Origin: Mycobacteriales bacterium
GTDB taxonomy: Bacteria; Actinomycetota; Actinomycetes; Mycobacteriales; SCTD01
Assembly: GCA_030697205.1 (NCBI GenBank)
Contig: JAUYQP010000003.1
Location: 1-49,927 of the forward strand
DNA length: 49,927 nt
Direction of reading: 5' to 3'
Part shown: piece by piece, positions 1 through 49,927 of the stretch
Layout: each line of letters starts with the position of its first letter
How positions within the stretch are numbered: the first letter of the stretch is position 1
Notes under the pieces: model-generated
The model's database searches: none
What the model saw: only the letters and a program-made list of their open reading frames with translations
Told to the model about the DNA's origin: nothing
Made by a program: the position numbers and the translations under genes

Positions 1-20
1 CCCCCCCCCCCCCCCCCCCC
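1..20. other. Homopolymer C run at window edge
   Basis: Twenty consecutive C residues begin the window. A pure C run of this length occurs nowhere else here, and the following 40 bases are less GC-rich than the rest. Poly-G/poly-C ends are a known artefact of two-colour sequencing at contig ends, so this is more likely an assembly edge than biology. Confidence 0.6.
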
Positions 21-65
21 AAACCAGACAACAGTGACAGACGGCGATCTTTGCCGCAAGGGAAA

Positions 66-127
66 TCAGATGCGGCGGACGTAGCCCACCCGGCAGGGCC
101 GCTCCTCCCTCGCGACGCCGGCGATGT
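66..127 (-). pseudogene. Remnant of a cytochrome P450 3' end
   Basis: Read leftward, this stretch encodes HIAGVAREERPCRVGYVRRI followed by TGA (codon at 68–66). It matches the C-terminus of the P450 at 3038–4354, which has QIGGVARAERPCRVRYLRR. Nothing upstream in the same frame resembles the haem-binding loop or other P450 motifs, so only the last 20 or so codons remain. It is separated from the P450 by the secreted protein gene at 363–3080, which therefore sits between two copies of the same P450 tail. The most economical reading is a decayed second P450 copy produced by duplication or rearrangement. Confidence 0.6.
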
Positions 128-130
128 GAC
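81..130. repeat. Direct repeat copy 1 (partner at 3077–3126)
   Basis: Aligned without gaps to 3077–3126, 44 of 50 positions are identical. In both copies the repeat begins GTAG; in the second copy that TAG is the stop codon of the secreted protein gene. The repeat codes for a P450 C-terminus on the minus strand. Confidence 0.8.
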
Positions 131-362
131 AACACCGACGAGGGCAAGCCCGCGGAACGGAGGCTGTTATGGCCGATCGTCCCGACTGCTGTCGTGTGCG
201 CGTGTGGCGGCGACCGCAGGCGACCTCCCCGAGGGTGGCCGCGAGGCCACACGGTCCTATCTCCGCTGGCCCGGACGGGTGAGCCTCCTAGCGGCCGGAT
301 GGAGCAGCGACCTACAGTCCCCCCACCACCCAGCCAATCCGGTCTCTCGGAAAGGCACCGCC

Positions 363-3080
363 TTGTCGCACCATCGGCCGTACGTCCGCCCGTCCCACTC
401 CCGTTCTCGCAGGACGATCGCCGCTCTGGCGGTGACCGTGGGCGTGACCGCTCTGCTCGGGACAACGCCCTCGGGCAGCCCCCTCGCCGCTCCCGCCCTC
501 GCGCCTGAGGCGCTGCCCGCCGAGCCCGCTGCCCGGCTGCTGCCGGTCCAGGGCTTCCCGGGCAGCGACGCCTCGGAGGCCCAGACCGCGGCCGAGCAGC
601 TCGCTCAGCCGCGCGGACTCGTCCCGTCCGGCGCCTACCGCCAGGCCTTCGCGGCGCTGTCCGCGCTGCCGACCAGCGGCGGCGCGTGGACCGAGACCAC
701 CGACGTCGCCTACGACTCCGACGACCTGCGCTACCGCGACCCCTATGGCAACGCCACCGGCGGCCTCGGCATCGTCTCGGGCCGGGTGGTGGCCCTCGCC
801 AGCGACCCGTCCGGGGCGCTCTACGCCGGCTCCGCCAACGGCGGGGTCTTCCGCTCGGCGACCGGCGACGGCAGCGACTGGCAGCCGATCAGCGACGACC
901 TTCCGTCGCTGTCGGTCGGCGATCTCGCCGTCAGCCCCGCGGGCGAGCTGTGGCTCGCGACCGGGGAGGCCAACACCGGAGGCACGTCCTACGCCGGTGA
1001 CGGGGTCTACCGCCGGACCGGCGGCTCGTGGACACCCGTCGGCGGTGACGAGCTGTCCGGCACGACGATCAACAAGCTGCACTTCGACGGCACCGGCCTG
1101 GTCTACGCCGCCACCAGCCGCGGGCTGTGGCGCACCGCCGACACCGGCGGCCAGCCGTGGACCCGCGTCCTCGTCCTCAACCAGGCAGCCCTCGGGGCCG
1201 CCCAATCGAGCAACGCCGTCTACGCCAACATCGTCAACGACGTCGTCACGCGACCCGGCCAGCCGGGCGTGCTCGTCGCGGCCGGCTGGCGCAGCAGCAC
1301 GGACCACACCTACTACGGCAACGGCTTCTGGTACTCCCCGACTGGCGCGGCCGGGTCCTTCACGCGGGTCAACCCGAGCGGCGCGATCAACCCGAAGGAG
1401 ATCGGCAACACGACCTTCGCGCAGAGCGCCGACGGGTCACGCCTCTACGCCGTCATCCAGTCGACGACCGCGATGGTCGCCGGGGGCAACAGGGCCGCGA
1501 GCACCGTGCTCGCCGGCGTCTTCGTCAGCCGCAACGGCTCGCTCGAAGGGCCGTGGAACCGCATCGCGGACTCGACCAACCTCGCCAGCCGCGGCTCCGC
1601 GCTGAAGCAGAGCATCGGCGGCAAGGGCTACGGCCCGGGAGTGCAGGCTTGGTACAACCAGTTCCTCGCGGTGGACCCGACCGACCCCGACCACGTCTAC
1701 CTCGGCCTTGAAGAGGTCTACGAGACCCGCGACGGCGGCACCAGCTGGACCGCCGCGGGCCCGTACTGGAACTTCTACTTCCCGTGCTGGTCGGTCGACC
1801 CCGCGAAGAACACCTGCCCGACGACGACCCACCCCGACCAGCACGACGTGCTCTTCGCCGGCGGCCGGGTCTTCGTCGGCAACGACGGCGGCGTCTACAG
1901 CCGGCCGGCGCGCAGCACGGCGCTCAACGCCAACGGCAATGCCACCGACTGGGTCAGCCACAACGCGACGCTGCGCTCCCTGCAGTACTACGCCGCCTCC
2001 GTCGGCACGGACACGACGTACGGCGGAGTCGTGCTGTCGGGCGGTCTGCAGGACAACGGCGGGTCGGTCCTGCGGGGTGTCCGCCCGGACGGCACCACCA
2101 CGGACCCCGGCGACGCAGCCGCGTACCCGGCGTACAAGGGCTTCCCGGGGAGCACGACCGAGACCACCGGCGTGATGGGCTCCAACTTCGGTGGGGACGG
2201 CGGCGACGTCATCGTCGACCCGCGCGACGGCTGCCGGATCGTGCAGGAGTACGTCTTCCTGGCGATGCGCAAGACCACCAACTGCGGTGAGTCCGACGGG
2301 GTCACGTCTTCGACGGTGGACATCGCGCCGCTCGATGCCGCGCCGCGTTTCATCGCGCCCATGGAGGCCGACAGCACCGACCCGGACCACTGGGTCGCGG
2401 CCGGCAACACGGTGTGGACCTACGACAAGGGCTTCGCGATCAGGAGCGGCCGCGACTGGACCCCGGCCTTCGACCTGGGCGCCGACGGCAACGGCCGGCT
2501 CAACTCCACGACCGCACTCGCGTCGGCGGGTGACGTCGTCTACGCCGGCTACTGCAGCCAGTGCAACAACAACGGCTTCACGCGGGGCCTCGCCCGGGTC
2601 GAGAAGGTCGGCCGCACGTGGACCGGCACGAAGGTCGCGGCCACCGGCCTGCCCAACCGCTTCCTGTCCGGTGTCTGGGTCGACCCGTCCGACGGCCGGC
2701 ACGTCGTGGTCGCCGTCAACGGCTTCAACCGGCGCTTCAGCGGCGGGCCCGAGGGGCTGGGTCACCTCTTCGAGTCGCGCGACGGCGGCGCGACCTTCGT
2801 CGACGTGGGGGGCAACCTCCCCGACGTCCCGGCCGACGACGTCATCGTCACCGACGGCGGCCGCACGGCCTACGTCGGCACCGACCTCGGTGCGGTCGTC
2901 GGGACCCGCTCGGGCACCACGGGCGCGTTCACGTTCGCGCGGCTCGGCACCGGCCTGCCGGCCACGACCGTGATGGACCTGTCGGTCGGGCCGGACGGGG
3001 TCCTCTACGCCGCGACCCACAGCCGCGGCGTCTGGGGCTACCGGCTCCCGACGACCTCTGCCACCGCCCGGCGCAAGTAG
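363..3080 (+). CDS. Secreted beta-propeller (BNR/VPS10-like repeat) protein
   Basis: The protein is about 905 residues. A TTG start at 363 is chosen because GGAAAGG lies 7 nt upstream (349–355) and the product then begins with a short Arg-rich segment, a hydrophobic stretch (TIAALAVTVGVTALLG) and an Ala/Pro-rich export region, i.e. a Sec or Tat-like signal. The mature part is made of repeated blades with recurring aspartate-box-like turns (SRDGGATF, TRDGGTSW, LYAATSRGLWRT), as in sortilin/xyloglucanase-type seven-bladed propellers of the BNR superfamily. Such proteins are extracellular glycosidases or binding proteins; no catalytic residues can be assigned here, so the substrate is unknown. 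It converges on the P450, overlapping its 3' end by 43 nt. An open frame continues upstream to 51 but is not needed for export. Confidence 0.75.
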   Translation: MSHHRPYVRPSHSRSRRTIAALAVTVGVTALLGTTPSGSPLAAPALAPEALPAEPAARLLPVQGFPGSDASEAQTAAEQLAQPRGLVPSGAYRQAFAALSALPTSGGAWTETTDVAYDSDDLRYRDPYGNATGGLGIVSGRVVALASDPSGALYAGSANGGVFRSATGDGSDWQPISDDLPSLSVGDLAVSPAGELWLATGEANTGGTSYAGDGVYRRTGGSWTPVGGDELSGTTINKLHFDGTGLVYAATSRGLWRTADTGGQPWTRVLVLNQAALGAAQSSNAVYANIVNDVVTRPGQPGVLVAAGWRSSTDHTYYGNGFWYSPTGAAGSFTRVNPSGAINPKEIGNTTFAQSADGSRLYAVIQSTTAMVAGGNRAASTVLAGVFVSRNGSLEGPWNRIADSTNLASRGSALKQSIGGKGYGPGVQAWYNQFLAVDPTDPDHVYLGLEEVYETRDGGTSWTAAGPYWNFYFPCWSVDPAKNTCPTTTHPDQHDVLFAGGRVFVGNDGGVYSRPARSTALNANGNATDWVSHNATLRSLQYYAASVGTDTTYGGVVLSGGLQDNGGSVLRGVRPDGTTTDPGDAAAYPAYKGFPGSTTETTGVMGSNFGGDGGDVIVDPRDGCRIVQEYVFLAMRKTTNCGESDGVTSSTVDIAPLDAAPRFIAPMEADSTDPDHWVAAGNTVWTYDKGFAIRSGRDWTPAFDLGADGNGRLNSTTALASAGDVVYAGYCSQCNNNGFTRGLARVEKVGRTWTGTKVAATGLPNRFLSGVWVDPSDGRHVVVAVNGFNRRFSGGPEGLGHLFESRDGGATFVDVGGNLPDVPADDVIVTDGGRTAYVGTDLGAVVGTRSGTTGAFTFARLGTGLPATTVMDLSVGPDGVLYAATHSRGVWGYRLPTTSATARRK

Positions 3081-4354
3081 CGCACCCGACAGGGCCGCTC
3101 CGCCCTCGCGACGCCGCCGATCTGGCGGCGTCGCGGGGCGGCGTCGGCGAACATCGGCTCGAGGTCGAGGGCATCGACCAGGGCCTGCACGGCGAGGCAG
3201 ATGGTCACGTTGCTGAAGCGCCCGGCCGGGCAGGTGTGGGCGCCGTGGCCGAAGGTGCTGACGAGCTCCTTCGACACCAGCGGCACGTCCTTGGACAGGA
3301 TCCGCCCCCGGTAGTGGGCCGGGTCGAAGCGGTCCAGGCCGGGTGCGGCGGTGGTGTTGAGGACGGACAGCATCGTCGTGACGAACGCGCCCACGGGCAC
3401 GGCGTACGTCGTACCTCCGCTGTCGACCTCGACCGGTCGCACGACCTGCCGCAGGGTCAGTGAGCGCTGGGCAAGCCGGATCGACTCGTTGGCGACGCTC
3501 TCGAGCAGCGCGCTGTCGCCGGCCCGGACCTGAGCGAGCAGGTCGGGGCGCAGCAGCAGGTTGACGAGCGTCCAAGCGAGCGCGGCGTACATGTTGCTCT
3601 GCGACCCGAGGTGGATGAGCACCACGTCGCGCGCGGCCAGGACCAGGGCCTCCTCGAGCGGCTTGTCGGAGTAGCTGTCGACGACCTGCTCGAGGAAGTC
3701 GCCGCGCCGCTCGCCGCCGCGGGCGTGCCAGATCTCCGCGACGATCTCCTCGATGCCGCGCAGCGCCGAGAGCTCGCGGCGGTAGCGGGTGAGCCGGGTC
3801 CGGAAGGCCTGGGTCGGGTTGACGAAGGCCTCGGCGGCGTCGAGCTGCTCGAACAGCGGGACCAGCCGGTCGAGGTAGCGCGGCTCGGTCGCCTCGTCGC
3901 ACATCCACGACGCGAGGCCCATCCGGTGGGCGAGCCGCTTGGCCGCCCAGAACAGCTCGATCTCGCCGCTGTCACCGAGCACCTCGAGCTCGACGGCGAT
4001 CGCCGCGCGCAGGTTGTCGAGGTAGCGCGCAACGTCGTCGGTCTTCCACATCGTGTGCGGTCCGTTGCGCAGCCCGCTGAAGAGCTCCTCGGGGACCTTC
4101 AGCCGCAGCAGCGTGTAGGACGCCAGGCCGAAGCTGCCCTTGTGCTCGGGCAGCGCGTAGAGGCTCTTCACGCCGTCGGGTGAGAAGACGCACCACAGCT
4201 CGAAGCCGAAGGCCCGCACCACGAAGGTCTCGCCGAGCCGCGCCCGCTGGGTCGCGAAGAAGCGCGTCGGGTCGCGCAGCAGCGCGAAGCCCGAGCCGAC
4301 CCAGGGCAGGTACGACGGGACGCGCGGCGGGGCTGGTGCGACGGCAGTGGTGAT
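3038..4354 (-). CDS. Cytochrome P450, CYP7/CYP8-like I-helix, apparent ATC start
   Basis: The protein is 438 residues if read from ATC at 4354, which gives ITTAVAPAPPRVPSYLPWVG, a normal P450 N-terminus. AGGAG (4362–4366) lies exactly 7 nt upstream of it, while no ATG, GTG or TTG exists in this frame between the upstream TAG and GTG 4222, which would cut off about 44 conserved residues. The ExxR motif (ESIR, near residue 288) and haem loop FGHGAHTCPAG (Cys about 375) are intact. The I-helix reads LGSQSNMYAALAW (Asn about 254) where classical monooxygenases have AGxxT; Gln-x-Asn-Met is reminiscent of CYP7/CYP8 enzymes. No redox partner gene is adjacent. The C-terminus extends over the 3' end of the secreted protein gene. 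It is either functional from a rare AUC start or has a mutated start codon. Confidence 0.8.
   Translation of the reverse strand: MTTAVAPAPPRVPSYLPWVGSGFALLRDPTRFFATQRARLGETFVVRAFGFELWCVFSPDGVKSLYALPEHKGSFGLASYTLLRLKVPEELFSGLRNGPHTMWKTDDVARYLDNLRAAIAVELEVLGDSGEIELFWAAKRLAHRMGLASWMCDEATEPRYLDRLVPLFEQLDAAEAFVNPTQAFRTRLTRYRRELSALRGIEEIVAEIWHARGGERRGDFLEQVVDSYSDKPLEEALVLAARDVVLIHLGSQSNMYAALAWTLVNLLLRPDLLAQVRAGDSALLESVANESIRLAQRSLTLRQVVRPVEVDSGGTTYAVPVGAFVTTMLSVLNTTAAPGLDRFDPAHYRGRILSKDVPLVSKELVSTFGHGAHTCPAGRFSNVTICLAVQALVDALDLEPMFADAAPRRRQIGGVARAERPCRVRYLRRAVAEVVGSR
3077..3126. repeat. Direct repeat copy 2 (partner at 81–130)
   Basis: This copy, 44/50 identical to 81–130, includes the stop codon of the secreted protein gene and encodes part of the P450 C-terminus in the opposite direction. 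Confidence 0.8.
3108..3134 (+). terminator. Hairpin after secreted-protein gene
   Basis: A perfect 11-bp stem (3108–3118 with 3124–3134) and a GATCT loop lie 28 nt after the stop codon of the rightward gene. It has no T-run and lies inside the P450 coding region, so it can serve only the rightward gene as a terminator. Copy 1 of the repeat does not preserve the stem. Confidence 0.5.
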
Positions 4355-4370
4355 GAGACGGCTCCTGGCG

Positions 4371-4382
4371 AGAACGTGTTCT
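4371..4382 (-). promoter_or_regulatory. Dyad upstream of the P450 ribosome-binding site
   Basis: AGAAC and GTTCT arms with a 2-nt centre lie about 16 nt upstream of the P450 start and overlap a possible -10 (TAGAAC, read leftward). The position fits an operator for P450 expression. It is not an actinobacterial LexA box, which needs 4 nt between GAAC and GTTC. Confidence 0.35.
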
Positions 4383-4411
4383 ACATCCTGCCTGCCGGAG
4401 CGGCCCCGCGT

Positions 4412-6574
4412 CTACCGGCTGCGGAGCAGGGCGAGCGCGTCGTCCTCGGGGACGGGCCGGCCGAAGAGGTAGCCCTGCGCGAAGCGGCAGCCCATCTCGA
4501 GCAGGGTGGCTCTTTGCTCGGGCGTCTCGACGCCCTCGGCGACCACCGTGAGGCCGAGCTTGGCGGCCAGGCCGATGATGGCGCCGACGACCGTCGCGGC
4601 CTCCGGCTTGTGCGGCAGGTCCGCGACGAAGCTGCGGTCGATCTTCAGCCGGCGCACGGGTAGCCGGGTGAGGTAGGACAGCGACGAGAAGCCGGTCCCG
4701 AAGTCGTCGATGGACAGCCGGGCGCCGGTCGAGGCGAGTTCGGCGATGAGCGCTGCGACGAGCGGGGTGTCGTCCATCAGCGTCGACTCGGTGAACTCGA
4801 GGCCCAGCGTCCACGGGATGATCGCGTCCTTGAGCTCCTGGACGATGGCGGTCATCCCCACGGCGTGCAGCTGCTGACCGGCGAGGTTGACCGACATGGT
4901 CAGGCCGGTCGTATCGACCTTGTCGCTCCAGCCGCGGGCGGTCGCGACAGCAGCGCGCAGCACCCACTCGCCGAGCGGCACGATGAGCCCGGTCTCCTCC
5001 GCGAGCGAGATGAAGGCAGCCGGCGCGAGCAGCCCGCGCTCAGGGTGCTGCCAGCGAACCAGCGCCTCGAAGCCGAGCACGCGGTCACCTCGTCGCATGT
5101 CGACGATCGGCTGGTAGTGCACGCGGAACTGCTGGACCGCGAGCCCGTGGCGGATCTGGGTCTCGAGGTCGAGCCGATCCCACGCGCGCTGCCGCATGTC
5201 CTCCCCGAACAGCGCATACCCGCCACCACCGCGGTGCTTCGCGCGGTACATCGCGATGTCGGCGTCGCGCAGCACCTCGGTGGCGGACTGGCCCGGGCTC
5301 GCGACGACGACACCCGCGCTGGCGCCCGGTGTGATGACGCGGCCCTCGAGGACGATCGGGTCGGACACGACCTCGCGGATGCTCGCCATCAGCTCGGCCA
5401 CATCGGTGCGCGTCCCGTCCTGGGGCAGCACGACCACGAACTCGTCGCCACCGAAGCGCGCCACGAGGTCGCGCGGAGCGACCGCACCGCGGAGCCGGCG
5501 GGCCATGTCGACCAGCAGCTCGTCGCCGGTCTCGTGCCCGAGCGAGTCGTTGATGACCTTGAGCCGGTCGAGGTCGAGGAAGACCACGACGGGAGCCTCC
5601 CCCGACGCGAGCAGCCCGGCGAGGGTCTCGATGAGCATCAGGCGGTTGGGCAGGCCGGTGAGGGCTTCGTGACGCGCCTGATGGCCGAGCCGGGTCACGA
5701 GCTCGTGGCGGTCGACGGTGATCCCGACCAGGTGGCTGGCCCGGCGCATGAGCGCTGTCGTCGGTGCGTCCGGCAGGCCGACCTCGTCGGCGTAGAGCGC
5801 GAAGGTCCCGAGGGTGGCACCGGTCGCCGGGCTCACGACGGGGTAGGACCAGCAACTGCGGACCCCGAGCTCGCGGGCGAGGGCGTGCATCGGCGCCCAC
5901 TGCTCGTCGGCCAGCAGGTCGGGGACCAGGACGGGCTCCTCGCGGCGGACCGCGACAGCGCAGGGCGAGAAGGGCACCTCCACCGACATCCCGTCGATGG
6001 CTGCGCGGTAGGCCGCCGTCATGCTCGGCGAGGCCGAGTCGCGCAGGACGCCGTGACGTCGTCCCTGCTCGAGCAGCAGGATGGAGCAGCGGATCCCGTC
6101 GAGGGTCTGCTCGACCCAAGCGGCGAGCGCGGCGAGGACGATCGGGACGTCCGCGCCCGCGGCGATGAGCTCGAGCAGGTCGGCCTGGCCCTGCAGCACC
6201 CGCTCGCCGCGCTGGCGCTCGGTCACGTCGCGCGCGACCACGACGACGCCCGCGACCTCCGGGTCGTCGAGCAGGTTGTTGGGAAGCACCTCGAAGGCCA
6301 CCCACGCGCCGGACGCGCTGCGCAGCCGCAGCACCAGGGGCTCGCCGGGGCCGGGTCGCCCGACCGCCGAGGACAGCGCGCGGTCACCCGCCGCCTGGTC
6401 GTCGTCGTGGACGAAGTCCCACGCCGACCGACCGGTGATCTCGAGGTCGTCGTGACCGAGCAGCCGCTGCACCGACGGGCTGACGTAGCGCATGACGCCG
6501 TCGCGGTCGAGCACGACGAGCAGGTCACCCATGTGCAGCAGGAGGCTGCGCATGCCCAACCCCTCGTCTGCCAT
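4412..6574 (-). CDS. PAS-GAF-GGDEF-EAL cyclic-di-GMP turnover protein
   Basis: This 720-residue protein has an N-terminal PAS domain (about residues 10–120), a GAF-like domain (about 130–290), a diguanylate cyclase domain with intact GGDEF at about 375–379, and a phosphodiesterase domain with intact EAL at about 503–505, plus DDFGTGFSSL, KIDRSFV, VVAEGVET and QGYLFGRP motifs. Both catalytic halves therefore look competent. The RxxD inhibitory site expected just before GGDEF is absent (APRD instead). No transmembrane segment is visible, so it is probably a cytosolic sensor that makes or degrades c-di-GMP depending on the PAS/GAF ligand. It stands 57 nt upstream of the P450 start with both leftward, and could be co-transcribed with it. 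Confidence 0.93.
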   Translation of the reverse strand: MADEGLGMRSLLLHMGDLLVVLDRDGVMRYVSPSVQRLLGHDDLEITGRSAWDFVHDDDQAAGDRALSSAVGRPGPGEPLVLRLRSASGAWVAFEVLPNNLLDDPEVAGVVVVARDVTERQRGERVLQGQADLLELIAAGADVPIVLAALAAWVEQTLDGIRCSILLLEQGRRHGVLRDSASPSMTAAYRAAIDGMSVEVPFSPCAVAVRREEPVLVPDLLADEQWAPMHALARELGVRSCWSYPVVSPATGATLGTFALYADEVGLPDAPTTALMRRASHLVGITVDRHELVTRLGHQARHEALTGLPNRLMLIETLAGLLASGEAPVVVFLDLDRLKVINDSLGHETGDELLVDMARRLRGAVAPRDLVARFGGDEFVVVLPQDGTRTDVAELMASIREVVSDPIVLEGRVITPGASAGVVVASPGQSATEVLRDADIAMYRAKHRGGGGYALFGEDMRQRAWDRLDLETQIRHGLAVQQFRVHYQPIVDMRRGDRVLGFEALVRWQHPERGLLAPAAFISLAEETGLIVPLGEWVLRAAVATARGWSDKVDTTGLTMSVNLAGQQLHAVGMTAIVQELKDAIIPWTLGLEFTESTLMDDTPLVAALIAELASTGARLSIDDFGTGFSSLSYLTRLPVRRLKIDRSFVADLPHKPEAATVVGAIIGLAAKLGLTVVAEGVETPEQRATLLEMGCRFAQGYLFGRPVPEDDALALLRSR

Positions 6575-6658
6575 GTCACCCCCGGCCTGTCTCGGTCAGT
6601 GTGCCGTCGCAGGTCGTCCCGCGGTAGCCGTTCGCCGAAACCCACTGGCGCCTGCGCC

Positions 6659-6664
6659 TACCGT
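6659..6664 (+). promoter_or_regulatory. -10 box for leaderless MFS gene
   Basis: TACCGT followed by exactly 6 nt and the GTG start at 6671. The only purine-rich stretch upstream (AGGGA) touches the start codon, too close for a Shine-Dalgarno site, so the transcript probably starts at the GTG. Confidence 0.55.
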
Positions 6665-6670
6665 CAGGGA

Positions 6671-7912
6671 GTGCTCTCCGTCCTGCGCCTGCGCGACTTC
6701 CGGCTGCTGTTCGTCAGCCAGTCCCTCAGCGTGCTCGGAGACGCCCTGATCATCGTCGCGATCGGGCTCTACGTCACCGACCTCACCAGCAACCCGAGCG
6801 ACGTGGGAGCCGTCCTCACGGCGTACGCCGCTCCGCTGTGCGCGCTCGTGCTCTTCGGCGGCGTCGTGGCCGACCGGCTGCCCCGTCACCTCGTGATGGT
6901 CGTCAGCGACACCGCCCGCGCGGTGCTGCACGGCACCCTGGCCGTCCTCATCGCGACCGGGGCGGTCCGGGTCTGGCACATGGTCGTGATCGGGGTCCTC
7001 TTCGGTGTCGCCGACGCGTTCTTCCGGCCGGCCTACACCGGGCTCGTCCCGCAGACCGTCCCCGAGGACGAGATCCAGCAGGCGCAGGCTCTGACCGGGA
7101 TGTTCCGCGAAGTCGCGACGATCGCGTCGCCCGGCCTCGCGACCTTCCTCGTGCTCGGGGTCGGTGGGGCGTGGGCCTTCGCCCTCGACGCCGCGACCTT
7201 CGCGGTCTCCGCCCTGCTGCTGCTCCGCATCCGTACCCGTGACCGCGGCACCCGGGTCGCGGACGCCACCGTCGTCGAGGACCTGCGCGAGGGCTTCCAC
7301 GCCGTGCGCGAGCGCGCCTGGGTGTGGGTGACGATCGCGGTCTTCTCCGTCGCACTGCTGACCGCTCTCGCACCGTTCTTCGTCCTCGGTGCCGCGGTCG
7401 CCGAGGAGGTCTACGGCAGCGAGGCGGTCTACGGCCTCACCAACGTCTTCTGGGGGGTCGGCACCGTCAGCGGCGCGGTCCTCGGGTCGCGCTGGAAGCC
7501 CCGCCGGCCGATGCTCGCGGGGATCGTCGCCACCATCCCGTGGCCGCTGTCGATCGCGGTCTACGGCCTCGGTCCCGACGTCGTCGTGCTCTACGCGGTG
7601 ATGGTCCTGGCCGGCATCGGCATCGGGCTGTTCGCGGTGTGGTGGGAGACGGCCCTCGCGGTCCGCATCCCGCCGCACCTGCTGTCGCGGGTCTCGGCCT
7701 GGGACTGGATGGGCTCACTCCTGCTCCTCCCGCTCGGCTACCTGCTCGCCGGCCCGGTGGCCGCGGCCGTCGGAGCCGTCGAGGTGACGGTCGTCGGCGG
7801 GCTCATCGGTGCGGTCGCGATGGCGTTGGGGGTCCTGCCCCACTCGACCCGCACCCTCGGCCTCGACGACGACACCCCACCCGTCGACGCCCCCGAGCTC
7901 CAACCGGCCTGA
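6671..7912 (+). CDS. MFS-type drug/solute exporter
   Basis: The protein is about 413 residues with roughly 12 hydrophobic segments, starting VLSVLRLRDFRLLFVSQSLS, typical of the MFS_3 (enterobactin-exporter-like) group of actinobacterial transporters. The loop between helices 2 and 3 has VADRLPRHLVMVVSD, the MFS A-motif region. Substrate is not predictable. The GTG at 6671 is chosen because the transporter N-terminus begins directly there and an in-line -10 box lies 6 nt away; the open frame continues upstream but is antisense to the GGDEF-EAL gene. It is divergent from that gene (start codons 96 nt apart). Confidence 0.88.
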   Translation: MLSVLRLRDFRLLFVSQSLSVLGDALIIVAIGLYVTDLTSNPSDVGAVLTAYAAPLCALVLFGGVVADRLPRHLVMVVSDTARAVLHGTLAVLIATGAVRVWHMVVIGVLFGVADAFFRPAYTGLVPQTVPEDEIQQAQALTGMFREVATIASPGLATFLVLGVGGAWAFALDAATFAVSALLLLRIRTRDRGTRVADATVVEDLREGFHAVRERAWVWVTIAVFSVALLTALAPFFVLGAAVAEEVYGSEAVYGLTNVFWGVGTVSGAVLGSRWKPRRPMLAGIVATIPWPLSIAVYGLGPDVVVLYAVMVLAGIGIGLFAVWWETALAVRIPPHLLSRVSAWDWMGSLLLLPLGYLLAGPVAAAVGAVEVTVVGGLIGAVAMALGVLPHSTRTLGLDDDTPPVDAPELQPA

Positions 7913-7943
7913 CTCGCCGGGAGGACGGCGTCAGGTCAGCGGG

Positions 7944-7968
7944 CCTCGGCCGGCCGGGCTCGCTGTTT
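7944..7968 (+). terminator. Weak GC-rich hairpin after the MFS gene
   Basis: GGCCTCGGCC/GGCCGGGCT can form a short GC stem followed by TCGCTGTTTG. It lies about 30 nt after the MFS stop. The stem needs a tight loop, so this is only a candidate. Confidence 0.3.
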
Positions 7969-8038
7969 GCGACACCTTCGCCCTGATTCCTGTTGAGCAG
8001 GTGGGGGACGATGACGACGTGTCGGAGGGTGACAGCGT

Positions 8039-8053
8039 CGTCAGGGCCTGACG
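8039..8053 (+). promoter_or_regulatory. Perfect dyad CGTCAGG-G-CCTGACG upstream of the ABM gene
   Basis: A 7-bp perfect inverted repeat around one central base lies 35 nt before the GTG of the ABM gene, in the 175-nt MFS–ABM gap. Size and place fit an operator for the ABM–nei–9243 gene string; no regulator gene is adjacent. Confidence 0.35.
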
Positions 8054-8087
8054 CGTGCGCGACCACCGCGTCGGGGAGGATGAGCCC

Positions 8088-8411
8088 GTGTTCACCGAGG
8101 GCCAGGTCGTGACCGTCTTCCGCAACCGGCTGCGCGACGACGCCGACGCGCAGACCGCCTACTCCGCCGACGCGACGCGGATGGCCGAGCTCGCCCGCGC
8201 CATGCCGGGCTACGTCGAGCACAAGGCCTTCACCGCCGACGACGGCGAGCGCGTGACGCTGGTGACCTTCGCCGACCGGCCGAGCCACGACGGGTGGCGC
8301 GACCACCCGGAGCACCGCGCCGCCCAGCGCCGCGGGGTCGAGGCCTACTACGAGACCTACAGCATCCAGGTCGGTACGACGGACTACGCGAGCGCGCGTG
8401 CCCGAGGGTGA
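8088..8411 (+). CDS. Antibiotic biosynthesis monooxygenase (ABM) domain protein
   Basis: The protein is 107 residues and starts at GTG 8088 with GGGAGGA 7 nt upstream. The pattern VVTVFRNRLR…MPGYVEHKAF…VTLVTFADRPSHDGWRDHPEHRAA…YYETYSIQV is that of the dimeric ferredoxin-like ABM fold, used by small cofactor-free oxygenases and haem-degrading enzymes; most single-domain members have no assigned substrate. The last 14 nt overlap the start of the Nei-type glycosylase, implying translational coupling. Substrate unknown. Confidence 0.8.
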   Translation: MFTEGQVVTVFRNRLRDDADAQTAYSADATRMAELARAMPGYVEHKAFTADDGERVTLVTFADRPSHDGWRDHPEHRAAQRRGVEAYYETYSIQVGTTDYASARARG

Positions 8412-9246
8412 CACGGTCTGGCTGTCGGCGAAGCGGATGCACGACGCGCTCGCCGGGCGGGCGCTGACGGTGTCGGACTTCCGGGTCCCTCAGCTGGCGA
8501 CGACCGACCTGACAGGCAGCGTGGTGCGCGAGGTCGTCGCCCGCGGCAAGCACATGCTCACCCGCGTCGAGGGCGACCTCACCCTGCACACGCACTTCCG
8601 GATGGACGGGACCTGGCACCTCTACCGGCCGGGCGACACGCGCAACGGCGGCCCCGACTGGCAGGTGCGGGTGGTGCTCGCCAACGACGAGTGGGAGGCG
8701 GTCGGCTACCGGCTGCCCGTCGTCGAGCTGCTGCCCACCGCCGCCGAGGACCGCGCGGTGGGCCACCTCGGGCCGGACCTGCTCGGCCCCGACTGGGACC
8801 TCGACGAGGCCCTTCGGCGCCTGGCCGCCGACCCCGAGGCCGAGATCGGGATGGCACTGCTCGACCAGCGCCACCTCGCCGGCCTCGGCAACCTCTACCG
8901 CACCGAGGTGCTCTTCCTGCGCGGGCTCACCCCGTGGGTCCGGGTCGAGGACGTGACCGACCTCCCCGGCCTGGTCCGCCTGGGGCGCAGGCTGCTGCTC
9001 ACCAACCGCGACCACTGGGAGCAGACCACGACCGGGTCGCTGCGCCGCGGCGAGGACCACTGGGTCTTCGAGCGGTCCGGCAAGCCGTGCCGGCGCTGCG
9101 GCACGCGCATCGTGTCCGCGGAGCAGGGAGTGGCGCCCTACCAGCGGCTGTCCTACTGGTGCCCCCGCTGCCAGCTCGGGCCGGCGCCTGCACCGACAAC
9201 CGTGCGGGCGCCTCGACCGCTCGGCAGGACGAGGTACACCCCGTGA
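8398..9246 (+). CDS. nei: Formamidopyrimidine/endonuclease VIII family DNA glycosylase
   Basis: This 282-residue protein begins MPEGDTVW: the N-terminal Pro (catalytic amine after Met removal) and Glu of the Fpg/Nei family. A C-terminal CRRC…CPRC zinc finger follows, with the HLAGLGNLYRTEVLF helix-two-turn-helix before it. It excises oxidised bases and cleaves the abasic site by beta/delta elimination. The sequence type is like actinobacterial Nei2 rather than Fpg, because Fpg proteins usually begin MPELPEVE. It overlaps the ABM gene and shares GTGA with the next gene, so the three form one transcription unit. Confidence 0.92.
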   Translation: MPEGDTVWLSAKRMHDALAGRALTVSDFRVPQLATTDLTGSVVREVVARGKHMLTRVEGDLTLHTHFRMDGTWHLYRPGDTRNGGPDWQVRVVLANDEWEAVGYRLPVVELLPTAAEDRAVGHLGPDLLGPDWDLDEALRRLAADPEAEIGMALLDQRHLAGLGNLYRTEVLFLRGLTPWVRVEDVTDLPGLVRLGRRLLLTNRDHWEQTTTGSLRRGEDHWVFERSGKPCRRCGTRIVSAEQGVAPYQRLSYWCPRCQLGPAPAPTTVRAPRPLGRTRYTP

Positions 9247-9608
9247 CACCAGACCCCGTGAGTCCCACCGACGCCGAGCGGGTCGCCGAGGCAGTCGCCA
9301 CCGGCACCGGCCTCGAGGCCCTCGCGCGGACCCTGACCGACCCGCCGCTGCTCGCCGTCGTCGAGGCGGCACGCAGGCGGCTCGTCCCACGCCTGTCCGA
9401 CGAGGCGACCCGGCTGCTGCGCGCGGTCGGGGCCTTCCCGGGCAGCAGCGCCCAGGACCTGCGCGACGTGACGCTGCTCGACGGCCCGGCCTTCGCCGCG
9501 GCGAGCCGCCAGCTGCTCGACGGCGGCCTCGTGGAGTCGACGCGCTTCGACGTACCCGACTGCTGGTCGCGCACCGCCCGCGGCGCGGCCGTGGCGCGCA
9601 GCCTCTGA
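9243..9608 (+). CDS. Small winged-helix-like protein, function unknown
   Basis: This 121-residue protein starts at GTG 9243, overlapping the nei stop (GTGA). The C-terminal half, EATRLLRAVGAFPGSSAQDLRDVTLLDGPAFAAASRQLLDGGLVES, has the spacing of a winged helix (two helices, recognition helix, wing), and the N-terminal half is Ala/Leu-rich helical. I do not recognise a named family. The coupling to nei suggests a DNA-associated role but does not show it. It converges on pspA with one base between stop codons. Confidence 0.65.
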   Translation: MTPDPVSPTDAERVAEAVATGTGLEALARTLTDPPLLAVVEAARRRLVPRLSDEATRLLRAVGAFPGSSAQDLRDVTLLDGPAFAAASRQLLDGGLVESTRFDVPDCWSRTARGAAVARSL

Positions 9609-9609
9609 C

Positions 9610-10419
9610 TCAGGCCTTGTCGGCGTCGGCCTCGGGGGTCGCGGGCGTGGCGTCGGCGACGGGCGCCGGGGTGGCGGCCGGCGGGGCGGCGAGCTGGTTG
9701 CCGCCGAGCGACGCGCGGATCTGGTCCAGGCGCGCCGAGCCTGCCATCTCCAGGGTCGACTTCTGCACCTCGAGCATCCGGCCCTCGACGCTGTTGCTCG
9801 CGAGCTCCGACGCACCGAGCGCCTTGGCGTAACGCGCCTCGATCTTGTCGCGGACCTCCGACAGCGACGGCGTCCCCGACGGCGCGGACAGCTCCGACAT
9901 CGAGCTGAGCGACTTCGCGACCTGCTCCTGCATCTTGGCCTGCTCGAGCTGGCTGAGCAGCTGGCTGCGCTCGGCGAGCTTCTGCTGCACGGTCATCGCG
10001 TTGTTCTCGACCGCCTGCTTGGCCTTCTCGGCCGCCTGCAGCGCCTGGTCGTGCAGCTGCTTGAGGTCCTCCATCGACTGCTCCGCCGCGACGAGCTGGG
10101 TCGCGAAGGTGGTCGCGGTCTGCTCGTACTCCGCCGCCTTCTTCTCGTCACCCGCGGCCCGCGCCTGGTCGGCGATGACGAGGGCCTGACGCGCCGAGGC
10201 CTGCAGCTTCTCGACCTCGGTCATCTGCCGCGCGAGCTTCATCTCGAGCTGGCGCTGGTTGCCGATGACAGCGGCCGCCTGCTGCGTCAGCTGCTGGTGG
10301 TTGCGCTGCGCCTCCTCGATGGCCTGCTGGATCTGGATCTTCGGGTCGGAGTGCTCGTCCAGCTTCCCGGACAGCAGGGCCATGAAGTACTTCCAGCCAC
10401 GCACGAACGGGTTCGCCAC
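9610..10419 (-). CDS. pspA: Phage-shock protein A / IM30 family membrane-stress protein
   Basis: The 269-residue protein is almost entirely helical coiled coil, from the N-terminal [21 protein letters not shown] amphipathic segment (membrane anchor of the PspA family, about residues 1–24) to a Pro/Ala-rich tail of about 35 residues. PspA/IM30 proteins are ESCRT-III relatives that coat damaged inner membrane. GTG start with GAGGAAG 6 nt upstream. A possible promoter (GTGAC, 16 bp, CAAGAT; 10483–10456, leftward) precedes it. In mycobacteria pspA is next to and controlled by clgR; here clgR lies about 6 kb away, so the pairing is broken but both are present. Confidence 0.92.
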
Positions 10420-10537
10420 AGGTCTTCCTCACGTCGGTCCAAGGGTGCTGCGGGCATCTTGTCAGAGCAGGCGCCAGGTCACAGCACTCAGACCTCCCGG
10501 TACGCCGGAAACCGCCCGTGAGCGCAGGCTCCCGACG

Positions 10538-10543
10538 TAGCGT
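10538..10543 (+). promoter_or_regulatory. -10 box for leaderless BNR-4 gene
   Basis: TAGCGT, then 6 nt (CGACAC), then the GTG start at 10550. No Shine-Dalgarno sequence is present upstream of the start. Confidence 0.6.
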
Positions 10544-10549
10544 CGACAC

Positions 10550-12469
10550 GTGCCCGCGCCCCGTCTCCTGCCCGTCGGGCTGCTGCTCGTGGCCACGCTG
10601 ACGGGCGCCTCGCCCGCGCAGGCCGCCGACGGGACGCTGCTCCCGCGCGTCCCCGGCTCGGAGACGCAGGCGGTCGTCGGCAGCGGGGGCGCGTGGTGCT
10701 GGTTCTCCGACCCGCGGTCGGTGCACGTGCCCGGCCCCGCCAAGCGCACCTTCGCCAGCTGGATCGACGCCGAGGGCAGCATCGTCGTCAGCGCCTACGA
10801 CCACACCACCAAGCGGCTTCAGTCGGCTGTGGTGCGCACCGCCTTCGTCGTCGACGACCACAACAACCCGTCGCTGCTGCGCCACGCCGACGGCCGGGTG
10901 TCGGTCTTCTGGTCCGGCCACAACGGCCCCGCGATCCACATCCGCACGACGAGCCGGCCCGGTGACGTCACGAGCTTCGCGCCGACCCGCACGATCACGT
11001 CGTTCGTGCCGGGCGACAGCGTCGTCACCTACACCAACCCGGTCCGCGTCCCCGGCGAGGGCGACCGCATCTACCTGTTCTTCCGGTCCGGCTACAGCCA
11101 CCAGGGCTACGTCACGTCCGACGACGACGGCGTCACCTGGTCGGCGGCGCGGGTGGTCGTGAGCAACGGCGACATGCGCCCCTACGTCAAGGTCGCCGGC
11201 GACGGCGGCAGCGGCATCGCGCTGGCGTTCACCGACGGGCACCCCGACGAGCTGACGAGCTCAGTGCGCTTCTCCCGCTACACCGCCGGCGAGCTGCGCG
11301 GCGCCGACGGGCGGCTGCTCGGCGCGCTCGCCGACGGCATCGAGGCGGGGCAGGGCGATCTGCTCTGGGACGGTCCCGCGACCGGCACGAGCGGCTGGGT
11401 GCACGACGTCGCGGTCGGCCCTGATGGGCTGCCGGTGGTCGTCTTCGCCACGATCCGCAGCACCACCGACCACCGCTACCACTGGGCCCGCTTCGACGGC
11501 ACCTCCTGGGTCGTGCGCGAGCTCGGCCCGGCCGGCGGCACGGTCGCGACCGGTGGCCGTGAGCGGTCCTACTCCGCCGGCATCACCCTCGACCACGACG
11601 AGCCCTCCGTCGTCTACCTCGCCCGCCCCGGCAGCGACCCGGCGATCGCCGAGGTCGAGCGCTGGACGACCCGCGACCACGGCGCGAGCTGGGTCGCCGA
11701 GGCCGTCACGTCGGCCAGCACCGAGACCAACCTGCGCCCCGTCCGCCCGCGCGGGCTACCCGACGGCCTCGACATGGAGGCGCTCTGGATGTCGGGTGCC
11801 TACCCGCACTTCACGACCTTCCGCACCTCGCTGCGCGGCACCGCCGCGGTCGTCCCCGGCCAGCCGGTCGCGACCACGACGCGCATCAACGCCGCGGTCC
11901 TGTCGGTCGTCCCCGGCTCCTCGCTGCGGGTCAGCGCGCGGCTCGTCGACCCGACCGGTGCCGCCGTCCTCGACCGCGAGGTGACGCTGCTGTCCCGACC
12001 GCTGGGGCTCACCACCTGGGGCCACGTCGCGGAGCTGCGCACCGGGCTCGACGGCCTGGTGCACTTTCAGCCCACTCCCGTCGGGTCGACGGAGTACGCC
12101 GTGACCTGGCCCGGCGACGACTCCTTCTCCCCCTCGCGCAGCCCGGCCGCGCTGGTCCGGTCGACGCGCCCGACGACCGCGCTGACCGCTGTGGTGACGC
12201 GCACCGCGCGGCTCGGTCGGAGCGTCACGACCGGTGCGCTGCTGCGCACCGGTGACGGTCGACCCGCAGCCGGCCAGCGCGTCGAGCTGCTCGGCCGGGA
12301 GCCCGGCACGACGACGGTGCGCGTGCTCGCGGCGCGCACGACCGGCCCCGACGGCCGCGTCCTGCTCCCGGCTCGGCTCGCCCGGCCCACGGACGTGCAG
12401 GTGCGCTTCACCGGCACCGCCACCCACGTCGGCAACGCCACCCCCTGGCGCCGCGTCACCCTCCGCTGA
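10550..12469 (+). CDS. Secreted BNR-4 repeat protein with C-terminal Ig-like domains
   Basis: This 639-residue protein has a classical signal peptide (PRLLPVGLLLVATLTGASPAQA, cleavage after AQA near residue 26). Residues about 35–420 form a propeller with AWCWFSDPRSV, DDHNNPSLLRHADGR, FWSGHNGP, TSDDDGVTWS and DHDEPSVVYL motifs typical of the BNR_4 family, found in polysaccharide lyases and exported sugar-binding proteins. Residues about 440–639 are Ser/Thr/Val-rich beta domains (two Ig-like or Big repeats). It probably acts outside the cell on a polysaccharide, but no catalytic residues can be assigned. It is divergent from pspA (130-nt gap) and has no gene partner. Confidence 0.8.
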   Translation: MPAPRLLPVGLLLVATLTGASPAQAADGTLLPRVPGSETQAVVGSGGAWCWFSDPRSVHVPGPAKRTFASWIDAEGSIVVSAYDHTTKRLQSAVVRTAFVVDDHNNPSLLRHADGRVSVFWSGHNGPAIHIRTTSRPGDVTSFAPTRTITSFVPGDSVVTYTNPVRVPGEGDRIYLFFRSGYSHQGYVTSDDDGVTWSAARVVVSNGDMRPYVKVAGDGGSGIALAFTDGHPDELTSSVRFSRYTAGELRGADGRLLGALADGIEAGQGDLLWDGPATGTSGWVHDVAVGPDGLPVVVFATIRSTTDHRYHWARFDGTSWVVRELGPAGGTVATGGRERSYSAGITLDHDEPSVVYLARPGSDPAIAEVERWTTRDHGASWVAEAVTSASTETNLRPVRPRGLPDGLDMEALWMSGAYPHFTTFRTSLRGTAAVVPGQPVATTTRINAAVLSVVPGSSLRVSARLVDPTGAAVLDREVTLLSRPLGLTTWGHVAELRTGLDGLVHFQPTPVGSTEYAVTWPGDDSFSPSRSPAALVRSTRPTTALTAVVTRTARLGRSVTTGALLRTGDGRPAAGQRVELLGREPGTTTVRVLAARTTGPDGRVLLPARLARPTDVQVRFTGTATHVGNATPWRRVTLR

Positions 12470-12495
12470 CCCGCCCACCCGGAACCCGCCCCCCG

Positions 12496-12554
12496 GATTG
12501 GGTGGCTTTCGTCGGCGCGCCGCGGCACGACACGCCGAGAAACCCCACCCAATC
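12496..12554. repeat. Dispersed 59-bp palindromic element, copy A
   Basis: Outer arms GATTGGGTGG (12496–12505) and CCACCCAATC (12545–12554) are perfectly complementary; an inner GTCGGCG/CGCCGA pairing follows. The element aligns over its full 59 bp, without gaps, to 36224–36282 (about 48 identical positions). The outer arm differs by T to C on the left and A to G on the right, i.e. a compensating change. It lies between two convergent genes, 26 nt after the BNR-4 stop, and could act as a bidirectional terminator. Confidence 0.85.
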
Positions 12555-12573
12555 TCAGGCGGGGCGGGGAGGG

Positions 12574-12663
12574 GCGGTGCGGTCGGGCGGTGCGGTCGGG
12601 CGGGGCGTGAGGGCGGCGCGGTCGGGCGGGGCGGGGCGGGGCGTAGGGACGGTCAGCGGGGCG
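12574..12663. repeat. G-rich minisatellite (13-bp units) before the coiled-coil gene stop
   Basis: GCGGTGCGGTCGG occurs twice in tandem (12574–12586, 12587–12599), followed by degenerate copies (GCGGGGCG, GGCGCGGTCGGG). In the transcript of the leftward gene ending at 12664 this is a C-rich, U-poor tail running into palindrome A, an arrangement compatible with a Rho-dependent terminator. Confidence 0.6.
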
Positions 12664-13440
12664 TCAGGGTGGGGGCGGGTCGGCCTGGCCGAGGGCGCGG
12701 CGCGACAGCGCCTCGGTCTCGGCGAGGCCCTCGCGCAGCCCGTCGAGCTCGGTGGCGAGCTCGGCGATCTCGGCCGCGCTGGTGTCGACCCCACCGCTCG
12801 TGGCGGTCAGCGCGAGCACCTCCGCGAGCCGCGCGACCAGGCCCTCGAGCCCGAGCGCGGTCGCCTCCATCCGGGCGAGCAGGGTGTCGCGGGCCTCGTC
12901 GAGCCGGGCCGCCACCGCGAGCCGGTCGCGCACCGCGGCCGACGAGCGCCGCAGCTCCGCGGCCTGCTCGGGGTTGGTCGCCGCGCGGGCCCGCTGCTCG
13001 AGCCGCTCGGCCTCGCCGTCGAGACCGTGCAGGTCGACCCGCGACTCGGCGGCCACCACGGCGGTCACCTGCGCCGCGACCCGCAGCAGCTCGTCGAGGG
13101 TGCGGCCGGCGTCGGTCGCGGCGGAGCGCACCGCGTCACCCGCGGCCCCCGTCGACGCCGTCCGGGCGAGGGCGTCGAGGGAGCGCACGGCCCCCTCCGC
13201 CCGCTCCAGCCAGTACGCCGGAGGGCTCCCCTTGGGCGGCCGGGGCAGCGCCGGTCGGCGTGCGGGTGCGGCCTCGCCACCACTGCCGGTGAGGACACCG
13301 GTGAGGACCTTCGCGCCGTAGACCCCTGCGCCGACCGCCACCGCAGCGGCCACCGGCGCCGCGAAGGCCCACGCGAGCCCGCCCGCGACGCCCGCGACGA
13401 CGAGACCCCACGGGTCGCGCAGCTCCTCCGACAGCGACAT
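12664..13440 (-). CDS. Membrane-anchored coiled-coil protein, function unknown
   Basis: The protein is 258 residues. A hydrophobic segment (about 12–50: GLVVAGVAGGLAWAFAAPVAAAVAVGAGV) is followed by a Pro-rich linker and a long Ala/Leu/Glu/Arg helical region (about 75–250) with heptad-like spacing. Its position directly downstream of the von Willebrand A/solute-binding gene (29-nt gap) in the same direction suggests a shared operon and a membrane partner role, as seen for similar pairs in actinobacteria. No family can be named with confidence. The ATG lies inside a short direct repeat. Confidence 0.7.
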   Translation of the reverse strand: MSLSEELRDPWGLVVAGVAGGLAWAFAAPVAAAVAVGAGVYGAKVLTGVLTGSGGEAAPARRPALPRPPKGSPPAYWLERAEGAVRSLDALARTASTGAAGDAVRSAATDAGRTLDELLRVAAQVTAVVAAESRVDLHGLDGEAERLEQRARAATNPEQAAELRRSSAAVRDRLAVAARLDEARDTLLARMEATALGLEGLVARLAEVLALTATSGGVDTSAAEIAELATELDGLREGLAETEALSRRALGQADPPPP

Positions 13441-13465
13441 CTACGACGACACCTCTACGACGACA
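13440..13465. repeat. 12-bp direct repeat, 14-bp period, at a start codon
   Basis: TCTACGACGACA occurs at 13440–13451 and 13454–13465. The first copy includes the first base of the leftward ATG at 13440. It could be slippage-prone; no function is evident. Confidence 0.6.
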
Positions 13466-13469
13466 TCGA

Positions 13470-15269
13470 CTAGAAGTTGGACAGGACCGCGGCGAGGACC
13501 TTGTCGATCGAGCCGGGGTCGGAGGCGTCGTACGCCGCAGCCTTGGACGCCTCCGCGATCGCCCGCAGCTCGCCGAGGTCGGCGTCGTCGCCGTAGGCGA
13601 TGGTGAAGACGCGGACCTGGCGGTCGGCGTCCTCGCTGTCGAGGGCCCTGGTGAGCGAGTCGAGGTTGCTGTCCGGGGGGTACTCGTTGCGACCGTCGGT
13701 GAGGACCACCACCGCGTTGATCTTGTCGGGGGCGTAGCGCTCGGCGAGGACCTGGGCGGCGGCGCGGGTGGTGGCGTAGAGCGCGGTGCCGCCGTCGGGC
13801 TGCAGGTCGGCGATGGTGCTCTTGACCAGCGCAGCGTTGGTGGCCGCGGGCCGGAAGGGCACCAGCGGTCGGAACGGTGTCGTGTCCCCCTCGAGCGGGG
13901 TCGAGAAGGCCCACAGCGCGACCTCGTCGTCCTTGGCGATGAGGTCGACGGCCTTCACGGCGGCGCGCTTGGCGAGCTCGAGCTTGGACGTGCCCGCCGA
14001 CCCGACCGAGTCGCCCATCGAGCCCGAGGTGTCGAGGACCAGCAGGATCTTGGCCCGCTTGCGCAGCGACTCCCAGGAGGTCTTCACCGCGGCGATGACC
14101 TGTGGCGACGGCGGGTTGAGCACCGCCTTCGGCTCGGCCGGCAGCAGCCCCTCGACCTGGGTGATGCGGTCGCCGGCCTTGCCGTCGAAGCCGCGGAAGG
14201 CGGCCTCGGCGAACAGCCGCTGCGAGGCCGCACCGCGGGCGTAGGTGAGGAAGTCCGCGGCGGCGTCCTTCGTGGGCTGGTCGACCCACGGGGCGTCGAG
14301 GACGGCGTAGGGGTTGTCGCTGTAGAGCGTCCCCTCCTTCGGGTAGATCGCGACGAGCGGCGTGCGCGGCTTCGCGTGCTGCCCCAGCGTCTTCGGGTCG
14401 CCCGTGGGGTTGCCCTGGTTGTAGTCCCAGACCGACTTCTCCTCGACGGTCACGGCGCTGACGTAGGACAGCGCCTGGCCGCGGTCGTCGGCCTTCTGCA
14501 GGTTGGACAGGTAGGTCAGCGTCGTGTCGCCGTAGTGCACGACGGAGCCCTCCACGCTCTTGACGTAGGTCTGCACGGCTGGCTTGACGAGGTCCTTGAG
14601 CGCGAGGTCGCTCGACAGCCCCGTGGCCGCGAAGTAGGCGCCGATGGTGGCGTTGAGGCCGCTGGTGGAGAAGTTGGGGTTGGTCTTGCCGAGCTTGAAC
14701 GCGCCGTAGGGCTTGCCGAAGCGCTGCCAGCCGCTCGGGTCCTTGGCCAGCGCCAGGATGTCGGCCCAGCCGAGCGGCTTGGCCGGCCACCCGAGCACCT
14801 CCGCCATCGGCTTGGGCATGGCGATGACGAGCGGGGTGCGCGCGAGCGACGGCAGCTCGGCGTCTCCGACGAGGTCGGGCGCGTCGCGGGCCGCGGTCTG
14901 CTGGCGCAGCAGCGCCGTCCACGTCGACGACGCGGGCGACCAGACGTCGGGGCGCGGGCCGTCGACGCCCTCGTCCCAGCCGCGCGCCAGCGCATCGGCG
15001 GCACCGCCGCTGGCCTTGCTGGTGACCTGCACCTGCACGCAGGTGCCACCCACCTCGCCGTCGTCGTCGGCGTAGTCGGCGGCGATGCGCTGCAGCAGCG
15101 CGGCCTTCTCCGACGACGCAGTCAGAGCCACCTGGGTGCAGTCGCTGTCGACCTTGATCGCGGTCGGGTCGTCACCGCTGTCGCCCGTGACGACGGCGCG
15201 CACCGCCGCGACCGCGATGACGCCTACGACGACCGCCACGACGACCGGCAACCGACTACGACCCGCCAA
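13470..15269 (-). CDS. Solute-binding-protein / von Willebrand A fusion, membrane-anchored
   Basis: This 599-residue protein starts at TTG 15269 with a GAGGGGG site upstream. An N-terminal signal anchor (LPVVVAVVVGVIAVAAVRAVV, about residues 6–27) is followed by a periplasmic solute-binding-like domain (about 40–390; TPLVIAMPKPMAEVLGW, and LVAIYPKEGTLYSDNPYAVL are typical of iron/sulfate-type binding proteins) and a C-terminal VWA domain (about 400–599) with the MIDAS motif DTSGS at 413 and TDGRNE further on. The whole faces the outside of the membrane. Homologous fusions are common in Streptomyces and relatives, but their role is not established. The coiled-coil gene downstream is a likely partner. 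Confidence 0.88.
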   Translation of the reverse strand: MAGRSRLPVVVAVVVGVIAVAAVRAVVTGDSGDDPTAIKVDSDCTQVALTASSEKAALLQRIAADYADDDGEVGGTCVQVQVTSKASGGAADALARGWDEGVDGPRPDVWSPASSTWTALLRQQTAARDAPDLVGDAELPSLARTPLVIAMPKPMAEVLGWPAKPLGWADILALAKDPSGWQRFGKPYGAFKLGKTNPNFSTSGLNATIGAYFAATGLSSDLALKDLVKPAVQTYVKSVEGSVVHYGDTTLTYLSNLQKADDRGQALSYVSAVTVEEKSVWDYNQGNPTGDPKTLGQHAKPRTPLVAIYPKEGTLYSDNPYAVLDAPWVDQPTKDAAADFLTYARGAASQRLFAEAAFRGFDGKAGDRITQVEGLLPAEPKAVLNPPSPQVIAAVKTSWESLRKRAKILLVLDTSGSMGDSVGSAGTSKLELAKRAAVKAVDLIAKDDEVALWAFSTPLEGDTTPFRPLVPFRPAATNAALVKSTIADLQPDGGTALYATTRAAAQVLAERYAPDKINAVVVLTDGRNEYPPDSNLDSLTRALDSEDADRQVRVFTIAYGDDADLGELRAIAEASKAAAYDASDPGSIDKVLAAVLSNF

Positions 15270-15282
15270 CGCGCTTCCCCCT

Positions 15283-15303
15283 CGATCAGGTGAGCCCTGA
15301 TCG
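15283..15303 (-). terminator. Perfect 8-bp hairpin between dps and the VWA gene
   Basis: CGATCAGG (15283–15290) and CCTGATCG (15296–15303) enclose a 5-nt loop. It is 26 nt after the dps stop and 14 nt before the VWA start, all leftward. It can end the tetR–dps transcript or lie in the VWA leader. Confidence 0.5.
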
Positions 15304-15329
15304 TGTCATGACGGGGGGCGACGGACCGA

Positions 15330-15797
15330 CTACTGCTCGGCCTGGAACATCCAGTGGGTCTTCTCGAGCTCAGCGGTGATCGCGATCATGAGGTCCTGGC
15401 TGACCGGGTCGGCGCTCTCGGTGGCGTCCATGCGCTCGCGGAAGCGGGCGATCATCGGGCCGAGGACGTCGACGACGTAGCTGATGACCTTGTCGACCTG
15501 GACGTAGCCGACCTCGAGCGGCTGCACCTTGGACTGCGCCGCGAGCGCGTGGGTCTGGCCGTCGGGGTTGACGCCGATCGCTATCGCCCGCTCGGCGACG
15601 GTGTCCATGTAGATGCGCGACTGGTCGACGACCTCGTCGAGGGCGAGGTGGATGCTGCGGAAGTTGCGGCCGATGAGGTTCCAGTGGGCCTGCTTGGCCA
15701 CGAGGGACAGCTCGATGAGGTCGACGAGGGCACCCTGCAGCGCCTCTCCCGTGACCTGCTTGGCGTCGTCGGGCAGCGGGCTCTTGACAGTGCTCAT
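15330..15797 (-). CDS. dps: Dps-family ferritin-like DNA-protection protein
   Basis: The protein is 155 residues. The QAHWNLIGRNFRSIHLALDEVVDQSRIYMDTVAERAIAIG stretch carries the Dps inter-subunit ferroxidase ligands (His in AHWN, His in SIHLALDE, Asp in DEVVD, with the later Asp/Glu). It assembles as a dodecamer that oxidises Fe(II) with peroxide. ATG 15797 is chosen over ATG 15803 because GGGAG directly abuts 15803 but is 6 nt from 15797. The tetR stop lies 2 nt upstream, so the two genes are coupled. The N-terminal tail is short and has few basic residues. Confidence 0.92.
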   Translation of the reverse strand: MSTVKSPLPDDAKQVTGEALQGALVDLIELSLVAKQAHWNLIGRNFRSIHLALDEVVDQSRIYMDTVAERAIAIGVNPDGQTHALAAQSKVQPLEVGYVQVDKVISYVVDVLGPMIARFRERMDATESADPVSQDLMIAITAELEKTHWMFQAEQ

Positions 15798-15799
15798 GG

Positions 15800-16489
15800 T
15801 CATCTCCCGAGGGGTGCGTCGGTGGCGGGTTGCGCGGGGACCTCGACCCGAGGGGCGGTGAGCCCGCGCTCCAGCAGCCCTGCCCCGAGGGCGACCTCCT
15901 CACGCGTCCCCGGCCAGGTGGCCTGGGACACGAGCCACCGCAGGACCAGCTCGACCGCGGGCGGCTCGCCCGCGACGTCGGCAGCCTCGAGCACCTCGAC
16001 CACCGCACTGCGTACGACGTCCCACGTGCGGCCGGCCGCCGGGACCGCGACGACGGCGAGCACCGCGGGCTCCTCGGCAGCGACCCGGCGCAGCGGCGCG
16101 CAGCGGGCGAGCTCGTCGGCGGCGTGCTCCAGCGCTGCGGCCAGGCCGGAGCGCAACGGCACGGGCATCCCCGGGACGGTGTCGTGACGGCCGGCGGCGA
16201 GCGCGGCCGTGGTGGCCCCGAGCGCCTGCACCCGGCTGGTGACGAGCGCCGCGAGGACGTCGTCCTTGGTGCGGAAGTGGTTGTAGAGCGTCGCCTTCGC
16301 GACGGCGGCCTGCGTGGCGAGGTCGCTCATCGTCGTCTTGCGGACGCCGTAGCGCTCCACGCACCCCGCGGCCGCGTCGAGGATGGCCGCGCGGGTGCGC
16401 AGCATGGCGTTGCCGGACCGCGCCCGGGTGCCGGGCTCGCGCAGCGGCGCGTCAGACGGCGAGATGTCGGACGAGACGGTGTCGCTCAC
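15800..16489 (-). CDS. TetR-family transcriptional regulator
   Basis: The protein is 229 residues. A helix-turn-helix of TetR type occupies about residues 30–76: RAAILDAAAGCVERYGVRKTTMSDLATQAAVAKATLYNHF, followed by a ligand domain of about 150 residues. GTG 16489 is selected because it gives the usual short N-terminal tail; a shorter form from the internal ATG (AMLRTRAAIL) is possible. It is upstream of and coupled to dps, which makes dps a likely target along with its own promoter, where a dyad lies. Ligand unknown. Confidence 0.85.
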   Translation of the reverse strand: MSDTVSSDISPSDAPLREPGTRARSGNAMLRTRAAILDAAAGCVERYGVRKTTMSDLATQAAVAKATLYNHFRTKDDVLAALVTSRVQALGATTAALAAGRHDTVPGMPVPLRSGLAAALEHAADELARCAPLRRVAAEEPAVLAVVAVPAAGRTWDVVRSAVVEVLEAADVAGEPPAVELVLRWLVSQATWPGTREEVALGAGLLERGLTAPRVEVPAQPATDAPLGR

Positions 16490-16496
16490 GCCGAGT

Positions 16497-16507
16497 GTCT
16501 GCCAGAC
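16497..16507 (-). promoter_or_regulatory. Candidate TetR operator GTCTG-C-CAGAC
   Basis: A perfect 5-1-5 inverted repeat lies 8–18 nt upstream of the tetR start, in the 31-nt gap after the clgR stop. TetR-type regulators usually bind such a dyad at their own promoter; the site is short and could be fortuitous. Confidence 0.4.
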
Positions 16508-16520
16508 GCACGGGATCGCG

Positions 16521-16832
16521 TCAAGCGGCGGCGGAGACGTCCGGGGCGGCGTGCAGGCGGCGGGCGCCGGTGGGGACGGGCACCGGGAGCGGCTCGGGCT
16601 CGACGATCCGCAGCGTCTCGCTGACGTCGCGCAGCAGGTCCGACAGCCGGACACCGAGGGCGCCGCAGATGCTCGCGAGCAGCTCGGAGGACGCTTCCTT
16701 CTGGCCGCGCTCCACCTCGCTGAGGTAGCCCAGGCTCACCCGCGCGGCGGTCGAGACCTCGCGCAGCGTGCGGTGCTGGCGCAGCCGGGTGTCGCGCAGG
16801 GCCTCGCCGAGCAGCGTCCTCAGGACCGCCAC
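16521..16832 (-). CDS. clgR: ClgR-type XRE-family activator of Clp protease and stress genes
   Basis: The 103-residue protein starts at GTG 16832, with GGAGG 7 nt upstream. Residues about 1–75 ([55 protein letters not shown]) form a Cro/CI helix-turn-helix whose [16 protein letters not shown] recognition region is the ClgR signature. The Pro-rich tail ends in Ser-Ala-Ala-Ala; ClgR proteins are ClpCP/ClpXP substrates through Ala-rich C-termini. In mycobacteria ClgR activates clp genes and pspA. Its neighbours here (cinA, pgsA) recall the clgR–pgsA3 arrangement of Mycobacterium. A sigma-R/E-like promoter precedes it. Confidence 0.9.
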
Positions 16833-16920
16833 GCGCCCACCTCCACACTCGTGCCGCTCGAGCCCCGCAGGTCCGAGCCCGGGGATCACTCTATGCCCCA
16901 GGGCCGACCCGCTCCTGTCC

Positions 16921-16948
16921 AACGGGCGATGTCCGGCCCGGGATTCCC
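16921..16948 (-). promoter_or_regulatory. Sigma-R/SigE-type ECF promoter for clgR
   Basis: Read leftward, GGGAAT (16948–16943), 18 nt, then CGTT (16924–16921). This matches the GGAAT-N18/19-GTT pattern of redox/envelope-stress ECF sigma factors (SigR/SigH and SigE) in actinobacteria. It starts 10 nt after the cinA stop and would give a clgR leader of about 80 nt. Mycobacterial clgR is SigE-controlled, which supports the reading. Confidence 0.6.
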
Positions 16949-16957
16949 CCCGACGGC

Positions 16958-18205
16958 TCAGAGCGCGTCGGCGACGAGATGGCGGCGGAGCAGGTCGAGG
17001 GCGAGCGTCACGGTGATCGCGCGGACCCGGTCGCGATCACCGGGCAGCTGCCACGCCCGCACCTCGCCGCCACCGGGGCCGCCACCGGGGCCGCCACCCG
17101 GGCCGGCGACGGCCACGAAGACGGTCCCGACCGCGTGGCCCTCCTGCTCGGACGGCCCCGCCACACCGGTCGTCGCGAGGCCGTAGTCGGCACCGCACCG
17201 CTCGCGGGCGCCGGCCGCGAGCGCCGCGGCGGTCTCCTGCGACACCGCGCCGTGGGCGGACAGCAGCGGCCCGGGGACCCCCGCGAGCGACTGCTTGAGG
17301 TCGGTCGCGTAGGGCACCAGGCCACCGCGGACGACCGACGACGACCCGGGCAGGGCGGTGAGTGCGGCGGCCAGCAGTCCACCGGTGAGCGACTCGGCCA
17401 CCCCGACGGTCGCGCCGCGCGAGAGCAGCAGCGCAGCGACGACCCCCGGGAGCGTGTCGTCGTCGCGCCCCCAGACCAGGTCGCCCAGTGCGGCGGCGGC
17501 CGCGTCGACCAGCGGGGCGAGCACCGCCTGCGTCGTACCCGTGAAGCGCACGCGGACGACGCCACCCGAGGCGAGGTAGGACAGCGCGACGCCCTCGGGG
17601 ACCTCGACGGCGCCCTGCACGAGCCCGGCGACCGACGACTCCCCCGCGCCGGAGCAGTGCAGGGTGCGGGTGATCAGCAGCGACCCGGAGCGCTTGCGCA
17701 GCTCGGCCAGGACGGGCTCGGCGACCGCGCGCAGCTCGTGGGGCGGCCCGGGCAGGGCGTAGACGACCCGGTCGCCCACCGGCAGGCGGAGGCCGGGCGC
17801 GCTGCCGACGGGGTTGGGCAGCACGTCGGCGCCCTCGGGCACGTCGGCCTGGCGCAGGACCTCGACGGGCATGGGCAGGGAGTACGACGCGAAGCGCTCC
17901 GCCAGCTCGAGCTCCAGCTCGGGCCGGCGCACCAGCCCGACACCCGCGACCGCCGCCACGCCCTCCCGGGTCACGTCGTCGGTCGTCGGCCCGAGGCCGC
18001 CCGTGACGAGCACGACGTCGGCGTCGTCGAGGGCGCGGCGCAGTGCGACGACCATCCGGTCGACGTCGTCGCCGACCATCGCGGAGTGCACGACGCGGAC
18101 CCCCACGGCGCGCAGCTGGTCACCGAGCCAGGACGCATTGGTGTTGACGACGTCGCCGAGCAGCAGCTCGTCGCCGACCGCGACGACCGCGGCGGTGAGC
18201 GTCAT
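16958..18205 (-). CDS. cinA: CinA: competence/damage-inducible protein, NMN deamidase fused to MoaB-like domain
   Basis: The protein is 415 residues. The N-terminal molybdopterin-binding-like domain ([38 protein letters not shown]) is followed by a C-terminal CinA domain (about 255–410: [55 protein letters not shown]) with the conserved Ser/Thr of NMN amidohydrolases. It probably salvages nicotinamide mononucleotide and/or ADP-ribose. ATG 18205 overlaps the pgsA stop (ATGA). [12 protein letters not shown] insertion from three GGGCCGCCACC-like units lies near residue 383. Confidence 0.92.
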
Positions 18206-18840
18206 CCCTTGGCGAGCTTGCGCGCGCGCTTCACCGCGGCGCGCTCGCTCGTGCGACGCAGGGTGACCGCGCGCGCGACGTAGTCGATGCCGGTGACGAC
18301 CGTGACCCCCACCGCGACCGCCATGAACAGCGCGCGGCCGGTCGCGAGCAGACCCGTCAGCGGCAGCAGGTAGAAGCCGATCGCGAGCGCCTGCAGCAGG
18401 GCCTTGAGCTTGCCGCCACGGCTCGCCGGGATCACGCCGTGGCGGATCACCCAGAAGCGCAGCAGCGTGACGCCGAGCTCGCGGACCAGCACGACGACCG
18501 TGACCCACCAGGGCAGCTCGTCGAGCACCGACAGCCCGATCAGGGCCGCCCCGATGAGCGCCTTGTCGGCGATCGGGTCGACCAGCTTGCCGAAGCTCGT
18601 CACGAGGCCGCGACTGCGGGCCAGCTGCCCGTCGACGCGGTCGGTGTAGGACGCCAGCGCGAACACCAGCGTCGCCGCGACCCGCAGGCCCTCGCTGTCG
18701 CCGTCCTCCGCGAGCAGCAGGGCCGCGAAGACCGGCACGAGCAGCAGCCGGAAGACCGTGAGGTAGTTGGCGACGTTGAAGTTGCTGACCCGGGCGACCG
18801 GGTCGGCGGCGGCGTCGCCAGGACCGGTCGCGGTGCTCAT
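18202..18840 (-). CDS. pgsA: CDP-diacylglycerol–glycerol-3-phosphate 3-phosphatidyltransferase
   Basis: This 212-residue integral membrane enzyme carries the complete CDP-alcohol phosphatidyltransferase signature D-x2-D-G-x2-A-R-x8-G-x3-D-x3-D (from TDRVDGQLARSRG to DPIADK). It makes phosphatidylglycerophosphate for PG and cardiolipin. About five to six hydrophobic helices are visible. ATG 18840 is 7 nt after the rimO stop; no strong Shine-Dalgarno is present, so expression probably depends on translation of rimO. The C-terminus is strongly basic ([17 protein letters not shown]). Confidence 0.93.
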   Translation of the reverse strand: MSTATGPGDAAADPVARVSNFNVANYLTVFRLLLVPVFAALLLAEDGDSEGLRVAATLVFALASYTDRVDGQLARSRGLVTSFGKLVDPIADKALIGAALIGLSVLDELPWWVTVVVLVRELGVTLLRFWVIRHGVIPASRGGKLKALLQALAIGFYLLPLTGLLATGRALFMAVAVGVTVVTGIDYVARAVTLRRTSERAAVKRARKLAKG

Positions 18841-18847
18841 GGTGTGC

Positions 18848-20227
18848 TCACAGGGCGCTCGCCACGAGGTCCACCCCGACCGTGCCGGTGACCTGGGCGG
18901 TGACGAAGGTGCCGACGACGAAGGACCCGCCGGTGAGTGTCGTGCTGCCGTCGACCTCGGGGGCCTGGTGCTCGGCCCGCCCCTCGGCCGTGCCGTCGGG
19001 CAGAACCGACTCGACGAGCACCTGCACGACCTCGCCGACCCGCTCCTCGGCGCGCTGCGACGTGAGCTCCTCGGCCAGTGCCGTGAGGCGGCGGACCCGG
19101 TCGTCGACGACGTCCTGCGGCAGGTGGTCGGGCAGCCCCTCGGCTTCGGTGCCGTCCTCGTCGGAGTAGCCGAAGACGCCGATCGCGTCGAGGCGCGCCT
19201 GCTCGAGGAAGCGGCACAGCTCGTCGACGTCATCCTCGGTCTCGCCGGGGAAGCCGACGATGACGTTGCTGCGGACACCGGCGCGCGGTGCCCGCGCGCG
19301 GACCTGCTCGAGCAGCGCGAGGAAGGACTCGGTGCCCCCGAAGCGCCGCATCCGCCGCAGCACGGTCGGCGAGCTGTGCTGGAAGGACATGTCGAAGTAC
19401 GCCGCGACGCCCTCCGTGCCGGTGAGCACCTCGACGAGCGTGGGCCGCATCTCCGCGGGTTGCAGGTAGGACAGCCGGGTGCGGGGCACGATCGTCGCGA
19501 GCTCCGGCAGCAGCGTCTCGAGCAGCTTGAGGTCGCCGAGGTCCTTGCCGTAGGACGTGGAGTTCTCGCTGACGAGCACGAGCTCCTGCACGCCGGCGTC
19601 GCGCAGCCAGCGGGCCTCGGCGAGCACGTCGGACGGGCGCCTGCTGACGAACGCCCCGCGGAAGCTCGGGATCGCGCAGAACGAGCAGCGCCGGTCGCAG
19701 CCGCTCGCGAGCTTCAGGCTCGCGACGGGCGCGTCGTCGAGGCGCTTGCGCAGGACGTGGGGGCCGCCCGCGTGGCCGGGGATCCCGACGCTCTGGTCGG
19801 CAGCGGGCTGCTGGCGCTCGACCGGGCTGATCGGCAGCAGCAGCCGCCGGTCGGCCGGGGTGTGGGCCTCGACGTGGCCGCCGGCGAGCACGGTGTCGAG
19901 GTGGGACGACAGGTCGGCGTAGGAGTCGAAGCCGAGGACGGCGTCGGCCTCGGGGAGCTGCTCGGCGAGCTCCTTGCCGTAGCGCTCGGCGAGGCACCCG
20001 ACGGCGACGACCTTCGCCCCGGTGTCGGACGCGGCGAGCAGCGTGTCGATGGAGTCCTTTTTGGCGGACTCGACGAAGCCGCAGGTGTTGACGACGGCGA
20101 CGTCGGTCGGCTCGCCGTCGGCCACGAGCTCCCAGCCGGCGGCCTCGAGCCGGCCGGCGAGCTCCTCGGAGTCGACCTCGTTGCGCGCGCACCCGAGGGT
20201 GAGCAGGGAGACGCGGCGGCGGGTCAC
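18848..20227 (-). CDS. rimO: Ribosomal protein S12 methylthiotransferase (radical SAM)
   Basis: The protein is 459 residues. The N-terminal UPF0004 domain has three Fe-S cysteines (LGCARN, NTCGF, VGCLAE), followed by the radical-SAM cluster motif CDRRCSFC and a C-terminal TRAM domain (about 390–455). RimO methylthiolates the conserved aspartate of S12. The choice of RimO over MiaB rests on the [21 protein letters not shown] start and CAIPSFRG loop. GTG 20227 is preceded by a -10 box at 6 nt, so the mRNA is probably leaderless; it heads the rimO–pgsA–cinA operon. Confidence 0.93.
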
Positions 20228-20233
20228 CGCCCG

Positions 20234-20239
20234 AGTCTA
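20234..20239 (-). promoter_or_regulatory. -10 box for leaderless rimO–pgsA–cinA operon
   Basis: TAGACT (leftward), 6 nt (CGGGCG), then the GTG start at 20227. It lies just 8 nt after the stop codon of the RodZ-like gene. Confidence 0.6.
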
Positions 20240-20247
20240 GTGAGGTC

Positions 20248-21045
20248 TCAGGCGGGGACGAGACCGGTGTCGCTGCAGGAGAAGCGCGCGATCTTGCCGT
20301 TGCCGCCCGCGCGCGGGAGGTCCTTGCCGCTGCAGACCATCGACACCGCGCCGGCGTTGCCGACGACGATGTTGAGCGCGGTCGCGTCGCGAAAGTCCTT
20401 GGACTGCCCGTCGGCGAGCACGCCCTCGAACAGCGTCTTGCGCGCGCTGTTCCTGACCCGCACCCACGACGCCCCGCCGATGGTGCGGATGCGCAGGTCG
20501 GCGCCGTCGAAGGTCGGCGCCTGCGCGGTGGCCTCGCTCGGCAGCGCCGTCGGGGTGCTCACGGGGGCTGGGGTCGCCGTCGGGACGGTGCCGAGGGCAG
20601 CCGGCTCGCGCGGCTCGGAGTCCACGATGGTGCCGATCGCGATCACCGCGGTGAGCAGGCCCACGGCGGCGACACCGGCGACCGCCCAGTTGGGACCACG
20701 CCGCTCAGGTGCCTGCGCGACAGGCAGCGAGAAGCCGGAGGTGGCGGCCCGCACCGGCGTCGCGGCGACGGTCTCGACGACGGGCGAGGTCTCGGTGCCG
20801 ACCTCGCGGTCGAAGCGGGCGAGCAGCGGGGCCGGGTCGGCCCCGACGACGCCGGCGATGCTGCGCAGGTGGCCACGCGCGTAGACCGGCGCACCGCTCG
20901 AGTCGAAGCGGTCGGCCTCGAGGTCACGGATCAGCGTCGCCCGGATGCGGGTGCGCTCGCTGACCTTCTCCACCGTCATACCGGCAGCCTCGCGGGCAGC
21001 GCACAGCGCAGCACCGAGCGAGGCGTGCTCGTCAGGGGTCGTCAT
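20248..21045 (-). CDS. RodZ-like helix-turn-helix membrane protein
   Basis: The protein is 265 residues. An N-terminal HTH_25 domain (about 10–75: LGAALCAAREAAGMTVEKVSERTRIRATLIRDLEADRF) precedes a single transmembrane segment (about 125–147, WAVAGVAAVGLLTAVIAIGTIV), a Ser/Thr/Pro-rich linker and a C-terminal DUF4115-like domain. This is the layout of RodZ, the MreB-linked cell-shape factor. ATG 21045 is chosen because GGAGGTGG precedes it; an upstream in-frame GTG would shift the start past its promoter. The position next to rimO, pgsA and ftsK is common in actinobacteria. Confidence 0.82.
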   Translation of the reverse strand: MTTPDEHASLGAALCAAREAAGMTVEKVSERTRIRATLIRDLEADRFDSSGAPVYARGHLRSIAGVVGADPAPLLARFDREVGTETSPVVETVAATPVRAATSGFSLPVAQAPERRGPNWAVAGVAAVGLLTAVIAIGTIVDSEPREPAALGTVPTATPAPVSTPTALPSEATAQAPTFDGADLRIRTIGGASWVRVRNSARKTLFEGVLADGQSKDFRDATALNIVVGNAGAVSMVCSGKDLPRAGGNGKIARFSCSDTGLVPA

Positions 21046-21088
21046 GAAACGACCACCTCCAACCGGTGGGACGGGTGTGACTCGGGTG

Positions 21089-21118
21089 AGTCTAGGACCG
21101 TTGTCGCGAAGTCCACAA
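21089..21118 (-). promoter_or_regulatory. Promoter of the RodZ-like gene
   Basis: Leftward TTGTGG (21118–21113), 18 bp, TAGACT (21094–21089): a near-consensus housekeeping promoter. The transcript would have a leader of about 38 nt containing the GGAGGTGG ribosome-binding site. Confidence 0.6.
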
Positions 21119-21152
21119 AGGACACCCACTGCGGGGGTCACCGAGCCGCCCG

Positions 21153-21722
21153 TCAGGAGGCCCCGGGACCCTCCCGCCGACCGCCGTGACGGAGCAACGG
21201 CTCGGTCCCGTCGCGCAGGTCGAGGTGCATCAGCACCTGGTCGAAGCGCTCGTCACCGACCGCGATCCAGTCCGGCCGACGACCCGTCACGACGAAGCCG
21301 AGGCGGGCGTACATCCGCAGCGCGGCGTGGTTGTTGCCCCGGCAGTCCAGGGTGACCGCCTCGACGCCGGCCGCCCGGCAATCGGCCACCAGTGCGGCGG
21401 TGATGGCCGGGCCGACTCCCCGCCCGCGACTGTCCGGGTGGGCCATCACCTTGCGGATCTCGGCGTCGTGCCGCAGGACAGGCGCGGACAGCCGCGCCCA
21501 GGTGCCCAGACCGACGAGCGCACCGCGGTCGTCGTACGCCGTGATCGTCCGTGTCCCGGGGGCGAGCCCGTCCAGCCAGGCGTCAACCTCCCCGCGGTCG
21601 GGGACGTGCAGCCAGCCGACGGCGCCACCGAGCGCCGCGACCGTCGCGACGAGGCCGTGGACGGCTGCGCGCTCGGCCTCTCCTGGCGGTCCGGTCAGCC
21701 AGCGCAGGTCGAGCTCACTCAC
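21153..21722 (-). CDS. GNAT-family N-acetyltransferase
   Basis: This 189-residue protein has the acetyl-CoA-binding motif A (VMAHPDSRGRGVGPAITAALV, with R/Q-x-x-G-x-G/A spelled RGRGVG) and motif B (NNHAALRMYARLGFV). The GTG start overlaps the last 8 nt of ftsK, so the two are coupled. In Mycobacterium an argA-type GNAT occupies this place, but this protein lacks recognisable ArgA features. Substrate unknown. Confidence 0.85.
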   Translation of the reverse strand: MSELDLRWLTGPPGEAERAAVHGLVATVAALGGAVGWLHVPDRGEVDAWLDGLAPGTRTITAYDDRGALVGLGTWARLSAPVLRHDAEIRKVMAHPDSRGRGVGPAITAALVADCRAAGVEAVTLDCRGNNHAALRMYARLGFVVTGRRPDWIAVGDERFDQVLMHLDLRDGTEPLLRHGGRREGPGAS

Positions 21723-24186
21723 CGCCGCGCATCACCGTCAGGACGCTCTCGAGCTCGTCGGGGCGGATGAGGACGTCGCGGGCCTTGCTGCCCTCCGACG
21801 GGCCGACGACGCCGCGGCTCTCCATGAGGTCCATGAGGCGGCCGGCCTTGGCGAAGCCGACCCGCAGCTTGCGCTGCAGCATGCTCGTGCTGCCGAACTG
21901 CGTGGTCACGACGAGCTCGACGGCCTGGCAGAGCAGGTCGAGGTCGTCGCCGATCTCCTCGTCGACCTGCCGCTCGGCGGCGACCGGCGCGGCGATGTCC
22001 TCACGGAAGGCCGGCTGGCGCTGCTCCTTGCAGTGCTTCACGACGGCCGCGACCTCGGCGTCGGAGACGTAGGCGCCCTGGATGCGGATGGGCTTGCTCG
22101 CCCCCATCGGCAGGAAGAGGCTGTCGCCCTTGCCGATGAGCTTCTCGGCACCGGGCTGGTCGAGGATGACCTTCGAGTCGGTGCCGGAGCTGGTCGCGAA
22201 CGCCAGCCGGCTCGGGACGTTGGCCTTGATCAGGCCGGTGACGACGTCGACGGACGGGCGCTGGGTCGCGAGCACCAGGTGGATGCCGGCGGCGCGCGCG
22301 AGCTGGGTGATGCGCACGATCGCGTCCTCGACGTCGCGCGGCGCGACCATCATGAGGTCGGCGAGCTCGTCGATGATCACCATGAGGTAGGGGTAGGGCT
22401 GGTAGACCCGCTCGCTGTTCTCCGGCGCCGTCAGCTCGCCCCGGCGGACCGCGGCGTTGAAGTCGTCGACGTGGCGGAAGCCGCTCGCGGCGAGGTCGTC
22501 GTAGCGCATGTCCATCTCGCGCACGACCCACTGCAGGGCCTCGGCGGCCTTCTTCGGGTTGGTGATGATCGGCGTGATGAGGTGCGGCACGCCCTCGAAG
22601 GCGGTGAGCTCGACCCGCTTGGGGTCGACGAGGATGAGGCGCACCTCGTCGGGGGTCGCGCGGGTGAGGATGCTGACGAGCAGGGCGTTGATGCAGGTCG
22701 ACTTGCCGGCGCCGGTCGCGCCCGCGACGAGGATGTGCGGCGTCTTGGCGATGTTGGCCATGACGAAGCCGCCCTCGATGTCCTTGCCGAGGGCGACGAG
22801 CATCGGGTGGTGGTCGCTGGTCGCGGCGTGGCTGCGCAGGACGTCACCGACGCTGACGTTCTCGCGGTCGGCGTTGGGGATCTCGATGCCGATCGCGGAC
22901 TTGCCGGGGATGACGTCGATGATGCGGACGTCGGAGCTCTTCACGGCGTAGGCGATGTTGCGCTGCAGCGCCTTGACCCGCTCGACCTTCACGGCCGGGC
23001 CGAGCTCGATCTCGTAGCGGGTGACCGTCGGGCCGCGGCTGAAGCCGGTAACGCTCGCGTCGACCTGGAAGTCCTCCAGCACCTGGGTGAGGGCGGCGAT
23101 GACCTCGTCGTTGGCGGCGCTGCGGGTCTTCGGCGGGGTGCCGGTGCCGAGCAGATCGGCGGGCGGCAGGACGTAGTCGCCCTTGAGGACGAGCTGCTCG
23201 GCCTTCTTCGGCGCGGGGGTGTGGACCGGCGGCGGAGTGACGGTCTCGGCCGCGACGGCGTTGTGGTCGACGATGACCACGTCGAGGTCCGGCGGGCCGT
23301 CCTGGGCTGCGGCGACCCCCTGGCGGCTGCGCGGCCGACGGCGCTGGAGCGGCTCGAGCGGCTCCGGGGTCTCTGGCGCCGGCGGCTCCTCCGCCGGGGT
23401 CCGGAACAGCGCCCGGTCGCGCAGGGCCCGCAACCGGGCCGGCACCTGGTGGACCGGAGTGGCGGTGACGACGAGCAGGCCGAAGGCGGCGAGCAGGAGC
23501 AGGACGGGGAAGGCGAGTACGCCGGTCAGCGCCGCCGCGAGCGGGTCACCCAGCAGGAAGCCGACGACACCGCCCTTGTCCTCGCGGGCGGTGTCGCTGC
23601 CGCGCACGACGTGCAGGACGCCGAGCGCCCCGAGCGACAGCGCCGCCCAGCCCACGAGCAGCCGGCCCGCCGCGCCCTGCGGCTCGGGGTGGCGCAGGAC
23701 CCGCCAGGCGTAGACGGCGAGCAGCGGCGGGAGCAGCAGCGCGCCCTTGCCGACCGCGCCGGTGAGGACGTCGGCGATGCCGTCGCCGGCGCTGCCGGCG
23801 TGCCACCAGGCTCCCGCGGCGGTGACGAACGCGCCGGCGAGCAGCAGCAGTCCCAGGCCGTCACGGCGGTGGGCGGGGTCGAGGTCGCGGGCGCCACCGG
23901 TCGCGGTGCGGACGCTGCCGCCGACGGCGTGGGCCACTGCGCGCAGCGTGCCCGTGACCAGGCGGGTGAGGACGCCGAGCAGGGCGACGACCGGGTTCGG
24001 GCCGCGCTGGGGCGCCTTGCGGGCGCTCGTGCGGGTGCTCGTGCGGGTGCTCTTGCCGGTGCCTCCCCCAGCCTTCGCCCGCGGTGCCGCCTTCGTGCGC
24101 GGTGCCGCCTTCGTGCGGGTGGGCGCGCCACCGCGGCCACCACCCGTGGAGCGGGGGCGGGCGGGCGTGGGCGTACGACTGGCCAT
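21715..24186 (-). CDS. ftsK: FtsK/SpoIIIE DNA translocase
   Basis: The protein is 823 residues. A basic Ala/Thr/Lys-rich N-terminal tail with internal repeats (TKAAPRTKAAPRAKA) precedes four to five membrane segments (about 80–230), a Pro-rich linker, and the motor domain with Walker A GATGAGKS near residue 488 and Walker B MVIIDELADL near 602. A C-terminal winged-helix gamma domain (STSMLQRKLRVGFAKAGRLMDLMESRGVVGP) follows. It pumps chromosome ends through the closing septum. ATG 24186 is chosen because TACCGT lies 7 nt upstream, again the leaderless pattern, and no ribosome-binding site is visible. Confidence 0.95.
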   Translation of the reverse strand: MASRTPTPARPRSTGGGRGGAPTRTKAAPRTKAAPRAKAGGGTGKSTRTSTRTSARKAPQRGPNPVVALLGVLTRLVTGTLRAVAHAVGGSVRTATGGARDLDPAHRRDGLGLLLLAGAFVTAAGAWWHAGSAGDGIADVLTGAVGKGALLLPPLLAVYAWRVLRHPEPQGAAGRLLVGWAALSLGALGVLHVVRGSDTAREDKGGVVGFLLGDPLAAALTGVLAFPVLLLLAAFGLLVVTATPVHQVPARLRALRDRALFRTPAEEPPAPETPEPLEPLQRRRPRSRQGVAAAQDGPPDLDVVIVDHNAVAAETVTPPPVHTPAPKKAEQLVLKGDYVLPPADLLGTGTPPKTRSAANDEVIAALTQVLEDFQVDASVTGFSRGPTVTRYEIELGPAVKVERVKALQRNIAYAVKSSDVRIIDVIPGKSAIGIEIPNADRENVSVGDVLRSHAATSDHHPMLVALGKDIEGGFVMANIAKTPHILVAGATGAGKSTCINALLVSILTRATPDEVRLILVDPKRVELTAFEGVPHLITPIITNPKKAAEALQWVVREMDMRYDDLAASGFRHVDDFNAAVRRGELTAPENSERVYQPYPYLMVIIDELADLMMVAPRDVEDAIVRITQLARAAGIHLVLATQRPSVDVVTGLIKANVPSRLAFATSSGTDSKVILDQPGAEKLIGKGDSLFLPMGASKPIRIQGAYVSDAEVAAVVKHCKEQRQPAFREDIAAPVAAERQVDEEIGDDLDLLCQAVELVVTTQFGSTSMLQRKLRVGFAKAGRLMDLMESRGVVGPSEGSKARDVLIRPDELESVLTVMRGGE

Positions 24187-24193
24187 GGTCGCG

Positions 24194-24199
24194 ACGGTA
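24194..24199 (-). promoter_or_regulatory. -10 box for leaderless ftsK
   Basis: TACCGT (leftward), then 7 nt (CGCGACC) to the ATG at 24186. It is one base wider than the other leaderless boxes here. Confidence 0.5.
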
Positions 24200-24212
24200 C
24201 CTCTGCAGTACC

Positions 24213-24239
24213 ACCCGTCACACCCGTCACACCCGCGAC
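24213..24239. repeat. 9-bp tandem repeat (three units) upstream of ftsK
   Basis: ACCCGTCAC, ACCCGTCAC, ACCCGCGAC occur head to tail, about 14 bp beyond the ftsK -10 box and overlapping its -35 region. It may bind a regulator on one face of the helix or simply be slippage-derived. Confidence 0.6.
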
Positions 24240-24280
24240 ACGCCGCCGCGCTCGCTTGTCCCCGCCCGCCCCCACTCGGA

Positions 24281-24328
24281 GACGTGGCGATCACGTCAGC
24301 GTGGCCCAGCGTGCGAGATCGCCACATC
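24281..24328. repeat. Intergenic palindrome B1
   Basis: Twelve-base arms (24281–24292, 24317–24328; one mismatch, core GTGGCGATC/GATCGCCAC) enclose 24 nt. The word GTGGCGATC recurs in palindrome B3 (24530–24538). This is part of the 453-nt gap between ftsK and rnj, which contains no gene. Confidence 0.75.
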
Positions 24329-24373
24329 CCCGCCCCCACCTCACCCGCCTCCCCCGCCTCCCTGTCGGCGCGA

Positions 24374-24459
24374 TCCTTTCTGCTTCCACCTCACCGTGCC
24401 GCTGGCGCTCCGCGGGCGGGCGACCTCGCCGAGTAGGTGCCAGGTGGAAGCAGAACGGA
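24374..24459. repeat. Intergenic palindrome B2
   Basis: Eighteen-base arms (24374–24391, 24442–24459) with one mismatch, of which 14 bp are perfect (TTCTGCTTCCACCT), enclose about 50 nt of GC-rich sequence. It has no T-run. By chance a 14-bp perfect arm at this spacing is improbable. Confidence 0.8.
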
Positions 24460-24500
24460 CCGCCGCCCCGGCCGTTACCGCCCCGCGGGCAGGCCACGAC

Positions 24501-24556
24501 GATCTTCGCCCCGTTGCGGTGCGCTGAGCGTGGCGATCCGCAACAGGGCGAAGATC
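24501..24556. repeat. Intergenic palindrome B3
   Basis: Nineteen-base arms (24501–24519 and 24538–24556) with one mismatch around an 18-nt centre. The flank plus left arm contains CACGACGATCTTC (24496–24508), a 13-mer also present in the right arm of palindrome C3 (36549–36561), so the elements in different gaps are related. Confidence 0.8.
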
Positions 24557-24570
24557 ACCGGGGGTTTCGG

Positions 24571-24639
24571 GGCGGGGCGCCGGGGCGGGCGGGCGGGGCG
24601 CCGGGGCGGGCGGGCGGCTGGCGGGGCGGGGCGGGCGGG
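24571..24639. repeat. G-rich 21-bp tandem repeat adjoining the rnj stop
   Basis: A 21-bp unit (starting GGCGGGGCGCC) is repeated exactly at 24571–24591 and 24592–24612, then degenerates up to the rnj stop at 24640. In the rnj transcript this is a C-rich, U-poor stretch leading into palindrome B3, as at 12574–12663. Confidence 0.7.
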
Positions 24640-26328
24640 TCAGACCTCGACGATGACGGGGATGATCATCGGGCGGCGACGGTAGGTGTCGGAGACCCAG
24701 CGGCCGACGACCCGGCGTACCTGCTGCGCGATCTGGTGCGGGTCGGCGACCCCCTCGCGCGCGGCCTTGTCGAGCTCGGCCTCGATGAGCGGGATGACGG
24801 CGTCGAAGGCACCCGGGTCGTCGGTGAAGCCACGGGCGGCGACCTCCGGCCCCCCGGCGATCTTGCCGGTGACGCTGTCGACCGCGACAGTGATGGAGAT
24901 GAAGCCCTCGTCGCCGAGGATCCGGCGGTCCTTGAGCGTGATGTCGGAGACGTCACCGACCTCGGCGCCGTCGACGTAGACGTAGCCGCACGGCACCGCA
25001 CCGGTGATGGTGGCCTTGCCGTCGACGAGGTCGACGACGACGCCGTCCTCGGCGAGCACGATCCGGTCGTCGGGCACACCGGACAGCCGCCCGAGCTCGG
25101 CGTGGGCGCGCAGGTGGCGCCACTCGCCGTGCACCGGCATGAGGTTGGAGGGCTTGGTGGCGTTGAGCAGGTAGAGCAGCTCGCCGGCCGGGGCGTGACC
25201 CGACACGTGCACCTTCGCCACGCCCTTGTGCACGACCCGCGCGCCCCACCGCGACAGCCCGTTGATGACGCGGTAGACGGCGTTCTCGTTGCCCGGGATC
25301 AGCGAGGACGCGAGCACGATGGTGTCCTCGCTCTCGATGCGGATCTGGTGGTGAGAGCGGTTGGCCATCCGCGACAGCGCGGACAGCGGCTCGCCCTGCG
25401 ACCCGGTCGACACGAGCACGACCCGAGACGCCGGCAGCTGCTCGACGTCCTTCATGTCGACGATGAGTCCGGGCGGGATGGTGAGCACGCCGAGGTCGGA
25501 GGCGACGCCCATGTTGCGGACCATCGACCGGCCGACGAAGGCGACGTGGCGGCCGTGGGCGTGGGCGGCGTCGAGGACCTGCTGGACGCGGTGCACGTGG
25601 GAGGCGAAGCAGGCCACGATGACGCGGCCCGTCGAGGTCCGCACGACCTCGTCGACGACCGGTCCGATCTCGCGCTCGGAGGTGACGAAGCCGGGGACCT
25701 CGGCGTTGGTGGAGTCCGACAGCAGCAGGTCGATGCCCTCGCGCCCGAGCCGGGCGAAGCCGCCGAGGTCGGTGAGCCGGCCGTCGAGCGGCAGCTGGTC
25801 CATCTTGAAGTCGCCGGTGTGCAGGACCAGGCCGGCCTCGGTGCGGATCGCGACCGCGAGCGCGTCGGGGATGGAGTGGTTGACCGCGAAGAACTCGCAG
25901 CCGAACGGCCCGAGCTGCAGCGTCTCCTCCTCCGCCACCTGGGTGACGACAGGCGTGATGCGGTGCTCGCGCAGCTTGGCGGTGAGCAGCGCGAGGGTGA
26001 AGCGGCTACCGACGACGGGGATGTCGCCGCGCTCGCGCAGCAGGTAGGGCAGCGCCCCGATGTGGTCCTCGTGGCCGTGGGTGAGCACGACCGCCTCGAT
26101 GTCGTCGAGCCGGTCACGGATGTAGGAGAAGTCCGGGAGGATGAGGTCGATGCCGGGCTGGTCGTCCTCCGGGAAGAGCACGCCGCAGTCGACGACGAGC
26201 AGCCGGCCGGCGTGCTCGAAGACCGTCATGTTGCGGCCGATCTCGGCAAGGCCGCCGAGCGCGACGACGCGCAGGCCGCCCGCGGGCAGCGGCGGCGGCG
26301 GGCCGAGCTCGGGGTGCGGGTGGCTCAC
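24640..26328 (-). CDS. rnj: Ribonuclease J
   Basis: The 562-residue metallo-beta-lactamase/beta-CASP nuclease carries HGHEDH at residues 84–89, a GDFKMDQ metal-binding region, SDSTNAE, and beta-CASP motifs (CFASHVHRVQQ, STGSQGEP, SGHAPAGEL). It acts as both 5'-exonuclease and endonuclease in RNA decay and rRNA maturation. GTG 26328 overlaps the dapA stop (GTGA), reproducing the dapA–rnj coupling of Mycobacterium. Upstream frame extension is antisense to nothing useful and overlaps dapA, so it is rejected. Confidence 0.95.
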   Translation of the reverse strand: MSHPHPELGPPPPLPAGGLRVVALGGLAEIGRNMTVFEHAGRLLVVDCGVLFPEDDQPGIDLILPDFSYIRDRLDDIEAVVLTHGHEDHIGALPYLLRERGDIPVVGSRFTLALLTAKLREHRITPVVTQVAEEETLQLGPFGCEFFAVNHSIPDALAVAIRTEAGLVLHTGDFKMDQLPLDGRLTDLGGFARLGREGIDLLLSDSTNAEVPGFVTSEREIGPVVDEVVRTSTGRVIVACFASHVHRVQQVLDAAHAHGRHVAFVGRSMVRNMGVASDLGVLTIPPGLIVDMKDVEQLPASRVVLVSTGSQGEPLSALSRMANRSHHQIRIESEDTIVLASSLIPGNENAVYRVINGLSRWGARVVHKGVAKVHVSGHAPAGELLYLLNATKPSNLMPVHGEWRHLRAHAELGRLSGVPDDRIVLAEDGVVVDLVDGKATITGAVPCGYVYVDGAEVGDVSDITLKDRRILGDEGFISITVAVDSVTGKIAGGPEVAARGFTDDPGAFDAVIPLIEAELDKAAREGVADPHQIAQQVRRVVGRWVSDTYRRRPMIIPVIVEV

Positions 26329-27215
26329 GACAGCACGCCCGCGGCGACGAGGTCGGTGCGCAACTGGGCGACCTCGGCCTCGGTGGCCTCGACGAGCGGC
26401 AGCCGCACGCCGCCGACCGGGAAGTCGAGCAGCGCCAGGGCCGCCTTCACGAGGATGGTGCCCTGCGTCCGGAAGATGCCGGCGTAGATCGGCAGCATCC
26501 CCTCGTGCAGCGCCCGCGCACCCGCCACGTCGCCGGCGAGGAAGGCCGCCACCATCTCGGAGGTACGACGCGCGACCAGGTGGGTCGACGTCCCGACGAC
26601 TCCCACCGCTCCGAGGGCGAGCAGCGGCAGCGTCCACGGGTCGTGCCCAGAGTAGTAGGCGAGGTCGGTCTGCGACAGCACCCAGGAGGTGGACTCGAGG
26701 TCGAGCTTGGCGTCCTTCATCGCGACCACCTGCGGGTGCGCGGCGAGCTCGAGGATGGTGCTCTCGGTCAGCGCGATCCCGGTGCGGCCGGGGATGTCGT
26801 AGAGCATCACCGGCAAGGCGGTCGCCTCGGCGACGGTGACCGTGTGGGCGATGACGCCGGCCTGCGGGGGCTTGTTGTAGTAGGGCGTCACGACGAGCAG
26901 CCCGTCGGCGCCGGCCTTGTCCGCGTCGCGCGCCATGCCGACCGCGTGCACCGTGTCGTTGCTGCCGACCCCGGCGACGACCTTGGCCCGGCCGCCGACC
27001 GCCTCGACGACCGCACGCAGCAGGTCGGCCTTCTCCTCGCGGTGCGTGGTGGGGGCCTCCCCCGTCGTACCGCTGATGACCAGCCCGTCGTTGCCGTCGG
27101 CCACCAGCCGGTCGGCGAGGGCCTGCGCCCGGGGCAGGTCGAGCGACCCGTCGGGGAGCAGCGGCGTGACCATCGCGGTGAGCACGCGTCCGAACGGCGC
27201 GGGGGTCGTCGTCAT
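26325..27215 (-). CDS. dapA: 4-hydroxy-tetrahydrodipicolinate synthase
   Basis: The 296-residue TIM-barrel aldolase has SGTTGEAPTT, TPYYNKPPQAG, VMLYDIPGRTG (catalytic Tyr) and VVAMKDAKLDL (Schiff-base Lys). It condenses pyruvate with aspartate semialdehyde, the first committed step to lysine and meso-diaminopimelate for peptidoglycan. The ATG at 27215 lies 6 nt after TAGGTT. It heads a dapA–rnj operon; dapB is 11 kb away in the same orientation. Confidence 0.95.
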   Translation of the reverse strand: MTTTPAPFGRVLTAMVTPLLPDGSLDLPRAQALADRLVADGNDGLVISGTTGEAPTTHREEKADLLRAVVEAVGGRAKVVAGVGSNDTVHAVGMARDADKAGADGLLVVTPYYNKPPQAGVIAHTVTVAEATALPVMLYDIPGRTGIALTESTILELAAHPQVVAMKDAKLDLESTSWVLSQTDLAYYSGHDPWTLPLLALGAVGVVGTSTHLVARRTSEMVAAFLAGDVAGARALHEGMLPIYAGIFRTQGTILVKAALALLDFPVGGVRLPLVEATEAEVAQLRTDLVAAGVLS

Positions 27216-27221
27216 GGCCTG

Positions 27222-27227
27222 AACCTA
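27222..27227 (-). promoter_or_regulatory. -10 box for leaderless dapA–rnj operon
   Basis: TAGGTT (leftward), 6 nt (CAGGCC), ATG. No Shine-Dalgarno site is present. Confidence 0.6.
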
Positions 27228-27255
27228 CCCGCCAGCGGCCGCCCGACCGCCGACG

Positions 27256-27642
27256 TCAGGCCCCCAGCAGCGCGGAGAAGGCGGCGTCGCTGACCGCCTC
27301 GCTGCCGGTGGGCACGACGGCGTACGACGCAGTCAGCACCTCGACGACGTCGGTGAGCGGCAGGAGCAGGCAGCACTCGCCCGCGAGGTCCACGACGACG
27401 TCGCCGCCGTCGACGCGCACGTACACGTCACCGCACCCAGCCGGCCCGGTCAGCGCCTCGGTGAGCAGCTCTCGCGACAGCAGCCACTCGACGCTCGAGG
27501 TCGTGTCCACGAGCAGCACCATCCGCACTGCGAAGGGGTCCGACGGGGTCCAGCGCAGCAGCACGGGCAGCCACAGGTCGGGCTGGGAGTCGGCGCGCAG
27601 CAGCCCGCCTACCGCCCGTGTCACGCTGCCCGGCTCACTCAT
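27256..27642 (-). CDS. SsgA-like (SALP) sporulation/cell-division regulator
   Basis: The protein is 128 residues from ATG 27642 (an ATG at 27654 gives 132; the G-rich GGGGG just before 27642 favours the shorter form slightly). The order LPVLLRWTPSDPFAVRMVLLVD…VEWLLSRELLTEAL…GDVYVRVDGGDVVVDLAGECCLLLPLTDVVEVL matches SsgA-like proteins, which recruit FtsZ and steer septum placement in morphologically complex actinomycetes. It stands alone between dapA and the paa operon. Two adjacent Cys (ECCLL) are unusual. Family assignment is fairly confident, the process it controls is not. Confidence 0.78.
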   Translation of the reverse strand: MSEPGSVTRAVGGLLRADSQPDLWLPVLLRWTPSDPFAVRMVLLVDTTSSVEWLLSRELLTEALTGPAGCGDVYVRVDGGDVVVDLAGECCLLLPLTDVVEVLTASYAVVPTGSEAVSDAAFSALLGA

Positions 27643-27713
27643 CTCATCCCCCATCCGCTCCGACGGGCTCCCATCGGCGGGTCATCACCGACTGTGAGCG
27701 AATCCCTCAGCTT

Positions 27714-27729
27714 GACTACTCGCAGTCAT
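27714..27729 (-). terminator. Short hairpin after paaE
   Basis: TGACT and AGTCA arms (27714–27718, 27725–27729) with a 6-nt loop lie 5 nt after the paaE stop. The stem is short, so termination would be weak. Confidence 0.35.
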
Positions 27730-27733
27730 GCGG

Positions 27734-28777
27734 TCACGCGTCGTAGTCGACGACCAGGTCGTCGTCCACCGCCGTGCTCTGGCAGGTGAGGCGGTAGCCC
27801 GCGTCGAGCTCCCACGGCTCCAGGCTGTGGTTGACGGCCTGCTCGACCGCGCCGGTGACCCTCGCGCGGCAGGTCGCGCAGACGCCCGCGTGGCACGACC
27901 ACGGCAGGTCGAGCCCGGCCCGCCGACCGGCGTCGAGCACCGTCTCGCCGCGCGCGACCGGGACCGTCGTCGACCGGCCGCGCAGCACCACGACCGCGCT
28001 GGCGCCCGGGGTGCTGGTGTCGACCGCGACCGGTGCCCGGCGGGCCTCGTCGGTGCCGAACAGCTCGACGTGGACCCGGTGGGCGTCGACGCCGAGCTCG
28101 AGCAGCGCCGCGCGCAGCCCGACCGACATCTGCTGGGGCCCGCAGACGAAGACCTCGTCGAGGTCGGTGGGGTCGAGCACCGTCGCGCACAGCCGGCGCA
28201 GCTTGTCGGCGTCGACGCGGCCCTCGTGCAGCGCCACGTCGGCGCCCTCGCGCGACAGCACGTGAACGACCCGCAGCCGGCCGAGGTAGCGGTCCTTGAG
28301 GTCCGACAGCTCCTCGCGGAAGACCACCGAGGCGGTCGTGCGGTTGCCGTAGACCAGCGTCACGCGGGCGGTCGGCTCGGTGGCGAGGACGTGGCGGGCG
28401 ATGCCGATGACCGGCGTGATCCCGCTGCCTGCCGCGATGCCGAGCACGTGGCGATGCGGCGCGGGGTCCGGCGCCGGCGTGAAGCGCCCCTCCGGCGGCA
28501 GCACGTCGACGACGTCACCGGGGCGCAGCGTCGCGGCCCAGCCGCTCATCACGCCGCCGGGCACCTGCTTGACCGCGACCCGCAGCTCGCCGTCGCCGGG
28601 CGCTGTGCACAGCGAGTAGGACCGGCGCACCTCCACCCCGTCGAGCACGGCCCGCAGGGTGAGGTACTGACCCGCCGAGAAGGAGTACGCCGCACGCAGC
28701 GCGTCGGGGACCTCGAAGGCGAGCGAGACGCACTCGTCGGTCTCGCGCCGCACGTCGGCGACGGTAAGGGTGTGCAC
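27734..28777 (-). CDS. paaE: Phenylacetyl-CoA epoxidase reductase subunit PaaE
   Basis: The 347-residue protein joins an FAD-binding domain (RRSYSLCTAP), an NAD(P)-binding domain (GIAAGSGITPV, VFVCGPQQM) and a C-terminal plant-type [2Fe-2S] ferredoxin with CHAGVCATC plus the distal Cys in LTCQST. It feeds electrons from NADPH to the di-iron PaaA. It is the last gene of the paaABCDE operon, 3 nt after paaD. Confidence 0.95.
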   Translation of the reverse strand: MHTLTVADVRRETDECVSLAFEVPDALRAAYSFSAGQYLTLRAVLDGVEVRRSYSLCTAPGDGELRVAVKQVPGGVMSGWAATLRPGDVVDVLPPEGRFTPAPDPAPHRHVLGIAAGSGITPVIGIARHVLATEPTARVTLVYGNRTTASVVFREELSDLKDRYLGRLRVVHVLSREGADVALHEGRVDADKLRRLCATVLDPTDLDEVFVCGPQQMSVGLRAALLELGVDAHRVHVELFGTDEARRAPVAVDTSTPGASAVVVLRGRSTTVPVARGETVLDAGRRAGLDLPWSCHAGVCATCRARVTGAVEQAVNHSLEPWELDAGYRLTCQSTAVDDDLVVDYDA

Positions 28778-28780
28778 GGC

Positions 28781-29290
28781 TCAGTGCCGCTTGAGGTAGT
28801 CGAACGGCTCGCGGCACGAGGTGCACCGCCACAGCGCCTTGCAGGCGGTCGACCCGAAGCCGGCGAGCTCCTCGACCTCGGCGCTGCCGCACAGCGGGCA
28901 GGCCGCGGGCCGGCCGGGGTCGGCAGAGTTGACAGTGTCGACGAGCAGCGGCAGCAGGACCCGGCCGGGCGGGGCGGTGCCGCCACCGGCGAGCTTGTCG
29001 CGGCCGGCCTCGGTGATCCAGTCGGTGGTCCAGGGCGGTGAGAGCACGGTGCGGACGGTGACGTGGGCGAAGCGGCGGGCCAGCGCCGCGGTGACGTCGG
29101 CCTCGATCTCGCGCATCGCGGGGCAGCCGCTGTAGGTCGGGGTGATCGAGACCGTCACGGTGTCGCCGTCGACGACGACGTCGCGGGCGATCCCGAGGTC
29201 GACGACCGAGACCGTGGGCAGCTCCGGGTCGGGCACCTCGGCGAGCAGCGCCCAGGCCTCCGCGACACCGGGCGCCGACACCGTCGTCAC
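28781..29290 (-). CDS. paaD: Phenylacetyl-CoA epoxidase subunit PaaD
   Basis: The 169-residue protein has a DUF59/MIP18-like N-terminal domain (VPDPELPTVSVVDLGIARDVVV, PTYSGCPAM) and a C-terminal Cys-rich segment (CPLCG…CTSCREPF). PaaD is thought to mature the di-iron or Fe-S centre of the complex. GTG 29290 overlaps the paaC stop. Confidence 0.93.
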   Translation of the reverse strand: MTTVSAPGVAEAWALLAEVPDPELPTVSVVDLGIARDVVVDGDTVTVSITPTYSGCPAMREIEADVTAALARRFAHVTVRTVLSPPWTTDWITEAGRDKLAGGGTAPPGRVLLPLLVDTVNSADPGRPAACPLCGSAEVEELAGFGSTACKALWRCTSCREPFDYLKRH

Positions 29291-30063
29291 CACTGGGCGT
29301 CGGGGTCGGAACGGTGCAGCACCTGCATCTCGCCGAGCAGGTAGGACAGGTGCTCGGAGTGCTGGCCCTGCTTGCCGCCGCGCTGCCACCAGACGTCGGG
29401 CGGGACGGGGAGGGTCGCCTCGACGAGGACGTCGGCGACCCGCTTGCGCCAGGCCGGCTCGATCGACGACGGCAGCGGGACGAGCCCGGCCTCGGCGGCC
29501 TGGCGGTCGACGTCGTCGTCGAGCATGGCCTCTCCGGCGTAGGGCCACAGCGCGTCGAGCGCGTCGAGCACCCGGCGGCGCGACTCCTCGGTGCCGTCAC
29601 CGAGCCGCACCAGCCAGCCGGAGGTGTGGCGCAGGTGGTACGCCGACTCCTTGGCCGCCTTGCCCGCGACGCCGGCGAGCACCTCGTCGGAGGAGCGCGC
29701 GAGCGCGGGCCACAGCTCGACCGCGAAGCAGTCCCACAGCAGGTGGCGGACGATGGTGTGGGCGAAGTCGCCGTGCGGCTGCTCGGCGAGCAGCAGGTTG
29801 CGGAAGTCCGGCGCGTCGCGCAGGTAGGCCAGGCGGTCCTCGTCGCGACCGACGCCCTCGAGCTCGCCGGCGCGGGTCAGCAGACCGCGGGCCTGGCCGA
29901 GCAGGTCGAGCGCGATGTTGGCCAGGGCGATGTCCTCCTCGAGCGCGGGCCCGTGGCCGCACCACGCGGACAGCCGCTGCGCCAGCACGAGGCAGGTGTC
30001 GCCGAGCCGCAGCACCGACTCCGCCGCGACATCAGGGGCGAGCCCAGGGGTAGCCGAGCTCAT
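29287..30063 (-). CDS. paaC: Phenylacetyl-CoA epoxidase structural subunit PaaC
   Basis: The 258-residue ferritin-like subunit (DTCLVLAQRLSAWCGHGPALEEDIALANIALDLLGQARGLL, then QPHGDFAHTIVRHLLWDCF) pairs with PaaA but does not hold the catalytic iron. ATG 30063 overlaps the paaB stop (ATGA). Confidence 0.95.
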   Translation of the reverse strand: MSSATPGLAPDVAAESVLRLGDTCLVLAQRLSAWCGHGPALEEDIALANIALDLLGQARGLLTRAGELEGVGRDEDRLAYLRDAPDFRNLLLAEQPHGDFAHTIVRHLLWDCFAVELWPALARSSDEVLAGVAGKAAKESAYHLRHTSGWLVRLGDGTEESRRRVLDALDALWPYAGEAMLDDDVDRQAAEAGLVPLPSSIEPAWRKRVADVLVEATLPVPPDVWWQRGGKQGQHSEHLSYLLGEMQVLHRSDPDAQW

Positions 30064-30356
30064 ATGCCGTGCACCCCCTCGGGGACGTCGTAGTGCGTCG
30101 GGTGGCGGTAGTCCTTGTCGAGCGCGGGGTCGAACAGCGACTCCTTGTCGTCGGGGTCCGACGCGACGATCGCACTCGCAGGCACAACCCACAACGAGCT
30201 GCCCTCCCCGCGCCGGGTGTAGACGTCACGGGCACCCTGGACGGCGAGCTCCGCGTCGGCGGCGTGCAGGCTCCCCACGTGGGTGTGGGACAGCCCAGCG
30301 CGCGAGCGCACGAAGACCTCCCACAGCGGCCAGGTCTCGCGGCCGGACACGCTCAT
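30060..30356 (-). CDS. paaB: Phenylacetyl-CoA epoxidase subunit PaaB
   Basis: The 98-residue protein begins with [24 protein letters not shown], typical of PaaB, which bridges PaaAC heterodimers. It overlaps both neighbours by 4 nt. Confidence 0.95.
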
Positions 30357-31339
30357 GCGACGGCCTCCGTCGTACGCGCCTGCTGCTTCTCGGCGTGAGC
30401 GAGTGCCGCCTCGCGGACCCAGGCGCCCTCGGCGTGGGCCTTGCGGCGCGCCGCGATGCGCTCGCGGTTGCAGGGGCCGTCGCCGCGCAGGACCCGGCGG
30501 AACTCCTCCCAGTCGGGCTCGCCGAAGACCCAGTGCTCGCCCTCGAGGCGCAGTGCCGGGTCGGGGATCGTGAGTCCGAGGAAGTGGGCCTGCGGGACGG
30601 TCGCGTCGACGAAGCGCTGACGCAGCTCGTCGTTGCTGAAGCGCTTGACCTTCCAGCGCATCGAGGCGTCGGAGTGGGTCGACTCGGAGTCCGGCGGGCC
30701 GAACATCATCAGCGCCGGCCACCACCAGCGGTCGAGCGCGTCCTGCGCCATCGCGTGCTGCGTCGGGGTGCCCTGCGCGAGCACCGTCATCGACTCGAAG
30801 CCCTGCCGCTGATGGAAGGACTCCTCGCGGCAGACCCGGACCATCGCGCGGGCGTAGGGGCCGTAGGAGCAGCGGCACAGCGGGACCTGGTTCATGATCG
30901 CGGCGCCGTCGACGAGCCAGCCGATGGCGGCGACGTCGGCCCAGGTCAGGGTCGGGTAGTTGAAGATGCTCGAGTACTTGGCGGTGCCGTCGAGCAGCTG
31001 GTCGACGAGCTCCTCGCGGGTGACGCCGAGGGTCTCGGCGGCGCTGTAGAGGTAGAGCCCGTGGCCGGCCTCGTCCTGCACCTTGGCGAGCAGGACGGCC
31101 TTGCGGCGCAGCGACGGGGCGCGGCTGATCCAGTTGCCCTCGGGCAGCATCCCGACGATCTCGGAGTGCGCGTGCTGGGCGATCTGGCGGACCAGCAGCT
31201 TGCGGTAGGCGGCCGGCATCCAGTGCGTCGGCTCGACCTTTTGCTCGGCGTCGACGTAGGCGTCGAAGCGCGCGGCGAGCACGCTCTCGTCGAGCGGGGT
31301 GGCGGTGTCGGGGACGCCGTCGAGGCCCTGGGTGTACAT
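30353..31339 (-). CDS. paaA: Phenylacetyl-CoA epoxidase catalytic subunit PaaA
   Basis: The 328-residue subunit has the di-iron ligands in a ferritin-like bundle ([45 protein letters not shown]). It epoxidises the ring of phenylacetyl-CoA, committing it to the hybrid aerobic pathway. ATG 31339 (MYTQGLDGV) is chosen because CATACT lies 6 nt upstream; longer upstream starts would cross into the thyX gap. No paaK, paaG, paaZ or paaJ is found in the window. Confidence 0.95.
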
Positions 31340-31345
31340 GGGCCG

Positions 31346-31351
31346 AGTATG
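31346..31351 (-). promoter_or_regulatory. -10 box for leaderless paaABCDE operon
   Basis: CATACT (leftward), 6 nt (CGGCCC), ATG. It overlaps the proximal arm of an inverted repeat. Confidence 0.55.
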
Positions 31352-31385
31352 ACAGGGAAGCGACACGAGTGCCACTCCCCTGTCA
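31350..31385 (-). promoter_or_regulatory. Inverted repeat TGACAGGG-N20-CCCTGTCA at the paa promoter
   Basis: Perfect 8-bp arms (31350–31357 and 31378–31385) separated by 20 nt overlap the -10 box and span the -35 region. Such a site would let a dimeric repressor block paaA. It differs from the published PaaR sites I know, so the regulator is unidentified. It lies in the 57-nt thyX–paaA gap and could also act as a thyX terminator. Confidence 0.5.
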
Positions 31386-31396
31386 CATGTCGGGCA

Positions 31397-32149
31397 CTAC
31401 CCCTCGCTGACCATCGGGGACGACGCGACCTCGGTGCCGTCGGGCAGCGCGGTGATCTCGAAGTCGTCGAAGACGTGGGGCGCGAGCGCCTGCAGCTCGC
31501 GCAGCATCGCGATCGCGAGCTCGCGGATCTCGACGTCGGCGTGCTCGCTCGCCCGCATCGCGACGAAGTGCCGCATCGCGCGGTAGTTGCCGGTGACCAC
31601 GATGCGGGTCTCGGTCGCGTTGGGCAGCACGGTGCGCGCGGCCTGACGGGCCTGCTTGCGGCGGGCCGTGACGTTCTCGACGTCGGCGAACTTCTTCTCC
31701 AGGCCCTCGAGCAGCTTGGTGTACGACGCCAGCGCCGCGTCGGCCGCCTCGAGGAACAGTGCGTGCAGCTCGGGGTCCTCGGCGATGACCTGCGGCTCGA
31801 CCATGGCGGCGTCGCGCTCGGGGACGTAGCGCTGGGACAGCTGGCTGTAGGAGAAGTGCCGGTGGCGGATCAGCTCGTGGGTGAGGCTGCGCGACAGGCC
31901 GGAGAGGTAGAAGGTCACGCTGCCGTGCTCGAGCACCGACAGGTGGCCGACCTCGAGGATGTGCTTGAGGTAGCCCTCGTTCGTGGCCGTCGCCGGGTTG
32001 GGCTTGCTCCAGCTCTGGTAGCAGGCGCGTCCGGCGAACTCGGCGAGCGCCTGGCCGCCGTCGACGTCGGTCTCCCACGGCACGTCCGCCGGCGGGGCGA
32101 AGTGGGTGTAACCGATGACCTGGACCTTGAGCGGGGCGAGCGCGGGCAA
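31397..32149 (-). CDS. thyX: Flavin-dependent thymidylate synthase
   Basis: The protein is 250 residues. The [14 protein letters not shown] segment is the ThyX motif (RHRx7S). FAD binds at the tetramer interface. It makes dTMP using N5,N10-methylene-THF and NADPH. TTG 32149 ([17 protein letters not shown]) is chosen because GGAG lies 6 nt upstream; the frame runs on upstream but has no better start. A further -10-like TAGTCT lies near 32210. In Mycobacterium thyX directly precedes dapA and rnj; here the SsgA-like gene and the paa operon separate them. Confidence 0.93.
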
Positions 32150-32250
32150 CTGCGTCTCCGGGAGTGCTGCGAGGCCCTCTGCGGCGGGGGAAGCCGGGCC
32201 GGGGACAAGACTACGGGAGCGCCGCCGAGACCCCGTCCCGCCGCGCCGGG

Positions 32251-33264
32251 TCAGAGGCGCTTCTGCCAGGTGGACAGGGTGCCGTTGGGGCGGAAGCCGA
32301 GCCGCTCGTTGACGGCGATCATCGGGGCGTTGGTGGTGGCGTTCCAGGTCGTCACCGTGCGGGTCGCGGGCGAGTCGGTCTGCAGCTGCCCCAGGACCGT
32401 GGCCTTGAGGAGCAGCCCGAGGCGGTGCCCCCGGTGCTCGGGGAGCACGAGGGTGTCCCACTGGTAGGCCCGGTCCGGGGCGTGGCTGCTCACCCCGAGC
32501 TCGGTGAACGCCACCGCCTCGCCGTCCCGCGTCGCCATCGCCGCCCAGTAGACCCGCCCCATCCGGTCGAACATCGCCTCCTTGCGCCGCACCAGCTCGG
32601 CGTCCCACTGCTCCTCCTCGAGCTCGAGGTCGCCGCTCGGGAACATCACCGACATCGCACGTCCCAGCGCGGCGCGGGCGTCGAGCAGGTGGTCGGGACA
32701 CCGACGGGAGTACGCCGTGACGTCGTAGCCGGCGGCGCCCTCGCGAGCGTGGGCGAGGCAGCCGGCCAGCACCTGCGACGGGACCGGGACGGCGAGGTCG
32801 CGCCGTACCTCGAGCAGCGCGCGGTCGAAGCCGTGCCGGGTGAGGAAGTGGTGCGCCGGGCTGACGCCCGCGAGCGCCTCGGGCTCGTCGACCTCGGTGC
32901 CGGCGACCGAGCGGCCTGCCGCCCGCGCCCGGGCGAGGAGGCCCTCGAGCAGCGCCGTGCCCACACCCCCGCGCCGCTCGTCCGGCAGCACGTGGACCAG
33001 CACCCGGGCCCTGTCGAGGTTGTCGCGCGTCGTGAGGACCAGCCGTCCCAGGCCCACGTCGCGGGCGCCGTCCACGGCGAGCAGCAACGTCACGAGCTCA
33101 CCTGTCGCCGTGTCAGCCTCGAGGCCCGTGACGGCGATCTCGCGCTGGTCCTGCGCGGTCCACCCGCTCTCCCCCGGCCGGGTGTCCTGCTCGACGGCCG
33201 CCAGCACGGCGTACCACCGGCCGAAGGCCTCGTCGTCCCGCGGGTCCACCTGCTCGATGCGCAC
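32251..33264 (-). CDS. Double-GNAT-domain acetyltransferase
   Basis: The 337-residue protein has two GNAT folds: residues about 1–165 ([19 protein letters not shown] motif A) and about 175–337 ([19 protein letters not shown] motif [14 protein letters not shown] motif B). Such tandem GNATs are common in actinobacteria, where one half often has lost its activity; both motif-A loops look intact here. GTG 33264 lies 6 nt after CAGGGT, a leaderless-type box. Substrate unknown. Confidence 0.85.
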
Positions 33265-33270
33265 CCGACC

Positions 33271-33276
33271 ACCCTG
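33271..33276 (-). promoter_or_regulatory. -10-like box for the double-GNAT gene
   Basis: CAGGGT (leftward), 6 nt (GGTCGG), GTG. The first base departs from TANNNT, so it is weaker evidence than the other boxes. Confidence 0.4.
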
Positions 33277-33306
33277 CCCGGGGCGTCCAGCGGTTTCAGT
33301 GCACCT

Positions 33307-34506
33307 TCATCGCACCAGCGGCGCGAGGACGGGTGCGAGGTCGCCACGGGCGGAGACCGCCACGGACGACAGGCCCTGCCAGGCGGCGGCCTCCTGCAGC
33401 GACACCGCAAGCGCCTCGGCCACCTCCAGCACGTCGGACTTCGGCTCGACCCACGCGCCCAGCACCTGCAGCACCCCGGCCTTGCGGTCGGACTTCAGGT
33501 CGACCCGCGCCCGGATCCCTTCGTCGTGCAGGAACGGCAGGATGTAGTAGCCGTAGACCCGCTTCGGCGCTGGCACGTAGATCTCGATGCGGTAGTCGAA
33601 CCCGAACAGCCGCGACGTGCGCGAGCGCTCGAAGACCAGCGGGTCGAAGGGGCTCAGCAGCGTCGAGCGGCGCGCCGTGCGCGGCACCGCGGTCCCGGGC
33701 CAGAGGTACGCCGGATCGCGCCACCCCTCGACGGCGACCTGCTCGAGCTCGCCGTCCTCCACCAGCGACGCCAGCGCCACCTTCGCCTCGGCCGGCCGTA
33801 GCCGGAAGTAGTCGCGCAGGTCGCGCTCCGTCCCGACGCCGTGCGCCCGTGCCGCCACCCGCATCAGCTCGCGCTGGGCCTCCTCGCGCGACGGTGTCGG
33901 CAGCGCCAGCACCGAGGCCGGGATCACGCGCTCGGTGACGTCGTACAACCGCTCGAACCCCGTCGTACGACGTGAGGTCGTCACCCGACCCGACCAGAAG
34001 AGGTACTCGAGCGCCTTCTTCACGTCGTCCCACCCCCACCAGGAGCCGCCACCGCGCGGCGTCTCCCGCAGCGCCCCCGCGCCGACGGGACCGCGCTCCT
34101 CGACCATCGCGTAGACCTTCTCGACGAAGTCGGGGCGGTCGCGGAAGACCCTCAGCGGCCCACCCCAGCCCTCCTCGAGGCCCTCGGCGCGGGCCATCCG
34201 CCAGCGCAGGTGCGGGTGCAGCGCGACCGGGAGGTAGGACGCCTCGTGGCCCCAGTACTCGAACAGCTCGCGCCGCCGGAAGGCCAGGTCGTCGAGCAGC
34301 CCGACCGGCCAGGCGCCGAGGCGCGACAGCGGCGGGAGGTGGTGGGCGCGGGCGAAGACGTTGACCGAGTCGATCTGGATCAGTGACGTCCGCGCGACGA
34401 CCCGGCGCAGGTGGCGCGCGTCGACGGCACCGGTGGGCAGCGGGTCGGCGAAGCCCTGCGCCGCCAGCGCGATCTGACGGGCCGTGCGGAGCGGGAGGGT
34501 CTGCAC
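33307..34506 (-). CDS. YcaQ/AlkX-type winged-helix DNA glycosylase
   Basis: The 399-residue protein matches the HTH_42 (AlkZ/YcaQ) family: three tandem winged helices, with the catalytic loop RTSLIQIDSVNVFARAHHLP. It reads Q-I-D, the QxD motif of the AlkX/YcaQ subgroup that opens crosslinks, instead of the QxQ motif of AlkZ. It probably repairs bulky or crosslinked N7-alkyl purines, cells' own or from antibiotics. GTG 34506 lies 6 nt from a CAGGAT box that is back to back with that of the divergent GNAT. Confidence 0.88.
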   Translation of the reverse strand: MQTLPLRTARQIALAAQGFADPLPTGAVDARHLRRVVARTSLIQIDSVNVFARAHHLPPLSRLGAWPVGLLDDLAFRRRELFEYWGHEASYLPVALHPHLRWRMARAEGLEEGWGGPLRVFRDRPDFVEKVYAMVEERGPVGAGALRETPRGGGSWWGWDDVKKALEYLFWSGRVTTSRRTTGFERLYDVTERVIPASVLALPTPSREEAQRELMRVAARAHGVGTERDLRDYFRLRPAEAKVALASLVEDGELEQVAVEGWRDPAYLWPGTAVPRTARRSTLLSPFDPLVFERSRTSRLFGFDYRIEIYVPAPKRVYGYYILPFLHDEGIRARVDLKSDRKAGVLQVLGAWVEPKSDVLEVAEALAVSLQEAAAWQGLSSVAVSARGDLAPVLAPLVR

Positions 34507-34531
34507 CGCCCGATCCTGGCAGGATCAGCGC
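34507..34531. promoter_or_regulatory. Back-to-back leaderless promoters in a 25-bp gap
   Basis: The palindrome GATCCTG-G-CAGGATC (34512–34526) contains two divergent CAGGAT boxes (34513–34518 leftward, 34520–34525 rightward), separated by one base pair. Each is exactly 6 nt from a GTG start (34506 leftward, 34532 rightward). Each -35 region would lie inside the other gene. Confidence 0.6.
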
Positions 34532-35014
34532 GTGGAGCTCCGAGCCCTTCGCCTCGACGAGGTCGTCCGCTACGACGAGGTCCGCCTCGAGACCTGGCGG
34601 GCCGCCTATCGCGGGCTCGTCCCCGACGCGTTCCTCGACGGCCTCGCCGTGACGGCGCAGCTCACCGCGAGCCGGACCGCGATGGCCCAGGACCCACACC
34701 GCGCGCTGCACGTCGCGGTCGTCGACGGCGTGGTCGTCGGCATCGCCGCGGCCGGACCGCCGCGAGACGACGACCTCGACCCCGACGACGTCACCGAGCT
34801 TGGGGCCCTCTACGTGCTGCCCGACCACTGGGGCGGCGGGATCGGGCGGGCCCTGCTCTCGGCCGTGCTCGCCCGCCGACCGCGGCCGAGGCAGGCGCTG
34901 TGGGTGCTCGAGGCCAACGACCGCAGCCGCGCCTTCTACGCCTCCTGCGGCTTCGCCCCCGACGGGCACCGCAAGGTCGAGACCCTGGCCAGCCGGTCGC
35001 CGAGGTGCGGCTGA
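34532..35014 (+). CDS. GNAT-family acetyltransferase (first of a tandem pair)
   Basis: The 160-residue protein has motif A VLPDHWGGGIGRALLSAVL and motif B ANDRSRAFYASCGF. Its N-terminus (VRLETWRAAYRGLVPDAFLDGL) matches that of the next gene (VQLSTWRTAYSDLLPPEVLDV), so the two are probably an old duplication. GTG 34532 follows its -10-like box by 6 nt. Substrate unknown. Confidence 0.85.
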   Translation: MELRALRLDEVVRYDEVRLETWRAAYRGLVPDAFLDGLAVTAQLTASRTAMAQDPHRALHVAVVDGVVVGIAAAGPPRDDDLDPDDVTELGALYVLPDHWGGGIGRALLSAVLARRPRPRQALWVLEANDRSRAFYASCGFAPDGHRKVETLASRSPRCG

Positions 35015-35025
35015 CCCGCTCCTCC

Positions 35026-35031
35026 TAGGCT
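35026..35031 (+). promoter_or_regulatory. -10 box for the second GNAT
   Basis: TAGGCT, 6 nt (CGGGGC), ATG 35038. It lies 11 nt after the stop of the first GNAT, so the second gene of the pair has its own leaderless promoter. Confidence 0.55.
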
Positions 35032-35037
35032 CGGGGC

Positions 35038-35541
35038 ATGGCCGACGTCAGCGTGCGACCCGCCCGCCCCGAGGACGCCGAGCGAGCCGCCCGCGTGCAG
35101 CTGTCGACCTGGCGCACCGCCTACTCCGACCTGCTGCCGCCCGAGGTCCTCGACGTCCCCGAGGAGCAGGTCGCTGCCGTGTGGCTGCGCGGCGTCGAGG
35201 TCCCGCCCTCGCACCGCCACCGGCTGCTCGTCGCGATGGACGGCCCCGAGCTCGTCGGCCTCGCCGTCTCCGAGCCGGTCGACGACGCGACCGTCGAGCT
35301 GACCGCGCTGATCGTCGAACCGCGCTGGGGCCGGCGCGGTCACGGCTCCCGGCTGCTCGCCGCCTCGGTCGACCACTGGCGCGGCGACGGCGCGACCCAC
35401 GCGCAGACCTGGGCCTGGGAACGCGACGACGCGACCCGCTCCTTCCTCGAGTCCTCCGGCTGGGAGCCCGACGGCGTCGCCCGCTCGCTCGACACCGGCC
35501 AGCGCCAGGTCCGCCTCCACGTCTCCCTCGAGGAGTCGTGA
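35038..35541 (+). CDS. GNAT-family acetyltransferase (second of a tandem pair)
   Basis: The 167-residue protein has motif A IVEPRWGRRGHGSRLLAASV and motif B ERDDATRSFLESSGW. It shares the WRTAY N-terminal pattern with the preceding gene. It overlaps the DUF2461 gene by 4 nt (GTGA). Confidence 0.83.
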   Translation: MADVSVRPARPEDAERAARVQLSTWRTAYSDLLPPEVLDVPEEQVAAVWLRGVEVPPSHRHRLLVAMDGPELVGLAVSEPVDDATVELTALIVEPRWGRRGHGSRLLAASVDHWRGDGATHAQTWAWERDDATRSFLESSGWEPDGVARSLDTGQRQVRLHVSLEES

Positions 35542-36191
35542 CCTTCGCGGGGATCCCCGACGAAGCGCTCGCCTTCTACGAGGGCCTCGAGGCCGACAAC
35601 TCCAAGGCCTACTGGACCGACCACAAGCAGGTGTACGACGCCTGCGTCCGTGACCCGCTGCTCGCCCTGATGGCGGGCCTCGAGGCGGAGTTCGGCCCCG
35701 CGAAGCTGTTCCGGCCCTACCGCGACGTGCGCTTCTCCAAGGACAAGACGCCCTACAAGACCCACGCGGCCTTCGTGACCCGCGACGACGCCTCCGGGCT
35801 GCTCTACTGCCAGCTCGGTGCCGACGGGCTGTCCTTCGGCGGTGGCTACCACCACACGAGCACCGACCAGGGCCAGCGGCTGCGGGCGGCGGTCGCCGAC
35901 GACCGCACCGGCCAGGCGTTGACCCAGGTGCTCGCGCCGCTCGAGTCCGACGGGTGGGAGGTCGGCGGCGAACGCTACGTCCGGGTCCCGAAGCCCTACC
36001 TCCCCGACGCCCCTCGGGCCGAGCTGCTCCGCGCGAAGTCCCTCACGGTCTTCCGCCACCACGAGCCCGCGGAGTGGCTGCACGGCCCGGGGTGCCTCGA
36101 CCGGGTCGCGGCCGCCTGGCGCGCCGTCGGACCGCTCAACGACTGGCTCGCCACCTACGTCGGCCCGCCCCGCGACGTCGTCCAGCGCTGA
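35538..36191 (+). CDS. DUF2461-family protein
   Basis: The 217-residue protein starts FAGIPDEALAFYEGLEADNSKAYWTDHKQVYD and continues FRPYRDVRFSKDKTPYKTHAAF, both typical of the DUF2461 (TIGR02453) family. Family members have no established biochemical role. The GTG overlaps the GNAT stop, so the two are co-translated. Confidence 0.85.
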   Translation: MTFAGIPDEALAFYEGLEADNSKAYWTDHKQVYDACVRDPLLALMAGLEAEFGPAKLFRPYRDVRFSKDKTPYKTHAAFVTRDDASGLLYCQLGADGLSFGGGYHHTSTDQGQRLRAAVADDRTGQALTQVLAPLESDGWEVGGERYVRVPKPYLPDAPRAELLRAKSLTVFRHHEPAEWLHGPGCLDRVAAAWRAVGPLNDWLATYVGPPRDVVQR

Positions 36192-36223
36192 GGGTCGAGG
36201 CCCGCCGGCCCGCGGCACCTGGG

Positions 36224-36282
36224 GATCGGGTGGCTTTCGTCGGCGGGTCGTGCCGCGACACGCCGAGGACATCCACCCGATC
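36224..36282. repeat. Dispersed 59-bp palindromic element, copy C1
   Basis: Outer arms GATCGGGTGG (36224–36233) and CCACCCGATC (36273–36282). It is a homologue of 12496–12554, same length, with GTGGCTTTCGTCGGCG and CGACACGCCGAG conserved. The T-A pair of copy A is C-G here, so pairing is maintained. It lies 32 nt after the DUF2461 stop. Confidence 0.85.
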
Positions 36283-36301
36283 CGACGGGCCCGGACACCG
36301 A

Positions 36302-36379
36302 CAAGATCAACAGCACATGTGCACGCGCCCGTGCGGCAGACCGAGCGTGACCGCCGTACCTGATGTGCTGTTGATCTTG
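36302..36379. repeat. Intergenic palindrome C2
   Basis: Perfect 17-bp arms (36302–36318, CAAGATCAACAGCACAT, and 36363–36379) enclose 44 nt. It lies 19 nt after palindrome C1. Confidence 0.9.
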
Positions 36380-36465
36380 CCAGGGGCATGACACGAGGTG
36401 CGCGTGATGACGTGAGCCGGACCCTGCGCTGCGGGTCAGCGCGATCCGCACTCCGGCGTCCGACG

Positions 36466-36567
36466 GGTCGTGAAGATCGTCGTGAAGCAGTGCTCGCGGC
36501 GACAGGTCGCTGACCAGCGCTTTCACCGCTCGCAGGCCGAGGCCGCTACACGACGATCTTCACGACC
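36466..36567. repeat. Intergenic palindrome C3
   Basis: Perfect 19-bp arms (36466–36484 and 36549–36567, GGTCGTGAAGATCGTCGTG) enclose 64 nt. The right arm contains the 13-mer CACGACGATCTTC, shared with palindrome B3. Confidence 0.9.
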
Positions 36568-36848
36568 TCAGCCTCGGGAGCCACCGCCGCTGAGGCGCCT
36601 CGTGGCGGGAGGCGAACCCGGCCTGCAACGGCGCCCCCGGCGGCCTACCTGGACGCAGTCTCGGTCGATCGACCGCACCCTGGTGTGGACGGCTCACCGA
36701 GTCGGACTGCATCCGGACCGCGCCCCCGGCGTACGCCGTCGTCAGACCTCCCTGTCCGCTTCGCCACATTCGTGCGAACCTTTGTCGCTCCCCCGGGATC
36801 TCCAGCCTGACGACCCAGCGACAGGCAGCCGGCGGGAGGTGCACGGGG
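36568..36848 (+). other. Leader/promoter region of the sigma-factor gene, no gene seen
   Basis: No convincing coding sequence is visible here. A bulged dyad (TTCG…CGAA, about 36758–36778) is followed by CGAACC, which resembles an ECF -35 element, and GGGAGGT before the GTG at 36849. A self-controlled promoter is plausible; the elements are too weak to call. Confidence 0.3.
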
Positions 36849-37403
36849 GTGACGGTCGACGTGTCGGTGGACGGGCTGCGCGGCCTCTCCCTCGGCCTGC
36901 CCGCGCGGGCCGGGACCGAGGACGGTTTGCCCGCACTGCCCGGCGTGAGCGCCGAGGCCCGCCAAGACTTCGCGGCGCTCTACACCGCCGAGTTCGGCCG
37001 GCTCGCCGGCTACCTCACCGGGCTCACCGGCAACGCCGACGTGGGCCGTGAAGCCGCGCAGGAGGCCTTCACCCGGCTGTTCGCGCGCTGGCGCAAGGTC
37101 AGCGAGCCGCGCGGCTTCGTCTACGTCGTCGGCACCAACCTCTGCCGCCACCACTGGCGGCAGAGCGGCCGGGAGCGCTCCGCCGTCACGAGCCTGCGCG
37201 TCACGACGCCGACCGACACGGTCGACGGTGACCCGTGGCTGCGCGACCTCGTCGAGCGGCTGCCGCTGCGGCTGCGCGAGGTCGTGCTCCTGCACTACTA
37301 CGCCGACCTGCCGGTCGCCGAGGTCGCGCTCGCCGTGAAGCGCCGGCTCTTCGAGGCACGGGCGCTGCTCGCCGAGGCCGTCACCGAGGCAGGTGGCCGA
37401 TGA
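36849..37403 (+). CDS. ECF-like sigma factor with a gap in region 4
   Basis: The 184-residue protein has a sigma-2-like region (FAALYTAEFGRLAGYLTGL…AAQEAFTRLFARWRKV…YVVGTNLCRHHWRQ) and a sigma-4 start (LPLRLREVVLLHYYADLPVAEVALA) that jumps directly to VKRRLFEARALL. ECF factors normally have 7–8 residues (such as LGRPVGT) between VALA and VKRRL: the turn and start of the recognition helix. So an in-frame loss of about 21–24 bp near 37333 is likely. GTG 36849 is preceded by GGGAGGT. It is coupled to the BsuPI gene (ATGA). DNA binding at -35 may be lost. Confidence 0.75.
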   Translation: MTVDVSVDGLRGLSLGLPARAGTEDGLPALPGVSAEARQDFAALYTAEFGRLAGYLTGLTGNADVGREAAQEAFTRLFARWRKVSEPRGFVYVVGTNLCRHHWRQSGRERSAVTSLRVTTPTDTVDGDPWLRDLVERLPLRLREVVLLHYYADLPVAEVALAVKRRLFEARALLAEAVTEAGGR

Positions 37404-38235
37404 CCGAGATCCGCCTCGTCCCGCCGCCTGCCGACGGTCTCGCGCAGGCCTTCCGCGAGGCTGCCGCCCGTCGCCGCCGCAAGGCCGCGACCACCGGCAG
37501 CGCAGGTCTGCTCGGCGCCGCGATCGTCTTCGCGACCCTCACCGGCGGCAGCGGCCAGGTCCTCACCCAGGACGACCCGCTCCCGCCTGCGCAGCAGGAC
37601 CGCAACGTCCTCGAGCTGCTCCCGGTCGGGCCGACCCCGGCTGCCAGCGCGCCCGGCACGTCCGGCCCCCGACGGTCCGCGACGACCGCTGCGGGCAGCG
37701 CGGGCGGCCCGACCGCCACGGCGGCCACCCTCACGCCAGGCGCGCCGCGCAGCACTGCAGTCCCCGTGCGCCCGGCCACCCGACCCACGACGACCGCCTA
37801 TCGGGCCGCCCCGATGAGCCGCAGGACCTCCGATGCCCAGCAGGGCAACGTGCCCGCACTGACCTGCAGTTCCATCGGTGGCAACAACCTCTGCTCCTCC
37901 GTCGCGACGACCGGCAGCGGCAAGGACAGGCTGCTGTCGGTCGTGCTGTGCAACCAGGGCGTCGACGCGATCCGGCTGGACTTCTCTTTCGCCGACGAGC
38001 TCGACATCGAGGTCGCGCAAGGCGATCGGGTGCTGTGGCGATGGGCGGTGGGGCGCTCGGCCGTCCGCGACCCGCACCAGGCCCGGCTGCCGGCGAGCGG
38101 CTGCCGGGACTGGACGACGCCCTGGACCGCGGTGGACCAGAGCGGCCGTCCCCTGGCGACGGGCATGACCTACGACCTGCGTGCGCGCATCGACTCCCCC
38201 GACGCGGCCGAGGCCGCCGCACCCACGGGCTACTA

Positions 38236-38245
<10 letters not shown>
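37400..38245 (+). CDS. Membrane protein with C-terminal BsuPI-like domain, possible sigma partner
   Basis: The 281-residue protein has a short cytosolic segment (about 1–32, FREAAARRRRKAAT), one transmembrane helix (about 33–50), a Thr/Ala/Pro-rich linker and an extracytoplasmic domain (about 165–270) with NQGVDAIRLDFSFADELDIEVAQGDRVLWRW and a late YDLRARID strand, the layout of BsuPI proteinase-inhibitor-like domains. It overlaps the sigma gene by 4 nt, as anti-sigma genes usually do, but it lacks the zinc-binding anti-sigma motif. Confidence 0.7.
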
Positions 38246-40714
<2,469 letters not shown>

Positions 40715-40725
40715 GGAGGGGGTTC

Positions 40726-42942
40726 CTACTCGGCGGACGCGTCGGCCGGCGCCTCGGCAGCAGCCGGGGCGTCGGAGTTGTCGACCGGCGTGAGGCTGAT
40801 CTTGCCGCGCTGGTCGATCTCGGTGATCTCGACCTGCAGCTTGTCGCCGACGTTGACGACGTCCTCGACCTTGCCGACGCGCTTGCCGTTGCCCAGCTTG
40901 GAGATGTGGACGAGGCCGTCCTTGCCGGGGAGCAGGCTGACGAAGGCGCCGAAGGCGGCGGTCTTGACGACCGTGCCGAGGAAGCGCTCGCCGACCTTGG
41001 GCATCGTCGGGTTGGCGATCATGTTGATGACCGCGAGGGCGGCCTCGGCCGCCGAGCCGCTCGTCGCGCCGATGTAGATCGTGCCGTCGTCCTCGACGGT
41101 GATGTCGGCGCCCGTGTCGGCCTGGATGGTGTTGATCATCTTGCCCTTCGGGCCGATGACCTCACCGATCTTGTCGACGGGGATCTTCACGGTGAGCACG
41201 CGCGGGGCGTAGGGCGACATCTCGTCGGGCTCGTCGATCGCCTCGTTCATGACCTCGAGGATCGCGAGGCGGGCGGTGCGGGCCTGCTGCAGGGCGGCGG
41301 CCAGGACCGACGACGGGATGCCGTCGAGCTTGGTGTCGAGCTGCAGCGCGGTGACGAACTGCGGGGTGCCGGCGACCTTGAAGTCCATGTCGCCGAACGC
41401 GTCCTCGGCGCCGAGGATGTCGGTCAGGGTGGCGTACTCGCCGCCCTCGTAGATGAGGCCCATCGCGATGCCGGCGACGGGGGCCTTGAGGGGCACACCG
41501 GCGTTGAGCAGCGACATCGTGGACGCGCAGACCGAGCCCATCGAGGTCGAGCCGTTGGACGACAGCGCCTCGGAGACCTGACGGATCGCGTAGGGGAAGT
41601 CGGCCTTGCTCGGCAGCACCGGCAGCAGGGCGCGCTCGGCGAGCGCGCCGTGGCCGATCTCGCGGCGCTTGGGCGAGCCCACGCGGCCGGTCTCGCCGGT
41701 GGAGTACGGCGGGAAGTTGTAGTGGTGCATGTAGCGCTTGCGGTTGTCCGGGTTGAGCGTGTCGACCATCTGCTCCATGCGGGCCATGTTGAGCGTGGTG
41801 ACACCCATGATCTGGGTCTCGCCGCGCTCGAACAGCGCCGAGCCGTGGACGCGGGGCAGGACCTCGACCTCGGCCGCGAGCTGACGGATGTCCTCGAGGC
41901 CACGGCCGTCGATGCGGACCTTGTCCTTGACGACCCGGCGGCGCACCAGCGCCTTGTTGAGCGAGCGGAAGGCGGCCTTGAGCTCGCCCCCGCGACCCTC
42001 GAACTTCTCGGAGAGGGCGGCGACCGTCTCGTCGCGGAGCGCGTCGGTGGCGCTCTCGCGCTCCTGCTTGCCGACGATCGACATGATCTCGCTGAGCTTG
42101 GCCTCGGCGGCGTCGGTGACGGCCTGCAGCGCGTCGTCTTCGTAGTCGAGGAAGACGGGGAACTCGAGAGGCTCGTTGGGCGCCTTCGCCTTGAGCTCGA
42201 GCTGCGCCTTGCAGACCGCAGCGATCGCGGGCTTGGCGGCCTCGAGGCCGGCGGCGACGACGGCCTCGGTCGGGGCCGTGCCACCGCCGTTGATGACCTC
42301 GAAGACGTCGGGGGTGGCCTCCGCCTCGACCATCATGATCGCGACGTCGCCGTCGTCGAGCATGCGGCCCGCGACGACCATGTCGAAGGTCGCGTCCTTG
42401 AGCTCGGAGTGCGTCGGGAAGGCGATCCACTCACCGTTGACGCACGCGACGCGGGTGGCGCCGACCGGGCCGGTGAAGGGCAGGCCGGACAGCAGCACCG
42501 AGCAGGCGGCCGAGTTGATGGCGAGCACGTCGTAGAGGTGGTCGGGGTCCAGGGACAGCACCGTGGAGACGACCTGGACCTCGTTGCGCAGGCCCTTCTT
42601 GAACGACGGGCGCAGCGGCCGGTCGGTCAGGCGGCAGGTGAGGATGGCGTCCTCGGAGGGACGGCCCTCACGCCGGAAGAACGAGCCGGGGATCTTGCCC
42701 GCGGCGTACATCCGCTCCTCGACGTCGATCGTCAAGGGGAAGAAGTCGAGGTTCTCCTTGGGCCGCTTGGACGCGGTCGCCGCGGACAGGACGAGGGTGT
42801 CGCCCTGGTAGATCGTGACCGAGCCGGCGGCCTGCTTGGCCAGGCGGCCGGTCTCGAAGCGAAGCGTGCGCGTCGCGCCGCCCGGGTTGCTGATGACGGC
42901 CTCGGTGAACTCGCTGCCGTAGATGTTGCTCTCGCCCTCCAA
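40726..42942 (-). CDS. pnp: Polyribonucleotide nucleotidyltransferase (PNPase)
   Basis: The 738-residue protein has two RNase PH domains, then a KH domain ([22 protein letters not shown]) and an S1 domain ([28 protein letters not shown]). It degrades RNA 3'–5' using phosphate and can also synthesise RNA tails. TTG 42942 ([12 protein letters not shown]) is chosen because GAGGAG lies 6 nt upstream. It follows rpsO by 211 nt. Confidence 0.95.
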
Positions 42943-43050
42943 CGGGCTCTCCTCTTCACTGCGTGCCGCGAGGGGCGAGGAGGCAGAGCCGGTCTTCAGT
43001 GGAGGCGGCCGGTCCCCTGCGTCTGCAGCGGCTCCGGCGGCCACTCCCGA

Positions 43051-43066
43051 GGACCGGGTCCGGTCC
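43051..43066 (-). promoter_or_regulatory. Hairpin in the pnp leader
   Basis: GGACCG (43051–43056) and CGGTCC (43061–43066) with a GGTC loop lie in the 211-nt rpsO–pnp gap. Leader hairpins at this place are RNase III targets for pnp autoregulation in other bacteria; that role is inferred. Confidence 0.4.
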
Positions 43067-43117
43067 TTCCCGTCGTGGCGGACGGGGTTCGTCGCGAGGT
43101 GGTCCCTCGACGACGAG

Positions 43118-43145
43118 AGGGGAGCGCCCGGGTGGGCACTCCCCT
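43118..43145 (-). terminator. Strong hairpin after rpsO
   Basis: AGGGGAG-c-GCCC (43118–43129) pairs with GGGC-a-CTCCCCT (43134–43145), one mismatch and a GGGT loop, starting 8 nt after the rpsO stop. With no T-run, it probably attenuates or processes the transcript between rpsO and pnp. Confidence 0.6.
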
Positions 43146-43153
43146 TCGAGCGT

Positions 43154-43423
43154 CTAGCGGCGCAGACCGAGCTTCTCGATGAGAGCGCGGTAGCGCGTGA
43201 TGTCGGTCTTCTCGAGGTACTTGAGCAGACGGCGCCGACGGCCGACGAGCTGGAGCAGACCACGACGGGTGTGGTGGTCGTGCTTGTGCTGCTTGAGGTG
43301 CTCGGTGAGATCGCTGATGCGCTTGGTCAGCAGCGCGACCTGCACCTCGGGCGAACCGGTGTCGTTGGCCACGGTGGCGTGCTCAGCCATGATCGCGGTC
43401 TTGGTAGCGGTGTCGAGTGCCAC
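43154..43423 (-). CDS. rpsO: 30S ribosomal protein S15
   Basis: The 89-residue protein matches S15 throughout ([63 protein letters not shown]). It binds 16S rRNA early in 30S assembly. GTG 43423 has a GGAGGAA site upstream. Expected partner pnp lies downstream. Confidence 0.98.
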
Positions 43424-43512
43424 GGGGGTGTTTCCTCCGGTCCGGTGTGCGCGCCCTAGGTCTTCTGCACCAGGGCAGGTGAACGCACCGCCGGGTCCAC
43501 CGGCGTGCCACC

Positions 43513-43518
43513 AGCCTA
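43513..43518 (-). promoter_or_regulatory. Candidate -10 box for rpsO–pnp
   Basis: TAGGCT (leftward) would start transcription near 43506, giving a leader of about 80 nt that opens with a bulged hairpin (about 43484–43507). No convincing -35 is seen. Confidence 0.4.
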
Positions 43519-43541
43519 GCAGCGCGCCGCGTGGGGCCGGC

Positions 43542-43943
43542 TCACACCGCGATGTGCTCGATCACCTCGGCCGCGGCGTCACCGGCGAACAGGTAGTCGA
43601 GGTAGCGCAGCAGCTCGTCGGCGTCGAAGGGCTTGGCGAGGAAGTAGTCGACGCCCTCGGTCCAGGCCTGCCAGGCCTGCGCGTCGTCGGCCGCAGCCGT
43701 GAGCATGACGACCGGCAGGTCCGGCCCACCGTCGGCGGCGCGGATGCGCTGCAGCACCGCGTGGCCGTCGAGCCCGGGCATCATCACGTCGAGCACGACG
43801 CAGTCGGGGCGCTGGGCCTCGATGGCGCGCAGCCCGGCGAAGCCGTCCTCGGCGGTGCGGACGTCGTAGCCCTCGATGCCGAGCACGTCGGTGACGAGCG
43901 CGCGGATGACGGGGTCGTCGTCGATGACCAGGATCGTGGGCAC
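43542..43943 (-). CDS. Single-domain response regulator
   Basis: The 133-residue protein is a receiver domain only: acidic pocket (VIDDDP), phospho-acceptor Asp in [12 protein letters not shown], conserved Thr in VVMLTA and Lys in LAKPF. No output domain follows. GTG 43943 is chosen because GGAGG lies 5 nt upstream; GTG 43961 has no such site. It sits between ribF and rpsO, an unusual place, and no histidine kinase is in the window. Confidence 0.9.
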
Positions 43944-43994
43944 GTGAGCCTCCTTCTTCACGATGTCCTTCGGCGCTCGCGCGCGCCCGGCAGG

Positions 43995-44930
43995 TCACAC
44001 AGACGGGTGAACGATCTCCCGGGTCCGCGCCACGTCGACCGCCATCTGGTCGAGCAGCGGCTGCAGGGTGTCGTAGCGGACCGTGTCGCGCAGCCGCGCG
44101 GTGAACGACAGGCCGACGTGCTCGCCGTAGAGGTCGCCGTCGAAGTCGAGGACGTAGGCCTCCACCCGCCGCTCGGTGCCGGCGAAGGTCGGGTTGGTCC
44201 CGATGGAGATGGCGGCGACGTGGACGGTGCCGTCGCGCCGGACGAGCCGACCGGCGTAGATCCCGTCCGCGGGGACGGCGGCGAAGGCCGCCGGCTCGAG
44301 GTTGGCGGTCGGGTAGCCGATCTCGCGGCCGCGCTGGTCGCCGCGCACGACGACGCCCTCGATGCGGTGCTCGCGCCCGAGCGCGGCGTTGGCCGAGGCG
44401 ATGTCACCCGCAGCGACGCAGGCCCGGACGTAGGTCGAGCTCCACGTCGTGTCGCCGTCGCCCTCGAGCTCCACCGCCTCGACGGTGAAGCCGAAGCGCC
44501 GACCGTCGGCCGTCAGCGAGTCGATGTCACCGGCCACCTTATGGCCGTAGCGGAAGTTGCGGCCGACCACGACGCACTTGGCGTGCAGGCGCTCCACGAG
44601 CACCTCGTGGACGAACTCCGCCGGCGACTGCGCCGCGAAGGCCGCGGTGAAGGGCACGACGAGCACGACGTCGGCGCCGCACGCCTCGACGAGGTCGGCG
44701 CGGTAGCGCTGGCTGGTCAGCACCGCCGGGTGGGTGCCCGGGCGGATGACCTCGCTCGGGTGCGGGTCGAAGGTCATGACCACAGCAGGTACGCCGAGCT
44801 CGCGGGCGCGCGCGACCGCCTTCGCGATGATCCGCTGGTGGCCGAAGTGCACGCCGTCGAAGACGCCGATCGTCACCACGCACCGCCCCCAGCTGCCGGG
44901 GACCTGCTCGACACCTCGCCACCTCTGCAC
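43995..44930 (-). CDS. ribF: Bifunctional riboflavin kinase / FAD synthetase
   Basis: The 311-residue protein has the FAD synthetase nucleotidyltransferase motif (GVFDGVHFGHQRII) and the riboflavin kinase domain (GREIGYPTANLEP, GIYAGRL, with TNPTF). It turns riboflavin into FMN and FAD. GTG 44930 follows TAGGCT by 6 nt. Confidence 0.95.
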   Translation of the reverse strand: MQRWRGVEQVPGSWGRCVVTIGVFDGVHFGHQRIIAKAVARARELGVPAVVMTFDPHPSEVIRPGTHPAVLTSQRYRADLVEACGADVVLVVPFTAAFAAQSPAEFVHEVLVERLHAKCVVVGRNFRYGHKVAGDIDSLTADGRRFGFTVEAVELEGDGDTTWSSTYVRACVAAGDIASANAALGREHRIEGVVVRGDQRGREIGYPTANLEPAAFAAVPADGIYAGRLVRRDGTVHVAAISIGTNPTFAGTERRVEAYVLDFDGDLYGEHVGLSFTARLRDTVRYDTLQPLLDQMAVDVARTREIVHPSV

Positions 44931-44936
44931 GAGGTC

Positions 44937-44942
44937 AGCCTA
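44937..44942 (-). promoter_or_regulatory. -10 box for leaderless ribF, overlapping the truB stop
   Basis: TAGGCT (leftward), 6 nt (GACCTC), GTG 44930. The truB stop TAG (44942–44940) is the first half of the box. Confidence 0.6.
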
Positions 44943-45821
44943 GTGAGGGTCGTCTGTCCCGGCTGGGCGGAAGACGACGACGGCGCGGGCGGCGTCGTCG
45001 CGGTCCTCGACGAGGGCGACGCAGCGGCCCTCGGGGTCGAAGGCGCCGACCGTGCCCGGCGCCCCGGTCGCGGCGAGCTTCTTGCCGTAGGACAGGGCGA
45101 CCGCCTCGTCGATGTCGAGGTCGCGGCGCGGGAAGGAGGCTGCGACGGCGTCGTCGAGCAGCACGACGTCGAGCCCCTCGGCCGCCTGCTCGAGGGTCTG
45201 CGCGCGGTCGAGTCCGAACGGCCCGACGCGGGTCCGTCGCAGCGCCGTGAGGTGGCCGCCGACCCCGAGCGCGGTGCCGAGGTCGCGGGCGAGCGCCCGG
45301 ACGTAGGTGCCGCTGCTGACCGTGACCGCGACGTCGAGGTCGCTCCCCCGGCGCTCGAGGACCTCGAAGCGCGACACCGTCACCGTCCGGGCCTTCAGCA
45401 CGACGTCCTCACCGGAGCGCACCCGCGCGTAGGACCGCACCCCGTCGACCTTCACGGCCGACACCGACGACGGCACCTGCTCGATCGTGCCGGTCAGGGC
45501 CGCGACAGCGGCGCTGACGGCCTCGTCGGTCACCGCAGTCGCGTCGCACTCCTCCACGACGTCGCCCTCGGCGTCGTCGGTGACGGTGGTCTGCCCGAGC
45601 CGGATCGTCGCGGTGTAGTCCTTGTCCGACAGCGCGAGGTGGCCGAGCAGCCGGGTCGCCCGGCCGATGCCGAGCACCAGCACGCCGGTCGCCATCGGAT
45701 CGAGCGTGCCGGCGTGGCCGACCTTGCGGGTCTGCGCGAGCCGCCGCGTCCGGCCGACCACGTCGTGGCTGGTCCAGCCCGACGGCTTGTCGACCACGAG
45801 CAGCCCGTCGGGCGCGGTCAC
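44940..45821 (-). CDS. truB: tRNA pseudouridine-55 synthase
   Basis: The 293-residue protein has the TruB motif GHAGTLDPMATGVLVL with the catalytic Asp, and SGTYVRALARDLG. It overlaps the nrnA stop (GTGA). Confidence 0.95.
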   Translation of the reverse strand: MTAPDGLLVVDKPSGWTSHDVVGRTRRLAQTRKVGHAGTLDPMATGVLVLGIGRATRLLGHLALSDKDYTATIRLGQTTVTDDAEGDVVEECDATAVTDEAVSAAVAALTGTIEQVPSSVSAVKVDGVRSYARVRSGEDVVLKARTVTVSRFEVLERRGSDLDVAVTVSSGTYVRALARDLGTALGVGGHLTALRRTRVGPFGLDRAQTLEQAAEGLDVVLLDDAVAASFPRRDLDIDEAVALSYGKKLAATGAPGTVGAFDPEGRCVALVEDRDDAARAVVVFRPAGTDDPH

Positions 45822-46834
45822 GCCGGCAGGCGGGGGGCGTCGGCCAGGCGCGCGCGCAGCAGCTCCAGCGTGGCGAGAGGTTCGTCGTACGACGTGAAAC
45901 CCGCCGCGAAGCGGTGGCCACCCCCACCGAAGGACGCGCAGACGGCGCCGACGTCGACCTGGCCCTTGCTGCGCGTGGAGATGCGCCAGGCGCTGCGGTC
46001 GGGCTCCTGCTTCACGACGACAGCGACCTCGGCCTCCTGCGCGGTGCGGAGGACGTCGATGACGCCCTCGACGTCGGCCAGGCCGAGACTGTGGGTCGCG
46101 AGGTCGTCGGCGGTGACGGTGGTCCAGACCAGGCCGAGCCCGCCGACGGCTTGCTGCTCGAGGGTGGCGCGGGCCACCGAGGCGCCGAGCAGCCGGACGT
46201 AGTCGAAGGGCTGGGTGTCCCAGATGGCGCGGCTGATGAGGTCGTGGCGGATGCCGGTCGCGAGCAGCCGCGCGGCGAGGTCGTGGACCTGCGGGCTGGT
46301 CGCGGCGTACTTGAACGAGCCGGTGTCGGTGACGAGCCCGGTGTAGAGGGGTGCGGCGACGTCGGCGGTCAGCGGCAGGCCGAGCCGGTCGACGAGGTCG
46401 GCGACGAGCACCGCGGTCGCTGCCGCTGCCTGGTCGACGAGGCGGTGCGTGCCGTAGGGCTCGCCGCTCGCGTGGTGGTCGATGACGAGCACCGCAGCGG
46501 CGGTGTCGACGAGCCGGGCGAGGCTCCCGAGCCGGTCGGCGCTGCCGGTGTCGAAGGTGACGAGCAGCGCCGGCACGGACGGCAGGTCGTCGGGGTGGAC
46601 GAGCAGGTCGAGGCCGGGCAGTCCGCGGTAGGCGCGCGGCACCTCGAAGGGCTCGCTGCCGAAGGACGCGACGACGCGCGTGCCCCGGTCGCGCAGCGCG
46701 ACCCCGAGGCCGATCATCGAGCCGAGCGCGTCACCGTCAGGACCGACGTGGCAGGCCAGCACGACCGGCTGGGCAGGGTCGTGGTCGGTGAGCAGCCGCA
46801 CCGCATCGGCCCACTGCGCGTCCGTGACGGTCAC
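45818..46834 (-). CDS. nrnA: DHH-family oligoribonuclease / pAp phosphatase (NrnA-like)
   Basis: The 338-residue protein has the DHH motif (VIDHHAS), the early HVGPDGDALGS metal site and DHHA1 signature SFGGGGHRFAAGF. It degrades nanoRNA and possibly pApA. It overlaps rbfA and truB by 4 nt each. Confidence 0.93.
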   Translation of the reverse strand: MTVTDAQWADAVRLLTDHDPAQPVVLACHVGPDGDALGSMIGLGVALRDRGTRVVASFGSEPFEVPRAYRGLPGLDLLVHPDDLPSVPALLVTFDTGSADRLGSLARLVDTAAAVLVIDHHASGEPYGTHRLVDQAAAATAVLVADLVDRLGLPLTADVAAPLYTGLVTDTGSFKYAATSPQVHDLAARLLATGIRHDLISRAIWDTQPFDYVRLLGASVARATLEQQAVGGLGLVWTTVTADDLATHSLGLADVEGVIDVLRTAQEAEVAVVVKQEPDRSAWRISTRSKGQVDVGAVCASFGGGGHRFAAGFTSYDEPLATLELLRARLADAPRLPA

Positions 46835-47346
46835 GCGGAGCCGGCGCCGTCTTCGTCGTCGGTGCCCTCGGTGTCGTCGTCGTCGGAGTCGGAGTCGTCG
46901 TCGGACTCGTCGTCGGAGTCATCGGTCTCGCGCGGGACGCGGTAGGGGTCGGCGTCGCCGGCCGGGGCAGCGGCCGCGGCGAGCTCCTGCACGCGAGCGT
47001 CCTCGGCGCGGGCTTGCGCGAGCAGGTCCTCGATGCGCCCGGCGGTCTCGGGGACCACGTCGGCGATGAAGGTCAGCGACGGGGTGTAGCGGACCCCGGT
47101 CTGCTTGCCGACGGTCGCGCGCAGCACGCCCTTGGCGGACTCCAGCGCCATCGCCGACTCCTGGCGGGCGGTGTCGTCACCGAAGACGGTGTAGTAGAGC
47201 GTGGCCTCGCGCAGGTCGGGCGTGACCTTGGCGTCGGTAATGGTGACCATCCCGAGCCGTGGGTCCTTGACCTGCATCTCGAGGGTCTGCGCGACGACCT
47301 CGCGGATGCGGACCGCCAGCTTGCGGGCCCGTGCGACGTCCACCAT
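46831..47346 (-). CDS. rbfA: Ribosome-binding factor A with long acidic tail
   Basis: The 171-residue protein carries the KH-like RbfA core (about 1–120: LAVRIREVVAQTLEMQVKDPRLGMVTITDAKVTPDLREATLYYTV) and a tail of about 30 Asp/Glu/Ser residues. RbfA matures 16S rRNA during 30S assembly. ATG 47346 overlaps the ylxP stop. Confidence 0.95.
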   Translation of the reverse strand: MVDVARARKLAVRIREVVAQTLEMQVKDPRLGMVTITDAKVTPDLREATLYYTVFGDDTARQESAMALESAKGVLRATVGKQTGVRYTPSLTFIADVVPETAGRIEDLLAQARAEDARVQELAAAAAPAGDADPYRVPRETDDSDDESDDDSDSDDDDTEGTDDEDGAGSA

Positions 47347-47642
47347 CAGTCGTCGTCCTCTCCGAACAACCGCTGCCTCGCGGACAGCACCTCCAGCTCG
47401 GGCCGGTCGGCCACGAGCCTCTCGCACGCGTCGAGCACGTCGCGCACGTGGCCGGCGTCGGGTCCGCAGACCGCGACGCCGATCACCGCGCGCCGGTGCA
47501 GGTCGAGCGCGCCCGCTTCTGCGGCGGACACGGCATACCTCTTCTTGAGCTCGGCCACGACGGGCCGCACCACCGAGCGCTTCTCCTTGAGCGAGTGCAC
47601 GTCACCGAGGAGGAGGTCCAGGGTCAGCGCGCCGACCCACAC
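47346..47642 (-). CDS. ylxP: YlxP/DUF503 family protein
   Basis: The 98-residue protein starts at GTG 47642 with GAGGAGGAGG upstream. VWVGALTLDLLLGDVHSLKEKRSVVRPVVAELKKRY is the DUF503 signature. It nearly always lies between infB and rbfA; its role, probably in ribosome maturation, is not settled. Confidence 0.93.
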   Translation of the reverse strand: MWVGALTLDLLLGDVHSLKEKRSVVRPVVAELKKRYAVSAAEAGALDLHRRAVIGVAVCGPDAGHVRDVLDACERLVADRPELEVLSARQRLFGEDDD

Positions 47643-47670
47643 GAGCGGACCTCCTCCTCGACAGACGGGA

Positions 47671-49927
47671 CTACGCGCGCGGCTTCTCGCGCTGCTCGAA
47701 GGTCTCGATGACGTCGTCGTCCTTGATGTCGTTGAACGACCCGAGACCGATACCGCACTCGAAGCCCTCACGGACCTCCGTCGCATCGTCCTTGAACCGC
47801 TTGAGCGACTCGATGCGCAGGTTGTCCGCCACGACCACGCCGTCGCGGACGAGCCGCGCGGAGGAGTTGCGGGTGATGGTGCCGCTGCGGACGAGGCAAC
47901 CGGCGATGTTGCCGAACTTGCTCGACCGGAACACCTCGCGGACCTCCGCGGTGCCCAGCTGGGCCTCCTCGAAGATCGGCTTGAGCATGCCCTTGAGGGC
48001 CGCCTCGACATCGTCGATCGCCTGGTAGATGACCGAGTAGTAGCGGATGTCGACGTGCTCGCGCTCGGCCAGCTCGCGGGCGTTGCCCTCGGGCCGGACG
48101 TTGAAGCCGAGGATGACGGCGTCGGACGCGCGGGCGAGGTTGATGTCGTTCTCGGTGATGGCACCGACACCGCGCCCAATGATGCGCAGCGACACCTCGT
48201 CGCCGACATCGATCTTGAGCAGCGCGTCCTCGACGGCCTCGACCGAGCCGGACACGTCGCCCTTGAGGATGAGGTTGAGCTGGGTGGCGACGCCCTCCTG
48301 GATCTTGCGGAGCGCCTCCTCCAGCGTCATCCTGCCGCGCGCACCGGCGAGCGCGGCGTTGCGCTCGCGGGCCTGGCGACGGTCGGCGATCTGGCGGGCG
48401 ATGCGGTCCTCGTCGACGACGAGGAAGTTGTCGCCCGCGCCGGGCACGGCTGTGAAGCCGAGCACCTGGACCGGCTGGCCGGGGGTGGCCTGCTGGACGT
48501 TCTCGCCGCGCTCGTTGAGCATCGCGCGGACACGGCCGAAGGCGTCACCGGCGACGATCGAGTCACCGACCCGCAGGGTGCCGCGCTGGACGAGGACGGT
48601 CGCGACCGGGCCGCGGCCCTTGTCGAGACGGGCCTCGATGGCCACACCCTGCGCGGGGACGGTCGCGTCGGAGTAGAGCTCCAGCGCGGCGTCGGTGGTG
48701 AGCAGGATCGCGTCGAGGAGCTCCTGGATGCCGGTGCCGGCCTTCGCGGAGACGTCGACGAACATGACCGTGCCGCCGTACTCCTCGGCGATCAGGTCGT
48801 ACTCGGTCAGCTGGCCACGAACCTTGGTCGGGTCCGCGCCCTCCTTGTCGACCTTGTTGACGGCGACGACGACCGGGACCTCGGCGGCCTTGGCGTGGTC
48901 GAGCGCCTCGATGGTCTGCGGCTTGACGCCGTCGTCGGCAGCGACGACGAGGACCGCGATGTCGGTCACCTTGGCACCGCGGGCGCGCATGGCCGTGAAG
49001 GCCTCGTGACCCGGGGTGTCGATGAAGGTGATCTCGCGGACGCCGCCCTCGACCGGGTGGTGGACCTGGTAGGCGCCGATGTGCTGGGTGATGCCGCCGG
49101 CCTCGCCCTTGACGACGTCGGTCTGGCGGATGGCGTCGAGCAGCTTGGTCTTTCCGTGGTCGACGTGACCCATGATCGTCACGACCGGCGGGCGGGGCGT
49201 GAGCTCCGCGTCGTCGTCGTAGTCGCCACCGAAGGACAGGTCGAAGCGGTCGAGCAGCTCCGCGTCCTCCTCCTCCGGCGTGACGATCTGCACGTCGTAG
49301 GTGAGGTGGGCGCCGAGCAGCTGCAGCGTCTCGTCGGTGCACGACTGGGTCGCGGTCACCATCTCGCCGAGCTCGGTGAAGACGACCTGGACGAGCGAGC
49401 CCGGGTTGGCGCCGATCTTGTCGGCGAAGTCCGAGAGCGACGCGCCACGCGGGAGGCGGACGGCCTCGCCGTTGCCCCGGGGGACACCGGGACCCATCGT
49501 CGGCGCGGAGAGGTTGTCGAACTCCTGACGCCGCTGCTTCTTGCTCTTGCGGCCACGGACCGGACCACGACCGCCCGCGCGCCCGAAGGCACCGGGGGTC
49601 GCGCCACCGCGACCGGCACCGCCACCGCGGGGGCCACCGCCACCGGGACGACCAGCGAAGCCACCGGGACGGGGACCGCCACCGGGAGCGCCGCCACCGC
49701 CACCGGCGTAGCCGCCACCGCCACCGGGACGGCCACCGGGGCCGCCAGGACCGCCGGCTCCGCCGGGACGCGCGCCGGGCATGCCGGGACGCGCGCCGGG
49801 GCCGCCACCGGGACGGGGCGGGAACATGCCGGGGCCGGGACGCGGGCCACCGGGACCACCGGGGCCGGCCGGGCCGCCCGGACGGGGCGGGAAGATGCCG
49901 GGGCCGGGACGCGGGCCGGCCGCAGCC
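47671..49927 (-). CDS. infB: Translation initiation factor IF-2, 5' end beyond window
   Basis: At least 752 codons are present; the frame stays open through the right edge, so the N-terminus is missing. The visible N-terminal part (49540–49927) is a Gly/Pro/Arg repeat (GPRPGPG, FPPRPGG), as in actinobacterial IF-2. The GTPase follows: [23 protein letters not shown]; then domains II and the C-terminal fMet-tRNA-binding part. It places initiator tRNA on the 30S subunit. Confidence 0.98.

Follow-up and report, generated by a model that had tools for sequence, protein, structure and literature searches.

The 59-bp palindrome at 12496-12554 is one of 18 copies of a dispersed family, named here family A, which we read with a probability of about one half as a REP-like, short non-coding palindrome placed behind genes and forming a putative two-sided transcription boundary. 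The window, i.e., the whole stretch of 49,927 nucleotides that was analysed, is the entire contig C3 of the draft genome of an uncultured actinobacterium, 4,017,916 bases in 59 contigs (G000). It contains two copies of the family with the following features in and around them:

12496-12554, + strand: family A copy 1, 59-bp dyad, 77.3 bits with the covariance model; outer arm 12496-12505, middle 12506-12511, inner arm 12512-12521, 7-bp loop 12522-12528, mirror parts onward to 12554
36224-36282, + strand: family A copy 2, 59-bp dyad, 75.8 bits with the covariance model
10550-12469, + strand: gene with a BNR_4 match, upstream of copy 1, stop 26 nt before the copy
12664-13440, - strand: convergent gene beyond copy 1, without Pfam family, 3′ end 109 nt past the copy
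35538-36191, + strand: DUF2461 gene, upstream of copy 2, stop 32 nt before the copy

Both copies are 59 bp long and agree at 48 of the 59 positions, and the outer-arm pair 4/56 is T-A in copy 1 and C-G in copy 2, as described in the earlier note. The same note had placed the copies in gaps past the 3′ ends of rightward genes, which is borne out by gene stops at 12469 and 36191, and it had recognised no named repeat family; in agreement with this, no Rfam match over the gathering threshold was obtained in the whole window, nor any match at E ≤1 in the stretch that holds copy 1 (12400-12660). The pairing strings of the copies hold 22 (36224) and 20 (12496) Watson-Crick pairs. When the 26 outer positions were scored in every 59-bp window of the contig, these were the top values, which makes the two copies the most self-complementary sites of this length, and only three windows reached at least 19 pairs.

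The genome was searched with copy 1, followed by a covariance model built on the 18 copies. The model search the earlier note had proposed did reveal further copies: family A occupies 18 loci on 11 contigs, scoring 66-79 bits and each matched over all 59 positions, and the next match in the genome falls to 31.8 bits. This last match, rich in C runs, sits at the end of contig C20. When the C20 end is inverted, its alignment to the C10 end runs across the palindrome and on into a common outer flank. The match very probably represents the locus of the C10 end copy, read with errors, and the two were therefore counted as one. Oriented by resemblance to copy 1, the 18 copies align without gaps, all at exactly 59 bp, and share a layout of nested 10-bp outer arms (GATTGGGTGG / CCACCCAATC) and approximately 10-bp inner arms around a variable 7-bp centre.

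Cells that depart from the consensus are unevenly distributed along the element. On the left side they number 5/180 in the outer arm, 23/108 in the middle and 18/180 in the inner arm, in the loop 48/126, and on the right side 8/180 in the inner arm, 35/108 in the middle and 8/180 in the outer arm. Arm divergence is thus 3-10% vs. 38% in the loop, with no indels; the middle parts and the 7-bp centre are freer in sequence but fixed in length. Low divergence of the arms beside a variable loop of fixed length supports a constraint on both arm sequence and spacing. Every own-genome match to the 20-nt arm pattern with 0-2 mismatches lies within one of the 18 pairs, and with 3 mismatches there are 5 lone matches vs. 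1 for a control pattern. No linkage indicative of sub-families was found: mutual information over all 19 variable columns was 30.87 vs. 31.75 shuffled (the observed value being reached in 366 of 500 shuffles), and with the loop left out (12 columns) 10.81 vs. 10.14 (96 of 500). As the variable columns are unlinked, the family has no sub-families, a state unlike a recent burst, and the copies would be either old or each held under the same constraint.

The T-A/C-G exchange between the window copies had been taken in the earlier note as a compensating change implying selection on pairing. Results from the 18 copies do not support this. In the 25-pair structure 87.8% of the cells are paired vs. 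88.3% in shuffled alignments, changes on both sides are found in 3 cells, fewer than the 6.1 of the shuffles, and the covariation score is 0.081 vs. 0.091. With the partner register shifted, pairing drops to 36-51%, a result that speaks only for the register being correct. Column 4 is C in 2/18 copies and column 56 is G in 2/18, with single-side variants in one other copy (C4 with A56) and in another (T4 with G56); if the arms vary independently, at least one C4/G56 coincidence is expected with a probability of 0.22, and chance could have brought these two rare letters together in the C-G pair. With shuffles equal or higher over 18 copies and a coincidence of this probability, the compensating-change argument was rejected. 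The arms do stay largely complementary in the further copies, with 169/180 Watson-Crick cells in the outer and 155/180 in the inner arms, but only 52/108 in the middle.

Mismatches in the family are neutral with regard to strand. G-U cells (23) and A-C cells (21) are about equal in number, and the forward strand gives the better fold in 7/19 sequences (C20 included), i.e., no RNA-strand preference in folding was seen among these 19. T12 and A37 are invariant in all 18 copies and face variable partners, which is the pattern that sequence recognition would give. Judged from the sequences, family A is probably a dyad of the DNA and not an RNA hairpin under selection for pairing, and the strand-neutral mismatches together with the fixed length and the lack of covariation suggest a protein that reads the DNA.

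Genes around the copies were called with an in-house codon-usage script, in which two neighbours are weak calls (80 aa at locus C52b and 77 aa at locus C34b). None of the 18 loci lies inside a called gene. Both neighbours are known for 17 loci, with C10 and C20 merged and C7 omitted since its contig ends, and these are convergent in 9 cases, tandem in 8 and divergent in none (p = 0.025 vs. the divergent share of 18/92 gaps). Among the 92 gaps of at least 50 bp in the window and contig C52, a copy is present in 3/7 convergent, 4/67 tandem and 0/18 divergent gaps (convergent vs. the rest, Fisher p = 0.008). The nearest facing stop codon is 20-137 nt from the copy in 16/17 loci, the exception being C34b, where it is 306 nt off and the gene call is weak. 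A Pfam scan gave no common function for the 34 neighbour proteins, which include a BNR protein, DUF2461, D-Ala-D-Ala ligase, ParB, a GGDEF protein, a CRP-like regulator, patatin, subtilase, an aminopeptidase and some proteins without a Pfam family. At the tandem loci the orientation of the element agrees with that of the genes in 6/8 cases, disagrees in one and is ambiguous in one, which is only suggestive of a fixed orientation.

The flanks of the copies differ in strand composition. C prevails over the 60 nt ahead of the element, with a skew of -0.31 to -0.42 per 10-nt bin, and G over the 60 nt behind it (+0.28 to +0.43); by copy, 30-nt flanks are C-rich before in 17/18 and G-rich after in 15/18, with one copy at zero before and a C7 flank of only 13 nt. 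Over the first 40 nt past convergent stops the skew is -0.25 without a copy (8 ends) vs. -0.32 with one (6 ends), and past tandem stops -0.09 (59 ends) vs. -0.23 (4 ends). The C-rich stretch is hence partly general to convergent gene ends here, and less so to tandem ones. C-to-G skew flips of at least 0.5 occur 11 times in 199 kb, where 5 of them centre on copies, of which this sequence has 7, and 3 on a different palindrome; opposite, G-to-C flips occur 13 times in the same 199 kb, several just outside the same gaps. C runs near contig ends are possible sequencing errors. Compared with dinucleotide shuffles, stems in copy-bearing gaps are clearly unusual in tandem gaps (median z -3.78, 4 gaps) and only slightly so in convergent ones (-1.58, 3 gaps), and in gap C52e the best-folding stem is a different hairpin, closer to the stop.

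Position and composition together suggest that family A perhaps acts as a boundary for both neighbours. The arms would be read as a DNA sequence by a protein, which might be the agent of spreading, a DNA-binding protein of the host or both; where it now lies, the element would end or block transcription arriving from either gene. Rho favours C-rich, G-poor RNA. Given such RNA after the stop codon, Rho could act there and transcription could end at the barrier; a Rho-type ending of this kind would be a plausible picture.

In the available part of a REP survey (PMC3733652), REPs are described as extragenic palindromes located close to 3′ ends, where the neighbouring genes are unidirectional or convergent, with super-families GTAG and CGTC defined by terminal tags; several families may occur per genome, many with 20-100 units or fewer, and CGTC REPs have no dedicated transposase. 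MITEs (RUP, NEMIS, ERIC and others) are given there as non-coding inverted-repeat elements of 70-300 bp (PMC3733652), and within its main text, to the extent available, the words actinobacteria, mycobacter- and streptomyces do not occur. Family A resembles REPs in being multi-copy, extragenic and palindromic (18 loci, none in a called gene) and in its placement at 8 tandem, 9 convergent and 0 divergent loci. It differs in its size of 59 bp vs. the 20-40 bp stated for REPs in that part of the survey, in its longer, nested arms, and in having no adjacent paired units and no unpaired terminal GTAG or CGTC; its ends are GAT/ATC, paired in most copies, and GTGG is found solely within the paired arm. 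As form and place match REPs, and size and terminal tag do not, we filed the family as REP-like.

A search for RAYT (Y1_Tnp, PF01797) gave 0 matches in the genome vs. matches in 5/14 control genomes, although the gaps of a 59-contig assembly could hide one. RAYTs are linked to GTAG REPs only. An assignment to REPs proper was rejected on the 59-bp size, the absent tag and the Y1 transposase not found. For k = 2-9, between 33 and 295 of 300 shuffles attained the flank matches of the 18 copies that would mark a target-site duplication, with the minimum at k = 8. The absence of Y1_Tnp, of target-site duplications and of sub-families counts against the REP-like boundary reading. So do the partly general C-richness of gene ends, the opposite skew flips of similar frequency, the stems that do not always stand out from their composition, the better-folding hairpin in C52e and the absence of a U-tract at the window copies.

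Family A has the appearance of a new kind of REP-like repeat that is restricted to its lineage. A model search of 40 relatives (23 of the same family, none of the same genus) gave 0 matches at E ≤0.001, with the own genome as a control yielding 36 matches, the number given by 18 loci when both strands are counted. Among 396 further genomes of the order, the single match was a weak look-alike in G099; this search was less sensitive, scored only 13 candidates per genome and recovered 11/18 own-genome loci, so that its negatives are weaker than those of the 40-relative search. The G099 match (41.5 bits) is a single GC-rich hairpin of partial likeness, 1 nt past a called gene end, and was rejected as a homolog and counted as a structural look-alike. 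An exact pattern that fits 17/18 known copies (C52b excepted) found nothing in collections of genomes and of viruses, which may lack near relatives. Partial matches were obtained for 2 plasmid and 5 phage records, with a best E of 0.03 and none covering 80%. Within the open-licence literature, judged by title and abstract start, no title recognisably concerned such repeats in this group.

Several other explanations may be weighed against the REP-like reading. The first in rank, still unlikely in our estimate, is that the element is the binding site of a chromosomal DNA protein (gyrase, nucleoid or segregation), which would not be mobile and would be kept at 3′ gaps because no promoter is disturbed there. 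Such a site, as judged at the sequence level, would account for the fixed 59 bp with a variable centre, the strand-neutral mismatches and the star-like variation. It also fits the location of 5/18 copies on the 149-kb oriC contig C52 (binomial p = 0.0004, or 0.024 corrected for 59 contigs), which is better explained by a chromosome-organising site and counts against the REP-like reading. Yet 0/23 same-family genomes carry family A, unusual for a housekeeping site, and the parS-type sites of this genome are of a different, ordinary sequence near gyrB/gyrA. On C52, a dnaA-like gene is found at 91357, parB at 85513-86451, and parS-type GTTCCACGTGGAAC at 99692 and 99730, between gyrB and gyrA (dnaA, gyrB and gyrA being named by position and by eye). 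A link to ParB/parS, raised by the one copy behind parB, was rejected on these sites, which lie elsewhere. An RNA hairpin selected for pairing, either an intrinsic terminator or a stem protecting the 3′ end, comes after the binding site in our ranking and is rather unlikely. The stem lies past stop codons, as in intrinsic terminators, and folds with energies of about -31 to -45 kcal/mol; moreover, in the gap following parB, which holds a family A copy in the own genome, G005, G008 and G012 have unrelated long palindromes (3/12 same-family loci, judged by eye), as if any stem serves, and the remaining loci among these 12 have weaker palindromes, none, or overlapping genes. Against it stand pairing no higher than in shuffles and the strand-neutral mismatches and folds described above. 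Family A also differs from intrinsic terminators in its conserved primary sequence and fixed centre length, and the remaining terminator-like stems of the sample have short loops and varied sequences. No U-tract follows the stem at either window copy, the single such site lying in palindrome B.

An origin as a minimal MITE, made of two fused insertion-sequence ends and moved by the transposase of that element, is improbable. The family is a non-coding inverted repeat like MITEs, and its 26-bp imperfect inverted arms have abrupt edges, but it is shorter than the 70-300 bp given for MITEs in the available part of the survey. A parent insertion sequence in the own assembly was rejected, as there are no lone arms at 0-2 mismatches, hence no parent element, and no target-site duplications. 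That the copies are integron attC sites or relatives of these is hardly credible, despite the 59-bp size and an R-box-like GATTGGGT...ACCCAATC around the variable centre. By the usual criteria for attC (size, R-box-like motif and outer AAC), the outer letters are AATC rather than AAC. The integron integrase model gave 0 matches over its cut-off, and sub-threshold matches occur also in 14/14 control genomes; with no integrase match over the cut-off, and the copies scattered over 11 contigs instead of forming a cassette array, attC was rejected.

Comparison of the gaps of the genome with one another revealed further palindrome families, B, C and E. The window holds seven palindromes, with three each in two gaps, 24187-24639 (E, an ungrouped palindrome and G) and 36192-36848 (A, B and H), which look like gathering islands. 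Besides the two copies of family A these are:

36302-36379, unstranded: family B palindrome with 17-bp perfect arms and a 44-nt centre, 19 nt past copy 2
36466-36567, unstranded: palindrome H with 23-bp arms, the third palindrome of the copy 2 gap
24277-24332, unstranded: family E palindrome with a 50-bp core at 24280-24329 and 3 arm mismatches
24370-24463, unstranded: palindrome outside the named families, with 22-bp arms
24501-24556, unstranded: palindrome G with 19-bp arms, at a C-to-G skew flip

The dyads of family E measure 50 bp, with near-invariant arms of 14 bp (GGATGTGGCGATCA / TGATCGCCACATCC) and a free centre of 20-22 nt. Exact-arm copies number 16 in the own genome, 1 in G017 (another genus of the family) and 0 in the other 22 genomes searched. 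Allowing up to 3 mismatches, at least 29 copies are present in the own genome, single or in direct arrays of 2-3 with a spacing of 84-86 bp in 9/13 cases, as counted in the sequence around exact matches and in other examined stretches of this genome. The 13 intergenic loci with both flanks known are convergent in 4 cases, tandem in 9 and divergent in none, a placement like that of family A which favours the REP-like reading; one further copy falls within a called gene, and two loci lie where a contig begins. Sites of family E include C52:10513 and 10598, L166 2341-2560 and L176 2407-2625 in the own genome and L162 1501-1549 in G017. Some copies of families B and C have GATCAACAG and TCTGCACG strings in common. 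GATC is found in the outer arm of many palindromes (families B, C, E, G and H), where family A has mostly GATT. Per kb of palindrome, GATC occurs 23.7 times in the window and 10.8 times in C52, vs. 3.3 and 4.0 times per kb, respectively, in the remaining gap sequence.

Compared with counts expected from shuffles, palindromes with a score of at least 11 are present in the own genome in 4/7 convergent (0.6 expected), 21/67 tandem (3.9) and 1/18 divergent gaps (0.7), and in G009 in 5/19 convergent (1.0), 16/96 tandem (6.3) and 5/42 divergent gaps (2.4). In 300 kb around the oriC genes of G009 palindromes are present, with no palindrome family among the 40 gap matches listed. Two gaps of the own oriC contig (C52:72455-72825 and 140470-140834) are alike over about 220 bp and are candidates for the ydaO (cyclic di-AMP) riboswitch. 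At C7, C10/C20, C27 and C31 the contig ends no more than 115 bp from a family A or E copy, and C runs are seen at the window start (1-20) and where C7 and C20 end; the stems of such palindromes may break sequencing or assembly.

It is conceivable, though we consider it doubtful, that families A, B, C and E and the single-copy palindromes serve this lineage as interchangeable, sequence-specific and protein-bound gene boundaries, each family with its own protein, that they spread with no known REP transposase, and that a change from C-rich to G-rich sequence is centred on them. If true, this set of boundary dyads would be a REP-like system of a new mechanism in an actinobacterium. Family A itself occupies the niche of REPs without their tag or size, which makes the question of why such elements lie behind genes separable from that of how they spread. 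Its fixed length and free centre also lead to a direct question, namely which protein reads the dyad.
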